From assembly GCF_001570945.1 (NCBI RefSeq), contig NZ_BCSQ01000024.1:1-48575 (forward strand): a stretch of 48,575 nucleotides of DNA, read 5' to 3'. Both the position numbers and the translations under genes were made by a program. This document shows, in pieces, positions 1 through 48,575 of the stretch. Under the pieces are notes generated by a model. That model saw nothing but the letters and a program-made list of their open reading frames with translations. It was not told the origin of the DNA and did no database searches. This DNA is from Janibacter anophelis NBRC 107843 (GTDB lineage Bacteria > Actinomycetota > Actinomycetes > Actinomycetales > Dermatophilaceae). Within the stretch, counting starts at the first letter, position 1; each line of letters begins with the position of its first letter.

Positions 1-150
1 TTTCCTTGCCCGTGACCACCGGGGCCGGGCCCGCCGCGGCCGCCGCGGCCGGGACCGGTCGAACCTCCGCTGCCAGAGGCAGCGGTCTGGCCGGATGCTT
101 GTTGTTGGTCCTGGCCCTGCTGGTGCAAGGTTGGTCATGTGGTCCGGCGT

Positions 151-576
151 CTAGGCGTCGGCGAGCTCGACGAACGAGGCCCAAGATTGGCAGTCGAGGA
201 AGTACGTCGTGGCGTTGCGCAGGGTGCTGATGCCTGCCAGCCCGCTGACGATGACGCACAGAAACAGGAACCAGTCAGGGAAGTCGAGGGGGCGACCGTG
301 CCGGGGGACGGTCAGGTCGTTGTTAGGGAACTCTTCAGCGATCTCCCAAAACATCGGGGTGGTCAGGACGGCACGGATCTGCTCGCCGACGGAGGCGACC
401 GCGGCCCGCTCACCGGTGCGCGGCTGAGCGAAGGACGTCCCGGATGCCGGGTCCTGGTCGACCTCTTCGAGGGGTAGGCCGAGCATCGCGGAGGCGGTGG
501 CGCTGTCCATCCCGCGCACCGCCTCGGTGCCCGTACTCGCCCATGCATGGATCTCGGACCGGTCGAGCCAGGTCAT
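151..576 (-). CDS. Hypothetical protein, possible transposase N-terminal fragment
   Basis: A 141-residue reading frame from ATG to TAG. I do not recognise it with certainty. Its second half has a Pro-Arg-His-Gly-Arg-Pro...Pro-Asp-Trp entry (about residues 90-102), a hydrophobic helix (about 102-116) and an Arg-Asn...Trp tail. That layout resembles the N-terminal segment of some large actinobacterial transposase-like proteins, which would then continue for several hundred residues; here the frame simply stops. No strong ribosome binding site is seen. It lies on the same strand as the unknown genes at 906-2213 in an A/T-richer stretch, which suits a mobile-element remnant. An intact small protein of unknown function is equally possible. 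Confidence 0.4.
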   Translation of the reverse strand: MTWLDRSEIHAWASTGTEAVRGMDSATASAMLGLPLEEVDQDPASGTSFAQPRTGERAAVASVGEQIRAVLTTPMFWEIAEEFPNNDLTVPRHGRPLDFPDWFLFLCVIVSGLAGISTLRNATTYFLDCQSWASFVELADA

Positions 577-862
577 GACGTGGCCCCGTCCGGTGGCCCG
601 TCCGATGTCAGCTCGTAGGCGGAGTAGGCGGAGTAGGCGGAGTTGAGTCCCCGATAGTGGTGTAGCGCGGTCTGCGGGGATTGAGCGACCGGGCTCTCAA
701 CCTCGCATCGTCTGTGATGCTCCAGAGCCACCTCAGACTCGAGTGGCGGAGGACTGTCAGGCGTCCGCCCGAATGAGAGCTAGGCCGCCAGCTCTGAACG
801 AACGGCTCAGGAAGTCGGCTGTCCCTTGGGGCGGGCGGCCAGTGGCGTCTTTCTGCTGAGGT
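577..862. other. Intergenic stretch with a triple 9-bp direct repeat
   Basis: No convincing gene is seen. At 615-641 the 9-mer GTAGGCGGA occurs three times head to tail. The rest shows no clear promoter, RNA or coding signal. It separates the possible transposase fragment from the end of the 371-aa gene, both read on the minus strand. Confidence 0.5.
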
Positions 863-902
863 GTGGTGGCCAGGCAGGTTGGACGACCTACCTGGTCACC
901 AC
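863..902 (-). terminator. Hairpin terminator of the 371-aa gene
   Basis: Positions 863-879 and 886-902 form a 17-bp stem, with two positions pairing only as G-U, around a 6-nt loop. It starts 3 bp beyond the stop codon of the minus-strand gene ending at 906. No U tract follows, as is common in actinobacteria. Confidence 0.6.
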
Positions 903-905
903 GTC

Positions 906-2021
906 CTAGGCTGCCGCCTGCGGGACAGGGGCAGCCAGTCGCAGTTTGGGCAGCGGGACGTCGTCCAGCGCTGGTGTGTCCCCTATCGCTTTCTGGAGGG
1001 CCCGGCGGTGCGCGACGGCGTCTCTGCGGGTGCTTCTGTCGTTGAGCACGCCGAGAGGGATGCCCTCTTTGATGAGCAGTTGGCTCCAGGGGCGGCCGCG
1101 CATGTGCGTGTCCGTGTCGCGGATTGCCGTGATTGAGCGATGGGCGGCCACACGGTACTCGTCGACCCGCCTGCGGATCTGCTCCACGTCCAGGCTCGAC
1201 GCTCCGCCTCGTTGCTGCTTGACGGTCAGCATGAGGGTGACCCATCGGCTGAATGAGCGGAGCAGGTACGCCTCCAGGGCCACGAGGGTGGTCACGCGAC
1301 GAAGGTCCATACGGAGGGCCTGCTTCGCGGCTGGCGCGGTGCGGAAAGCGAGTGTCTTCTGCACGTCGCTTAGCTCGATCAGGAGCTGTCGGTGCTGCGC
1401 CTTGAACAACTGTTCAGCGTGTGCGATGCGCTCCCAGTCGGTCTGAGAGACGGCGCCCGTGCGCAGGTATGACTCATAGACCTCGGTGTCGATCGTCTCG
1501 ACCATGGCCAGAATCTGGCCCTGCTGTTCGCCGTGGAGGAACGCCTTCAGCTCCCCGACTTCGACGCTCAGGTCCTTGACCATGTCGGTCAGGCGGTCGA
1601 TGGACGCCTGAAGGCACGCGATGGCGGCCATGATGGCCAAGGAGGCTGGGTCCACTGAGGTCTGGCCGACCACCTGGGAGGGGTCTACCTCTCGGATGCC
1701 CATGTTGGTGGCGAACTTGCCGTCCTTGCCCCACGCTGTCGCGTACTTGTATCCATCGGGACGCGTGTGGTGCTTCAACTGGTCCCAGACCGCGAAGTCC
1801 TCCGGGCACGCCTCGAAGTACCTCGCTGAGCCGCTCGACGCGCTGGTGCCTCCTGCCAGGTCCAGCAGTGGCCGGATGTGCTCCCATGCTTGCTGGCCGA
1901 TGGGAATCCATCCTGGGACGTCGCCCTCGGCGTAGACGACCGCTTCCCGCTCGCCCGTCTGGACGATGAGCATCGGCGCGGAGCCAACGTTGTCGTCGAA
2001 GAAGTCCTCATCCGTGGCCAT
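906..2021 (-). CDS. Unknown 371-aa protein of the accessory patch
   Basis: I do not recognise this family. The protein is soluble: no signal peptide or membrane segment. The N-terminal third has Trp/Gly-containing stretches (about residues 36-55 and 95-110) like a mixed alpha/beta domain. Residues of about 125-280 look mostly helical and charged, with regular hydrophobic spacing that could form coiled coils. The C-terminus has Arg-rich and Pro-rich parts. The ATG follows a GAGGAG-type ribosome binding site and lies 6 nt after the stop of the 61-aa gene, so the two form one transcription unit. Divergently, across about 90 bp, lies a protein with an NrtR-like winged helix. Location beside a possible IS remnant and the lower GC content suggest acquired DNA. 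A role in defence or conflict is possible but not shown. Confidence 0.6.
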   Translation of the reverse strand: MATDEDFFDDNVGSAPMLIVQTGEREAVVYAEGDVPGWIPIGQQAWEHIRPLLDLAGGTSASSGSARYFEACPEDFAVWDQLKHHTRPDGYKYATAWGKDGKFATNMGIREVDPSQVVGQTSVDPASLAIMAAIACLQASIDRLTDMVKDLSVEVGELKAFLHGEQQGQILAMVETIDTEVYESYLRTGAVSQTDWERIAHAEQLFKAQHRQLLIELSDVQKTLAFRTAPAAKQALRMDLRRVTTLVALEAYLLRSFSRWVTLMLTVKQQRGGASSLDVEQIRRRVDEYRVAAHRSITAIRDTDTHMRGRPWSQLLIKEGIPLGVLNDRSTRRDAVAHRRALQKAIGDTPALDDVPLPKLRLAAPVPQAAA

Positions 2022-2027
2022 GGTCCC

Positions 2028-2213
2028 TCACTCCTCTGGGCTCTTGGCAGCGTCGGTGTCTTCCGGCGCATCGGTGCGCGACCGACGCTGCAGGGCCTCG
2101 GCAGCGATGACCCCGAGGCCGGCTCCAGCCGGTCCTCCGGTGACCAGCCCGAACGCGCCCGCAACCGCGTCCGTGCCGATCCGCTCCCAGTCCAGGTTCC
2201 CGGTATTGCTCAT
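2028..2213 (-). CDS. Small Gly/Ala-rich hydrophobic protein (61 aa)
   Basis: Starts at ATG behind a well-placed GGAG site and runs 61 codons. Residues about 16-40 form one glycine- and alanine-rich hydrophobic segment with a GG/GP/GAG pattern, followed by an Arg-containing hinge and an acidic tail. This could be a single membrane-inserting helix. It is the first gene of a two-gene unit with the 371-aa protein, 6 nt apart. The divergent regulator-like protein carries a similar Ala/Gly-rich hydrophobic region in its C-terminal third, which hints at a related mode of action. No family recognised; a small membrane-active peptide or membrane adaptor is inference only. Confidence 0.6.
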   Translation of the reverse strand: MSNTGNLDWERIGTDAVAGAFGLVTGGPAGAGLGVIAAEALQRRSRTDAPEDTDAAKSPEE

Positions 2214-2248
2214 GGTGACTCCTTCAGCGAGTGATTTCGTAGGAACGC

Positions 2249-2259
2249 CTCTATTAGAG
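2249..2259. promoter_or_regulatory. Short palindrome in the divergent intergenic region
   Basis: CTCTA-T-TAGAG is an 11-bp inverted repeat midway between the divergent starts at 2213 and 2304. It is a plausible operator or promoter overlap for the minus-strand unit. Confidence 0.35.
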
Positions 2260-2280
2260 TGAGTTGGTAGGTATCTGTCA

Positions 2281-2295
2281 AGTACGTGTGGTACT
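2281..2295. promoter_or_regulatory. Operator-like inverted repeat AGTAC-N5-GTACT
   Basis: AGTAC at 2281-2285 and GTACT at 2291-2295 form a perfect inverted repeat ending 8 nt before the ATG of the NrtR-like protein. The half-site spacing of 10 bp centre to centre suits a dimeric winged-helix regulator, so autoregulation is plausible. No ribosome binding site is visible at this ATG, so the transcript may be leaderless. Confidence 0.4.
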
Positions 2296-2303
2296 AACGG
2301 TCT

Positions 2304-3188
2304 ATGCCCACCTTGCCGATCACGGTTGTAGTCGCCCCCGTCTCTGCCGTCCCAGACGGCGACGGCGATCTTGTCCTGGCCGTATACCGACCGGGAGGGT
2401 CCTGGCTGAAGCGACGCCTAGAGGCCAGCCGCCCCGAGGAGGTTGCCCAGCAACTGCTCGTGGATGACGGGCCGCAACTCGTGAAGGACCTCACCGAGTG
2501 GCAGCCACGGCTGGAGCCGGTGCGTTTCGAGGTGCTACACGACGAGCTTCACTTGCTCTACACCGTGGCGGTGCCACTATCGGCACCTCTCCTCGACTCC
2601 GAGGGCCGGCTCCAGGACATCTCTGAATACAAGGACGACTGGACACGCTTGGGCCGGGCAGACGTGGCGGCGGACCCCCTGGCGGGCCTCACCCGCGAAC
2701 ACTGGCGCCGAAATTTGCAGGAGACGGATGCCGTCCTGAGTCTCCTGCCGAAGTACTTCACGTCACCGCAGGCACGCTCCATCTACGAGAGCCTCTGGGG
2801 CAAAGAGCTCGACCCAGGCAACTTCACCAAATGGATGGTCCAGCAGAACCGCATGTGCGAGGTTGTCGAGGATGCCGAGCTCAGCATCCGTGGCGAGCTC
2901 GACGCATTCGCCGCGACCCGACTCGCCCGTGGACGCGGCCTTGCCGGAGTCTCTCTGGCTAAAGCGGTCCCCCAAAGCATGATCGGGGTCAGTCCGTTCA
3001 TCATCGCTGCCGGGGTGCTGGGCGCCCCGCTGGGCACGGCCGTGGGAGCCGCCGCAGCCGGGTTGGTTGCTTACCAGGCCAAACCGCAGCCCGGGCGGCG
3101 TCCCGCCTGGTACACCGCGCGACGAGACCCCAGCCACGGGCACGTCCTCAAGCACGTATATGTGCCTCGCCCCGTGTGGCGTCATTAA
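2304..3188 (+). CDS. NrtR-like winged-helix protein with hydrophobic C-terminal region
   Basis: 294 residues. Residues about 140-180 closely match the DNA-binding winged helix of NrtR-type Nudix-related regulators: Leu-Leu-Pro-x-x-Phe-Thr, then Ile-Tyr-Glu-x-Leu-x-Gly-Lys-x-Leu-Asp-x-x-Asn-Phe. Residues 1-120 sit where NrtR proteins carry a Nudix fold that senses ADP-ribose, but the Nudix box (GX5EX7REUXEEXGU) is absent, so this part is at best a non-catalytic relative. Unusually, residues about 220-258 are strongly hydrophobic and rich in Ala and Gly, like one or two membrane helices, followed by a basic tail. NrtR proteins normally end after the winged helix. It is divergent from the 61-aa and 371-aa genes. 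It may be their regulator, or a sensor-effector with the helix domain reused. Confidence 0.65.
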   Translation: MPTLPITVVVAPVSAVPDGDGDLVLAVYRPGGSWLKRRLEASRPEEVAQQLLVDDGPQLVKDLTEWQPRLEPVRFEVLHDELHLLYTVAVPLSAPLLDSEGRLQDISEYKDDWTRLGRADVAADPLAGLTREHWRRNLQETDAVLSLLPKYFTSPQARSIYESLWGKELDPGNFTKWMVQQNRMCEVVEDAELSIRGELDAFAATRLARGRGLAGVSLAKAVPQSMIGVSPFIIAAGVLGAPLGTAVGAAAAGLVAYQAKPQPGRRPAWYTARRDPSHGHVLKHVYVPRPVWRH

Positions 3189-3487
3189 GCGATGGGCGGG
3201 CGAGGTCGGGTCTACCGGCTCTAGGGGCGCGGGGCTGACTCTCTTTCACGCGCATCGCGTCCGCAAGCTTGGACGCACCGCGTTACTCAACTCCCGGATC
3301 CGCGTTACAGCCCTTGAATCGCCCGGACCCTGACCGGCCGAGACAGACTTTTCCGCGGGACCCTAGAGGCCCCTGGATGGTGGTACCGGGTGCGGCACCC
3401 CGAGGGAACATTCTTGGGGAGGATACGCGGCTCCCGCCGACGGGGTGCGCGCACCCGCTTGTCCGGGACGGCACCGCGGCCGGCCTC
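3189..3487. other. Gene-free stretch at the accessory/core junction
   Basis: No coding pattern seen on either strand. It holds a 14-bp perfect palindrome of GGGTGC/GCACCC type near 3446-3460 and a weaker one near 3390. The first could terminate the minus-strand operon that ends at 3488. I saw no tRNA, attachment-site duplication or repeat. Confidence 0.4.
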
Positions 3488-5125
3488 TCAGTAGCCCACC
3501 CACCCGCGGCGCTCGTAGTCGAGGATGACCGGGTCGAGGAGCGTCGAGACGTCCACCTCGCGCTGGCTGCGGTCCGGGGGGAAGGTCGCCGCCGCGTCGA
3601 GCACCTCGTCGGTGGCGAAGCGCAGGCCCTCGGGCCGCTCCTGCGGCAGCGCCAGGTCGGGCGTCGCGCCCTCGGCGGCCAGGACGAAGCCCCACTCCCC
3701 GAACGACGGGACGGAGGCGTGGTACGGCACGGTGTGCAGCCCCGCCGAGGCCACCGTCGTGTCGACGCACCAGAAGGCGTCGGGCGCGAAGAAGGGGCTG
3801 CCGGACTGCACGGTAAGGCGACCACCGTCGGCGAGCAGCCCGCGCAGGAGGGAGTACATCTCCACGCTGTAGAGCTTCGCCGTCGCCGTCGAGTCGGGGT
3901 CAGGGAAGTCGGCGATGATGACGTCGTACTCGTCGGGGCGAGCGCCCCCCTTCGCGCTGCTGGAGTGCTCACGTGCCCAGGTGAAGGCATCGGCGGCGAC
4001 GTGCTCGACCCTCGGGTCGGCGAAGGAGTTGTCGGTCAGCTCGCGCAGCGGCTCGTACGTGCGCGCGAGGTCGACGACGGCTGGATCGAGGTCGACGAGG
4101 GTGACCTCCTCGACGTCGTCGTAGCGCAGGACCTCACGCAGGGCGAGCCCGTCCCCGCCACCCAGGACGAGCACGCGGGCGTGCCCGCCGCGCATCGCGG
4201 GGTGGACGAGCATCTCGTGGTAGCGGTACTCGTCGATCGACGAGAACTGCAGGTCGCCGTCGAGGAAGAGCCTCATGTCGCTGCTCTCCGGGCCGAAGAT
4301 CGCCCCCTCGGTGACCACGATGGACTGGTACCGGGACCGCTCCGCATGGACGATCGGGTCGCGGTAGAGCGCTTGGCGAGCGGTCACCTCGAAGTCGTCC
4401 GCACGCGCCGCCATCGTCACGAGCATGACCCCGGTCAGGGCCGTGGCGACGGTGACGAGGGCGACGCGGGGGCCCGGACGGGTCGCCCTCGTGGCCAGCG
4501 CGAGGCCGACGACCCACGCGGCCACGACGTTGAGTGCGGCGACGAGGAGCATGCCGTCCAAGAGGCCGGCCATTGGCAGCAGGACGAAGGGGAAGGCCAG
4601 TCCGCCGACAAGGGCCCCGACGTAATCGATGGCGTTGATGTCGGCCACGGCCTCCGAGGCGCGCTGCCGGCGCAGGCGCTGCATGAGCTCCATGAGGAGC
4701 GGGATCTCCGCCCCGACCAGCCCGCCGATGAGGAGGCAGACGACGACCATCGCCGGGGTGTAGAGGTGCAGCCAGGCGAAGGCGGCATACAGCAGGGGCA
4801 CGCTGAGCCCGCCGACGACGGCGAGGGCCAGCTCCACGGCGACGAATGCCCTGACCGGACGCCGCGTGAGCGGCTTGGCGGCCATCGCCCCGATCCCCAT
4901 CGCGAAGAGGGTCACCGAGATGACGATCGAGGTCTGGGTGATCGAGCTCCCGAGGAGGTAGGTGCCCAGGGCCACGAGCGCGAGCTCGTAGACCAGACCG
5001 CAGGCGGCACAGACGAAGACGGCGGCGAGGACGACCAGTCGGACCACCCGGTTGCCGAGCCGCAACCGCGCGCCGCCCGGCCGCGTCCCCCCTTCGCTCG
5101 TCTCCACGCCCTCGCTCGTGGTCAT
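3488..5125 (-). CDS. Membrane-anchored spermidine synthase-like aminopropyltransferase
   Basis: 545 residues from the ATG at 5125; an upstream in-frame start at 5203 would overlap the preceding gene, so I prefer 5125. The first about 215 residues hold seven or so membrane helices. The soluble C-terminal half has the aminopropyltransferase signature: a GGGDG loop (about residue 320), an acidic strand ending Val-Asp-Leu-Asp-Pro, and Tyr-Asp-Val-Ile-Ile-Ala-Asp-Phe-Pro-Asp-Pro (about 400-410). The family transfers an aminopropyl group from decarboxylated SAM to a polyamine, but the substrate of this membrane-fused subfamily is not established. It is the last gene of the operon DUF4178-DUF2617-DUF4247-DUF350, an association seen across actinobacteria. 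Confidence 0.85.
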   Translation of the reverse strand: MTTSEGVETSEGGTRPGGARLRLGNRVVRLVVLAAVFVCAACGLVYELALVALGTYLLGSSITQTSIVISVTLFAMGIGAMAAKPLTRRPVRAFVAVELALAVVGGLSVPLLYAAFAWLHLYTPAMVVVCLLIGGLVGAEIPLLMELMQRLRRQRASEAVADINAIDYVGALVGGLAFPFVLLPMAGLLDGMLLVAALNVVAAWVVGLALATRATRPGPRVALVTVATALTGVMLVTMAARADDFEVTARQALYRDPIVHAERSRYQSIVVTEGAIFGPESSDMRLFLDGDLQFSSIDEYRYHEMLVHPAMRGGHARVLVLGGGDGLALREVLRYDDVEEVTLVDLDPAVVDLARTYEPLRELTDNSFADPRVEHVAADAFTWAREHSSSAKGGARPDEYDVIIADFPDPDSTATAKLYSVEMYSLLRGLLADGGRLTVQSGSPFFAPDAFWCVDTTVASAGLHTVPYHASVPSFGEWGFVLAAEGATPDLALPQERPEGLRFATDEVLDAAATFPPDRSQREVDVSTLLDPVILDYERRGWVGY

Positions 5126-5142
5126 GATCGTTCGGGTGCCCG

Positions 5143-5565
5143 TCAGGACAGGGAGGCGACGACGATCAGGCCGATCGTCAGCTGGGTCGCCACGGCGACC
5201 CACACCGCCGGGTCCTGGTGCTCATCGGCGATGATCTCGCCGAGGCGACCCGGGGTGACCAGGTCGAGCACGACGAGGGAGATCGCGAGGAGTGCCACAC
5301 CGAGCAGTCCGTAGACCAGGGCGTTGACGAGGCTCATCAGGTCGTCATCGGTGGTCACCCAGATCGCCATGGCGACGATCATGCCCAGCGCGAGCAGTGA
5401 CGACGCCAGCACGAGCGCGGCATCACGGTTGCGCGCCACGAAGACGTGGTGGCCGAGCCGACCCGGCGTCACCAGGTCGACCATGTAGTAGCCGGCCACG
5501 AGGACCCCCATCCCCACGGCCGCGAAGGCCAGGGTCGAGAGCACGTCCATCATCAGGTCCATCAT
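5143..5565 (-). CDS. DUF350 family membrane protein
   Basis: 140 residues with four membrane helices arranged as two repeats; each repeat carries the motif Asp-Leu-Val-Thr-Pro-Gly-Arg-Leu-Gly (about residues 30-38 and 101-109), which is typical of DUF350. The start is the first of two ATG codons behind an AAGGGA ribosome binding site. It follows the DUF4247 gene by about 10 bp and precedes the spermidine synthase-like gene by 17 bp, so the three are probably co-transcribed. Function of the family is unknown. Confidence 0.85.
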   Translation of the reverse strand: MMDLMMDVLSTLAFAAVGMGVLVAGYYMVDLVTPGRLGHHVFVARNRDAALVLASSLLALGMIVAMAIWVTTDDDLMSLVNALVYGLLGVALLAISLVVLDLVTPGRLGEIIADEHQDPAVWVAVATQLTIGLIVVASLS

Positions 5566-5575
5566 CGGTGTCCCT

Positions 5576-6070
5576 TCACTTTCCGTAACCTCCGCCGCCG
5601 CCGCGGAAGGAGCTGCCTCGGTGGTGGTACCAGGGGCCGACGTGGCCCGCGTGGCGTCGATAGCCCTCGTCGAACTCGGTCACCTCGATCTGCGTCTGCC
5701 CGCCCGACGGGTAGACGCAGATCAGCCAGTCGTCGTCGTAGCGCAGGTAGTGGACGTCCTGCGGGTCGGCGCCAGTCGGGCTGGACAGCGACGTGGTCGT
5801 GGCCGACCCCCGCTGCCTCTCGTCGGGCCTGGTGCCGGCCACCACCGCGGCGAGCACGGAGTCGACGTCGTCCGAGGACGAGTAGACGACGGGCCCCTCG
5901 TCCGGGTCGTCGCCGCTCACGTGGGTGTAGTGCTCGCGCACCCACTCGTGGGGGTCCGTGGTGACCGCGGACACGGCCATCGGGATGGCGAGGAGGGAGC
6001 AGATGACGGCGATGACCACTGCCACGCCGGCGATGCAGCCCCAATTCGTGCTGGAGGTCTGTCCGTTCAC
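5576..6070 (-). CDS. DUF4247 family exported or membrane-anchored protein
   Basis: 164 residues. An N-terminal helix (about residues 12-36) is followed by an extracytoplasmic domain with a conserved Tyr-Asp-Asp-Asp-Trp-Leu-Ile-Cys-Val-Tyr stretch (about 111-120) and a Gly-rich C-terminus. This layout matches DUF4247. The GTG start overlaps the stop of the DUF2617 gene by 4 bp (GTGA), so translation is coupled. Function unknown; the operon context links it to the membrane spermidine synthase-like protein. Confidence 0.8.
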   Translation of the reverse strand: MNGQTSSTNWGCIAGVAVVIAVICSLLAIPMAVSAVTTDPHEWVREHYTHVSGDDPDEGPVVYSSSDDVDSVLAAVVAGTRPDERQRGSATTTSLSSPTGADPQDVHYLRYDDDWLICVYPSGGQTQIEVTEFDEGYRRHAGHVGPWYHHRGSSFRGGGGGYGK

Positions 6071-6582
6071 GGGTTCTCCTTCGCGTCGCTGGACGTGGTC
6101 GACGTCGTGACGAGCTCCCCGGTCTGCGGGTAGGCGTGCCAGGTCCGCCACGAGATCGTGCCGGGTGTCGGCTCGTCCGCGAGGAGGGCCGTCACCGCGT
6201 GCGGGTCGCCGGGGAAGGCACCGATGACGGCGCGCGGCTCCTCGGCGAGGTCGGTCAGGAGGGCGTCGACCGCTCGACGCAGCTGCGCTCCGTCGAGCCG
6301 CTCGACGCGGGAGGTGAGGACGTAACCGCCGACGCCGACGCGCTCCGGGAGGGCGTCGGCACCCGGGAGGCCGCAGGCGACGGTCTCCGACAGGAGGGTG
6401 CGCGCTCCGTCGCGCACGAGGACCTGGTGCGAGGCGCCGAGGACGCGCAGCACCAGGGCGCGACCGTCGTCGAGCCCGATGGTCTGCTCGGCGAGCGCCG
6501 GCTGCTCGGGCAGACCCAGAGCCCATCCCAGGCCGGCCGCCGACACATCGGCAAAGGGCACGTGGATCCGGGTGATGGTCAT
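6067..6582 (-). CDS. DUF2617 family protein
   Basis: 171 residues, soluble. The start (Met-Thr-Ile-Thr-Arg-Ile-His-Val-Pro-Phe-Ala-Asp) and the later GVGGYVLTSRVE and FPGDPHAVTAL stretches fit DUF2617. Its ATG overlaps the stop of the DUF4178 gene (ATGA) and its stop overlaps the next GTG (GTGA). Such tight coupling suggests the products are needed in fixed proportion. No enzymatic motif recognised. Confidence 0.8.
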   Translation of the reverse strand: MTITRIHVPFADVSAAGLGWALGLPEQPALAEQTIGLDDGRALVLRVLGASHQVLVRDGARTLLSETVACGLPGADALPERVGVGGYVLTSRVERLDGAQLRRAVDALLTDLAEEPRAVIGAFPGDPHAVTALLADEPTPGTISWRTWHAYPQTGELVTTSTTSSDAKENP

Positions 6583-7124
6583 GCGCCCGCTCCCGGGCGG
6601 ATCGTCAGCTCGGACGGTGGCACGACCTGACCCAGGTGGACCTCCCACTCGTCGCCGAAGCGCTCGCAGCCGAGGAGCTGTCCGCCGTCTGCGTGGTAGT
6701 CCACCCAGTCCGCGGAACCGCTCGCAGCCGTGCCGGTCGAGCCGACTGCCGTGAAAGATGCCGTCCCGCGCTCGTCGAGGCGGTAGGTCACTCCCCCGAC
6801 ACCGAGCTCGGGGTCGCCGACGCTGCCGCTCTCGAGCTGTCCGCCGGGGAGCTCGTACCAGAAGGTGACGGGTGAGGCGGCGTCCGACTCGACACCGACC
6901 CAGCAGCGCGTGCCCTGCCCGTCGGCGACGATCAGCTCGGTCCACCGCGAGCCGTCCTCCATGAGGTCCAGACGGCCCAGCACGGTCAGCTCGTAGTCAC
7001 CCCACAGGACGACACCGCCCTGCTGGAGACCTTGCAGGGCAACAACTTTCGCGTGATCCGGGGACGCCGCCAACGCCGGCGCGTCGCCGTTGCTCGCCTC
7101 GCGGCGGCTCCATGGCCAGCGCAC
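6579..7124 (-). CDS. DUF4178 family protein, first gene of the operon
   Basis: 181 residues from a GTG start behind a GGAGGGGG site. The pattern fits DUF4178: a short Trp-rich N-terminus, then beta strands with Leu-x-Leu-Met-Glu-Asp-Gly-Ser-Arg-Trp-Thr-Glu, a Tyr-Arg-Leu-Asp-Glu-Arg-Gly-Thr-Ala motif and Asp-Trp-Val-Asp-Tyr. It reads as an all-beta soluble protein. A TAGTGT box at about 7160-7165 on the minus strand could be the operon promoter -10. Role unknown. Confidence 0.8.
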   Translation of the reverse strand: MRWPWSRREASNGDAPALAASPDHAKVVALQGLQQGGVVLWGDYELTVLGRLDLMEDGSRWTELIVADGQGTRCWVGVESDAASPVTFWYELPGGQLESGSVGDPELGVGGVTYRLDERGTASFTAVGSTGTAASGSADWVDYHADGGQLLGCERFGDEWEVHLGQVVPPSELTIRPGAGA

Positions 7125-7295
7125 GTCAAGGTCCCCCTCCGTTGTCGTCCCGGGGCCGGACACTACACGGCAGGCGCCCGGGCTGCTGGCGGGGCGGGCG
7201 TCGGGACCGTGACGGCTTTGCCCCCACGACGTGATCTGGGGCACAGTGGGTTGGATGCCCGCGGAGACCCTGCGGGCCACGTCAGAGAGGACGCC

Positions 7296-8552
7296 ATGAG
7301 CAGCCAGGACACCACTCCCTCCAAGGTCGCCGTCGTCGGCGCCGGCATGGTCGGGCTCTCGACCGCCTGGTTCCTGCAGGAGCACGGCGTCGAGGTCGAG
7401 GTCTTCGACCGTGAGGGCGTCGCGGCCGGCTCGTCCTGGGGCAATGCCGGCTGGATCACCCCGGGCATCTCCACCCCCCTCCCCGACCCCGCAGTCCTCT
7501 CCTACGGCATCAAGGCGGTCATCTCGCCCGCGTCCCCGGTGTACGTGCCCGTGACGACCGACCCCCGGCTGCTCACGTTCCTCGCGGCCTTCACCCGCAA
7601 CAGCACGATGCGCCGGTGGAGTCGCTCGATGCGGGCGCTCGTCCCGATCAACGGGCACGCGCTGCCCGCCTTCGACGACCTGGCCGCGGGCGGGGTGAGC
7701 GCCCCGGCGCACGAGGCGCACTCCTTCATCGCCGGGTACGAGACCCGCGCGGAGACCGAGTTCCTGCTCACCGAGTTGCAGCACATCGCCGAGTCCGGGC
7801 AGGACGTCGGCTTCGAGGAGCTGACGGGCGACCAGGTCCGCGAGGCCGAGCCGACCTTTTCCGAGCGGATCGGCGCCGGCATCCGCCTGCTCGGGCAGCG
7901 CTACCTCAACCCCGGCGAGTACGTCGCCGCCCTGGCCGACTCGGTGCGCGCCCGCGGCGGCAAGATCCACGAGGGCTCGCGCGTCACCGGCGTCACCGAC
8001 GAGCGCACCGGGGTGCGCCTGGCGATCGCCCAGTCGGGCACCCAGACCTTCGACCACGTCGTCATCGCCAACGGCACGTGGCTCGACCAGCTCGCGCGCC
8101 CCTTCGGCGTGCGCATGCACGTGCAGGCCGGGCGCGGCTACAGCTTCAGCGTGCCGATCGAGCACACCCCCAAGGGCCCGGTCTACCTGCCCTCGCAACG
8201 CGTGGCCTGCACTCCGCTCGGGGACCGGCTGCGCGTCGCCGGGATGATGGAGTTCCGCCCGCCGGAGGCGCCGCTCGACGAGCGCCGCATCGACGCGATC
8301 GTCGACGCCAGCCGCCCCTACCTCTCCGGCGTCGACCTCGACGACCGGCAGGACGAGTGGGTCGGCTCCCGCCCCTGCACCTCCGACGGCCTGCCGCTCA
8401 TCGGCGCCACGACCTCCCGCCGCGTGCACGTCGCCGGCGGCCACGGCATGTGGGGCATGACCCTCGGCCCGGCCACCGGGCGCCTGCTGGCGGGGTCCAT
8501 CGTGACCGGACGGCCGGCCCCCGAGCTCACCCCCTTCGACCCCCTGCGCTGA
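7296..8552 (+). CDS. FAD-dependent D-amino acid dehydrogenase-type oxidoreductase (DadA-like)
   Basis: 418 residues. The N-terminus holds a dinucleotide-binding Rossmann motif (Val-Val-Gly-Ala-Gly-Met-Val-Gly-Leu-Ser at about 12-21, Glu at the end of the second strand). The region around Ser-Ser-Trp-Gly-Asn-Ala-Gly and the C-terminal Gly-Leu-Pro-Leu-Ile-Gly...Gly-Gly-His-Gly-Met-Trp-Gly-Met-Thr are typical of DadA-like members of the DAO family, which oxidise D-amino acids to 2-oxo acids and pass electrons to the respiratory chain. The ATG at 7296 is chosen for its AGAGAGG site 6 nt upstream; a longer frame has no such site. The gene stands alone, divergent from the DUF4178 operon. The substrate cannot be read from the sequence. 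Confidence 0.85.
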   Translation: MSSQDTTPSKVAVVGAGMVGLSTAWFLQEHGVEVEVFDREGVAAGSSWGNAGWITPGISTPLPDPAVLSYGIKAVISPASPVYVPVTTDPRLLTFLAAFTRNSTMRRWSRSMRALVPINGHALPAFDDLAAGGVSAPAHEAHSFIAGYETRAETEFLLTELQHIAESGQDVGFEELTGDQVREAEPTFSERIGAGIRLLGQRYLNPGEYVAALADSVRARGGKIHEGSRVTGVTDERTGVRLAIAQSGTQTFDHVVIANGTWLDQLARPFGVRMHVQAGRGYSFSVPIEHTPKGPVYLPSQRVACTPLGDRLRVAGMMEFRPPEAPLDERRIDAIVDASRPYLSGVDLDDRQDEWVGSRPCTSDGLPLIGATTSRRVHVAGGHGMWGMTLGPATGRLLAGSIVTGRPAPELTPFDPLR

Positions 8553-8572
8553 CGGCAGCGACGCCGTCGGCG

Positions 8573-8632
8573 AGCGCGCATCTCCCCGGGGAAATGCGCA
8601 GGTGAGCGCGCATTTCCTTAGGGAGATGCGCG
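8573..8632. repeat. Paired GCGCAT-TTCC/GGAG-ATGCGC palindromic repeat
   Basis: Two 24-bp near-palindromes lie 8 bp apart, 8576-8599 and 8608-8631. Each is flanked by GCGCAT and ATGCGC, and the second is nearly the reverse complement of the first, so the whole can fold as two small or one large hairpin. It follows the dadA-like stop and may end its transcript. The form recalls REP-type intergenic repeats. Confidence 0.7.
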
Positions 8633-8693
8633 GTCTGGCGGGGGCGTGAGATGGTCAACACCGCCTCGACGTGCCCCGCCGTTATCGTTCCGT

Positions 8694-8699
8694 TACGGT
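8694..8699 (+). promoter_or_regulatory. -10 box of a leaderless acyltransferase transcript
   Basis: TACGGT fits TANNNT and ends 7 nt before the ATG at 8707. No spaced ribosome binding site exists, so the transcript is probably leaderless. Confidence 0.5.
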
Positions 8700-8706
8700 C
8701 GAAGGG

Positions 8707-9825
8707 ATGTCCTCCGCACCCATCGGCACCCTGCTGTCCAGCCGCGACAACTCGCTCAACGCGGTCCGCCTCGGCCTCGCCGCGGCGGTGATCCTCGCGC
8801 ACTCCTGGCCGCTCGGCGGCTACGGCGCGAGCGCATGGGAGCGCCTCGGCGCGGTGGGTGTCAACGGGTTCTTCGCGCTGTCCGGCTTCCTCATCGCCGG
8901 CAGCCGCCTCCGAGGCGGCTTCCCGCGCTACATCTCGCGGCGGGCCCGGCGGATCTTCCCCGGCTTCTGGGCCTGCCTGGCGATGATCGGCTTCGTCTTC
9001 GCCCCGCTCGGCGGCCTCATCGGCGGCCACGGGTGGAACCCCGCGCAGTCGCTGTCCTACGTCCTCGACAACGCGACGCTCGTCATGACCAATCCGGCCA
9101 TCGGCGGCACCCTCGCCGGCGCGCCCAACCCGGGCATGTGGAACGGCTCGCTCTGGACGCTCATGTACGAGTTCGCCGCGTACCTGCTCTGCGGCGCCGC
9201 GCTCGGCATCGTCTGGGTCCGCCGCCACCTCGCCCTCTCGGCGGCCGCCGCGACGCTCGCCCTGCCCGTCCTCAGCTGGTGGGTCGGCGACCTGTCCGGC
9301 GCCGCGCACATGATCACGAGCGCGTTGCGCCTGTTCTCCTTCTTCGCCGTCGGCGTGCTCGCCTACGCCCTGCGCGACCACGTCCGCACGACGACGCCGC
9401 TGGCGATCGCCGCGGTGGGCGTCGTCGCGGCGCTCGGCATCACCTCCGAGACCGCGCTCAACCTGCTCTCCCCGATCCCCCTGACCTACGCGCTGCTGCA
9501 CATCGGTGGCACGTGGCGCACGTCGATCGCGGCGAAGGAGGACGCTTCCTACGGCCTCTACGTCTATGGCTGGCCGGTGCAGCAGGTGCTCGGCATGGTC
9601 GGCCTCGGTGCGCTCGTCCCGGCTCCGGTCTTCGGCCTGGTCTCCTTCGCGTGCACCCTCCCCTTCGCCATCGCGTCGTGGCGGCTCGTCGAGCGCCCGG
9701 CGATGCGCGCCAAGCTGCCGAGCCTGCGCGGCCGCCCGACCGGCGACCTGCACCCGGCCGAGGTGCCGGTCCGGACGCCCAGCCGTGCGGGCCGGGAGCA
9801 CGCCGGATTGACCGTCGGCCGCTGA
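8707..9825 (+). CDS. Acyltransferase family 3 membrane protein
   Basis: 372 residues from ATG 8707; a GTG at 8671 would add 12 residues but lacks a ribosome binding site, while the ATG fits a leaderless start. About ten membrane helices. Near the N-terminus is the family's His (Ile-Leu-Ala-His-Ser-Trp) and Phe-Phe-Ala-Leu-Ser-Gly-Phe-Leu-Ile. Family 3 acyltransferases move acyl groups, often acetyl, onto sugars or lipids at the membrane. There is no fused SGNH domain, unlike the acyltransferase at 17068-19188. It converges with the next gene with a 2-bp gap. Substrate unknown, probably an envelope sugar. Confidence 0.85.
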   Translation: MSSAPIGTLLSSRDNSLNAVRLGLAAAVILAHSWPLGGYGASAWERLGAVGVNGFFALSGFLIAGSRLRGGFPRYISRRARRIFPGFWACLAMIGFVFAPLGGLIGGHGWNPAQSLSYVLDNATLVMTNPAIGGTLAGAPNPGMWNGSLWTLMYEFAAYLLCGAALGIVWVRRHLALSAAAATLALPVLSWWVGDLSGAAHMITSALRLFSFFAVGVLAYALRDHVRTTTPLAIAAVGVVAALGITSETALNLLSPIPLTYALLHIGGTWRTSIAAKEDASYGLYVYGWPVQQVLGMVGLGALVPAPVFGLVSFACTLPFAIASWRLVERPAMRAKLPSLRGRPTGDLHPAEVPVRTPSRAGREHAGLTVGR

Positions 9826-9827
9826 GG

Positions 9828-10499
9828 TCAGTCCCCGGGGCGCTCCCCGGGCATCGGGTACCAGCGCAGGTCCTCGAGGGTGATCGTGCTCTGCCCCGAG
9901 CCGTCCCACGTCGGCCGCAGGCCCTGCTCCTCGAGCGCCGCGACGACCCGTCGCCCGATGGCCTCGTCCTCGGCGTACTTGCCTGCGGCAGTGGTGGACT
10001 CGTAGCGCGTGGCGGCGTAGCGCAGGTGCAGCGTGCCGGGACCGTCGGCGATGCGCTCGACGTCCTGGTGGTGGAAGAAGACATAGCCCTCGGCCGATCC
10101 GGCCGACTCGGCGGCGTAGTCATGGCCCTCCGCGTTGTCGTACCCCAAGGCTTCGAAGGCCGCGACGCCGCGCGCCCGCAGCTGCGCGAAGGCCGCCCGG
10201 AGCGTCGTCGACTGGTCCTCACCCGCGTGCTCGACGGCGAGGGCTGCCCGTCGGTCCCACTCCTCGCGGAGGATCGTCCGGCCGCGCTCCAGGGGGAAGC
10301 CCTCGGACGCGAGGTCGCGCGCGAGGTGGTCGAACTCCTCGAACGGCTCCGTGGCGGTCGCGAAGACGACCTGCGCCCGCTCGCGCAGCGAGTCCTCCAT
10401 GTGGGCCAGGTCGTCGGGGTCGAGGTGGTTGTCCGGCGCCGCACCGGGAGCGGGGTCGGGGGTCGCGGCTCTGCCGCGCAGGCGGTCGAAGAGTCCCAT
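9828..10499 (-). CDS. DUF6891-like cytoplasmic protein
   Basis: 223 residues from the ATG at 10499 (Met-Gly-Leu-Phe-Asp-Arg-Leu-Arg). A Pro/Ala linker leads to a helical domain and then Gly-Tyr-Val-Phe-Phe-His-His-Gln-Asp-Val-Glu-Arg (about residues 137-148) and Leu-His-Leu-Arg-Tyr-Ala-Ala, which I associate with DUF6891. No membrane segment. A longer start at 10529 is possible but adds ten unconserved-looking residues. Function unknown. Confidence 0.65.
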   Translation of the reverse strand: MGLFDRLRGRAATPDPAPGAAPDNHLDPDDLAHMEDSLRERAQVVFATATEPFEEFDHLARDLASEGFPLERGRTILREEWDRRAALAVEHAGEDQSTTLRAAFAQLRARGVAAFEALGYDNAEGHDYAAESAGSAEGYVFFHHQDVERIADGPGTLHLRYAATRYESTTAAGKYAEDEAIGRRVVAALEEQGLRPTWDGSGQSTITLEDLRWYPMPGERPGD

Positions 10500-10530
10500 G
10501 GTCGCCAAGGTAGTGACCACAGGCCCCACG

Positions 10531-10557
10531 ACGAAGGGGGAGGGCTCCCCCCTTCGT
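10531..10557 (-). terminator. GC-rich hairpin after the DUF445 gene
   Basis: ACGAAGGGGG (10531-10540) pairs with CCCCCTTCGT (10548-10557) around a 7-nt loop, just beyond the minus-strand stop at 10564. Confidence 0.6.
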
Positions 10558-10563
10558 CCCGCG

Positions 10564-11820
10564 TCAGGAGATGAGGACGGCGACGCTGTGGATCGCCAGG
10601 CCGGCGAGAGCGCCGACGACGGTGCCGTTGATCCGGATGAACTGCAGGTCGCGCCCGACGAAGAGCTCGATCCGCTCGCTCGCCTCGTCGGCGTCCCAGC
10701 GCTCGACGGTCACCGAGATGACCTCGGCGAGCTCGTCGCCATAGGTGTTGACGAAGAACGCGACGACCTCACCCAGGTGGGTCTCGAGGCGCTCCTGCCA
10801 CTCGCGGTCGTGCGCGAGGTGGTCGGCGAGATGGGTGAGCAGGTCGTCGCCACGACGCCAGAAGTAGGACTCCCGATCGGCCATCGCGCCGGTGAGCGAG
10901 GTGCGCAGCGACTGCCACACGGCCACCGCGCTCGTCGGCACCTGCGGGTGGACGAGGAGCCGCTCCTTGAGCGCTTCGGCGCTCGCCATGACGTCGGGGT
11001 CGTGCTGCAGGTCGCTCGCGAGACGGGTGAGCAAGTCGTCCAGCGCCACCCGCGCGGGGTGGCGCGCGTCCGCACGCATCTCGGCGAGCCAGCCCAGGGC
11101 CTGGCGGTAGGTCCAGTCGATGACCTTGTCGTCGACCCACTCGGGCGTCCACCACGGCGCCTTGTCCCCGACGACCTGCTTGAAGAGGTGCGGGTTGTCG
11201 GCGAGCCACTGGCGCACCTCGTCGACGCCGAGGTCGACGAGGCCGGTGTGGTTGCCCCCTTCGACCACGCCCTCGAGGAGCGAGCCGAGGATCGGGCTGA
11301 TCGGCTCCTGCGCCAGGCGCGGGAGCAGCAGCTGGCTGAGGAAGTCGTGGACGTCGTCGTCCTCGACCCGCGCCAGCGCCCGGGTGCCGCCACGCGCGAT
11401 CTCCGTGAGCACCCGCTCGCGGTGGGCCGGTTCGGCGAGCCAGGCCCCGAGCCGCTCGGCGACGTGCGCCGCGGCGAGCCGGTCGCGGGCGATCTCCTCG
11501 GTGAGGAAGTTCTCCGTGACGAACTCCTGCAGGTTGCGCCCGAGCTCGTCCTTGCGCCGCTTGACCAGGGCCGTGTGCGGCACGGGAATGCCGAGCGGGT
11601 GGCGGAAGAGGGCCGTCACGGCGAACCAGTCCGCGAGCGCACCGACCATCGCCGCCTCCGCGGCGGTGTTGACGAAGCCCCAGACCCCGTCGTGGTCGAG
11701 GCGGAGGGTCGCGACGTAGATCAGCGCGGCGAGGACGAGCAGGCCGGTGGCCACGGCGCGCATGCGGCGCAGCCCGGCCCGGCGTCGGGCGTCGGCGGGG
11801 GTCTCCTGCAGGAAGCTCAC
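10564..11820 (-). CDS. DUF445 (YjiN-like) inner membrane protein
   Basis: 418 residues from GTG 11820, which has GGGGGAGG 9 nt upstream; a GTG at 11847 lacks a ribosome binding site. One N-terminal membrane helix (about 20-40), the signature Ala-Leu-Ala-Asp-Trp-Phe-Ala-Val-Thr-Ala-Leu-Phe-Arg-His-Pro-Leu-Gly (about 60-76), a long helical cytoplasmic domain and a C-terminal hydrophobic helix (about 398-416) are characteristic of DUF445. Function unknown. It is divergent from guaB1, about 40 bp apart. Confidence 0.85.
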   Translation of the reverse strand: MSFLQETPADARRRAGLRRMRAVATGLLVLAALIYVATLRLDHDGVWGFVNTAAEAAMVGALADWFAVTALFRHPLGIPVPHTALVKRRKDELGRNLQEFVTENFLTEEIARDRLAAAHVAERLGAWLAEPAHRERVLTEIARGGTRALARVEDDDVHDFLSQLLLPRLAQEPISPILGSLLEGVVEGGNHTGLVDLGVDEVRQWLADNPHLFKQVVGDKAPWWTPEWVDDKVIDWTYRQALGWLAEMRADARHPARVALDDLLTRLASDLQHDPDVMASAEALKERLLVHPQVPTSAVAVWQSLRTSLTGAMADRESYFWRRGDDLLTHLADHLAHDREWQERLETHLGEVVAFFVNTYGDELAEVISVTVERWDADEASERIELFVGRDLQFIRINGTVVGALAGLAIHSVAVLIS

Positions 11821-11848
11821 GCCCCAGATCCTCCCCCATCGGGGCACC

Positions 11849-13297
<1,449 letters not shown>

Positions 13298-13301
13298 CGC
13301 G

Positions 13302-14351
13302 GTGAGGTCCCTCGAGCCGCTGCAGGCGCCCGTCGACCCCGTCGAGGCGCTGCGGCGCGTGGGATTCCTCCTCGAGCGCTCCCGGCAGCACAGCCGGCGC
13401 GTCGAGGCCTTCCGCGGCGCGGTCAAGGTCCTGCGCGGTCTGGACGAAGGGGAGGTCGCGCAGCGGGTCGAGGCGGGCACCATCACCGAGCTCGCCGGCA
13501 TCGGGAAGTCGACGGCCGGCGTCATCGAGCAGGCCGTGCGCGGCGAGCTCCCGGCCTACCTGGCCACCCAGCAGGAGGAGCACGGCGGTCCTCTCGTCGA
13601 GGGCGGCGAGGACTACGTCGAGGCGCTCATCGGCGACTGCCACCTGCACTCCGACTGGTCCGACGGCGGCAGCCCGATCGACGAGATGGTGCTCACCGCC
13701 GTGGAGCTCGGCCAGGAGTGGATGGTCCTCACCGACCACTCGCCGCGCCTGCGGGTGGCCAACGGCCTGACGGCCGCGCGCCTGGTGCAGCAGTTGGAGC
13801 TGCTCGAGCGGATCGACGCCTCGCTCGGCGATGCCTTCACCCTCCTGTCCGGCATCGAGGTCGACATCCTCGACGACGGGGGGCTCGACCAGACCCCGGA
13901 GATGCTCGGCCGGCTCGACCTCGTGACGGCCTCGGTCCACTCGAAGCTGAAGATGGCCAAGGAGCCGATGACCCGGCGCATGGTCGCGGCCGTGGCCAAC
14001 CCCCGGGTCAACGTCCTCGGGCACTGCACGGGGCGGCTCGTGACCGGCTCGCGCGGCACCCGTCCCCAGAGCGAGTTCGACGCGCGGGCCGTCTTCGAGG
14101 CCTGCGCCGAGCACGACGTCGCCGTGGAGATCAACTCGCGCCCCGAGCGGTGCGATCCGCCGGACGAGCTCATCGAGCTGGCCCTGGAGATCGGCTGCCT
14201 CTTCGCCGTCGACTCCGACGCGCACGCTCCGGGGCAGCTGGAGATGAAGGCCTACGGCGCCGAGCGGGCCCAGCGGCTGGGGGTGCCGCTCGACCGGATC
14301 ATCACGACGTGGGACGCGCAACGACTGCGTGATTGGGCCCGCCCGGCCTGA
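13302..14351 (+). CDS. PHP-domain phosphoesterase with PolX-like helix-hairpin-helix N-terminus
   Basis: 349 residues from GTG. The N-terminal about 90 residues resemble the first DNA polymerase X domain, including an HhH-like Ile-Thr-Glu-Leu-Ala-Gly-Ile-Gly-Lys-Ser. Then comes a full PHP metal site: His-Leu-His (about 114-116), Thr-Asp-His-Ser, Gly-Ile-Glu-Val-Asp, Ser-Val-His-Ser, Gly-His-Cys and Asp-Ser-Asp-Ala-His. The polymerase palm between the two is absent. PHP enzymes hydrolyse phosphoesters, often nucleic-acid ends or histidinol phosphate; the HhH suggests a nucleic acid substrate. It starts 4 bp after guaB1. Confidence 0.8.
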   Translation: MRSLEPLQAPVDPVEALRRVGFLLERSRQHSRRVEAFRGAVKVLRGLDEGEVAQRVEAGTITELAGIGKSTAGVIEQAVRGELPAYLATQQEEHGGPLVEGGEDYVEALIGDCHLHSDWSDGGSPIDEMVLTAVELGQEWMVLTDHSPRLRVANGLTAARLVQQLELLERIDASLGDAFTLLSGIEVDILDDGGLDQTPEMLGRLDLVTASVHSKLKMAKEPMTRRMVAAVANPRVNVLGHCTGRLVTGSRGTRPQSEFDARAVFEACAEHDVAVEINSRPERCDPPDELIELALEIGCLFAVDSDAHAPGQLEMKAYGAERAQRLGVPLDRIITTWDAQRLRDWARPA

Positions 14352-14364
14352 CTCCACCCTCGTT

Positions 14365-14394
14365 TTGGTGATCCGGGCCGAGTCTGCGTATGAT
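14365..14394 (+). promoter_or_regulatory. Sigma-70-type promoter of the tRNA cluster
   Basis: TTGGTG at 14365-14370 and TATGAT at 14389-14394 are separated by 18 bp and lie about 60 bp before tRNA-Glu. This is the best consensus-type promoter I found in the window. Confidence 0.65.
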
Positions 14395-14456
14395 TTCCGA
14401 GTCCTCGACGGATTCGGGTGCTGCCTGCTGCGTAGCGAGGGGGTTCTCGGAGACGG

Positions 14457-14529
14457 GTCCCCATCGTCTAGCGGCCTAGGACCCCGCCCTTTCACGGCGG
14501 TAGCACGGGTTCGAATCCCGTTGGGGATA
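14457..14529 (+). tRNA. tRNA-Glu (anticodon UUC)
   Basis: A 73-nt cloverleaf. The acceptor stem pairs GTCCCCA with TGGGGAT, the anticodon loop CTTTCAC gives UUC between CCGCC and GGCGG, and the T arm pairs ACGGG with CCCGT. The discriminator is A and CCA is not encoded. Confidence 0.95.
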
Positions 14530-14559
14530 CGCACAAATGAATGTGCCTTGCACCATCAA

Positions 14560-14633
14560 GGCCCTGTAGCGCAGTTGGTTAGCGCGCCGCCCTGTCACGG
14601 CGGAGGTCGCGGGTTCGAGTCCCGTCAGGGTCG
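14560..14633 (+). tRNA. tRNA-Asp (anticodon GUC)
   Basis: A 74-nt cloverleaf. The acceptor stem pairs GGCCCTG with CAGGGTC (one G-U), the anticodon loop CTGTCAC gives GUC, and the discriminator is G. It lies 30 nt after tRNA-Glu. Confidence 0.95.
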
Positions 14634-14659
14634 CTCGCTGGTCCGGTCAGGACCGGCTC

Positions 14660-14733
14660 GGCCAGGTAGCTCAGTTGGTACGAGCGTCCGACTGAAAATC
14701 GGAAGGTCGGCGGTTCGACCCCGCCCCTGGCCA
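14660..14733 (+). tRNA. tRNA-Phe (anticodon GAA)
   Basis: The acceptor stem pairs GGCCAGG with CCTGGCC, the anticodon loop CTGAAAA sits between TCCGA and TCGGA, and the discriminator is A. It is the last tRNA of the Glu-Asp-Phe cluster, an order common in actinobacteria. Confidence 0.95.
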
Positions 14734-14749
14734 CCGGAGCCACGCACGC

Positions 14750-14778
14750 AAGGGCGCCACCGTCACGGTGGCGCCCTT
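14750..14778 (+). terminator. Terminator hairpin of the tRNA operon
   Basis: A perfect 13-bp stem (14750-14762 with 14766-14778) closes a 3-nt loop 16 nt after tRNA-Phe. There is no U tract, but the stem is very GC rich. Confidence 0.85.
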
Positions 14779-14895
14779 CGTCGTGCCGGCGGGCCGGGCC
14801 ACGTCGCGCCCCACCGGGCGTGCGAGGATCTGTGCGCCGGCACTGGCCCCTCGCGCCCCGCACGACCACCCTCCCGACGACGAAGGACGAGCACC

Positions 14896-17058
14896 TTGAC
14901 CCCGATCGACCTGTCGAGCGTCAAGACCCAGGGCAAGCGCGCAGCGCGTGCCGCCTCTCGCGGGATCCCGCTCGACCGCGTCGCGGCGCTGCCCAACCAT
15001 GGCGGCCGCGTCGGTCGCCGCGCGGTCCTTGCCCGGGCCCGTCGCCTCGCCCTCACCGGCGGTCGGCCGCAGGACGCCGTCGCGCTCCTCCGCACCCTCC
15101 CCGAGACGGCCCTCGGCGCCACGGGCCACGCCTTCCTCGCCAGCTGCCACCACCAGCTCGGTGCGAGGGAGACGGCACTGGTCGAGGCCGCGACGGCCCT
15201 CGACCTGCGACCGGACGCCGAGGCCCTCGGGGTCGTCATGTCCGTCGCCCAGAGCTCCGGCCACGAGCCGCTCGTCCGCCGGGTCAACGCCCTCGCGGCG
15301 ACGACGACGCCTCGCCGCACCATCGACGCACAGCGCCTGCTCAGCACCTTCCGCTCCGACGTGCCGGCCGAGACCGACGCCTTCGTCGCCAACGCCGCGA
15401 CGTGGACCGTCGACCACGACGCGAGCTGGCGGGCACGCATCAGCGCCGACACGCAGATCCACAGCACAGTCGGTCCGGAGGCCCAGCGCGCCGCGGCACT
15501 CGAGGTCGGTCTGCGGGGCGGCCCGGGCCTGCGCGTCGCCGTGCAGCACCTCCAGTCGGCCAGGGGGTGGGACGAGCTGCGGGAGCTGTGGCAACGCCTC
15601 GACCCCGCAGAGCTCGCCGCGGTGCCGCCTCACGTCTCCATCCGGGTCGCGGACCGGGCGCGTCGGGCCGGCTGGCTCGACACGGCTCAAGTGGTCGCCC
15701 AGCAGGTCATCGACACCACCGGTGACCGTCGGGCCCGGCTCATCCACGCCCGCGCCGCTGACGAGACCCAGATCGCGCACACCGGGTGGCCTGTCGACAC
15801 CGCCATGGAGCAGCCGACCCACGCACCACGTCCCGGCACGGTCCTCGCGGTGCTCGCCCAGTCGTTGCCGCACCGCTCGGGCGGCTATGCCACCCGAGGG
15901 CACGGCATCCTCACGAGCCTGCAGACGATGGACTGGGACGTCCTCGCGGTCACCCGCCTGGGCTTCCCCTACGACTTCTGGCCGGCGGACGACCCCCGCG
16001 AGGTGCCCGAGCACGACGTCGTCGACGGCCTCACCTACCGGCGACTGCTGGAGCCGGACGAGCGCGCGTACCCCACGACCCCGATGGCGTCGTACATCGA
16101 GCGCTTCGCGACCCGCATCGAGGCGGTCGCCCGCGAGCACGGGTCGGCGCTGATCCAGGCCAGCAGCTTCCAGAACAACGGCTTGGCGGGCCTGCGCGCC
16201 GCCCGGCGCCTGGGCGTCCCCTTCGTCTACGAGATGCGGGGGCTGGAGGACCTGATGAAGGTCTCGCGAGACCCGGGGTTCGCCGAGACCGACGCGTACC
16301 GGTACATGACCGGACTCGAGCTGCACATCGTCCAGCAGGCCGACCTCACCTTCGTCATCACCGAGGCACTGCGCGAGGAGATGATCCGCCGCGGTGGCCC
16401 CGCCGACCGGATCGTGGTCCTGCCCAACGGCGTCCACGTCAACCAGTTCACCCCCCGGCAGCCCGACGAGGCACTCACCGACGAGCTCGGCCTGCGGGGC
16501 AGGACGGTGATCGGTTACGCCGGGTCGCTCGTCGACTACGAGGGGCTGGATCTGCTCCTGCAGGCCGCCGCCACCCTCAAGGCGACCCGTGACGACTTCG
16601 CGGTCATCATCGTCGGCGACGGCGCCCAGGAGGCCCGCCTGCACCGTCTGGCCCGTGAGCTCGACGTCCTCGACGTCGTGACCTTCACGGGCCGTGTCCC
16701 GCACGCGGAGGTCTCCCGCTACCTGTCGATCTTCGAGATCACCCCCTTCCCACGGCTGCCGCTGCCGGTCTGCGAGCTCATCAGCCCCATCAAGCCCTTC
16801 GAGGCCATGGCGATGGGCACCGCCTGCATCACCAGCTCGGTGGCCGCGCTAACGGAGATCGTCGAGCCCGACGTCCGTGGGCTCGTCTTCGACAAGGGCG
16901 ATGCCGACGACCTCGCCCGGGCCCTCACCCGCTACCTCGACGACCCCGAGTTGCGCGCGACCATGGGCCGGCAGGCCCGTGAGTGGGTCCTTGCCGAGCG
17001 CGACTGGGCACAGGTGACCGCCATCATGGACGACGCCTATCGGCGCCTGCTCGGCTGA
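14896..17058 (+). CDS. GT4-type glycosyltransferase with long N-terminal helical region
   Basis: 720 residues from TTG 14896, chosen for the AAGGA site about 8 nt upstream; the frame opens further 5' only through the tRNA genes. Residues 1-290 are Ala/Arg-rich helices in TPR-like pairs. The rest is a GT-B glycosyltransferase of family GT4: a Gly-Gly-Tyr-Ala-Thr-Arg-Gly-His N-terminal glycine loop (about 331-338), Val-Leu-Pro-Asn-Gly-Val (about 508-513), Gly-Tyr-Ala-Gly-Ser-Leu, and the EX7E motif in Phe-Glu-Ala-Met-Ala-Met-Gly...Thr-Glu-Ile-Val (about 634-652). It probably adds a sugar to the envelope polysaccharide whose export genes lie downstream. It converges with the acyltransferase gene 9 bp away. 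Confidence 0.85.
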   Translation: MTPIDLSSVKTQGKRAARAASRGIPLDRVAALPNHGGRVGRRAVLARARRLALTGGRPQDAVALLRTLPETALGATGHAFLASCHHQLGARETALVEAATALDLRPDAEALGVVMSVAQSSGHEPLVRRVNALAATTTPRRTIDAQRLLSTFRSDVPAETDAFVANAATWTVDHDASWRARISADTQIHSTVGPEAQRAAALEVGLRGGPGLRVAVQHLQSARGWDELRELWQRLDPAELAAVPPHVSIRVADRARRAGWLDTAQVVAQQVIDTTGDRRARLIHARAADETQIAHTGWPVDTAMEQPTHAPRPGTVLAVLAQSLPHRSGGYATRGHGILTSLQTMDWDVLAVTRLGFPYDFWPADDPREVPEHDVVDGLTYRRLLEPDERAYPTTPMASYIERFATRIEAVAREHGSALIQASSFQNNGLAGLRAARRLGVPFVYEMRGLEDLMKVSRDPGFAETDAYRYMTGLELHIVQQADLTFVITEALREEMIRRGGPADRIVVLPNGVHVNQFTPRQPDEALTDELGLRGRTVIGYAGSLVDYEGLDLLLQAAATLKATRDDFAVIIVGDGAQEARLHRLARELDVLDVVTFTGRVPHAEVSRYLSIFEITPFPRLPLPVCELISPIKPFEAMAMGTACITSSVAALTEIVEPDVRGLVFDKGDADDLARALTRYLDDPELRATMGRQAREWVLAERDWAQVTAIMDDAYRRLLG

Positions 17059-17067
17059 GGCGTCCGA

Positions 17068-19188
17068 TCAGGGGACGTCGTCGACGGTGATCTGCGACGA
17101 GTCGCGCTCGGTGAGGTCGAGCCGGGCCAGCGACCGGTAGAGCATCGGCGTGAGACTGCGGACGTAGCTGGCCGTCACGTGGCTGCCCTGTCGGTACACG
17201 AGGGTCGTGCCGATGACCGGCGGGCACTGCTCGCCCGGTGGGCAGATCCACTGGTTCAGGTCGACGAAGGGTGCGTCCGTCGCCTCCGCCACATCCCGCA
17301 GGAGCGGCGTCCCCGTCCCGTCCCGACCCTCGTCCTTCGCCGGGAAGGCGCAGCGGGAGAAGTCCTCGGGGTTCTCCTCGACGCACGTGTACACGGGCTC
17401 GGACCCGGGACGCGGGGAGTCGGCGAGGACGACGACGTCGGTGCCCTGGTCCTGCAGCTCCTTCACGGCGGCCGTGCTGCCCTCGCGCAGGGTCTTGCCG
17501 TTGGGCGCGCCCTGGGAGACCAGTGCGATGTCCGGCGCACCCTCGTCGTCGAAGTGCGCACTGACGTTGCGGCCGAACTCGGCGCAGTCCGCCTCCTTGC
17601 TGTCGTGCGTGAAGGTGCAGGCGGACTTCAGGTACAGCTCGACCCGCCAGCCCTCCTGCTCGGCGATGGCGACGACCGCGGGGAACCACTGCCCCATCTT
17701 GGAGTCGCCCAGCAGGGCGATGGTCCGCTCCCCCTCGGGGTCGCCGTAGACGCAGGTCGTGTCGACCTCGGAGTCGCCGGGCTGGATCTGGCACTCGTCG
17801 TCGTAGTAGGCGGGGACGTCCTCGGGTGCCACGGCCGGGTCGGGGGTGACCTCCCCCGAGGTGGGCGTGACGGCCCCGACGTCCTGGCGCACCTCCCACG
17901 GATCCGCATCGGGCGAGGCGACGAGTGCGGTGGCCCCGTCGACCGGAGCAGCCTCGTCGAGCTTGGGCACGGAGGCCCAGACCGCCCCGCCCACCAACGC
18001 CGTGACGAGCATGGACGCGGCGCCGAAGAGCAGCCCGCGGGAGGCCTTCGCACTCAGTCCCGGGTGGAAGCGGACCGGGTCCTCGACCAGGTGCTTGGTC
18101 AACCACGCGAGCACGATCGACAGGATGCCGACGACGACGAGGTGACGGATGCGCACCTCGGGCCAGGCCGCCTTGGTGAGGATGATGAGCGGCCAGTGCC
18201 ACAGGTAGATCGCGTAGGAGATGCCACCGATCCACACCATGGGGCCGATGCTCAGCAGCCGCGCGGTGACGGTGGCCTGGGTCGCGCACCCACCGGCGAT
18301 GACCAGGGCGGCCCCGACGGTCGGCAGCAGCGCCCAGCCGCTCGGCCACGGCGTGCCCGAGCTGAGGAGGAAGGCCGAGCAGACGATCATCACCAGGCCG
18401 ATGCCGGCGAGGGCCTCGGCCGCGATGCGGGGCAGGGAGGTCAGGCGCAGCACGAGGAAGGCGAGCAGCGCGCCGATCGCCAGTTCCCACACGCGGGTCG
18501 TCGTGTAGAAGTAGGCCGTGGCCGGGTCGCTCTCGGTGTGCAGCACCGAGTACACGAGCGAGGCCAGGGCGATGAGGGAGAGCAGCCCGAAGAGCAGCGG
18601 CTTGGGCCTGGCCCGCGTCCGCCGGGCGAGGAAGAGCCCGAGGATGATGACGAGTGGCCAGACGACGTAGAACTGCTCCTCGACCGACAGCGACCAGTAG
18701 TGCTGCAGCGAGGAGGGTGCCGCGTCCTCGGCGAGGTAGTCGACGGACCGGTAGGCCAGCGCCCAGTTGATGACGTAGAAGGTCGCGGCGATGACGTCGG
18801 TACCGAGGTTGGCCCGGTCCTGACCGGAGAGGACGAACCATCCGACGACCGCCGTGAAGACCAGGACGACCGAGGCCGCGGGCAGCAGGCGCCGGGCCCG
18901 TCGGGCGTAGAAGTCGGCGATCGAGATGCGACCGCTCTTGCTCGCCTCCCGCAGCAGCAGGGAGGTGATGAGGAAGCCGGAGATGACGAAGAAGACGTCG
19001 ACGCCGACGAATCCGCCCGGCATGAAGGGGATGCCGACGTGGTACAGCAGGACGGTGCCGACGGCGACCGCCCGCAGCCCCTCGATGTCACCGCGGAGCT
19101 GCTTCTTCCCCTTCGCACCGTGCTGCGCCCCGGCGGCCGACTCCTTGGTGTCCTCCGTCGAGAGCGTGTCCCCCGGTCCGGCGGTCAC
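17068..19188 (-). CDS. OafA-type acyltransferase with C-terminal SGNH domain
   Basis: 706 residues. Residues about 35-390 form the ten-helix acyltransferase-3 domain, with Leu-Leu-Tyr-His near the start and Gly-Val-Asp-Val-Phe-Phe-Val-Ile-Ser-Gly-Phe-Leu-Ile. After an extracytoplasmic linker rich in Pro, Asp and Glu comes an SGNH esterase-like domain: Leu-Gly-Asp-Ser (Ser nucleophile, about residue 498) and a C-terminal Gly-Ser-His-Val-Thr-Ala-Ser-Tyr carrying the catalytic His. Such two-part enzymes acetylate surface polysaccharides or peptidoglycan. The GTG start overlaps the wecB stop by 4 bp, so the two are coupled; the acyl target is probably the ManNAc-containing glycan. Confidence 0.9.
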   Translation of the reverse strand: MTAGPGDTLSTEDTKESAAGAQHGAKGKKQLRGDIEGLRAVAVGTVLLYHVGIPFMPGGFVGVDVFFVISGFLITSLLLREASKSGRISIADFYARRARRLLPAASVVLVFTAVVGWFVLSGQDRANLGTDVIAATFYVINWALAYRSVDYLAEDAAPSSLQHYWSLSVEEQFYVVWPLVIILGLFLARRTRARPKPLLFGLLSLIALASLVYSVLHTESDPATAYFYTTTRVWELAIGALLAFLVLRLTSLPRIAAEALAGIGLVMIVCSAFLLSSGTPWPSGWALLPTVGAALVIAGGCATQATVTARLLSIGPMVWIGGISYAIYLWHWPLIILTKAAWPEVRIRHLVVVGILSIVLAWLTKHLVEDPVRFHPGLSAKASRGLLFGAASMLVTALVGGAVWASVPKLDEAAPVDGATALVASPDADPWEVRQDVGAVTPTSGEVTPDPAVAPEDVPAYYDDECQIQPGDSEVDTTCVYGDPEGERTIALLGDSKMGQWFPAVVAIAEQEGWRVELYLKSACTFTHDSKEADCAEFGRNVSAHFDDEGAPDIALVSQGAPNGKTLREGSTAAVKELQDQGTDVVVLADSPRPGSEPVYTCVEENPEDFSRCAFPAKDEGRDGTGTPLLRDVAEATDAPFVDLNQWICPPGEQCPPVIGTTLVYRQGSHVTASYVRSLTPMLYRSLARLDLTERDSSQITVDDVP

Positions 19189-20285
19189 GCCTCGTCTCGG
19201 CGCGAGGCGCCCACGGAGGCGGCGAGGACCTTGGCGATGCGCTCACCGGCGTGCCCGTCCCAGAGCGGCGGGGTGTCCCACTCGCTCAGGGGGCCCGTGG
19301 CGAGGACCTCACGGACGCGCTCGGGCAGGGACTCGCGGGTGACGAGCTGGTTGGTGCCGTGGGTGATCGTCACCGGACGCTCGGTGTTGGGACGAAGGGT
19401 GAGACACGGGACCCCGAGGATCGTCGTCTCCTCCTGGACACCGCCGGAGTCGGTGACGACCGCGGCGGCGCCGCGGACGAGACCCATGAACTCGAGGTAG
19501 CCGAGGGGATCGATGACCCGCATCTGCGGGTGGTCGAGGAAGCCGGCCTCCTCGAGCCGGGCCCGACCGCGCGGGTGGAGGGGGATGACGACCTGCGCCT
19601 GGTCGGCGACCGCGTGCATCGCGGCGACGAGCTGCTTGACGTCGTCGGGGTCGTCGACGTTGCCGGGGCGGTGGAGGGTCGCGACGACGTAGTCGCCCTC
19701 GATGCCGACCTCGGAGCGCACGGCCTCGGAGTCGAAGCGGTCCTTGTTCTTCAGCAGGGTGTCGATCATGGGGTTGCCGACGAAGTGGATGTTGTCGGGG
19801 TCGGTGCCCTCGTTGCCGAGGTGGCCGATCGCATCGGTGCTCGTCGTGAGCAGCAGGTCGGAGAGCTTGTCCGTGACGAGCCGGTTGATCTCCTCGGGCA
19901 TCGTCATGTCGAAGGAGCGCAGCCCGGCCTCGACGTGGGCGAAGGTGATGCCCATCTTGGAGGCGACGAGCGCGGCCGCGACGGTGGAGTTGACGTCGCC
20001 GTAGACGACGACGAGGTCGGGGCGGCGCTCGGTGAAGAGCTCCTCCAGCGCCTCCATGACCTTGGCCGTCTGCGCGCCGTGGGCACCCGAGCCGACACCG
20101 AGGTTGACGTCCGGCTTCGGGATGCCGAGCTGGCGGAAGAAGATGTCGGACATCTTGTCGTCGTAGTGCTGGCCGGTGTGGACGAGCAGCTGCTCGACCT
20201 GGTACCTCGCCAGTCCCTCCAGGACCGGAGCCGCCTTGGGGAAGTTGGGACGTGCGCCGGTGACGTGTACGACAAGGGGAGCCAT
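19185..20285 (-). CDS. wecB: UDP-N-acetylglucosamine 2-epimerase
   Basis: 366 residues from ATG 20285, with GAAGGG 7 nt upstream. Family motifs are complete: Gly-Ala-Arg-Pro-Asn-Phe-Pro-Lys, Thr-Gly-Gln-His-Tyr-Asp, Gly-Asp-Val-Asn-Ser-Thr, the acidic/catalytic His-Val-Glu-Ala-Gly-Leu-Arg-Ser, Pro-Glu-Glu-Ile-Asn-Arg, and the UDP site Asp-Ser-Gly-Gly-Val-Gln-Glu-Glu. It converts UDP-GlcNAc to UDP-ManNAc. The partner dehydrogenase (34198-35454) lies 14 kb away, so this locus can make UDP-ManNAcA. It follows the glycosyltransferase-like gene by 75 bp on the same strand. Confidence 0.93.
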   Translation of the reverse strand: MAPLVVHVTGARPNFPKAAPVLEGLARYQVEQLLVHTGQHYDDKMSDIFFRQLGIPKPDVNLGVGSGAHGAQTAKVMEALEELFTERRPDLVVVYGDVNSTVAAALVASKMGITFAHVEAGLRSFDMTMPEEINRLVTDKLSDLLLTTSTDAIGHLGNEGTDPDNIHFVGNPMIDTLLKNKDRFDSEAVRSEVGIEGDYVVATLHRPGNVDDPDDVKQLVAAMHAVADQAQVVIPLHPRGRARLEEAGFLDHPQMRVIDPLGYLEFMGLVRGAAAVVTDSGGVQEETTILGVPCLTLRPNTERPVTITHGTNQLVTRESLPERVREVLATGPLSEWDTPPLWDGHAGERIAKVLAASVGASRRDEA

Positions 20286-20360
20286 GTCTGCCCTTCGCTC
20301 GAGGAGTTGGTGCTGACCGTCGGTCAGTCTGGCACGAAATCCGGTGGCTCCCCGCATCCG

Positions 20361-21551
20361 TCAGCCGTAGGCCACCTGCGCCAGAACCTGCAGGGCCGCG
20401 CTCACGTGGTCGACCGGGGAGCGGTAGGTCAGCCGCTCCAGATCGAGCCGGCTCCCGGGCTCCACGATGCCCCAGACCGGGGTTCCGGACCCCTTGTAGT
20501 CACTGATCTTCGACGGGAGGAAGGGGTTGACACCGACCTCTGCCGGGGTGACCGCGTCGTTGACGAGCAGGCAGTCCATCTTGGTGCACAGGTTGAGGAA
20601 CTCGAGGAACTGCGCGTACGGACGCACGACCATCGAGTCCCCCAGGGCGACGATCTCGGGGTCCTGCTGGAGCTGCGCGACCTTGTTGGTGAAGACGTGG
20701 ACGGTCACCTTGGCGCGCAGCTGCGCCGGCATCGCGCCCAGGGCGTCGACGACGGTCTGCATCGAGCGGTTGGCGTAGAAGTTGCCGAAGTACCCGATGT
20801 GCTTGCGCCCCTCGGCGAGCTCGTACTCGCTGTCGACACGGTGGTAGTACTCGCGGGGCAGCGTCGGGTGCGGCGAGACGGTCGCCTTGGTCGCCGCGAG
20901 CTCCGCGAGCTGTGGGTCGTGGCAGCGCTCGAGCATGATGTCGCGCTGGTTGGGATTGGTGAAGATCAACTCGTCGGCCAGGACGAAGGGGAGCACCTCG
21001 GCCCACTCGAAGACGTTGTCCCCCGGCAGGTGGAAACCCCGGGCGGCGACGTCCCGACGCAGCTGGGCGCTCAGGGCGTTGTCGGTCACGTCGGCCCGTC
21101 GCACGCGGCCGAGGACGTCGTGCGAGAGCGGGTCCGAGAACTCAGCCGTCCAGCGCACCTCGGGACGCGCCAGCGCGTAGGCCGCTCCGAGGATGTGGGA
21201 CGCGGAGAAGTGGGCGCGGCTGTACAACCGCTCGTACGGCCCCTGCTCCTCCTCCCACTCCAGCGCCTGGTCCAGGCCCAGGCGCGTGAAGGCCGTGACG
21301 GGACCCCACTTGGAGAAGTGCGTGGGGCTGGGGATCGCCGCGAAGCGGCGCACCAGCCCGCCACAGAGACTCAGCAGGCTGGGGTCGGGCGTGCGCACGC
21401 TGTCCATCGCGTTGTAGATGACGTCCACGGCCTGCCCCTGCTCACGCACACGCTTCGCGGCCACCACCGCGGCGGTGTCGCTGTAGGGCGGGAAACAGTA
21501 GGAGGCGACGAGAGTCGAGGCGCGGTGCGTCGCAGCGAACTCGGTCGGCAT
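20361..21551 (-). CDS. GT-B-like glycosyltransferase of the surface locus
   Basis: 396 residues from ATG 21551. Only part of the GT-B pattern is clear: an N-terminal Ala-Ser-Tyr-Cys-Phe-Pro-Pro-Tyr-Ser-Asp-Thr, Phe-Ser-Asp-Pro-Leu-Ser-His, the second-domain entry Gly-Tyr-Phe-Gly-Asn-Phe-Tyr-Ala-Asn-Arg, and Pro-Ser-Lys-Ile-Ser-Asp-Tyr-Lys-Gly-Ser-Gly-Thr-Pro-Val-Trp, which stands where GT4 enzymes carry the nucleotide-sugar site. No signal or membrane segment. No ribosome binding site precedes the ATG; a weak NANNNT box suggests a leaderless mRNA. It is the first gene of the unit with wecB and the acyltransferase. Donor and acceptor are unknown. Confidence 0.7.
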   Translation of the reverse strand: MPTEFAATHRASTLVASYCFPPYSDTAAVVAAKRVREQGQAVDVIYNAMDSVRTPDPSLLSLCGGLVRRFAAIPSPTHFSKWGPVTAFTRLGLDQALEWEEEQGPYERLYSRAHFSASHILGAAYALARPEVRWTAEFSDPLSHDVLGRVRRADVTDNALSAQLRRDVAARGFHLPGDNVFEWAEVLPFVLADELIFTNPNQRDIMLERCHDPQLAELAATKATVSPHPTLPREYYHRVDSEYELAEGRKHIGYFGNFYANRSMQTVVDALGAMPAQLRAKVTVHVFTNKVAQLQQDPEIVALGDSMVVRPYAQFLEFLNLCTKMDCLLVNDAVTPAEVGVNPFLPSKISDYKGSGTPVWGIVEPGSRLDLERLTYRSPVDHVSAALQVLAQVAYG

Positions 21552-21601
21552 GGGCGCTATCGTGACACACCGGAGTTGCACCGGCACGAAGTGAGGAAAA
21601 T

Positions 21602-24454
21602 GTGACGTCAGCATGGGCAGCCGCGCCCCGGCCGTCCCGGCGACCAGCGCTCACCGCAGTGATCGTGTCGGGTGACGACGCCCCGGCGACGGCGGACCGT
21701 CTGGACGGGTTGACCACGGGCATCGGTGACCGCGACGACGTCGAGATCGTCCTCATGCTGACCGGCCCGGTCGACGAGGCCGCCCTCGCGCAGCACCGCG
21801 CGGCGGTCATGGCCAGCACTCCGGGCAGCTACCAGGTGGTCCACGCACCCGGTGCGGATCTGGCCACCGTCGTCTCACGTGGTGTTGGCGCCGCGCGCGG
21901 CCAGCACGTCACCTTCCTCGGGATCGGCGACGAGGTCTCGCGCGGGTACCTGTCAGCGGTCGTCCGGACGCTGGCTCCCGACACCATCGGAGTGGCCGCC
22001 GAACCCGGGTGGACCCCGGCCTGGATCGGTGCGCACCCCATCGCCCAGGGCGTGACGGAGACGAGTCGGATCACCGGCAAGGTCTTCCCCGTCGACGTGC
22101 TGCGCGACGTGCCCGTACCCACCGACGTGGCCCCGGGCGCCTGCGGCGCCCTCCTGCTCGCCCGCATCGCCGGCTCGTACCGTCACCAGCACGTCGCGAT
22201 GTCCGCCGCGCCCGCACGGGCCGGCGCGGTGCACCGCGGTCGCGGTCTCGAGGACGACGACGCCCACCAGCGGGCCATGTCCGGCCTCGCTGACCTGGCC
22301 CAGCACGACGAGCGCGTCGACCCACGCTCTGCCGAGGCCCTCTCGCGCATCTGGATGGACCGGCTGCGACGGGAGATCTCCACGGGCCGTCGCGACCTCA
22401 CCCACGTCCACGAGGCCCTGCGCGCGGACGGCGTCGACGTCCAGCTGGGTGACCTCGTGGGCCCGGCCCCCTCGCGGACCCTCGTCTCGTTCTTCACCGA
22501 GCAGGAGCCGAAGGAACGACACCTCGTCGTCGTCCTCGACGACGTCGAACGCGCCACAGGGTTCAGCTCGGCGCTGCGCGGGCTCGCCCGATGCGGTGAC
22601 AGCCTCGTGGTCGTCCACGCCGACGGGGAACCGTCGTCGAAGCTCGTCAAGTACGCCCGCACGATCGACGTCCGGGAGGACGAGGCCGCAGCGCGCTCCG
22701 CCCTGTCCGATGCCGATCAGGTGGTCACCGTGGGCCGTGGCGCCAAGGCCCTGCTCCACCGCCTGGCCCCGGAGTGCGACCACGAGCACGGCGTCGACCA
22801 CGTGCTCGCCGCCTACCTGGACAAGGCCGCGCGTTCGTCGAAGGGCTCCGCCATGCCCGAAGCGCTCAACCGGGCCGCGAAGCGCCTCTCGACCTCCGGC
22901 GAGCACCTCGGTCAGGTCGACCCATGGACCTGGCCGGTCCTCACCTTCGCTGTGGTGCGCCTCCGCGCCGGGGCCCACATCGACGACCTCGTCACCGCAG
23001 GAGAGCAGGCCCTTCAGCCGGACTCCCCCGCTCGCACGGCGCTCGACGCGGTCCGGGCCCTCGACGGCTCCGAGAGCCTGGGCGCCCGTGGACTGCAGCT
23101 GGTGGCAGATCGCGTCCTGGCCACGGCCGACGAGACCGACCCCGCCGAGGAGCGCATCGCCCGGTTCCTGCACTACCTGGCGATGTGCCTGCTCTTCGAG
23201 CCGACCCAGCACACCTCGGTGCCGTCGACCCCGCTCGTCGAGGCACCCGACCGGCACCTGGGCGCGCTCCGGTCCAGTCGCCTCCATCGGCGCGTCATCG
23301 ACGTGACGCGGCCCGTCGTCACCCCCCGCACCCCCCGGCGTCCCGGGCACGCGGTGCTCTTCGCCGGAGCCTTCCCGAAGTTCCACGGCGTGCTCCATGA
23401 GGCACTGTCCGTCGACCACACGGTCGAGCGGGTCGACCTGAGCGGCATCGAGCCCCGCTTCCGCAACGTCATCACAGACCCCGTCACCTTCGTCCAGCTC
23501 CTCGACACTGCCGAAGGGCGGCGCAGCCGCCTCCTGGACCGATCCGTGACGCATCAGGTGGGATCCGCCGAGATCGTCGTCGTCGACTGGGCGGACAAGG
23601 GTCTTGCTCTGGCCAGCCGTGTCGTGGGGGACCACACCCGACTCTTCGTGCGGGTCCATGGCGTCGACACCCTCAGCCCGTGGGCGCACCTGACGCGATG
23701 GGACCGCGTGGACGGCATCATCGCGCCGAGCGAGCACCTCGCCCGGGCTCTCGTCGCCGCCGTCGGCCCGGCTCTCGACGGGGTGCCGGTGCACGTCGTG
23801 CCCAACCCGGTCGATGCCTCCAGGTTCACGCTGGACTCGTCCCCGGCAGCCCGCCACACCCTCGGGCTCGTCGGGTGGGCACAGCGGGTCAAGGACCCGC
23901 ACTTCGCCCTCGACACGCTCGGCCTGCTGCGTGCCGAGGACCCGCGGTGGCGCTTGCGCCTGGTCGGCAACGACTTCCCCGACCCGGCCCGCCCCGTCGA
24001 GCAGGCTGCCGCCGACGCCTTCCGTCGTCGCTCGACCCGCAAGGACGTCGCCGGCGGGATCGACTTCGTGCCGTTCACCTCGGACGTCGGTTCGGTGATG
24101 TCCGACATCGGGTGGGCGCTCAGCACCTCCCTGCGCGAGTCCTTCCACCTCGGCCTCTTCGAGATGGCGGCGTCGGGCGCCGTCCCCGTCGTGCGGGACT
24201 GGCCCGTCTACGCGGGGACCGGGGGTGTGGCCACCCTCGTGCCCGAGGAGTGGGTGATCGCCTCCCCCGAGGCCGCCGCCGAGCGCATCCTGCGGACCGA
24301 GTCCGACTGGGAGGAGCAGCGACACCTCGCGCGCCAGTACGTGGTGGACCACTTCGACCACGGCCGGGTGGTCGAGCGGCTGCGCGACATCTTCGCTGCT
24401 CCAGTCCCCACTGACACACCCGACCTCAACGCACCGCACGGGAGCACCCACTGA
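21602..24454 (+). CDS. Large glycosyltransferase: degenerate GT2 head and GT4 tail
   Basis: 950 residues from GTG, with GAGGA 4 nt upstream. Residues about 15-120 resemble the start of a GT2 domain, but the metal-binding Asp-x-Asp position reads Leu-Gly-Ile-Gly-Asp-Glu, so this head may be inactive. The middle 500 residues are helical and unrecognised. The last about 330 are GT-B/GT4-like: Val-Pro-Asn-Pro-Val-Asp-Ala-Ser-Arg-Phe, Leu-Gly-Leu-Val-Gly-Trp-Ala-Gln-Arg-Val-Lys-Asp, and Ser-Leu-Arg-Glu-Ser-Phe-His-Leu-Gly-Leu-Phe-Glu-Met-Ala (EX7E-like). Its stop overlaps the next ATG by one base (TGATG), so it is coupled to the 621-aa GT2 gene. Likely a chain-forming transferase. Confidence 0.75.
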   Translation: MTSAWAAAPRPSRRPALTAVIVSGDDAPATADRLDGLTTGIGDRDDVEIVLMLTGPVDEAALAQHRAAVMASTPGSYQVVHAPGADLATVVSRGVGAARGQHVTFLGIGDEVSRGYLSAVVRTLAPDTIGVAAEPGWTPAWIGAHPIAQGVTETSRITGKVFPVDVLRDVPVPTDVAPGACGALLLARIAGSYRHQHVAMSAAPARAGAVHRGRGLEDDDAHQRAMSGLADLAQHDERVDPRSAEALSRIWMDRLRREISTGRRDLTHVHEALRADGVDVQLGDLVGPAPSRTLVSFFTEQEPKERHLVVVLDDVERATGFSSALRGLARCGDSLVVVHADGEPSSKLVKYARTIDVREDEAAARSALSDADQVVTVGRGAKALLHRLAPECDHEHGVDHVLAAYLDKAARSSKGSAMPEALNRAAKRLSTSGEHLGQVDPWTWPVLTFAVVRLRAGAHIDDLVTAGEQALQPDSPARTALDAVRALDGSESLGARGLQLVADRVLATADETDPAEERIARFLHYLAMCLLFEPTQHTSVPSTPLVEAPDRHLGALRSSRLHRRVIDVTRPVVTPRTPRRPGHAVLFAGAFPKFHGVLHEALSVDHTVERVDLSGIEPRFRNVITDPVTFVQLLDTAEGRRSRLLDRSVTHQVGSAEIVVVDWADKGLALASRVVGDHTRLFVRVHGVDTLSPWAHLTRWDRVDGIIAPSEHLARALVAAVGPALDGVPVHVVPNPVDASRFTLDSSPAARHTLGLVGWAQRVKDPHFALDTLGLLRAEDPRWRLRLVGNDFPDPARPVEQAAADAFRRRSTRKDVAGGIDFVPFTSDVGSVMSDIGWALSTSLRESFHLGLFEMAASGAVPVVRDWPVYAGTGGVATLVPEEWVIASPEAAAERILRTESDWEEQRHLARQYVVDHFDHGRVVERLRDIFAAPVPTDTPDLNAPHGSTH

Positions 24455-26319
24455 TGGACACCCCCCACATCCCCTCCAGCGCCCGTCGAGTGGTCGGCGG
24501 AGCCGTCCGCAAGGTCGAGCGGCGCGTGGGACGGCAGATCATCCCGCGGGAGTTGCTCGGTCGACGCCCGTCGAAGGGTGAGACCCAGCCCACCCGGGCG
24601 GCCAAGGCCCCGAAGCAGCCCACCGCGCCCGCGGCTCCGGGGGCGGCACCCACGCCGTCGGCGGTCCAGGCAGCCGGGACGTGGTCCGGGCAGCCGCGGA
24701 CGTCGGTACGCGCCGCGGTGATCGCGGATGATCGCTTCGCCCACCTCCTCGCTCCCGAGTGGCTGCAGACCCGACCCTCCCCCGGCCGCGAACTGGGCGC
24801 CGACCTGGACCTCCTCCTCGTACAGCTGGACACCGACGGTGTCCCGGGCTGGGACGAGCGGGCCGCGGCCGCCACGGTCCGAGCCGCGGTCGAGGCCGGC
24901 GTCCCGGTCACGGTCTGGGCCACCGCGGCCGGCCCCGTCCCTGCGTGGCTCAAGCACTGCACCGGCGTGCTCGCCTCGGACGAGGCCGCGTTCGCCGCCC
25001 TGACCGACGCCGGTGCCTCCGTGACGCGGGTGGCCCCCTTCGTCCAGCCCCTCACGCAGGGTCCGGCCGGCAACAGCGAGTCGAGCAGCCGCCGCGCCCG
25101 CCGGATCGGGATCGTCCTCGACCACCGAGCCACCTTCGACGATGAGTCGTTGCGCGAGGTGTACGCCCCTGCGCTCGAGCGGATGCCGCGTCGCGAGGTC
25201 GCGATGGTCGCGACCCACGAGGAGCACAGCCCACTCGTGCTGCCCGAGGGTCTCCCTGATCGCATCCAGGCGGTCGGCCCCTGGGCCGACCTCGGCGGCA
25301 GCGTCCGCGCGGTGACGGCCGTCATGGACCTGTCGGGCACCTCACCGTGGGCTCCGTGGACCTCCCTGGCCGCCGGCATGGGCGGCACCCCCCTGGTCGG
25401 CGCCACCGGTCCGACCGGTGCACTGCCGCAGGACATCGCCGCCCTCGTGCCGCGCGCCGAGACCGCCTTCGACCTGCGCACCGACCTCGGGGCACGGATG
25501 CGCCAGACGGAGCTCTCCCGGCGCGAGGGTCACCTGCTGCTGCGTTCGATCGTGCGCTCGCACACCGCGGGTCATCGCGTCCGGGACCTCCTCGCACCCT
25601 CGGGCATCGCCCTGAGCGCTCCCGAGCGGACCGTGTCGGCGATCGTCCCGACCAACCGGACCCACGAGCTGGACAACGTCTTCACCAACCTCGGCCGCCA
25701 GGAGGACGTCGACGTCGAGCTGGTGCTCGTCCTGCACGGTCTGACCACTGCGCACGACGAACTGCGCGCCGCTGCCGCCGAGGCGGGGGTGCAGAACCTC
25801 GTCATCGTCGAGGCCGATGCCTCACTCACGCTGGGCGCGTGCATGAACCTCGGCGTCGACGCCGCCTCGGGCCGGTACGTGGCGAAGATGGATGACGACA
25901 ACTACTACGGCCCGCAGTTCCTGGCCGACCTCGTCGACTCGTTCGAATACTCCAGCGCCGGCATCACCGGCAAGTGGTGCCACTACGTCTGGCTCTCGTC
26001 CTCCCGGGCCGTCGTGCTGCGGTTCCCCGAGCACGAGCACCGGTTCGGCAACCGGGTGCAGGGCGGCGCGATGCTCTTCAGGTCGGAGGTCGTGCGACAC
26101 CTGCGCTTCAGCGACATCCCCCGGCGGGTCGACTCGGACATCCTCGACCGCGCCCACGCCGAGGGCATCGGCATCTACAGCGCCGACCCGTACAACTTCG
26201 TCTCCGTGCGAGGTGCCGACCGACATGCCCACACCTGGACCGTGGGCGACAGTGTCTTCCTCACCGACACCGGTGACCTGCGGTTCTTCGGCGACCCGCG
26301 GGAGCACGTCACCCTCTGA
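24454..26319 (+). CDS. GT2-type glycosyltransferase (621 aa)
   Basis: The first about 75 residues are basic and then Pro/Ala-rich, so possibly membrane-attached or a linker. Residues about 85-380 are unrecognised. Residues about 390-600 form a GT2 domain: Val-Ser-Ala-Ile-Val-Pro-Thr-Asn-Arg, the nucleotide/metal site Lys-Met-Asp-Asp-Asp-Asn-Tyr-Tyr-Gly-Pro (about 477-486), Gly-Gly-Ala-Met-Leu-Phe, and Arg-Val-Asp-Ser-Asp-Ile (acid/base region). The C-terminal third is a clear paralogue of the convergent protein at 26309-27463, including the final His-Thr-Trp. Translationally coupled to the preceding gene. Acceptor unknown. Confidence 0.8.
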   Translation: MDTPHIPSSARRVVGGAVRKVERRVGRQIIPRELLGRRPSKGETQPTRAAKAPKQPTAPAAPGAAPTPSAVQAAGTWSGQPRTSVRAAVIADDRFAHLLAPEWLQTRPSPGRELGADLDLLLVQLDTDGVPGWDERAAAATVRAAVEAGVPVTVWATAAGPVPAWLKHCTGVLASDEAAFAALTDAGASVTRVAPFVQPLTQGPAGNSESSSRRARRIGIVLDHRATFDDESLREVYAPALERMPRREVAMVATHEEHSPLVLPEGLPDRIQAVGPWADLGGSVRAVTAVMDLSGTSPWAPWTSLAAGMGGTPLVGATGPTGALPQDIAALVPRAETAFDLRTDLGARMRQTELSRREGHLLLRSIVRSHTAGHRVRDLLAPSGIALSAPERTVSAIVPTNRTHELDNVFTNLGRQEDVDVELVLVLHGLTTAHDELRAAAAEAGVQNLVIVEADASLTLGACMNLGVDAASGRYVAKMDDDNYYGPQFLADLVDSFEYSSAGITGKWCHYVWLSSSRAVVLRFPEHEHRFGNRVQGGAMLFRSEVVRHLRFSDIPRRVDSDILDRAHAEGIGIYSADPYNFVSVRGADRHAHTWTVGDSVFLTDTGDLRFFGDPREHVTL

Positions 26320-27463
26320 CGCGGCCCCACGTGCCGAAGTCCGGGTGCCGCAGCAGGCCGAGCCACTGCTCGCGAGCGCCGACGAGGAAGTGGCCCAGGT
26401 CCGCCGACCACGTGTGGTCCGTCCCGGCCTGACGGACGTAGACGTAACCGATGTCGTGGGGGCGGTAGATCTCGGCGCCGGCGCTCCCGGCTGCCCGCAT
26501 GAGGGCGCTGTCGACGGCGCGCGGCACGTCGGCCCAGCCGCCGAGGGCCCGCAGGTCGGCCGCCGCCATGAGGATCGTCCCGCCCGCCACCCGGTGGACG
26601 AGCGTCTCGGGCGTGCCGACGATGCGACGCACGGTCGTGTCGAGGGGCTCGAGGTGGACGACCGTCGCGCTCTTGCCGACGACCGTGGCGCCCGAGTACT
26701 CGTGCGCCAGCACGAGATCGAGCAGGTGGTCCGGGCCGTAGTGGTCGTCGTCGTCCATCTTGGTGAGCAGGTCCCCACTGGCTGCCTCGGTCGCGAGCGC
26801 GAGCGCGTGACCGAGGCTGCGGTCCGCGGGGGCACCGATGACGCGCAGTGGCAGATCGCCGACGTCCGGTCGGGGCACCTCGGCGGGGTCGCCTCCGTGC
26901 ACGGCGACGATGACTTCCACCCGGCGATACGTCTGGGCCCGGATCATGGCCGAGATGTCCGCGAGCAGCTCGGGACGACGCGTGGGCAGCAGCACCGAGA
27001 CGGTCGGTGCCCCGTCGACCTCGGCCCGGGGCCTGAGGATCTCGCGCCGTTGCCGGACGGCAGCAGCGTCGAAGGCGAGGTCCCCGGGTCGTCCATGGGC
27101 GACCCCGGGGATCGTCGCGGCGACACCCCGCGCCACGGTGGCCGGCAGGTCACCGACGACGAAGGTTCCGCGCGCGACGGCACGCGTGACGAAACCGGCC
27201 AGCAGGCGCGTGGTCGCTGCATCGAGCGCAGGACCGGTCGGCTCGGCGTCGACGCGCAGGGCGTGGACCTGGTCGAGACGGCCCAGGCCCTCGATGAGCG
27301 CGCCGCCCTCGGTCCAGGAGCCGGACAGGCGGCGACGCCACGGCACGGTGAGCGACCAGCCGGACCCGGCCAGCTCCAGGCACGCCCGGCGATCGGTCTC
27401 CGGTCCGGGCACTCGACCCCGGGGGGTGTCCCCCTTCGCCGGGGCGGTCGCGGACGGGCACAT
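26309..27463 (-). CDS. GT2-type glycosyltransferase, convergent paralogue
   Basis: 384 residues from ATG 27463. An N-terminal domain of about 150 residues precedes a GT2 domain: Val-Ser-Val-Leu-Leu-Pro-Thr-Arg-Arg-Pro, Lys-Met-Asp-Asp-Asp-Asp-His-Tyr-Gly-Pro-Asp, Gly-Gly-Thr-Ile-Leu-Met, Ala-Val-Asp-Ser-Ala-Leu and Asp-His-Thr-Trp. These positions align one by one with the 621-aa protein encoded tail to tail; the two genes overlap by 11 bp at their 3' ends. The start fits a leaderless mRNA (see 27470-27475). Confidence 0.8.
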   Translation of the reverse strand: MCPSATAPAKGDTPRGRVPGPETDRRACLELAGSGWSLTVPWRRRLSGSWTEGGALIEGLGRLDQVHALRVDAEPTGPALDAATTRLLAGFVTRAVARGTFVVGDLPATVARGVAATIPGVAHGRPGDLAFDAAAVRQRREILRPRAEVDGAPTVSVLLPTRRPELLADISAMIRAQTYRRVEVIVAVHGGDPAEVPRPDVGDLPLRVIGAPADRSLGHALALATEAASGDLLTKMDDDDHYGPDHLLDLVLAHEYSGATVVGKSATVVHLEPLDTTVRRIVGTPETLVHRVAGGTILMAAADLRALGGWADVPRAVDSALMRAAGSAGAEIYRPHDIGYVYVRQAGTDHTWSADLGHFLVGAREQWLGLLRHPDFGTWGRVRG

Positions 27464-27469
27464 GGACCC

Positions 27470-27475
27470 ACGGTA
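27470..27475 (-). promoter_or_regulatory. -10 box for the leaderless GT2 gene
   Basis: On the minus strand TACCGT lies 6 nt before the ATG at 27463, with no ribosome binding site. It faces another leaderless promoter 15 bp away (27491-27496). Confidence 0.55.
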
Positions 27476-27490
27476 ACCGGGGGTGCGCCC

Positions 27491-27496
27491 TAAGGT
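27491..27496 (+). promoter_or_regulatory. -10 box for the leaderless 164-aa gene and its operon
   Basis: TAAGGT lies exactly 6 nt before the ATG at 27503. It is a good candidate for the promoter driving the CWB2/Mau-like operon. Confidence 0.55.
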
Positions 27497-27502
27497 GATG
27501 CC

Positions 27503-27997
27503 ATGACCGCAACGCTGTCCCCGCCAGAGGTCGATGGCGACCACACCGGCGGTGCCGACGAACTGGTGCGGGTGCTGGGGACGGCCGATGAGGTCCTCGT
27601 GCGTCGCAGCGGCACCCGGCTGGCACCGGGTGTGCCCGCTCGGCTCGTCCACGCGCTGCACCGTCCGCACCGTCGCCTCGTCCGGGTCCTGTGTGACGGT
27701 GGGCCCTGCTACCTCGCTCGCACGGAGCTGCTCACCCAGGCCCTCCGACACGGCATCACCGCCGACGAACTCGTCCGTGACGCACCCGACCTCGACCGGC
27801 GCCTCGCCGAGACCCTGCAGATCGTCGACCCGCACGAGATGACCCGGGTGGACGACCCGGCCGCCGGACGCTGGCGGGTGTGGGTGGACGCGAGCGCCCT
27901 CGGCGAGGAATCGCCCGGGCGATGGCTGGCCTCGTGGTCGCGCCGCCGGGCCGGTATCGTCAGGCGCGAGATCGTGCGGTTGCGACAACGGTCCTGA
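27503..27997 (+). CDS. Hypothetical protein (164 aa)
   Basis: No family recognised. It is a soluble, Arg- and Asp-rich protein with no signal or membrane helix. Visible points are a Cys-Asp-Gly-Gly-Pro-Cys stretch (about residues 64-69), an Asp-Pro-His-Glu-Met motif and a Trp-containing C-terminal third ending in a basic helix. It is the first gene after a leaderless-type promoter, divergent from the GT2 gene, and is followed after 84 bp by the CWB2 protein. Its placement suggests a role in the same process, perhaps regulatory. Confidence 0.6.
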   Translation: MTATLSPPEVDGDHTGGADELVRVLGTADEVLVRRSGTRLAPGVPARLVHALHRPHRRLVRVLCDGGPCYLARTELLTQALRHGITADELVRDAPDLDRRLAETLQIVDPHEMTRVDDPAAGRWRVWVDASALGEESPGRWLASWSRRRAGIVRREIVRLRQRS

Positions 27998-28081
27998 CCG
28001 GATCCGACCGCACGCAACCGATGTGCCGGCACGGGCGTCGGATGCACTGAGGGACGGATGCACTCGCGGGAGGGGCAACGC

Positions 28082-29590
28082 ATGCGACCACGTCGACGGG
28101 GACTGTCACGGGGGACGGCCGCAGCCGGGATGTTGGGGCTGGCGATGGCTGTCGTGGCGGCCACTCCCACGCAGGCCGGGCCGACGGAGGCGACCGCCAG
28201 CGACGATGTGGGCCACTCCTTCACGGACAGGCCCTGGGGTCAGGCACCGTGCCCGGAGGGCATGTCCCGACGCCGGACCGTCTACACCAACAGCTTCGAG
28301 GACGGCCTGCCCTGGGCCCGGTTCGCCCACGGGTGGAGCTCGGTCACCTCGTCGTCCTCCTCGGGCAGCAAGGTCGCCCGCTCGCGCATGACGGCGGGTC
28401 AGAGCGACCCGGGAGAGTACTTCCACCTCCCGATGCAGCAGGTGACCCCCGGCGAGCACACCCGCGTCGCCATGGCGTCGCGCGGCACCATGGGCCAGCG
28501 TCGTGGCTGGGTCACGGCGAACTCCGTGCGGTACCAGACCAGCGGTTCCTCCTCCTGGCGCGGGGTGAGCGTCAACATCACCGGTGCCACCGACGACGAC
28601 GGGGGCTGGATCGGGACCTACATCGAGCAACGACGCACCTCGGGCGTCAACTCCGTGTGGGACATCGACAACCTCCAGATGTACACCTGCCGGGACAACC
28701 GCACCACGCGCATCTTCGGGGCCACCCGATATGAGACGGCCGCCGCCATCACCCGCAGCTACTCCGCACGCCAGCCCGTCGTCTACGTCGCCCGCGGGGA
28801 CGCCTTCCCCGACGCCCTGGCCGGCGCAGCCCTGGCGGGCCACAAGGGAGCCCCCCTCCTCCTCGTCGAACCCGGTCGGGTGCCGACGGCCGCCGCCCGG
28901 GAGCTCGAGCGACTCGATCCCGCGTCGATCGTCGTCCTCGGCGGCCCCGACGCGATCTCCGACGGCGTGGTGCAGCAGCTGCGTGGCCACTCGGGGCAGG
29001 TGCGGCGTCTTGCTGGCGATCTGCGGTGGGAGACCTCGGCGCTGGTCGCCCAGGAGTTCGACGACCCTGACCGCATGTACCTGGCGACGGGTCGTGATTT
29101 CCCCGATGCGCTCTCGGGTGGCGCTCTCGCGGGGAGGGACGGCGCTCCGGTCCTGCTCACCGACACGGCGACGCTGCCGCCCGTCGTGGCCGACGAGATC
29201 CGACGGGTGCGGCCCTCGGAGGTCGTCATCCTCGGCGGCCCGAACGCGGTCCAGCTCGCGGTCGAGAGCCAGGTGCGTGCCCTCGGGGTGTCGGTGAGAC
29301 GGCTCCAGGGCGCCACCCGGTACGCCACCTCCGCGGCGATCGCCGAGGCCTTCGGCAATGGGCCCGACCGCTCGTACCTCGCGACGGGCACGGACTTCGC
29401 CGACGCACTCGCGGGGTCGGCCCTCGCCGGACACACCGCCTCCCCGCTGCTGCTCACCGAGCCCAACCAGATCCCGGCGCCGGTGAATGCCCGGTTGACC
29501 GCGATGTCCGAGCGCACGGGTCACGTCCTCGGCGGCCAGGACGCCGTCGCCGCCATCGTCCGTGACCGATACGGCCGGACCCTGCCGTGA
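28082..29590 (+). CDS. Secreted protein with three CWB2 cell-wall-binding repeats
   Basis: 502 residues from ATG 28082, chosen over 28058 because GGGAGGGG lies 6 nt upstream. It has a Sec-type signal peptide (Arg-rich start, hydrophobic core about 12-27, Ala-x-Ala-like site near 32). Residues about 60-205 look like a beta-sandwich, possibly sugar-binding, with two Cys. Three CWB2 repeats of about 98 residues follow (from about 209, 307 and 405), each with a Gly-x-x-Arg-Tyr/Trp-x-Thr start, Phe-Pro/Ala-Asp-Ala-Leu and a Val-(Leu/Ile)-Gly-Gly turn. CWB2 domains tether proteins to anionic wall polymers, so it probably binds the glycan made by this locus. It lies 16 bp before the next gene. Confidence 0.88.
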   Translation: MRPRRRGLSRGTAAAGMLGLAMAVVAATPTQAGPTEATASDDVGHSFTDRPWGQAPCPEGMSRRRTVYTNSFEDGLPWARFAHGWSSVTSSSSSGSKVARSRMTAGQSDPGEYFHLPMQQVTPGEHTRVAMASRGTMGQRRGWVTANSVRYQTSGSSSWRGVSVNITGATDDDGGWIGTYIEQRRTSGVNSVWDIDNLQMYTCRDNRTTRIFGATRYETAAAITRSYSARQPVVYVARGDAFPDALAGAALAGHKGAPLLLVEPGRVPTAAARELERLDPASIVVLGGPDAISDGVVQQLRGHSGQVRRLAGDLRWETSALVAQEFDDPDRMYLATGRDFPDALSGGALAGRDGAPVLLTDTATLPPVVADEIRRVRPSEVVILGGPNAVQLAVESQVRALGVSVRRLQGATRYATSAAIAEAFGNGPDRSYLATGTDFADALAGSALAGHTASPLLLTEPNQIPAPVNARLTAMSERTGHVLGGQDAVAAIVRDRYGRTLP

Positions 29591-29606
29591 CCCGAGGGGA
29601 GTCTCG

Positions 29607-30290
29607 ATGAGGACGCGCACACGCATGCTCGACGGCGAGCTGCTCGACGTCGACGCACCGGGCGCGGCGACGCTGTCGACCGCCACGGCCGTGTCGGTCG
29701 TCGACGTGGACAGCACGGAGCTGGAGCTGACCGCGGGACCCCTTGAGGTCCTGGAGTTCTTCCTGTCGTCGACCTCGACGACCCTGGACCGACAGGTGAC
29801 CCTGCGCAACCAGCTGACGATGCGCCACGGAGCGCTCGGCGGCACGCCCCGTCACGGGCGCGCCTTCGCCGTCGAGGTCGCGGAGCACCGGGTCTTCGGG
29901 TCCGTCCCGCCCGGGCTCGCGCTCGACGACCTCACGGCGTGGTTGGGGCGCATGACCTTCGCCAGCACGCGTGAGGGCGCCCGGGTCGATCTTGGCCCCG
30001 GGCAGTCGTGGTCGGCGACCCGCGCCCACGCGGTCGCGCAGCATGTCGGACTGGACGCTGACACCGGGTACCTCCTCGACGTCCGGCGGGCGCGAACGCG
30101 CTCCGCCCGGGCCCGCACTGCCGGCCACGCGGTGCGCGGGGGCTCGCTCTCCCGCAGCCCGCGCAGTGACGAGCACCGTCACGTCGTGCTCGACGCGCCC
30201 GAGTTCGTCTCCTACGGTCTGCCCCTGGCGGCCACGAGTCTCGACGAGGTGGCGACGTCGATGTCGACCCTGACCACGGAGCTGGCATGA
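29607..30290 (+). CDS. Unknown 227-aa protein of the Mau-like operon
   Basis: The ATG follows GAGGGGA. No signal peptide, no membrane helix and no cysteine. The N-terminal half reads as beta strands rich in Thr, Val and Ser; the second half has an Arg-rich patch (about residues 150-180) before a final acidic helix. No family recognised. Its ATGA overlap with the MauE-like gene shows translational coupling. In methylamine dehydrogenase clusters this position is held by the heavy chain, which this protein does not resemble (no beta-propeller length, no export signal). Possibly a cytoplasmic chaperone or assembly factor for the Cys-rich product. Confidence 0.65.
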   Translation: MRTRTRMLDGELLDVDAPGAATLSTATAVSVVDVDSTELELTAGPLEVLEFFLSSTSTTLDRQVTLRNQLTMRHGALGGTPRHGRAFAVEVAEHRVFGSVPPGLALDDLTAWLGRMTFASTREGARVDLGPGQSWSATRAHAVAQHVGLDADTGYLLDVRRARTRSARARTAGHAVRGGSLSRSPRSDEHRHVVLDAPEFVSYGLPLAATSLDEVATSMSTLTTELA

Positions 30291-30829
30291 CGCCGGTGGC
30301 ACTGCTCACCTGCGCGCTCGTCCTGGGTGCCACGGGCCTGGGACATGCGGCTGCGCCCGGTCGCACACGGCAGGAGATCGCCGCCCACCGGGTCCTCCCC
30401 CGCCCGCTCGCCCACGTCGTCGCCCTCGCCCTGCCGCCCCTGGAGCTGGGCATCGCCGCACTGCTCGTCGGGGCCGTCCTGACGCCTCAGGTCGCGCTCG
30501 ACCGGTGGTCTGGTGGGGCGGCCGCGCTGCTCCTCACGGCCTTCGCCGGCTACCTGGCCCTCGCGCTGCGGCGGGGTGCCGGGGGCCTGCCCTGCGCCTG
30601 TGGGGCCGGCACCGCCCCCCTGGCCGGCTGGAGCGTGGCGCGGGCCGCGCTCCTGGCCGGGTGCGCACTGCTGGGGGCCCTCCTTCCCTCGCCCCTCGCG
30701 ATCACGTCTCGACCGTGGGCGGAGGTGGTGATCGTCGGCTGCGCCGCGGTGACCTTCGCGATCGGCCTGTGGGCGTTGCCCTCGGCCCGCCATGACCTGG
30801 GCGCCCGCCCCCGAGAGGCGCACCCGTGA
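30287..30829 (+). CDS. MauE/DoxX-like thiol-redox membrane protein
   Basis: 180 residues with four to five membrane helices. Between helices is Leu-Pro-Cys-Ala-Cys-Gly-Ala-Gly (about residues 98-105) followed by Gly-Trp-Ser-Val-Ala-Arg-Ala-Ala-Leu-Leu; this matches the Cys-x-Cys-x-Gly ... Arg-Asn pattern of MauE/DoxX-type proteins, which handle disulfide redox exchange at the membrane, related in role to DsbB or VKOR. Start and stop overlap neighbouring genes by 4 bp (ATGA, GTGA). Partner of the MauD-like protein immediately downstream. Confidence 0.8.
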   Translation: MTPVALLTCALVLGATGLGHAAAPGRTRQEIAAHRVLPRPLAHVVALALPPLELGIAALLVGAVLTPQVALDRWSGGAAALLLTAFAGYLALALRRGAGGLPCACGAGTAPLAGWSVARAALLAGCALLGALLPSPLAITSRPWAEVVIVGCAAVTFAIGLWALPSARHDLGARPREAHP

Positions 30830-31344
30830 GCTTCACCACCGCAGCCCTGCTCGTCTCGTGGTTGGCGATCGCACTCCTCGCCTTCGGCATGGCTGGCCTG
30901 ATGCGCCAGATCGCGGTGCTCACGGTGCGCCTGGAGCACGGCCAGTCCAGCGGCAGCCGTCGCACCACCCGGGACCTCATCGGCTTCTCCCTGCCCGACA
31001 CCGGCCCCGGCGGCCCGCTGCGCGGCCCCCGCGGCTCGCTCGTCCTCTTCAGCTCGCCCGCCTGTGCCAGCTGCGGCGAAGCCCTCGAGGACCTCGCCGG
31101 CATCCACACCGACCGCGACCTCGTCGTGGTCTCCAGCGGTGGGTGCGCCGGGGTCGAGTCGCGGCTGCCCGCCGCCCGGTGCGTCGAGGACGGCGGCGAC
31201 CTGATGGACCGGCTCGCCGTCCCTGCCACGCCCTACCTCGTCGCCATCGACGCCGACGGCACGATCCGCGACGTCCTGCTGCCCTCCGGACCCGACGACA
31301 TCGCCGCGTGGGCTCCGACCATGCCGACCCAGGAGCAGAGATGA
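30826..31344 (+). CDS. MauD-like membrane-anchored thioredoxin
   Basis: 172 residues. An N-terminal membrane helix (about 5-25) leads to an extracytoplasmic thioredoxin-like fold with the active site Pro-Ala-Cys80-Ala-Ser-Cys83 and a cis-Pro loop Val-Pro-Ala-Thr-Pro (about 131-135). Two further Cys (Gly-Gly-Cys-Ala and Ala-Arg-Cys) follow. MauD proteins are thought to form or rearrange disulfides in the methylamine dehydrogenase light chain. Here the neighbour encoded next, with an ATGA overlap, is a Tat-exported protein with 10 cysteines, the obvious client. Confidence 0.8.
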   Translation: MSFTTAALLVSWLAIALLAFGMAGLMRQIAVLTVRLEHGQSSGSRRTTRDLIGFSLPDTGPGGPLRGPRGSLVLFSSPACASCGEALEDLAGIHTDRDLVVVSSGGCAGVESRLPAARCVEDGGDLMDRLAVPATPYLVAIDADGTIRDVLLPSGPDDIAAWAPTMPTQEQR

Positions 31345-31865
31345 CCATTCGCTTCGACGACCTCCCCGAAGCCGACCAGGGGCTGCTGCGATCTCGCCTC
31401 GTCGCCGTGCCGCGCACCCGGCGCGGGGTCCTGCGGACCGTCCTGGGCGCGGGGTCCGCCGTGGCACTGGGCACCTTCACCCTCATCAACAACGGCGCCC
31501 AGCGCGCCGCGGCCGCAACATACTTCAACGACTGGACCAGCACCTCGTCCGGACCGTGCGGAGCCGGTGGCTATGCGTCCGGGCACACCGAGGCCGGGGC
31601 CAAGTGCGGCCCGTCGACGCCGTGCTACGACCGCACCTGCTGCTGGAAGTACCACAACGGCGCCGGCAACCGGGTCGGGTGGCACACCCAGGGGCCGGGC
31701 CGCGGGAGCCGCTACTACACCCACCGCCCCGACGCCTGTTACGCCGGCACGTACGACTCGTGGCACTGGCGCTTCAGCGACGGCAGGACCTACCGCTGCT
31801 CGGACGGCTGGACCTGCTCCACGACCGGTGGGTGCTACCGCTCGATCTGTCCCTGGGCCGTGTGA
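31341..31865 (+). CDS. Tat-exported protein with 10 cysteines, MauA-like position
   Basis: 174 residues. A long leader holds Arg-Thr-Arg-Arg-Gly-Val-Leu-Arg (about 25-32), a twin-arginine type signal, then a mild hydrophobic core to about residue 50 and an Ala-rich cleavage region (56-60). The mature part of about 114 residues has ten Cys (73, 89, 95, 100, 101, 133, 153, 159, 165, 170), seven Trp and many Tyr and Gly, so five disulfides are possible. It stands where mauA (methylamine dehydrogenase light chain; long leader, twelve Cys) follows mauE and mauD. But neither a heavy chain nor MauG is encoded here and the Cys spacing differs. I read it as an unknown secreted disulfide-rich protein. 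Coupled on both sides (ATGA, GTGA). Confidence 0.75.
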   Translation: MTIRFDDLPEADQGLLRSRLVAVPRTRRGVLRTVLGAGSAVALGTFTLINNGAQRAAAATYFNDWTSTSSGPCGAGGYASGHTEAGAKCGPSTPCYDRTCCWKYHNGAGNRVGWHTQGPGRGSRYYTHRPDACYAGTYDSWHWRFSDGRTYRCSDGWTCSTTGGCYRSICPWAV

Positions 31866-32056
31866 GCACGCAGACCGGCTCCCGCCCCACACCGACGCGT
31901 CGATGGGTCGCCGACCCCCTCGCCGCCCTCGTCGTGGTCGGCGGCCTGGTCGTCGCCCTCATCACGACCAGCGCGGCCGGCCACACCATCCCCCCGGCCG
32001 GGTTCCTCATGCTCGGCGTCACGGCCGCCGGTCTGGCGCTCTCGGGCTCGACCTGA
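31862..32056 (+). CDS. Small two-helix membrane protein (64 aa)
   Basis: GTG overlaps the stop of the Cys-rich gene by 4 bp (GTGA). A basic N-terminus of about 17 residues is followed by two hydrophobic helices (about 18-38 and 43-62) with a short Gly-His-Thr-Ile-Pro-Pro turn. No family recognised. Overlap and position suggest a membrane partner in export or maturation of the Cys-rich protein. Too short for a confident assignment. Confidence 0.6.
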   Translation: MSTQTGSRPTPTRRWVADPLAALVVVGGLVVALITTSAAGHTIPPAGFLMLGVTAAGLALSGST

Positions 32057-32080
32057 GGCATCAACAGCGCATGGGCGCTG

Positions 32081-32656
32081 TTGGCCTCGGTCCGGGGCCA
32101 GATGGGTCGACTCCCCCTGTGGGGCTCCTTCGCTGCCGGCACCACGCTGGGCGGGGGTGCCACCGGGGTGGTCGTCGCGGTCATCGCAGGACTTGTCTCG
32201 GTCGTGCCCGAGCCGGTCCGGTGGTGGGGCCTGCTCGCCACCGCGCTCGTGGTCGTGGTGCTCGACCTCGTCGAACCCGTCCTCCGCCTGCCCCAGCGGA
32301 CCACCCTCATCCCGCAGGAGGTCTTCGCCCGTGGCATGGCGACGGGGATCTTCCGCTTCGGGCTCGAGTACGGCACCGGTGTGCGCACGCTGGTGCCGTC
32401 GGCCGCACCCTGGGTTGCCCTGCTGACGATCATCGCGTGGAATCCGCACTGGGTCGTCACGCTCGTCGCGGGGCTCGTCTTCGGCCTGTCCCGGTCGCTG
32501 GCCGTGTTGCAGTTCGTGCTGCTGGGTGCCGACGGATGGCAGGCATTCCTCGCCGGACACACGCGGCTGCTCGAGCGACTCGGCACCCTCGTCACCGCAC
32601 TCGCCTGCCTGCTGGCGGTCGCGTCCGCCGTCGGGTGGGGCCCGCCCTACCGATAG
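32081..32656 (+). CDS. Polytopic membrane protein, MauF-like position
   Basis: 191 residues if the TTG at 32081 is used; ATG 32102 is the alternative and neither has a strong ribosome binding site. Five to six membrane helices. A Gly-rich first helix (Gly-Thr-Thr-Leu-Gly-Gly-Gly-Ala-Thr) and a Phe-Arg-Phe-Gly-Leu-Glu-Tyr-Gly-Thr-Gly-Val-Arg-Thr stretch (about 91-103) stand out. Mau clusters include a membrane protein, MauF, distantly related to DsbD/CcdA transporters, which could supply or remove reducing equivalents; this may be a counterpart, by inference from context only. It is 24 bp after the 64-aa gene and overlaps the convergent glycosyltransferase by 10 bp. Confidence 0.6.
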   Translation: MASVRGQMGRLPLWGSFAAGTTLGGGATGVVVAVIAGLVSVVPEPVRWWGLLATALVVVVLDLVEPVLRLPQRTTLIPQEVFARGMATGIFRFGLEYGTGVRTLVPSAAPWVALLTIIAWNPHWVVTLVAGLVFGLSRSLAVLQFVLLGADGWQAFLAGHTRLLERLGTLVTALACLLAVASAVGWGPPYR

Positions 32657-34071
32657 ATCCAGCGAGCGATCTCGGCCCGGGCCCGCCGGTACTCCGGTGA
32701 GGACCCCTGCACGAGGTGCTCCAGCGGTGCGTTGCCCAGCCGGTGCGCCGGCAACTCCTGCGTCAGGCGAAGGGGGCGCCGCCCCCTTCGTCCCGTCCCT
32801 GAGGCTCCCTCGTCGGTGACGAGGTCGACCGGCGTGCGCGGGTCGGGCAGGGCCCGTCGCCACACCGGCGGCCCCCACCCGGTGGCCGCGAGGGGCGCCG
32901 GCGGCGCCGCGCCCGCGGCGAGGTCGACGAGCAGGTGGGCGGTCTCGCGCCCCCCGGTCGTGTCGGGCAGGTCGGCACAGACCTCGCGCAGCCGCTCGCC
33001 GGTGTCCGGCTCGAGGGCGGTGGTCACCGCGGCGCGCACCGCGTCACGGTCATCGGGCGGTGCGCTCAGGCAGACGCCGGACGCCGCGAGGGTGGCCGCG
33101 CGCCCGGGCTGGTCGTCGGTGCCGAGCGACTGCCCGGGCACGAGCACCGTCGGGACGCGGGCGCCGAGGAGCTCGTGCACGGAGTTGTAGCCTGCGGCGC
33201 TCACCGCAGCGTCGAAGGCGGCCAGCGAGCGCGCGAGCGGGTAGGTGTCGGTGAGCAGGACGAGGTCGTCGCCGGAGATACCGTGCCGCGCCAGGGCCGG
33301 GCTGGTCACGGCGACCTGCCAGTCGGGCGCCACCCTGCGGACCACGTCGAGCGCGACCTGCGCCGGCGAGGCGACGTCCTCGAGCGCCCCAGTGCCGGGC
33401 GTCAGCAGGAGCGCGGGGCGGTCCGGGTCGAGACCGAGCGCGCGACGCGCGGTCGCCCGGTCCTGCAGCTCGATCGCGTCCGCGATCGAGATCGGGGCGA
33501 CGCGGTGCGCGTCGTCGCGCCCCACCGTCGCGCCGCGGTCGCCCTCTGCGGCGAAGTCACCCGGCTCGACGACGAGGTCGAACAGGCCCGCGTGCTCGAG
33601 CCACTGCTCCCCCGCACCCGGGCGCCACATCCCCCGTCGCATCCAGACGAAGGGGGTCCCCTCCAGCCGTCGTCGCGCCTCCCGCAGTCCCGCGTACGGC
33701 ACGACGCCGTCGAAGAGGACGAGCCGGGCACCGGTCTCGGCGACGAGCGCGTGGAGCCGGTCGGCGAAGTAGGGCTCCCAGCCGTAGGCGGGGTGGACCT
33801 CCCGCAGCCGCCGGCCGAGGCCGCCGCTCGGCAGCCACCCGCTCTTCCTGCTGGGGCAGTACTCGGTGCGCACGCCGCGCAGCTCCGGCAGGCGCCCCTC
33901 GGCGACGGCGGTCGCAACCGTCGGCAGGGCGCCGGAGAGGGACATCAGGACCGGGTCGAGCCGGTCGGGGGCGCTCAGGGCGACGGTCAGCTGACGGGTC
34001 AGGTGACCCATGCCCACCCCGTTGCTCGTGACGAGCAGTACCGGCAGCGGCGTGTCGGGGGGTGCGGACAT
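32647..34071 (-). CDS. GT-B glycosyltransferase (GT1/GT28-like)
   Basis: 474 residues from ATG 34071. The N-terminus has Thr-Ser-Asn-Gly-Val-Gly-Met-Gly-His-Leu-Thr-Arg, like the Gly-x-Gly-His acceptor loop of MurG and GT1/GT28 enzymes. The C-terminal half shows Leu-Leu-Thr-Pro-Gly-Thr-Gly, then Ala-Gly-Tyr-Asn-Ser-Val-His-Glu-Leu (about 315-323), the GT28-type donor site. The last about 100 residues are an Arg-rich extension with a palindromic CGAAGGGGGC/GCCCCCTTCG in its DNA (about 32768-32790). Start fits a leaderless transcript. Divergent from wecC, 126 bp apart. Confidence 0.78.
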   Translation of the reverse strand: MSAPPDTPLPVLLVTSNGVGMGHLTRQLTVALSAPDRLDPVLMSLSGALPTVATAVAEGRLPELRGVRTEYCPSRKSGWLPSGGLGRRLREVHPAYGWEPYFADRLHALVAETGARLVLFDGVVPYAGLREARRRLEGTPFVWMRRGMWRPGAGEQWLEHAGLFDLVVEPGDFAAEGDRGATVGRDDAHRVAPISIADAIELQDRATARRALGLDPDRPALLLTPGTGALEDVASPAQVALDVVRRVAPDWQVAVTSPALARHGISGDDLVLLTDTYPLARSLAAFDAAVSAAGYNSVHELLGARVPTVLVPGQSLGTDDQPGRAATLAASGVCLSAPPDDRDAVRAAVTTALEPDTGERLREVCADLPDTTGGRETAHLLVDLAAGAAPPAPLAATGWGPPVWRRALPDPRTPVDLVTDEGASGTGRRGRRPLRLTQELPAHRLGNAPLEHLVQGSSPEYRRARAEIARWIYR

Positions 34072-34078
34072 GCCGCTC

Positions 34079-34084
34079 ACCCTA
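34079..34084 (-). promoter_or_regulatory. -10 box for the leaderless glycosyltransferase gene
   Basis: TAGGGT on the minus strand lies 7 nt before the ATG at 34071; no separate ribosome binding site is seen. Confidence 0.45.
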
Positions 34085-34119
34085 GGTCCCGGCTGCACGC
34101 CGCACACGGCATCCATCGG

Positions 34120-34125
34120 TATGAT
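34120..34125 (+). promoter_or_regulatory. -10 hexamer of the wecC-wzm-wzt operon
   Basis: TATGAT, 72 nt before the GTG of wecC. No clear -35 hexamer lies 17-18 bp upstream, so it may need an activator. Confidence 0.45.
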
Positions 34126-34197
34126 CCTCGCCAGACACCGGCGAGCTCGGTCGCTCCCACGGGAACCGCGGGAGCAGGACAACCAGAAGGAAGTACT

Positions 34198-35454
34198 GTG
34201 GCGGACGTCGCGATCATCGGTCAGGGATACGTCGGACTCCCCCTGGCGCACGAGGCCTCCAAGGTCGGGGTCAAGGTCCTCGGCTTCGACATCAACCAAG
34301 GTGTGGTCGACGACCTCAACTCCGGCACGTCCCACATCGACGACCTCTCCGACGACGACATCCGCGGGATGCGCGAGGCGGGCTTCGAGGCCACGACCGA
34401 TCCGTCGCGCCTCGACGAGGTCAAGACCATCGTCATCTGCGTCCCCACCCCGCTGTCCGAGGACGGTGGCCCCGACCTGGGCCCGATCAACTCCGCCGTC
34501 AAGACGATCGCCGAGCACCTCCAGCCCGGCCAGACGATCATCCTCGAGTCGACGACCTACCCGGGCACGACCGACGAGGTCGTGCGCCCGGCCCTCGAGG
34601 CCGGCGGCCTCGTCGCCGGCAAGGACTTCTTCCTCGCCTTCTCCCCCGAGCGCATCGACCCGGGCAACGAGAAGTTCGGCGCGAAGAACACCCCCAAGGT
34701 CGTCGGCGGCCACACCCCCGCCTGCGGCGACGCCGCGGCCGCCTTCTACGGCCAGTTCGTCGACACCGTCGTGCGCGCCAAGGGCACCCGCGAGGCCGAG
34801 ACGGCCAAGCTGCTGGAGAACACCTACCGGCACATCAACATCGCCCTGGTCAACGAGATGGCGCGCTTCTGCCACGACCTCGACATCGACCTGTGGGACG
34901 TCATCGCGGCGGCCAAGACCAAGCCCTTCGGCTTCCAGGCCTTCTACCCCGGCCCCGGCGTCGGCGGGCACTGCATCCCGATCGACCCCAACTACCTCTC
35001 CTACAACGTCCGCGCGAAGCTGGGTTACCCCTTCCGCTTCGTCGAGCTGGCCCAGGAGATCAACGCGACGATGCCGGCCTACGTCGTCCAGCGCGCGCAG
35101 AACATCCTCAACGAGGACAGCAAGTCGCTGCGCGGCTCGACCGTCCTCCTGCTCGGCGTCACCTACAAGCCGGACATCGCCGACCAGCGCGAGTCGCCGG
35201 CCGTCCCCCTCGCCCAGCAGCTCATCGCGAAGGGGGCCAGCGTCCAGTACTTCGACGCCAAGGTCGCCGACTGGAAGGCCGTGCCGGAGGCCGAGCGGGT
35301 CGATGACCTCGACGCCGCCGTGGCCGCCGCGGACCTGACGATCCTCGTGCAGAACCACAAGACCTTCGACATCGAGGCGCTGTCGGGCAAGGCCCAGCGG
35401 TTCTTCGACACCCGTGGCGTCGCCGAGGACAGCGACAAGGTCGAGCGTCTGTGA
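34198..35454 (+). CDS. wecC: UDP-N-acetyl-D-mannosamine dehydrogenase
   Basis: 418 residues from GTG with AGAAGGA upstream. Three-domain nucleotide-sugar dehydrogenase: NAD Rossmann motif Ile-Gly-Gln-Gly-Tyr-Val-Gly-Leu-Pro-Leu (7-16), Glu-Ser-Thr-Thr-Tyr-Pro-Gly-Thr-Thr, Phe-Ser-Pro-Glu-Arg-Ile-Asp-Pro-Gly, the Lys-Leu-x-Glu-Asn-x-Tyr-Arg helix, and the catalytic Gly-Gly-His-Cys-Ile-Pro-Ile-Asp with Cys about 259. It oxidises UDP-ManNAc to UDP-ManNAcA with two NAD+. Sequence alone cannot exclude a UDP-glucose or GDP-mannose relative, but wecB in the locus supports ManNAc. It overlaps the permease gene by 4 bp. Confidence 0.88.
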   Translation: MADVAIIGQGYVGLPLAHEASKVGVKVLGFDINQGVVDDLNSGTSHIDDLSDDDIRGMREAGFEATTDPSRLDEVKTIVICVPTPLSEDGGPDLGPINSAVKTIAEHLQPGQTIILESTTYPGTTDEVVRPALEAGGLVAGKDFFLAFSPERIDPGNEKFGAKNTPKVVGGHTPACGDAAAAFYGQFVDTVVRAKGTREAETAKLLENTYRHINIALVNEMARFCHDLDIDLWDVIAAAKTKPFGFQAFYPGPGVGGHCIPIDPNYLSYNVRAKLGYPFRFVELAQEINATMPAYVVQRAQNILNEDSKSLRGSTVLLLGVTYKPDIADQRESPAVPLAQQLIAKGASVQYFDAKVADWKAVPEAERVDDLDAAVAAADLTILVQNHKTFDIEALSGKAQRFFDTRGVAEDSDKVERL

Positions 35455-36356
35455 CGGAGGCCCCGCAGCGGGCTCCCCTCCCTTCGCCCATCAGCTCGGA
35501 GGAGGCCGCACGCCTCGCGGCCGAGCACGGGCTGCGGACGCTCAGTGAGCGTCCACCGCTCCATCGCTACCTGGTCGACCTGTGGCAGCGTCGGTCCTTC
35601 GTGTGGACGCTCTCGTCGGCCGAGTCCTACGCCAAGAACGAGGACAACCAGCTCGGCCAGCTGTGGGCCGTGCTCAACCCGGCACTGCTCATCCTGAGCT
35701 ACTACGCAATCTTCGGATTGCTGCTGGGAACCCGCGGCGGCATCGACAACTTCGTCGGCTTCCTCTCGATCGGGGTGGTGATGTTCGCCTTCACCTCGAC
35801 GGTCGTCACCCGCGGGGCCAAGGCCATCACCGGCAACCTGTCGCTCGTGCGCGCCCTGCACTTCCCCCGAGCGATCCTGCCGATCGCCGTGACGTTGACG
35901 GAGTTCATCGCCGCGCTGCCGGCCTTCGCGTTGCTCTTCGCCCTGATGTTCCTCACCGGGGAGAGCCCGGACTGGGAGTGGCTGCTCTTCCCCGTGGCGG
36001 TGCTCCTGCAGGGGATCGCCCTGCTCGGCTTCGCCTTCATCTGCGCCCGACTGGTCAACATCTCCCGCGACATCGGCAACCTCATCCCCGTGGTGGTGCG
36101 GCTGCTGCGTTACGTCTCGGGCGTCTTCTTCCCGGTGCTCCACTACGCACAGAGCCTGCCCGACGCCGTCGGCAATGTGCTGATCTACCAGCCCTTCGCC
36201 CTGATGCTCACCCTGGGACGGCAGTCCCTCCTCGGGGGCGAGGGATTCGACGTCGTGCTCACCGACTGGCTCGCCATGGCCGCGTGGGCCCTCGGTCTGG
36301 CGGCCATCGGGTTGGTCGTCTTCTGGTGGGACGAGGCGAGGTACGGCCGTGGCTGA
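35451..36356 (+). CDS. ABC-2 polysaccharide exporter permease (Wzm/TagG-like)
   Basis: 301 residues. A cytoplasmic N-terminus of about 65 residues precedes six membrane helices. Tyr-Ala-Lys-Asn-Glu-Asp-Asn-Gln-Leu-Gly-Gln-Leu-Trp-Ala-Val-Leu-Asn-Pro (about 63-80) is the family's gate-helix region, seen in O-antigen and teichoic-acid exporters. GTG overlaps the wecC stop (GTGA). Together with the next gene it should export an undecaprenyl-linked glycan across the membrane. Confidence 0.88.
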   Translation: MTEAPQRAPLPSPISSEEAARLAAEHGLRTLSERPPLHRYLVDLWQRRSFVWTLSSAESYAKNEDNQLGQLWAVLNPALLILSYYAIFGLLLGTRGGIDNFVGFLSIGVVMFAFTSTVVTRGAKAITGNLSLVRALHFPRAILPIAVTLTEFIAALPAFALLFALMFLTGESPDWEWLLFPVAVLLQGIALLGFAFICARLVNISRDIGNLIPVVVRLLRYVSGVFFPVLHYAQSLPDAVGNVLIYQPFALMLTLGRQSLLGGEGFDVVLTDWLAMAAWALGLAAIGLVVFWWDEARYGRG

Positions 36357-38097
36357 GGCAAGCGGACCCGGGACGCCCACCGTCATCGTCAGCCACCTGG
36401 ACGTGCACTACACCGTCTTCGGCGGCGGTCGACGCGGCGTGCCGAGCGGGCAGGGCACGCCGACGTCCTTCACGGACCGGCTGCGGCGCCACCGGCCGAC
36501 CCCCAAGGTGCGCCAGATCCATGCGGTCAAGGACGTCAGCTTCGTCGCCCGGCACGGTGAGTCCATCGGGATCATCGGCCGCAACGGATCGGGCAAGTCG
36601 ACGCTGCTGCGGGCGGTGGCGGGCCTGATCCCCCCGTCGTCCGGTCGCCTGTGGGTCTCGGGCGAGCCATCACTGCTCGGCGTCAACGCGGTCCTGATGA
36701 GCAAGTTGAGCGGCGAGCGCAACATCTACATCGGCGCCCAGGCGCTGGGCCTGTCCAAGGCCGAGATCGCCGAACGCTTCGACGAGATCGTCGAGTTCTC
36801 GGGGATCGGCGATGCCGTCTACCGGCCCATGAGCACGTACTCCTCCGGGATGGGCGCGCGCCTGCGCTTCGCGATCTCGACGGCCGCGACGCCGGACGTG
36901 CTCATGATCGACGAGGCCCTGGCCACGGGCGATGCCGACTTCCGGCACAAGAGCGCCGAGCGGATCGCGAGGATCCGTGAGCAGGCCGGCACGGTCTTCC
37001 TCGTCTCGCACTCCAATGGCAGCATCCGGCAGATCTGCGACCGGGTCCTGTGGATGGACCAGGGGCGCCTGATCATGGACGGTCCGACCGAGGAGGTCCT
37101 GCCGCAGTACGAGGCCACGCTGCCGCAGAAGAAGCGCAAGAAGGTCGTCGAACCCGCCGACCCCGCGGTCCCGGGAACCGTGCGCCATGGCGGCCGTGAC
37201 CGGCTCGACGTGGCCGCGGCCGTGACCCACAACTTCTGGAGCTCCGGCGTCGACGGCGCCTTCGTCGTCAGCACCCATCGTCTCGCTGCCGCGCGTGCGG
37301 TGACGCCCGTGGCCGCACGGCTCGGCTGGCCGCTGCTGTGGGTGCGGCCCGGCGCCGTGCACACGGCGACCCGCAACGAACTCGAGCGGCTGCGTCCCCA
37401 GCGCCTCGTCGTCGTCGGCGGCGAGGGGCTGATCTCGTCGGAGACCTACGAGACCCTCGAGAGCCTGGCGGTCGGGTCCATCGAACGTCTGGGCAGCGAT
37501 GACAGTGCGGTCACGTCCGCGGCGCTGGTCCGGGAGTTCCCCCCGACGGACACCACCCATCTGCACGTGACCCTGCCGCACAGCGCCGGCAGCGCGCCGG
37601 CGGTCTCGCTCGCAGCCGCTGTCCGCGGCCAGGCGGTCTTCCTCCTCGACGCCTCGTCGTGCCCCGACACCGCGTACGAGGCCCTGCAGGATCTGGCCCC
37701 GAGCGTCATCACCTTCCACGGAGCGGAGGAGGACTGGTCCGCCGACGTGCTGGACCGGGTTCGGCAGGCGACCGGCGCCCGCGTCGAGTTCGAGGCAACC
37801 GGCGGGCCGATGGCGCTGGCCGCCGGATTGTGGGAGGACACCGCGCCGGGGGGCCGCATCCTGGTCACGGGTCAGTCCGCGCTCGAGGTCCTCACGGCCT
37901 CGGTTGCCGCGGTTCACGCCGGCATCCCCCTCCTGCTGACCACCGCGGACCGACTGCCCGGCCGGGTGCGCAAGACCATCGAGCGGCTCGCGCCCCGAGA
38001 GATCGTCATCGCGGCCACGGTCACGGGACTGCCGGCGCCCATCCGCGAACGCCTCGGCACGCTCGTCGGTGGACGCTCTGACTCATCGTCGGGGTGA
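36349..38097 (+). CDS. ABC exporter ATPase (Wzt/TagH-like) fused to CWB2-like repeats
   Basis: 582 residues. The ATPase spans 10-255: Walker A Gly-Arg-Asn-Gly-Ser-Gly-Lys-Ser-Thr (77-85), Lys-Leu-Ser-Gly-Glu-Arg-Asn-Ile-Tyr typical of Wzt/TagH, signature Tyr-Ser-Ser-Gly-Met (164-168), Walker B Val-Leu-Met-Ile-Asp-Glu-Ala (184-190) and H-loop His221. A basic linker (261-266) leads to about 300 residues with the CWB2 rhythm: Gly-Gly-Arg-Asp-Arg-Leu-Asp-Val-Ala-Ala, a Pro-Leu-Leu-Trp-Val strand, Leu-Arg-Pro-Gln-Arg-Leu-Val-Val-Val-Gly-Gly (about 344-354), repeated three times in degraded form. In Wzt proteins a C-terminal domain recognises the glycan; CWB2-like repeats in that place are unusual. 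Its GTG overlaps the permease by 8 bp. Confidence 0.85.
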   Translation: MAEASGPGTPTVIVSHLDVHYTVFGGGRRGVPSGQGTPTSFTDRLRRHRPTPKVRQIHAVKDVSFVARHGESIGIIGRNGSGKSTLLRAVAGLIPPSSGRLWVSGEPSLLGVNAVLMSKLSGERNIYIGAQALGLSKAEIAERFDEIVEFSGIGDAVYRPMSTYSSGMGARLRFAISTAATPDVLMIDEALATGDADFRHKSAERIARIREQAGTVFLVSHSNGSIRQICDRVLWMDQGRLIMDGPTEEVLPQYEATLPQKKRKKVVEPADPAVPGTVRHGGRDRLDVAAAVTHNFWSSGVDGAFVVSTHRLAAARAVTPVAARLGWPLLWVRPGAVHTATRNELERLRPQRLVVVGGEGLISSETYETLESLAVGSIERLGSDDSAVTSAALVREFPPTDTTHLHVTLPHSAGSAPAVSLAAAVRGQAVFLLDASSCPDTAYEALQDLAPSVITFHGAEEDWSADVLDRVRQATGARVEFEATGGPMALAAGLWEDTAPGGRILVTGQSALEVLTASVAAVHAGIPLLLTTADRLPGRVRKTIERLAPREIVIAATVTGLPAPIRERLGTLVGGRSDSSSG

Positions 38098-39225
38098 GCG
38101 CTCCCGGGCGATGTCGGTGAGGGCCGCGACGAAGGCGGCGCCGCCCTTCGCCCAGTCGTAGCGCGCGCGGACGAGCTCGCGTCCACGCTCGCCCATGCCG
38201 GCCGCCCGCTGCGGGTCGCGCCACAGCTCCACCGCCGCGTCGGCCGCGGCCTGCGCGTCGTCGAAGGGCACGACGAGCCCCGCCTGCGCCTCCTGCACGA
38301 TCTCGCGCGCGAGCGGCAGCGGCGTCGTGATCGCCGGGACGCCGTGGGCGAGGTACTCGACGACCTTGGTCGGCATGGAGCCGCGGTAGTTGGGCAGGTC
38401 GCGCAGCAACGAGAGCCCGGCCAGCGCACCGTCGATGGTCGCCATCGCGCGCTCGGCGGGCTGGAAGCCGTGCCACACGACGACGCCCTCCGCGACACCG
38501 GCCTCCATGGCCGCGCGGGACGCGTCGTCACGTGCCGGTCCGACGACCTCGAGGGTGATCGCGCCGTCGGAGGCGGCGTGGGCCAGTCGTGCCGCATCGA
38601 CCATCAGCTCGCTGCCACGGGCGGTCGTGAGGTTGCCGACGTGCACGAGGCGGGCGCCGCCGGCGGGCGGCACCTCGGGCGGGACGACCACGGCATTGGG
38701 CACGACCGTGTGCGACCCGCGGAAGCGGTCGGCGTAGGCGTGCTCGGCGAGCAGCAGCGGGTGGCGTCGCTCGACGAGCCGCTCGGCGAGCCGCCAGGCA
38801 CCCGCGACGGGACGACGAAGGGGGCCCGGCAGCCAGTCCTTGACGACGAGCGCCCCGGCCGGGTCCTCGTGCACATCCCACACGAGGTGCTCCAGCCCCA
38901 GCCCGGCCGTGGCGGGCAGCAGCTCGGGGTCGTGGACGAGGACGACGTCGTGCTCCGGGGCGAGCCGGCGCACGACGGCGCGGGCGGCCCGCGCGGCCGG
39001 GAGCCGGTCGCGGCCGGCGGCCCGCGGCAGGTCGATGCAGGTGAGTCCGTCCTCGGGCGCGGGGACGGGCAGGTCGTGGCCGACGAAGGGGGCCAGGTAG
39101 GTCACCTGCCAGCCGGCGGCGAGGAGCGCGGCGATCTCACGGTGCCGGATCCGGGAGTCCTGCGGGTGGTGCACGACGGTCACGACGAGGGCGCGCAGGG
39201 TGTCCGGATCGGTGCTGGCGGCCAC
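38083..39225 (-). CDS. GT4-type glycosyltransferase
   Basis: 380 residues from GTG behind GAGGGAGC. GT-B fold: N-terminal Thr-Val-Val-His-His-Pro-Gln-Asp-Ser-Arg-Ile, Val-Leu-Val-His-Asp-Pro-Glu-Leu-Leu, second-domain entry Val-Val-Pro-Asn-Ala-Val, His-Val-Gly-Asn-Leu-Thr, and the donor motif Met-Pro-Thr-Lys-Val-Val-Glu-Tyr-Leu-Ala-His-Gly-Val-Pro (about 283-296). No signal peptide. Its 3' end overlaps the exporter ATPase by 15 bp (convergent). Probably acts on the same polysaccharide. Confidence 0.85.
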   Translation of the reverse strand: MAASTDPDTLRALVVTVVHHPQDSRIRHREIAALLAAGWQVTYLAPFVGHDLPVPAPEDGLTCIDLPRAAGRDRLPAARAARAVVRRLAPEHDVVLVHDPELLPATAGLGLEHLVWDVHEDPAGALVVKDWLPGPLRRPVAGAWRLAERLVERRHPLLLAEHAYADRFRGSHTVVPNAVVVPPEVPPAGGARLVHVGNLTTARGSELMVDAARLAHAASDGAITLEVVGPARDDASRAAMEAGVAEGVVVWHGFQPAERAMATIDGALAGLSLLRDLPNYRGSMPTKVVEYLAHGVPAITTPLPLAREIVQEAQAGLVVPFDDAQAAADAAVELWRDPQRAAGMGERGRELVRARYDWAKGGAAFVAALTDIARERSPRR

Positions 39226-39427
39226 GGTGCTCCCTCGGGTCGGCGGGTCGGGCCGATCCTACGTCGCCGCCCCTCGGACCGATGGCACGGATCCGGTCCG
39301 GCTCATGTACCGTTGGTCCCACGAGAAACCACACAGATCCGGGTCCGCTTTGGTAGTTCCGCCGTCCTCTCGAGGGTGGCGGGAGGATCAGGGCCGACCC
39401 GCACTAGCGTAATGAGGGGGTCACGCC

Positions 39428-39625
39428 ATGGGGCGCGGCCGAGCGAAGGCGAAGCAGACCAAGGTTGCCCGCGAGTTGAAGTACTACTCGCCGGACACCG
39501 ACCTGCGAGCGCTGGAGGCGGAACTTCACGGCCAGTCCGGGTCGTCGGCGGGTCACTCGGCCCATGACGCCCGCCAGGACGTGGACGAGGACGACTACGA
39601 CGACTGGTCGCCGCCGGAGCGGTGA
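39428..39625 (+). CDS. DUF3073 family small protein
   Basis: 65 residues behind a GAGGGGG site. The basic N-terminus Met-Gly-Arg-Gly-Arg-Ala-Lys-Ala-Lys-Gln-Thr-Lys-Val-Ala-Arg-Glu-Leu-Lys-Tyr-Tyr and the acidic C-terminus are diagnostic of DUF3073, found throughout actinobacteria, commonly near purF/purM. Function unknown; the charge layout suits nucleic acid or ribosome contact. It converges with the regulator gene 7 bp away. Confidence 0.92.
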   Translation: MGRGRAKAKQTKVARELKYYSPDTDLRALEAELHGQSGSSAGHSAHDARQDVDEDDYDDWSPPER

Positions 39626-39632
39626 CCCTCGG

Positions 39633-40244
39633 TCAGAGCAACCCCTGACGACGGGCTTCGGCCGCGGCGGCTTCCCTGCGCCGCACCCCGAGCCGTCCGT
39701 ACGTGTGCGACAGGTGTGACTTCACGGTCGACAGGCTGAGGTAGAGACGCTCGGCGATCTCCTGGTTGCCCAGGCCCCGGTCGACGAGGCGCAGCACCTC
39801 CACCTCCCTCTCCGTCAGCGGCGGCGCCTCGCGGCGCACGCGCTGCACGAGCGGTCCCGTGGTGGGCTGGTCCGGCGCGGCGACGTCCCCACGAGCGGCG
39901 GCCCTGATCGCCGCACCGATCTGCACCGGGGTGCTCGACTCCGCCAGACACCCGTGCGCGCCGGCGGCGATGACCGCCTCGGTGGTCTCGACCTGCTCGG
40001 TGAGCACCACCCAAGCCGGGTGGTCGGCCCGCTCCGGTCGCCCGAGGACGGCAGTCGCCTCCGCCCCCACGTCGAGCCCACCCGTCAGCACCACGACGTC
40101 GACACCACGTGTCGAGGCGACCTCGGCGAGCGTCGCGGCGGGCGTGATGACGTCGAGGTCGGGCTCGGCCGCGAGCACCGCGACGAGCGCCTGGCGCCTG
40201 CTCTCGGCGGCGTCGGCGACGAGGACCCGGACGGCGGGTGTCAG
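39633..40244 (-). CDS. LuxR-type response regulator with degenerate receiver, possible CTG start
   Basis: 203 residues from CTG 40244, or 181 from GTG 40178. The C-terminal helix-turn-helix is a textbook NarL/LuxR domain: Leu-Thr-Glu-Arg-Glu-Val-Glu-Val-Leu-Arg-Leu, Gly-Leu-Gly-Asn-Gln-Glu-Ile-Ala-Glu-Arg-Leu, Ser-Thr-Val-Lys-Ser-His. The receiver's first strand (Val-Arg-Val-Leu-Val-Ala-Asp-Ala-Ala) lies upstream of the GTG and has no ATG, GTG or TTG; the only candidate is CTG, overlapping the purM stop (CTGA). Where the phospho-accepting Asp should be, the strand reads Val-Val-Val-Leu-Thr-Gly-Gly, so phosphorylation is unlikely. No sensor kinase is nearby. Confidence 0.75.
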   Translation of the reverse strand: MTPAVRVLVADAAESRRQALVAVLAAEPDLDVITPAATLAEVASTRGVDVVVLTGGLDVGAEATAVLGRPERADHPAWVVLTEQVETTEAVIAAGAHGCLAESSTPVQIGAAIRAAARGDVAAPDQPTTGPLVQRVRREAPPLTEREVEVLRLVDRGLGNQEIAERLYLSLSTVKSHLSHTYGRLGVRRREAAAAEARRQGLL

Positions 40245-41359
40245 GCGTGCTCCCCGACGACCTGCACGGCCCCGCCGTGCACCCCCTTCGCCCCCTGGAC
40301 GACCTCGACATCCGGCACGGGCTCGGTCGTGGCCGCGTCGGCGACCTCACCGAGGACCCAGGCCTCGATGCCGGCGGCCCGGGAGCGGGCGATGGCGGCG
40401 TCGACCGACGCCTGCGGGAGGGCGGCGACGAAGCCGATGCCCATGTTGAGGGTGCGCTCGAGGTCGGCGCGGGGCACCGAGCCCAGCTCGCCGACGAGCG
40501 AGAAGATCGGGGGCGGCGTCCACGTCGCCCGGTCGACGCGGGCGATCGTGCCCTCGGGCAGCACGCGGGCGAGGTTGGCGGCCAGGCCGCCACCCGTGAC
40601 GTGGCTGAGGGCGTGCACGTCGACGTCGTCGGCCCGCACGAGGTCGAGCAGTGCCTTGGAGTAGATGCGGGTGGGCTCGAGCAGCTCATCGCCCAGGGCG
40701 CGGCCGAGCTCGTCGACGTGGCGGTCGAGCTGCCACCCGGCCGAGGCGATGACCCGGCGCACGAGCGAGTACCCGTTGGAGTGCAGCCCCGAGGAGGCCA
40801 GGGCGATGACGACGTCACCGGCGGCCACGCGGTCGGGGCCGAGGACCTCGTCGTGCTCGACGACGCCCGTCGCGGCACCGGCCACGTCGTACTCGTCGGG
40901 GTCGAGCAGGCCCGGGTGCTCGGCGGTCTCGCCGCCCACGAGCGCGACGCCGGCGAGCTCACAGCCCCGCGCGATGCCGCCGACGATCGCGGCGATCCGC
41001 TCGGGCACGACCTTGCCCGTGGCGATGTAGTCGGTCATGAAGAGCGGCTCGGCGCCGCAGACGACGATGTCGTCGACGACCATGCCGACGAGGTCCTGGC
41101 CGATCGTGTCGTGGCGGTCCATCGCCTGCGCGATCGCCACCTTGGTGCCGACGCCGTCGGTGGAGGTCGCGAGGACCGGGCGCCGCATGCCCTGCAGGGC
41201 GGAGGCGTCGAACATCCCGGCGAAACCACCCAGGCCACCGAGCACCTCTGGGCGGGTCGCGCGGCGCACGGACTCCTTCATCAGGTCGACGGCCTTGTCA
41301 CCGGCCTCGACGTCGACTCCGGCGTCGGCGTAGGTGATGGGGGTCTGGTCGGTCGTCAC
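40241..41359 (-). CDS. purM: Phosphoribosylformylglycinamidine cyclo-ligase
   Basis: 372 residues from GTG, overlapping the purF stop by 4 bp. AIR synthetase motifs are present: Thr-Asp-Gly-Val-Gly-Thr-Lys-Val, Asp-Asp-Ile-Val-Val-Cys-Gly-Ala-Glu-Pro-Leu, Gly-Gly-Glu-Thr-Ala-Glu-His-Pro-Gly, Ser-Gly-Leu-His-Ser-Asn-Gly-Tyr-Ser-Leu, and His-Val-Thr-Gly-Gly-Gly. It makes aminoimidazole ribotide from FGAM with ATP, the fifth step of purine synthesis. Directly after purF in one operon. Confidence 0.95.
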   Translation of the reverse strand: MTTDQTPITYADAGVDVEAGDKAVDLMKESVRRATRPEVLGGLGGFAGMFDASALQGMRRPVLATSTDGVGTKVAIAQAMDRHDTIGQDLVGMVVDDIVVCGAEPLFMTDYIATGKVVPERIAAIVGGIARGCELAGVALVGGETAEHPGLLDPDEYDVAGAATGVVEHDEVLGPDRVAAGDVVIALASSGLHSNGYSLVRRVIASAGWQLDRHVDELGRALGDELLEPTRIYSKALLDLVRADDVDVHALSHVTGGGLAANLARVLPEGTIARVDRATWTPPPIFSLVGELGSVPRADLERTLNMGIGFVAALPQASVDAAIARSRAAGIEAWVLGEVADAATTEPVPDVEVVQGAKGVHGGAVQVVGEHA

Positions 41360-42891
41360 GGTCGGCGCACCGCTTCCTCGATCGGGGAGAACTCGAGCTC
41401 CAGCAGGGACTTGCCGAGGCGGTCCTCGCTCGGCAGCTCCATCGGGTAGGTCCCGGAGAAGCAGGCGGTGCACAGCTCGTCGCGGGGCTGGGCGGTCGCG
41501 GCGACCATGCCGTCCTCGCTGATGTAGCCGAGCGAGTCGGCGCCGAGCGAGGTGCAGATCTCCTCGACGCCGAGGCCGGTCGCGATGAGCTCGGCCCGCG
41601 TGGCGAAGTCGATGCCGAAGAAGCAGGGCCACTTGATCGGCGGCGAGGAGATGCGCACGTGCACCTCGGCGGCGCCGGCCTCGCGCAGCATCCGCACGAC
41701 GGCGCGCTGGGTGTTGCCGCGGACGATCGAGTCGTCGACGATGACCAGCCGCTTGCCCTTGATGACGTGGTGCAGCGGGTTGAGCTTGAGCCGGATGCCG
41801 AGCTGGCGGATCGTCTGGCTCGGCTGGATGAAGGTACGGCCGACGTAGGCGTTCTTCACCAGACCTTGGCCGAAGGGGAGGCCGGACTCCTGCGCGTAGC
41901 CGATGGCTGCGGGGGTGCCGGACTCGGGCGTCGCGATGACGAGGTCGGCGTCGACCGGGTGCTCGCGGGCCAGGGTGCGGCCCATCTCGACGCGGGCCTC
42001 GTGGATGGTTCGGCCGCGGATCGTCGTGTCGGGGCGGGCGAGGTAGACGTACTCGAAGACGCAGCCCTTGCGTGTCGGCTCGGCGAAGCTGCGGGTGCGC
42101 AGCCCGTCCTCGTCGATGGCGACGAGCTCGCCCGGCTCCACCTCGCGCACGAAGGAGGCGCCGACGATGTCGAGGGCGGCGGTCTCCGAGGCGACGACCC
42201 ACCCACGCTCGAGCCGGCCGATGACGAGCGGCCGCAGGCCCTGCGGGTCGCGGGCGGCGTAGAGCGTGTCCTCGTTCATGAAGACGAAGCAGAAGGCGCC
42301 CTGCAGCTTGGGCAGCAGCTCCATGGCTGCCTCTTCGAGGGTGCGGTCCTCGTCGTGGGCCAGCAGGGCGGTGACGAGCGCAGTGTCGGTGGTGTTGCCG
42401 CGGCGCAGCTCGCCGTCGGTGATCCGGCGGATGCGGCCGTCGTCGCCGGGGATCTCGCCGCCGTGGCTCTCGACGAGCTCGCGCAGCTCGGCGGAGTTGA
42501 TGAGGTTGCCGTTGTGGGTCAGGGCGACGGTGCCCGCATCGTGGCCGCCAAGGGTGGGCTGCGCGTTCTCCCACGTGGACCCACCGGTCGTGGAGTAGCG
42601 GCAGTGGCCGACGGCGATGTGCCCGCGCAGGGTCGACAGGCTGCGCTCGTCGAAGACCTGGGAGACCAGGCCCATGTCCTTGTAGACGAGGATCTGGTGA
42701 CCGTTGGAGGTGGCGATGCCCGCCGACTCCTGACCGCGGTGCTGCAGCGCGTACAGCCCGTAGTACGTCAGCTTGGCGACGTCCTCGCCCGGCGCCCAGA
42801 CGCCGAAGACGCCGCAGGCGTCCTGGGGGCCCTTCTCCCCGGGAAGCAGGTCATGCGACAGGTTTCCGTCTCCGCGTGGCACGACGTTCAT
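41356..42891 (-). CDS. purF: Amidophosphoribosyltransferase
   Basis: 511 residues from ATG 42891 with GGGAG just upstream. A propeptide of about 25 residues precedes the catalytic Cys26 (Gly-Pro-Gln-Asp-Ala-Cys-Gly-Val-Phe-Gly). The N-terminal glutaminase has His-Cys-Arg-Tyr-Ser-Thr and Thr-His-Asn-Gly-Asn; the transferase has the PRPP loop Val-Ile-Val-Asp-Asp-Ser-Ile-Val-Arg-Gly. Cysteines in Lys-Gly-Cys-Val-Phe-Glu, Trp-Pro-Cys-Phe-Phe and Leu-Cys-Thr-Ala-Cys match the ligands of the Bacillus-type [4Fe-4S] cluster, so the enzyme is probably oxygen-labile. It makes phosphoribosylamine from PRPP and glutamine, the first purine step. Confidence 0.95.
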   Translation of the reverse strand: MNVVPRGDGNLSHDLLPGEKGPQDACGVFGVWAPGEDVAKLTYYGLYALQHRGQESAGIATSNGHQILVYKDMGLVSQVFDERSLSTLRGHIAVGHCRYSTTGGSTWENAQPTLGGHDAGTVALTHNGNLINSAELRELVESHGGEIPGDDGRIRRITDGELRRGNTTDTALVTALLAHDEDRTLEEAAMELLPKLQGAFCFVFMNEDTLYAARDPQGLRPLVIGRLERGWVVASETAALDIVGASFVREVEPGELVAIDEDGLRTRSFAEPTRKGCVFEYVYLARPDTTIRGRTIHEARVEMGRTLAREHPVDADLVIATPESGTPAAIGYAQESGLPFGQGLVKNAYVGRTFIQPSQTIRQLGIRLKLNPLHHVIKGKRLVIVDDSIVRGNTQRAVVRMLREAGAAEVHVRISSPPIKWPCFFGIDFATRAELIATGLGVEEICTSLGADSLGYISEDGMVAATAQPRDELCTACFSGTYPMELPSEDRLGKSLLELEFSPIEEAVRRP

Positions 42892-42911
42892 TCTCCCACA
42901 GGACGTGGGGC

Positions 42912-43145
42912 CTACTTCCGGTAGGTGAACAGGGCCGCGACCACGGCTCCGACGAGCGCGCCGAGGAGCAGCCCGAGCATGCTCATGTACCCGAGGGCGG
43001 CCCCCGGGTCGTAGATGACGTCGAAGCCCTCGTCGCGGTTGGGGCCGAACCACGACACCGCCGCGAAGAGGATGAACCCGATGACCGCGCCCGTGGCGAT
43101 GAAGGGCAGGGGCTTGGGGTTGCTGCGGGGCCGCTTGGTGCTCAC
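42912..43145 (-). CDS. Small two-helix membrane protein (77 aa) upstream of purF
   Basis: 77 residues from GTG 43145. A basic start is followed by two membrane helices (about 15-35 and 52-72) separated by a loop with Gly-Pro-Asn-Arg-Asp-Glu-Gly-Phe-Asp. The start fits a leaderless mRNA (TACGAT, 6 nt, GTG). It ends 20 bp before purF, so the purF-purM operon may begin here. No function known to me. Confidence 0.7.
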   Translation of the reverse strand: MSTKRPRSNPKPLPFIATGAVIGFILFAAVSWFGPNRDEGFDVIYDPGAALGYMSMLGLLLGALVGAVVAALFTYRK

Positions 43146-43151
43146 CCCTCC

Positions 43152-43157
43152 ATCGTA
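43152..43157 (-). promoter_or_regulatory. -10 box for the leaderless 77-aa gene and purF operon
   Basis: TACGAT on the minus strand lies 6 nt before the GTG at 43145. It overlaps the divergent -10 box at 43156-43161 by two bases. Confidence 0.55.
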
Positions 43158-43161
43158 GGTT
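43156..43161 (+). promoter_or_regulatory. -10 box for the leaderless oxidoreductase gene
   Basis: TAGGTT lies 6 nt before the ATG at 43168; no ribosome binding site is present. Confidence 0.55.
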
Positions 43162-43167
43162 GGCTGC

Positions 43168-44214
43168 ATGAGCAGCCAGCGCCCGCATGCCGACGTGCCG
43201 GGGATGAAGCTCCCCACGCCACGCACCCCCGACCCGGCGAGCGCGCCACCGCTGCGGTGGGGCCTGCTCGGGGCGGGCTGGATCGCCTCCCAGATGGCCT
43301 TCTCCCTCCAGGGGACCAGCCAGCAGGTCGTGGCCGTCGGGTCGCGTGACGCAGACCGGGCGGAGCGGTTCGTCGCGGCGCACGCCCCCGATGCCCGGCC
43401 GCACGGCGACTACGCGAGCCTCGTCGCCGACCCCGAGGTCGATGTCGTGTACGTCGCGAGCCCGCACAGCGAGCACCTCGAGCACGCGCTGCTCGCGATC
43501 GCGGCCGGCAAGCACGTGCTCGTCGAGAAGCCCATGGCCCCCACGGCCGGCGAGGCCGCGCAGATCGTCGCCGCCGCGCGCGCGTCCGGCGTGTTCTGCA
43601 TGGAGGCGATGTGGACCCGGTTCCTGCCGCACGTCGACGTGCTGCGGCAGGTGCTCGACGCCGGGCTGCTCGGCGAGGTGAGCACGGTCCTCGCGGACCA
43701 CTCGATCCGGCTCTGGCCGGACGGGCCCGAGCGCCTGGCCAGTCCCGACCTGGCGGGCGGGGCGATGCTCGACCTGGGCATCTACCCGTTGTCCTTCGCC
43801 TCCCTCGTCCTCGGCGGCATCGAGTCGGCGACCGGGCTCGGCTCGCTCACCGACCGCGGGGTGGACCGCCGGCTCGCCTTCGCGGTGCAGGGCCCGACGG
43901 GCGCGGTCGGCTCGCTCGCGACCGACATGTCCGTCTCGTCGCCGACGACGGCGTCGGTCAACGGCACCTGGGCGCGGCTCGAGCTGGAGACGATGTTCTA
44001 CATGCCGACGACGATGCGTCTCGTCGGCGCCGACGGGGTCGTCCTCGACACGATGGAGGGCGACCCGATCGAGCAGCACCGCGGGCTGCGCCACGAGGCC
44101 GTCGAGGTCGCGCTGCGGGTCGCGGCGGGCGACACCGAGTCCCCCGTCATGCCGCTCGACGAGACCGTGCGCCTGCTCGAGGTGGCGGAGGAGCTGCTCA
44201 GCCCCCTTCGCTGA
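43168..44214 (+). CDS. Gfo/Idh/MocA family oxidoreductase
   Basis: 348 residues. The NAD(P)-binding motif Trp-Gly-Leu-Leu-Gly-Ala-Gly-Trp-Ile-Ala (about 31-40), Tyr-Val-Ala-Ser-Pro-His-Ser-Glu-His, the signature Glu-Lys-Pro-Met-Ala (about 120-124) with catalytic Lys, and Met-Glu-Ala-Met-Trp-Thr-Arg-Phe are typical of this family, close to dihydrodiol or sugar dehydrogenases. The C-terminal half has Asp-Leu-Gly-Ile-Tyr-Pro. The substrate is probably a sugar or polyol but cannot be fixed. Convergent with the SCP2-like gene, with a 17-bp overlap. Confidence 0.9.
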   Translation: MSSQRPHADVPGMKLPTPRTPDPASAPPLRWGLLGAGWIASQMAFSLQGTSQQVVAVGSRDADRAERFVAAHAPDARPHGDYASLVADPEVDVVYVASPHSEHLEHALLAIAAGKHVLVEKPMAPTAGEAAQIVAAARASGVFCMEAMWTRFLPHVDVLRQVLDAGLLGEVSTVLADHSIRLWPDGPERLASPDLAGGAMLDLGIYPLSFASLVLGGIESATGLGSLTDRGVDRRLAFAVQGPTGAVGSLATDMSVSSPTTASVNGTWARLELETMFYMPTTMRLVGADGVVLDTMEGDPIEQHRGLRHEAVEVALRVAAGDTESPVMPLDETVRLLEVAEELLSPLR

Positions 44215-44575
44215 GGGGCAGGTACGCGGAGAGGTCGGTGCGCTGCCCGCTCACGCGGACCCGACCCGCAGCCACGCCGTCCGCCCAGGCGAGCTCCCCG
44301 GTGACCAGCTCCAGCCAGGTCCGCGGGTCGGTCTCGACGACCGCTGGCGGGGTGCCGCGGGTGTGCACCGGGCCGGCGACGCACTGCACGGCGGCGAAGG
44401 GGGGGACCCGCACCTCTACGCTGCGGCCGGGGGCGGCGTCGGCGAGCTCGGCGGTCGTGTGCCGCACCGCCGTCGCCAGGATCGGGCGGGGCACGCTCGC
44501 GCGGACCTCCTGCTCCGTCCACGCCGTGAGCGCGGCCCGTCCCTCGTCCACCGGTACCCGTCGTCGCGTCGCCAC
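44198..44575 (-). CDS. Sterol-carrier (SCP2) family-like protein
   Basis: 125 residues from GTG. The length, the Arg-rich start and the Val-Glu-Val-Arg-Val-Pro-Pro-Phe-Ala-Ala-Val-Gln-Cys and Asp-Pro-Arg-Thr-Trp-Leu-Glu-Leu-Val-Thr-Gly segments match the small actinobacterial SCP2-like proteins often found near purF. They have a lipid-binding fold; ligand and role are unknown. A longer in-frame start upstream lies in the promoter region of the nucleotidase and is unlikely. Confidence 0.7.
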   Translation of the reverse strand: MATRRRVPVDEGRAALTAWTEQEVRASVPRPILATAVRHTTAELADAAPGRSVEVRVPPFAAVQCVAGPVHTRGTPPAVVETDPRTWLELVTGELAWADGVAAGRVRVSGQRTDLSAYLPLSEGG

Positions 44576-44650
44576 GGGCCCATCCTCTCGCACCCAACGT
44601 TCACCCTCCGGCCAGATGGGGTACCCCCTTCGTCGGGCACAGGTCCCCCG

Positions 44651-44670
44651 AGTGCGGCACAGTTCGCACT
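44651..44670. promoter_or_regulatory. Inverted repeat upstream of the 5'-nucleotidase
   Basis: AGTGCG and CGCACT form a perfect 6-bp inverted repeat with an 8-nt spacer, about 50 bp before the nucleotidase start. It could be an operator; regulator unknown. Confidence 0.3.
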
Positions 44671-44720
44671 GGTGACCCGTACCGGGTCCGTCACACCGCT
44701 GTGTCTGGGAGGAAACCGAC

Positions 44721-47042
44721 ATGTCCCTCATGAGGAAGGGTGCGTCGATGCTCATCGGCGCGGGCGCGGCCACCGCGCTCGTCGCGAGCGCCGGCGCGGC
44801 CCACGCCGCCGACCCCGTCGAGCCGGGCGGGATCGACCCGTCGCTCACGAGCGTCAACCTGCTCAACATCAACGACTTCCACGGTCGCATCGACAGCGAC
44901 GGGACCGGTGACCTGGGCAAGGCCTTCGCCTGCACCGTCGTCACGACCCGCGCCGGCCTCGGCGAGGACTCGACCGTGCTGCTGTCCGCAGGTGACAACA
45001 TCGGCGCCTCCCCCTTCACCTCCTCCTCGCAGGAGGACCTGCCGACGATCGAGTTCCTCAACGCGCTCGGCCTGCAGGCCACCGCCGTCGGCAACCACGA
45101 GTTCGACCGCGGCTTCTCCGACCTGACCGGTCGGGTCGACCAGGCGGCGGACTTCGAGCTCCTGGGCGCCAACGTCTACGAGCGCGGCACGACCACCCCG
45201 GCGCTGTCCGAGTACGAGGTCATCGAGGTCAACGGCGTGCAGGTCGGCGTCATCGGCGCCGTCACGCAGCAGACCCCGTCGCTCGTGTCTCCGCAGGGCG
45301 TGGCCGGGCTCGACTTCGGCGACCCCGTCGAGGCGGTCAACCGGGTCGCGGCCCAGCTCAAGGACGGCGACGCCACCAACGGCGAGGCCGACATCATCGT
45401 CGCCGAGTACCACGAGGGCGCGACCGCGGGCGAGGGCAGCTCGCTCGAGGCCCAGGTCTCCGCCGGCGGCATCTTCGCCTCGATCGTCGAGGACACCAGC
45501 GCCGACGTCGACGCGATCTTCACCGGCCACACCCACCAGGGCTACGTCTGGGACGCCCCGGTCCCCGCGGGCGAGGGCACCCGTCCGGTCATGCAGTCCA
45601 ACTCCTACGGCGACGTCCTGGGGCAGCTGGAGCTGGGCTTCGACCCCGCGACCGGTGAGGTCGTCGAGTACGCCGCGACCAATGTCCCGGTCGTCGACGC
45701 CACGCAGGAGTGCGCGAGCAACACCACCTACACCACCGCCGCCGGCATCGTCGACGGCGCGGTCGAGCAGGCCAACGAGATCGGCCAGGAGGTCATCGGT
45801 GAGGTCACCGACGACATCACGACCGCCCACAAGGACGGCGCCCGCGACGACCGCCTCCGCGAGTCCACGCTCGGCAACCTCACCGCCGACATCTGGCTCG
45901 ACGCCCTCAACCAGCCGGGTCGCCCCGGCGCCGACATCGGGATCATGAACTCGGGCGGTCTGCGCGCCGAGCTGATGTACGAGCCGAGCGGCTCCGAGGA
46001 GCCCGGTGAGGTGACGTACGCCGAGGCCGCCGCCATCAACCCCTTCGCCAACACGATGATGACGGTCGACATCACGGGCGCGCAGTTCATCACCCTGCTC
46101 GAGCAGCAGTGGCAGCCGGAGGGCGCCTCGCGTCCCTTCCTCAAGTTGGGCCTGTCCGACAACGTCAGCTACACCTACGACCCGGATGCGGCTGCCGGTG
46201 AGCGGATCACGTCGGTGAGCGTCGACGGCGCCCCGATCGACGAGTCGGCCACCTACACGGTCACCTCGGGCTCCTTCCTCATCGGCGGTGGTGACAACTT
46301 CACCGTCCTCGCCGAGGGCACCAACGCCACGGACACCGGCCTGATCGACACCGACGCCTTCGTCAACTACTTCCTGCGCAACGACGCCGTCAGCCCCGAC
46401 TTCCGCAAGCAGGGCATCGCGGTCACCGGCGCTCCCACCGAGCTGACGGCCGGTGACGAGGTCTCCTTCACCGTCTCCGACCTCGACCTGACCTCGCTCG
46501 GCGCGCCGAGCAACACCGAGGTCGAGGTCTTCGTCGGTGACACCTCCGTCGGGACCTTCCCGGCCACGGCCGACAGCATCGACGGCGTCCCGACCCGCAA
46601 GGGCAGCGCCGACGTGAGCTTCACGGTCCCGCAGGACCTGGCCGAGGGTACGGCCAGCCTGCGCATCGTGGCCTCGCCGACCGGGTCCGAGGTCTCGTGG
46701 CCGGTGACCGTGAGCGCCGGTGGCCCGACGAGCACGAGCACCAGCGCCTCGGGCACGTCCACGAGCACCTCGGGCACGAGCACCAGCACGAGCACCTCGG
46801 GCACGAGCACCAGCACGAGCACCTCGGGCACGAGCACGCCGACCGCCACCTCGACGTCCGACACCCCGGCCCCGACGATCACGGGTGACGACACGGACCC
46901 GACCGGACCGGTCGTCGAGACCGACCTCCCGGGCGGACCCCTCGACGCCGGTGTCGTCGGCTCCGGTCTGGGTCTGCTGGTTGCGGCCGGAGCGGCCCTG
47001 ACGATCGCGGCCACCCGCCGCGCCGCCTCGCGTCGCCACTGA
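44721..47042 (+). CDS. Secreted, membrane-anchored 5'-nucleotidase / UDP-sugar hydrolase
   Basis: 773 residues behind GGGAGGAAA. A Sec signal peptide ends near Ala-His-Ala-Ala (about 30). The metallophosphatase has Asn-Asp-Phe-His-Gly, Gly-Asp-Asn, Gly-Asn-His-Glu-Phe-Asp and Gly-His-Thr-His-Gln (dimetal ligands). The C-terminal nucleotidase domain has Asn-Ser-Gly-Gly-Leu-Arg. An Ig-like domain (about 570-665) follows, then a Thr/Ser/Gly stalk with 9-residue repeats (about 670-712), a hydrophobic helix and an Arg-Arg tail. The tail looks like a sortase signal, but LPXTG is replaced by Leu-Pro-Gly-Gly-Pro, so membrane retention is likelier. It should release phosphate and nucleosides outside the cell. 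Confidence 0.9.
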   Translation: MSLMRKGASMLIGAGAATALVASAGAAHAADPVEPGGIDPSLTSVNLLNINDFHGRIDSDGTGDLGKAFACTVVTTRAGLGEDSTVLLSAGDNIGASPFTSSSQEDLPTIEFLNALGLQATAVGNHEFDRGFSDLTGRVDQAADFELLGANVYERGTTTPALSEYEVIEVNGVQVGVIGAVTQQTPSLVSPQGVAGLDFGDPVEAVNRVAAQLKDGDATNGEADIIVAEYHEGATAGEGSSLEAQVSAGGIFASIVEDTSADVDAIFTGHTHQGYVWDAPVPAGEGTRPVMQSNSYGDVLGQLELGFDPATGEVVEYAATNVPVVDATQECASNTTYTTAAGIVDGAVEQANEIGQEVIGEVTDDITTAHKDGARDDRLRESTLGNLTADIWLDALNQPGRPGADIGIMNSGGLRAELMYEPSGSEEPGEVTYAEAAAINPFANTMMTVDITGAQFITLLEQQWQPEGASRPFLKLGLSDNVSYTYDPDAAAGERITSVSVDGAPIDESATYTVTSGSFLIGGGDNFTVLAEGTNATDTGLIDTDAFVNYFLRNDAVSPDFRKQGIAVTGAPTELTAGDEVSFTVSDLDLTSLGAPSNTEVEVFVGDTSVGTFPATADSIDGVPTRKGSADVSFTVPQDLAEGTASLRIVASPTGSEVSWPVTVSAGGPTSTSTSASGTSTSTSGTSTSTSTSGTSTSTSTSGTSTPTATSTSDTPAPTITGDDTDPTGPVVETDLPGGPLDAGVVGSGLGLLVAAGAALTIAATRRAASRRH
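46772..46834 (+). repeat. 27-bp in-frame tandem repeat encoding the Thr/Ser stalk
   Basis: A 27-bp unit encoding Gly-Thr-Ser-Thr-Ser-Thr-Ser-Thr-Ser occurs twice in near-identical form, with partial units on both sides. Copy number probably varies between strains, changing stalk length. Confidence 0.75.
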
Positions 47043-47076
47043 CGCCGGGCACCCACGCCGGGTTCACACCACACCA

Positions 47077-47109
47077 GGGGGCCACGCACCGACACGGTGC
47101 GTGGCCCCC
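47077..47109 (+). terminator. Strong hairpin terminator after the nucleotidase gene
   Basis: A perfect 15-bp stem (47077-47091 with 47095-47109) and 3-nt loop, 35 nt after the stop. It is followed by TTCG rather than a U tract. Confidence 0.85.
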
Positions 47110-47195
47110 TTCGTGGCTTCGGACGAAGCGAAGGCTTCGAGGCTCCTTCGTCGCACCTCAGCCAGCGTCCACGGTCCAGGTGCGAGGGTGTCCCC

Positions 47196-48002
47196 ATGGC
47201 AGAGGTCGAGATGGTGCCCGACGAGCACGGCGGCGTGACGGTGATGCGGGACGGGCACCCGCAGAGCCACGTCGACGTCGACGACCCGGAGCACCTCGTC
47301 TTCGAGTACGTGCAGCACATGGCCGCGGTGCTCGACGCCTGCTTCCCCGGACCGGACCCGATCGGCGTGACGCACGTCGGGGGTGCGGGGCTGACCCTGC
47401 CGCGCTGGGTGCACGCGACCCGGCCGGGCTCACCGCAGATCGTGCTCGAGCCCGACGAGGCCCTCACGGCCACCGTGCGAGCCGAGCTGCCGCTGCCGCG
47501 CGGCCACCGGATCCGGGTGCGCCCCCAGCTCGGGCGGCCCGGGGTCGAGGCACTCAAGGACACCTCCGCGCACGCGGTCGTCGTGGACGCCTTCGACGCC
47601 GGGCGGGTGCCCGCCGACCTGCAGACGAGCGAGTTCTTCGGTCACGTCGCGCGGGTGCTGAGGCCCGACGGGGTGCTCGTCGTGAACAGTCCCGACGAGC
47701 CCGGGTGGCGCCACCTCGCGGACGTCGTCGCCGGGCTGCGCGGGGCCTTCGCGCACACCGCACTCGTCGCGATGCGCGACGTGCTCAAGGGGCGCCGCTA
47801 CGGCAATGCGGTGCTCGTCGCGGCGCACCGCACGCTCGACCTCGACGAGATCCGGCGGCAGGTGGCGCGCTGGCCCTTCCCCTCGGGCGTGCTCGCCGGT
47901 GCCGAGCTGACCCGGCGCACCGCCTCCGGGAGGGCGCTCACGGACGGCGGGTCCCGCCCTTCGCCCCCCGCTCCCGACCCGGGCGCCTGGCGCGTGCGCT
48001 GA
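47196..48002 (+). CDS. Spermidine synthase-like / SAM-methyltransferase-fold protein
   Basis: 268 residues from ATG 47196, with GAGGG 8 nt upstream. A Rossmann-like order is visible: Val-Thr-His-Val-Gly-Gly-Ala-Gly-Leu-Thr-Leu-Pro (about 56-67) where spermidine synthases have GGG, an acidic strand end at Val-Leu-Glu-Pro-Asp, Val-Val-Val-Asp-Ala-Phe-Asp-Ala (about 127-134) and Leu-Val-Val-Asn. The second Asp of the aminopropyltransferase pair is not obvious, so it may lack that activity. The last 30 residues are Pro/Arg-rich. Stands alone between a terminator and an inverted-repeat element. Confidence 0.75.
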   Translation: MAEVEMVPDEHGGVTVMRDGHPQSHVDVDDPEHLVFEYVQHMAAVLDACFPGPDPIGVTHVGGAGLTLPRWVHATRPGSPQIVLEPDEALTATVRAELPLPRGHRIRVRPQLGRPGVEALKDTSAHAVVVDAFDAGRVPADLQTSEFFGHVARVLRPDGVLVVNSPDEPGWRHLADVVAGLRGAFAHTALVAMRDVLKGRRYGNAVLVAAHRTLDLDEIRRQVARWPFPSGVLAGAELTRRTASGRALTDGGSRPSPPAPDPGAWRVR

Positions 48003-48025
48003 CCACCCACCACCACCCCCCAGCG

Positions 48026-48111
48026 ACAAACTGTGGCTCGCTACACCTGCGAGGGTCAGCCACACGACGTGCTGTGGCTGACCCTCGAAAATGTGGCCAG
48101 CCACAGTTTGT
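48026..48111. repeat. Nested inverted repeat between convergent genes
   Basis: The outer arms ACAAACTGTGGCT (48026-48038) and AGCCACAGTTTGT (48099-48111) enclose a 15-bp inverted repeat, 48050-48064 with 48073-48087, with an 8-nt loop. Every arm contains TGTGGCT or its complement. It may end both convergent transcripts or be a mobile REP-like element. Confidence 0.75.
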
Positions 48112-48132
48112 GGGAGCAGGGGTGGCGCGACC

Positions 48133-48575
48133 TCAGCCCAGGGCGGTCAGGCGCGAGATGACCGAGGGCAGGTCGGCCATGTCGTCGATGACGGCGTCGG
48201 CGCCCTCGAGCCAGCCCGTCGGCGTCAGGTCGCTGCGGTAGCCGACGACGGGCATGCCGGCGGCGACGGCCGCTTCGATCCCGGCCCGGCTGTCCTCGAC
48301 GACGACGCAGCGCTCCGGGGCGAAGCCCAGCTCGCGCGCGGCGAGGAGGAAGACGTCGGGCGCCGGCTTGCCGTGCTCGACCTGCTCGGCGCTGAAGCGC
48401 ACCGCCTCGGGAAAGTACCCGTCCAGGCCGGTCCGACCGAGCTTGGTGCCGATCGCCGCGAGCAGCGAGCCGGACGCGACGCACACCTCGAGGCCCAGCT
48501 CGCGGACGGCCGCGACGGCCTCACCGGCGCCGGCGATCGGCTCGAGCTGCTCCTGGCTGCGGAGGAACTCCGCCC
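48133..48575 (-). CDS. HAD-superfamily phosphatase, 5' end outside the window
   Basis: The frame is open to the last base, so the N-terminus with the first Asp-x-Asp motif is missing. Visible are Ala-Ser-Gly-Ser (motif II), Gly-Lys-Pro-Ala-Pro-Asp-Val-Phe-Leu (motif III Lys) and Val-Val-Val-Glu-Asp-Ser-Arg-Ala-Gly-Ile-Glu-Ala (motif IV), typical of beta-phosphoglucomutase or phosphoglycolate phosphatase-like HADs. Substrate unknown. A GTG at 48486 could be mistaken for the start, but the homologous pattern continues upstream. Confidence 0.88.
   Translation of the reverse strand, partial: AEFLRSQEQLEPIAGAGEAVAAVRELGLEVCVASGSLLAAIGTKLGRTGLDGYFPEAVRFSAEQVEHGKPAPDVFLLAARELGFAPERCVVVEDSRAGIEAAVAAGMPVVGYRSDLTPTGWLEGADAVIDDMADLPSVISRLTALG

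What the first reader, a model, noticed from the sequence alone, without database searches (positions are those of the whole stretch)
29607..32656. Mau-like disulfide pathway dedicated to a Tat-exported Cys-rich protein inside a glycan locus
Seen: five genes in a row with 4-bp ATGA/GTGA overlaps encode an unknown 227-aa protein, a four- to five-helix MauE/DoxX-like protein with a Cys-x-Cys motif, a membrane thioredoxin with CxxC (MauD-like), a Tat-type exported protein with ten cysteines and seven tryptophans, and a 64-aa two-helix protein; a six-helix membrane protein follows. Known: MauE and MauD mature the disulfide-rich light chain of methylamine dehydrogenase, encoded in the order E-D-A. 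Inference: this is a repurposed, self-contained maturation and export system for a new surface protein, since no heavy chain and no MauG are present.
Basis: partly seen in the sequence, partly recalled or inferred. Interest (0 to 1): 0.82.

Follow-up and report, generated by a model that had tools for sequence, protein, structure and literature searches.

The report
Hidden selenium protein in disulfide cassette
What looks like two small membrane-protein genes is very probably one gene read through a stop codon as selenocysteine: a selenium-containing relative of MauF, a little-understood membrane protein, carried with its helpers MauE and MauD and an exported cysteine-rich protein that they probably help to fold.

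Summary
In 26 of 26 close cassettes the TGA sits in conserved SGST-TGA-G[LVI]NSAW. Of 87 MauF-family loci examined that cover the site, 79 have TGA and 8 Cys; the UGA aligns with the invariant Cys75 of annotated MauF. A SECIS-type hairpin about 30 nt downstream shows compensatory changes. Sec genes occur in 50 of 51 drawn TGA genomes (one by a SelA fragment only) and 0 of 7 Cys-only genomes; the window's genome has the set. So this is a selenocysteine MauF homologue ("SecMauF"), absent from a 119-family 2026 catalogue and NCBIfam. Outside the close group it lies near a MauD-like thioredoxin in 47 of 51 TGA loci and a Tat-exported Cys-rich protein in 46 of 53. Redox direction and role are inferred; no experiment shows Sec insertion.

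The parts
28058..29590 (+). Probably secreted protein with a ~215-aa N-terminal domain and three cell-wall-binding-2 repeats; conserved directly upstream of p1
   Evidence: PF04122 186 bits, 3 stretches; N-terminal domain found upstream of p1 on the same strand in 25 of 26 loci, not in L029
29607..30290 (+). p1, 227-aa protein of unknown family, first of the mau-like genes
   Evidence: no Pfam/NCBIfam match; present in 26 of 26 loci; weak HMM match to the corresponding Nonomuraea gene (11.8 bits, domain E 5.8e-6 in a search of that one protein)
30287..30829 (+). MauE-family membrane protein with Cys-x-Cys
   Evidence: PF07291 60.7 bits, cut-off 27
30826..31344 (+). MauD-like membrane-anchored thioredoxin, CASC
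   Evidence: TIGR02661 E 6e-6, below the equivalog cut-off; tblastn to annotated MauD of Paracoccus yeei, 24.6% identity, E 0.04
31341..31865 (+). Tat-exported Cys-rich protein (10 Cys), the presumed substrate
   Evidence: RR27-28 and 10 Cys invariant in 26 sequences; no family
31862..32656 (+). secMauF: one selenoprotein gene, 264 aa with Sec65 (p5 + TGA + p6), integral membrane MauF homologue
   Evidence: AlphaFold model (Cys for Sec) pLDDT 84.3, pTM 0.84, helical
32054..32056 (+). in-frame TGA read as selenocysteine (Sec65)
   Evidence: TGA in 26 of 26 close loci and 79 of 87 covered loci, Cys codon TGC in the other 8; aligns with MauF Cys75
32081..32101 (+). putative bacterial SECIS hairpin, GUC apical loop closed by G-C (GGUC), 9-bp stem, loop starting 33 nt after UGA
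   Evidence: hairpin MFE -13.2 kcal/mol; covariation in A8; position control

Best explanation
The cassette encodes a dedicated extracytoplasmic disulfide-handling module: MauE (CxC membrane protein), a MauD-like protein (membrane thioredoxin, CxxC) and SecMauF, an integral membrane MauF homologue, of probable DsbD/CcdA kinship, whose conserved redox residue is selenocysteine, inserted at UGA 32054-32056 under a SECIS hairpin. Shown by sequence evidence: the recoded UGA, the homology to MauF, the conserved module, the Tat-signal Cys-rich partner. Inferred: SecMauF passes reducing equivalents (or a disulfide) through its Sec to the Cys pairs of MauE/MauD. MauD then forms, reduces or shuffles disulfides in the Tat-delivered Cys-rich protein p4, which ends up at the cell surface together with the cell-wall-binding protein encoded upstream. 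My estimate: Sec identity 0.95; dedicated maturation of the Cys-rich protein 0.75; reductive (isomerase-supporting) rather than oxidative direction 0.6.
For: UGA: TGA at the same place in 29 of 29 contexts, which are 26 distinct loci, with invariant residues on both sides; no start codon in the first 8 codons after the TGA in any of 26 loci, none within 12 codons in 2 of 26, and no SD-like motif before it in the 24 that have one. Cys exchange: 79 TGA, 8 TGC, 0 other in 87 covered loci; the U aligns with MauF Cys75, profile-profile E 1.2e-4; the tree needs 3 Sec/Cys changes, 2 forced by well-supported branches. SECIS: 69 of 76 distinct TGA sequences meet the bSECIS criteria against 1 of 8 Cys loci and 841 of 3159 control positions; loop at +29..33 in 66 of 76 against 178 of 3159; covariation 0.628 against 0.207 shuffled (0/500) and 0.145 for the best slid version, 0.275 against 0.061. 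Sec machinery: SelA, SelB, tRNA-Sec, SelD on contig C84; any Sec gene in 50 of 51 TGA genomes, 0 of 7 Cys-only (p 2.7e-8). Module, leaving out the loci the HMMs were built from: MauD-like within 4 kb on the same strand in 47 of 51 TGA loci against 0 of 51 on the opposite strand; leaving out the 26 loci found through p4: Tat Cys-rich partner in 46 of 53 against 9 of 53 on the opposite strand. MauF-MauE single ORFs in 7 loci. DsbD kinship: DsbD_2 over its cut-off in L158 (25.4 against 24.9 bits), 7 of 23 members at E<=0.01; DsbD_TM 5 of 23.
Against: No experiment shows selenium in the protein. One TGA genome (G439, 73% complete) has neither tRNA-Sec nor SelA, and G383 only a SelA fragment at a contig end. 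Seven of 76 TGA sequences miss the SECIS criteria, folding-energy z-scores are modest (mean -1.05 for TGA, -0.32 for Cys), and two of five covariation measures do not stand clear of the shuffles (pairs with two-sided change 5 against 4.0, 31/500; further pair types 10 against 8.9, 119/500). The hhalign probability to MauF is only 55%. The window's own SecMauF has no Pfam DsbD match. Outside the loci used to build the HMM, MauE was found in 26 of 51 TGA loci against 9 of 51 on the opposite strand, so its linkage is the weakest. p4 could not be modelled (pLDDT 37.6), so the disulfides are unseen. Substrate and electron direction are not tested here. In 3 of 8 Cys loci neither MauE nor MauD was found nearby and only 4 of 8 have a Tat Cys-rich neighbour, so the family may also work outside the module.
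Confidence: 0.8

Rival explanations
1. p5 and p6 are two separate genes; the TGA is a real stop and p6 starts again downstream by coupling.
For: Both pieces are open frames; a GTG/TTG/ATG exists 9 codons after the TGA in 24 of 26 loci.
Against: The eight residues between TGA and that codon are conserved; no SD-like motif in those 24 loci and no start codon within 12 codons in 2 of 26 (the joined gene's own start also lacks one, 0 of 26); Cys replaces the stop in homologues, where one ORF spans both parts.
Confidence: 0.03
2. UGA is read through as an ordinary amino acid (Trp or near-cognate), without selenium.
For: Read-through at UGA is known in bacteria (recalled).
Against: In the 87 covered loci UGA is exchanged with Cys and with no other residue; it goes with Sec machinery and with a covarying hairpin.
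Confidence: 0.02
3. The cassette is a methylamine-dehydrogenase-like TTQ system: p4 is a MauA-type catalytic light chain.
For: MauE, MauD and a MauF homologue sit beside a Tat-exported Cys-rich protein, as in mau clusters; partners of WSPU-type loci share CPPGS..GWWK with MauA by eye.
Against: p4 and MauA profiles align only over the Tat signal; no Me-amine-dh_L over the cut-off and no Me-amine-dh_H in 7 genomes, though no control genome scored over the cut-off in either search.
Confidence: 0.07
4. Same selenoprotein, other chemistry: SecMauF moves a small thiol, metal or electrons to a membrane cofactor rather than serving disulfides of p4.
Confidence: 0.15

Closest known systems
MauF of the methylamine-utilisation (mau) cluster (Paracoccus, Methylobacterium, Indioceanicola plasmids)
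   Same: Homologous over ~176 columns, invariant Cys at the Sec site in the 6 sequences aligned, same clusters hold mauE and mauD
   Different: Sec instead of Cys; no recognised MauA or MauB alongside; linked to other Cys-rich Tat proteins
DsbD/CcdA transmembrane family (Pfam DsbD_2 PF13386, DsbD_TM PF02683)
   Same: Some relatives of the window protein match these models weakly, one above the cut-off
   Different: DsbD and CcdA use a Cys pair (recalled); here one conserved Sec and, in 22 of 27 WSPU-type members, no Cys at all besides
Known bacterial selenoprotein families (119-family table in PMC13188914; TsoB is the only entry there named after DsbD)
   Same: UGA + bSECIS + Sec machinery
   Different: No MauF-like or MauE/MauD-linked family is listed

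Membership tests
Bacterial selenoprotein | Conserved in-frame UGA with coding conservation on both sides | tested here: met
   26 of 26 close loci; 79 of 87 covered family loci
Bacterial selenoprotein | Cys-containing homologues with Cys at the UGA position | tested here: met
   8 of 87 loci, plus 6 annotated MauF
Bacterial selenoprotein | bSECIS hairpin 16-37 nt downstream (criteria from PMC13188914) | tested here: met
   window hairpin, loop +33; 69 of 76 TGA sequences; covariation
Bacterial selenoprotein | selA, selB, selC, selD in the genome | tested here: met
   SelA 389.6 bits over the cut-off, tRNA-Sec 70.3 bits and ARAGORN; SelB 218.9 bits, below the 242 cut-off because the contig ends in it; SelD named from reading the ORF
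Bacterial selenoprotein | Selenium in the protein shown by experiment | not testable with these tools
   -
MauF | Profile homology including the conserved Cys/Sec | tested here: met
   hhalign E 1.2e-4, probability only 55%; bridging sequences, e.g. L158 28% identical to MauF of L123 and L124
MauF | Sits in a methylamine dehydrogenase cluster with mauB and mauA | tested here: not met
   none in the cassette; genome searches found none, but their controls did not score over the cut-off. Hence filed as a MauF homologue, not as MauF
MauE | Pfam MauE above the cut-off | tested here: met
MauD | TIGR02661 equivalog cut-off 188.6 bits | tested here: not met
   25.8 bits: MauD-like only
MauA (methylamine dehydrogenase light chain) | Me-amine-dh_L match or alignment over the Cys-rich part | tested here: not met
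DsbD/CcdA | Pfam DsbD_2 or DsbD_TM above the cut-off | tested here: inconclusive
   window protein no match; relative L158 25.4 against 24.9 bits

The most novel reading that the evidence does not exclude
SecMauF is an uncatalogued, widespread selenoprotein family (matches in 65 of 396 drawn Actinomycetota genomes, the window's own included; 53 of the 69 matches hold one in-frame TGA). In it an integral membrane protein uses one selenocysteine, often with no other Cys in the chain, as the whole redox relay across the membrane, serving a module specialised for folding many different Tat-exported disulfide-rich surface proteins; the Cys75 of classical MauF is the same catalytic relay in TTQ-enzyme maturation.
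Probability: 0.5. Interest if true: 0.9.

Novelty: new variant of a known kind. Interest (0 to 1): 0.83.

Why it matters
The genes are cut in two by ordinary stop-codon annotation, so a large redox family can stay out of sight. If true, it adds a widespread selenoprotein family, shows a use of selenium in many Actinomycetota besides formate dehydrogenase, and points to one residue (MauF Cys75 / Sec65) as the likely active site of MauF, whose role in methylamine dehydrogenase maturation is, as far as I recall, unexplained. It also gives a module by which to recognise exported disulfide-rich proteins whose function is unknown.

Tried and rejected
Pfam and NCBIfam on each ORF gave no family for p1, p4 or p6, nor a match over a cut-off for the read-through protein; NCBIfam gave nothing relevant for 23 MauF-family members. 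Rfam found no SECIS family in 31500-32700. Profile comparison of p4 with MauA aligned only the signal part. The p4 fold failed (pLDDT 37.6), so no fold search was made with it. VIA-align on the SecMauF model gave only weak matches, an Rnf chain first and CodB second; no entry titled DsbD, CcdA or VKOR is among the 50 rows shown, which proves nothing. Plain Foldseek against PDB could never be queued. Folding-energy z-scores (mononucleotide shuffles) did not separate TGA from Cys loci well. I first took the Cys-rich partner in L211 as fused to cell-wall-binding repeats; Pfam did not confirm it, dropped. Considered and rejected: sequencing error or pseudogene at the TGA (same codon in 26 distinct loci).

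Rows dropped before counts: 4 of 69 matches (G372, G470, G241, G466) were not fetched because their match starts after the site; 4 of 91 loci do not cover the site. In one search I placed the site seven residues too late; for the model position was set after seeing that. The covariation alignments hold 38 sequences, taken from the 53 of 76 distinct TGA sequences that carry GGTC at the expected offset, near-copies left out, and split by stem register into 23 and 15. The tree used 75 rows: 71 of the 87 loci (18 close ones and some short ones left out) and 4 MauF. The 26 close cassettes were found through p4 and have a Cys-rich partner by construction; 28 of the 79 TGA loci went into the MauE/MauD HMMs; one search gives the counts without them.

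Literature: searches (listings only) showed no paper on a selenocysteine MauF; PMC13188914 seen in abstract, found passages, sections 5 and 9 and parts 1-2 of 3 of section 7, which hold Table 1; PMC5029168 passages only.
Full report
1. Observation. The six ORFs exist at the stated coordinates with the stated 4-bp overlaps. p2 is a MauE family protein (PF07291, 60.7 bits), p3 a MauD-like thioredoxin (TIGR02661, 25.8 bits, far below the equivalog cut-off), p4 a Tat-signal protein with ten cysteines. Together there are 26 distinct cassettes in the order p1-p2-p3-p4-p5-p6 (p2 was not detected by BLAST in one, L098). Ten Cys and the twin Arg of p4 are invariant in 26 of 26. In the window's own genus 1 of 16 genomes has the cassette.

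2. The last two ORFs are one gene. p5 and p6 share a frame and are separated by a single TGA. In the contexts examined (29, of which 26 distinct loci) the stop codon is TGA every time, at the same place in SGST*G[LVI]NSAW. Residues on both sides are invariant in the read-through alignment. No start codon occurs in the first eight codons after the TGA in any of 26 loci, 2 of 26 have none within twelve, and no SD-like motif precedes the first possible start in the 24 that have one. The start of the joined gene itself, overlapping p4, also lacks one (0 of 26), so the SD count alone is weak; the conservation carries the argument.

3. It is a MauF homologue with Sec for Cys. Searching plasmids with p3 led to annotated mau clusters (mauF-mauB-mauE-mauD-mauA). 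Profile comparison of the read-through family with six MauF sequences aligns 176 columns (E 1.2e-4, probability 55%) and puts the UGA on MauF's invariant Cys75 in LSTWSPCGYSS. A modest probability by itself, it is made firm by bridging sequences: a model built from both found matches in 65 of 396 drawn Actinomycetota genomes, the window's included (E<=0.001). Many are of the type WSPUGESML; one of them, L158, is 38% identical to the Cys-containing L163 and L178 and 28% to MauF of L123 and L124. Of the 69 matches 53 hold one in-frame TGA and 16 none; no other stop codon is reported inside a match. I examined 65 of the 69 (window) with the 25 other close cassettes and the Nonomuraea locus. At the site, 79 of 87 covered loci have TGA, 8 have TGC, none has anything else; 4 do not cover it. 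The tree needs three Sec/Cys changes, two of them forced by well-supported branches; several long branches make its deep part unsure.

4. SECIS. By the criteria of the 2026 review (PMC13188914, section 5), 69 of 76 distinct TGA sequences carry a qualifying hairpin, against 1 of 8 Cys loci and 841 of 3159 control positions 25-147 codons downstream. With the loop at +29 to +33 the counts are 66 of 76 against 178 of 3159. Many apical loops read GGUC, with different stems in different groups: GGCCUC/..GGGGCC near the window, CUCCCC/GGGGAG in the WSPU group, CCCCGU/ACGGGG in the FGPU group. In the 23-sequence alignment 98.1% of cells pair, 40 cells have two-sided changes against 12.5 shuffled, and the covariation score is 0.628 (shuffled 0.207, 0 of 500; best slid version 0.145); the number of pairs with two-sided change (5 against 4.0, 31 of 500) and of further pair types (10 against 8.9, 119 of 500) do not stand clear of the shuffles. 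The 15-sequence alignment gives 97.6% and 0.275 against 0.061. The coding constraint acts on the same bases, rows were chosen by their GGTC loop, and related sequences can exceed the shuffles, so this is support, not proof. Mean folding z-scores are modest (-1.05 for TGA, -0.32 for Cys).

5. Machinery. The genome's contig C84 holds SelB (cut by the contig end), SelA, tRNA-Sec (70.3 bits; ARAGORN anticodon tca), SelD and, by reading, formate dehydrogenase genes. In the family draw, 23 of 24 p4 genomes have tRNA-Sec at E<=1e-9 against 97 of 162 without p4 (p 3.6e-4); the exception, G128, has SelA over the cut-off. L029's genome has tRNA-Sec (73.4 bits). In the phylum draw, of the genomes with a covered site, 46 of 51 TGA genomes have tRNA-Sec of 55 bits or more and 0 of 7 Cys-only genomes do; the 55-bit line is mine, drawn above the look-alikes at 53 bits and below. 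Of the other five, G202, G332 and G340 have SelA over the cut-off, G383 a SelA fragment at a contig end, G439 nothing (73% complete); SelA is absent from all 7 Cys-only genomes. Any Sec gene: 50 of 51 against 0 of 7, p 2.7e-8; without the fragment 49 of 51, p 1.2e-7. SelA was searched only in genomes short of tRNA-Sec and two references.

6. The module. In total a MauD-like protein lies within 4 kb on the same strand in 75 of 79 TGA loci and MauE in 54 of 79; for the 8 Cys loci 5 and 4. The HMMs were built partly from 28 of these loci; in the other 51 TGA loci the counts are MauD 47 (opposite strand 0) and MauE 26 (opposite strand 9). The MauE HMM misses some: G544's MauE is visible in its frames but was not scored. 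A Tat-type Cys-rich protein (heuristic: RR, hydrophobic stretch, at least 6 Cys) is near 72 of 79 TGA and 4 of 8 Cys loci; without the 26 close loci, 46 of 53 TGA, against 9 of 53 on the opposite strand. The partners shown fall into several kinds: p4-like (also in Nonomuraea, 30% identity), a kind with an LGFP tail in L109 (PF08310) and CPPGS..GWWK reminiscent of MauA by eye, and an HxCGHTYTTGSCPHP kind. In seven loci (L182, L184, L196-L199, L201) the SecMauF frame runs on into a MauE domain (Pfam MauE in 2 of the 23 members scanned). In 25 of 26 close cassettes the gene before p1 encodes the same cell-wall-binding-2 protein as window 28058-29590. Of the other flanking window ORFs tested, five have hits in 1 to 13 of 25 loci, positions unchecked, the rest none.

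8. Known or new. The 2026 catalogue of 119 prokaryotic selenoprotein families and subfamilies lists no such family (Table 1), NCBIfam has no relevant match, and seven paper searches showed none (55, 56, 84, 85, 121, 122, 132; open-licence PMC only, no preprints). How RefSeq annotates these genes could not be seen. It is a new selenoprotein family within a known superfamily, in a module that varies the known mau accessory set.

Noticed in passing
window 36349-38097: An ABC transporter ATPase carries a C-terminal cell-wall-binding-2 domain (PF00005 67.7 bits and PF04122 44.2 bits), an unusual fusion for a cytoplasmic ATPase.
   Followed up: no
L181 and L214 (genome G284): One genome has both a Cys-MauF and a Sec-MauF locus.
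   Followed up: partly
L083 and L100 (genome G128): Two copies of the window-type cassette in one draft genome.
   Followed up: no
L079 (genome G126): tRNA-Sec lies about 6 kb from p4, suggesting occasional linkage of Sec genes to the cassette.
   Followed up: no
window genus g1: The cassette is in 1 of 16 genomes of the genus: gained by transfer or lost repeatedly.
   Followed up: no
L182, L184, L196-L199, L201: SecMauF-MauE fusion frames of about 400 aa; CGCFGG is seen in the MauE part of the two aligned (L182, L199).
   Followed up: partly
L180, L185, L200 (Cys-MauF loci): MauE and MauD models hit the same open frame, so MauE-MauD fusions are likely there.
   Followed up: no
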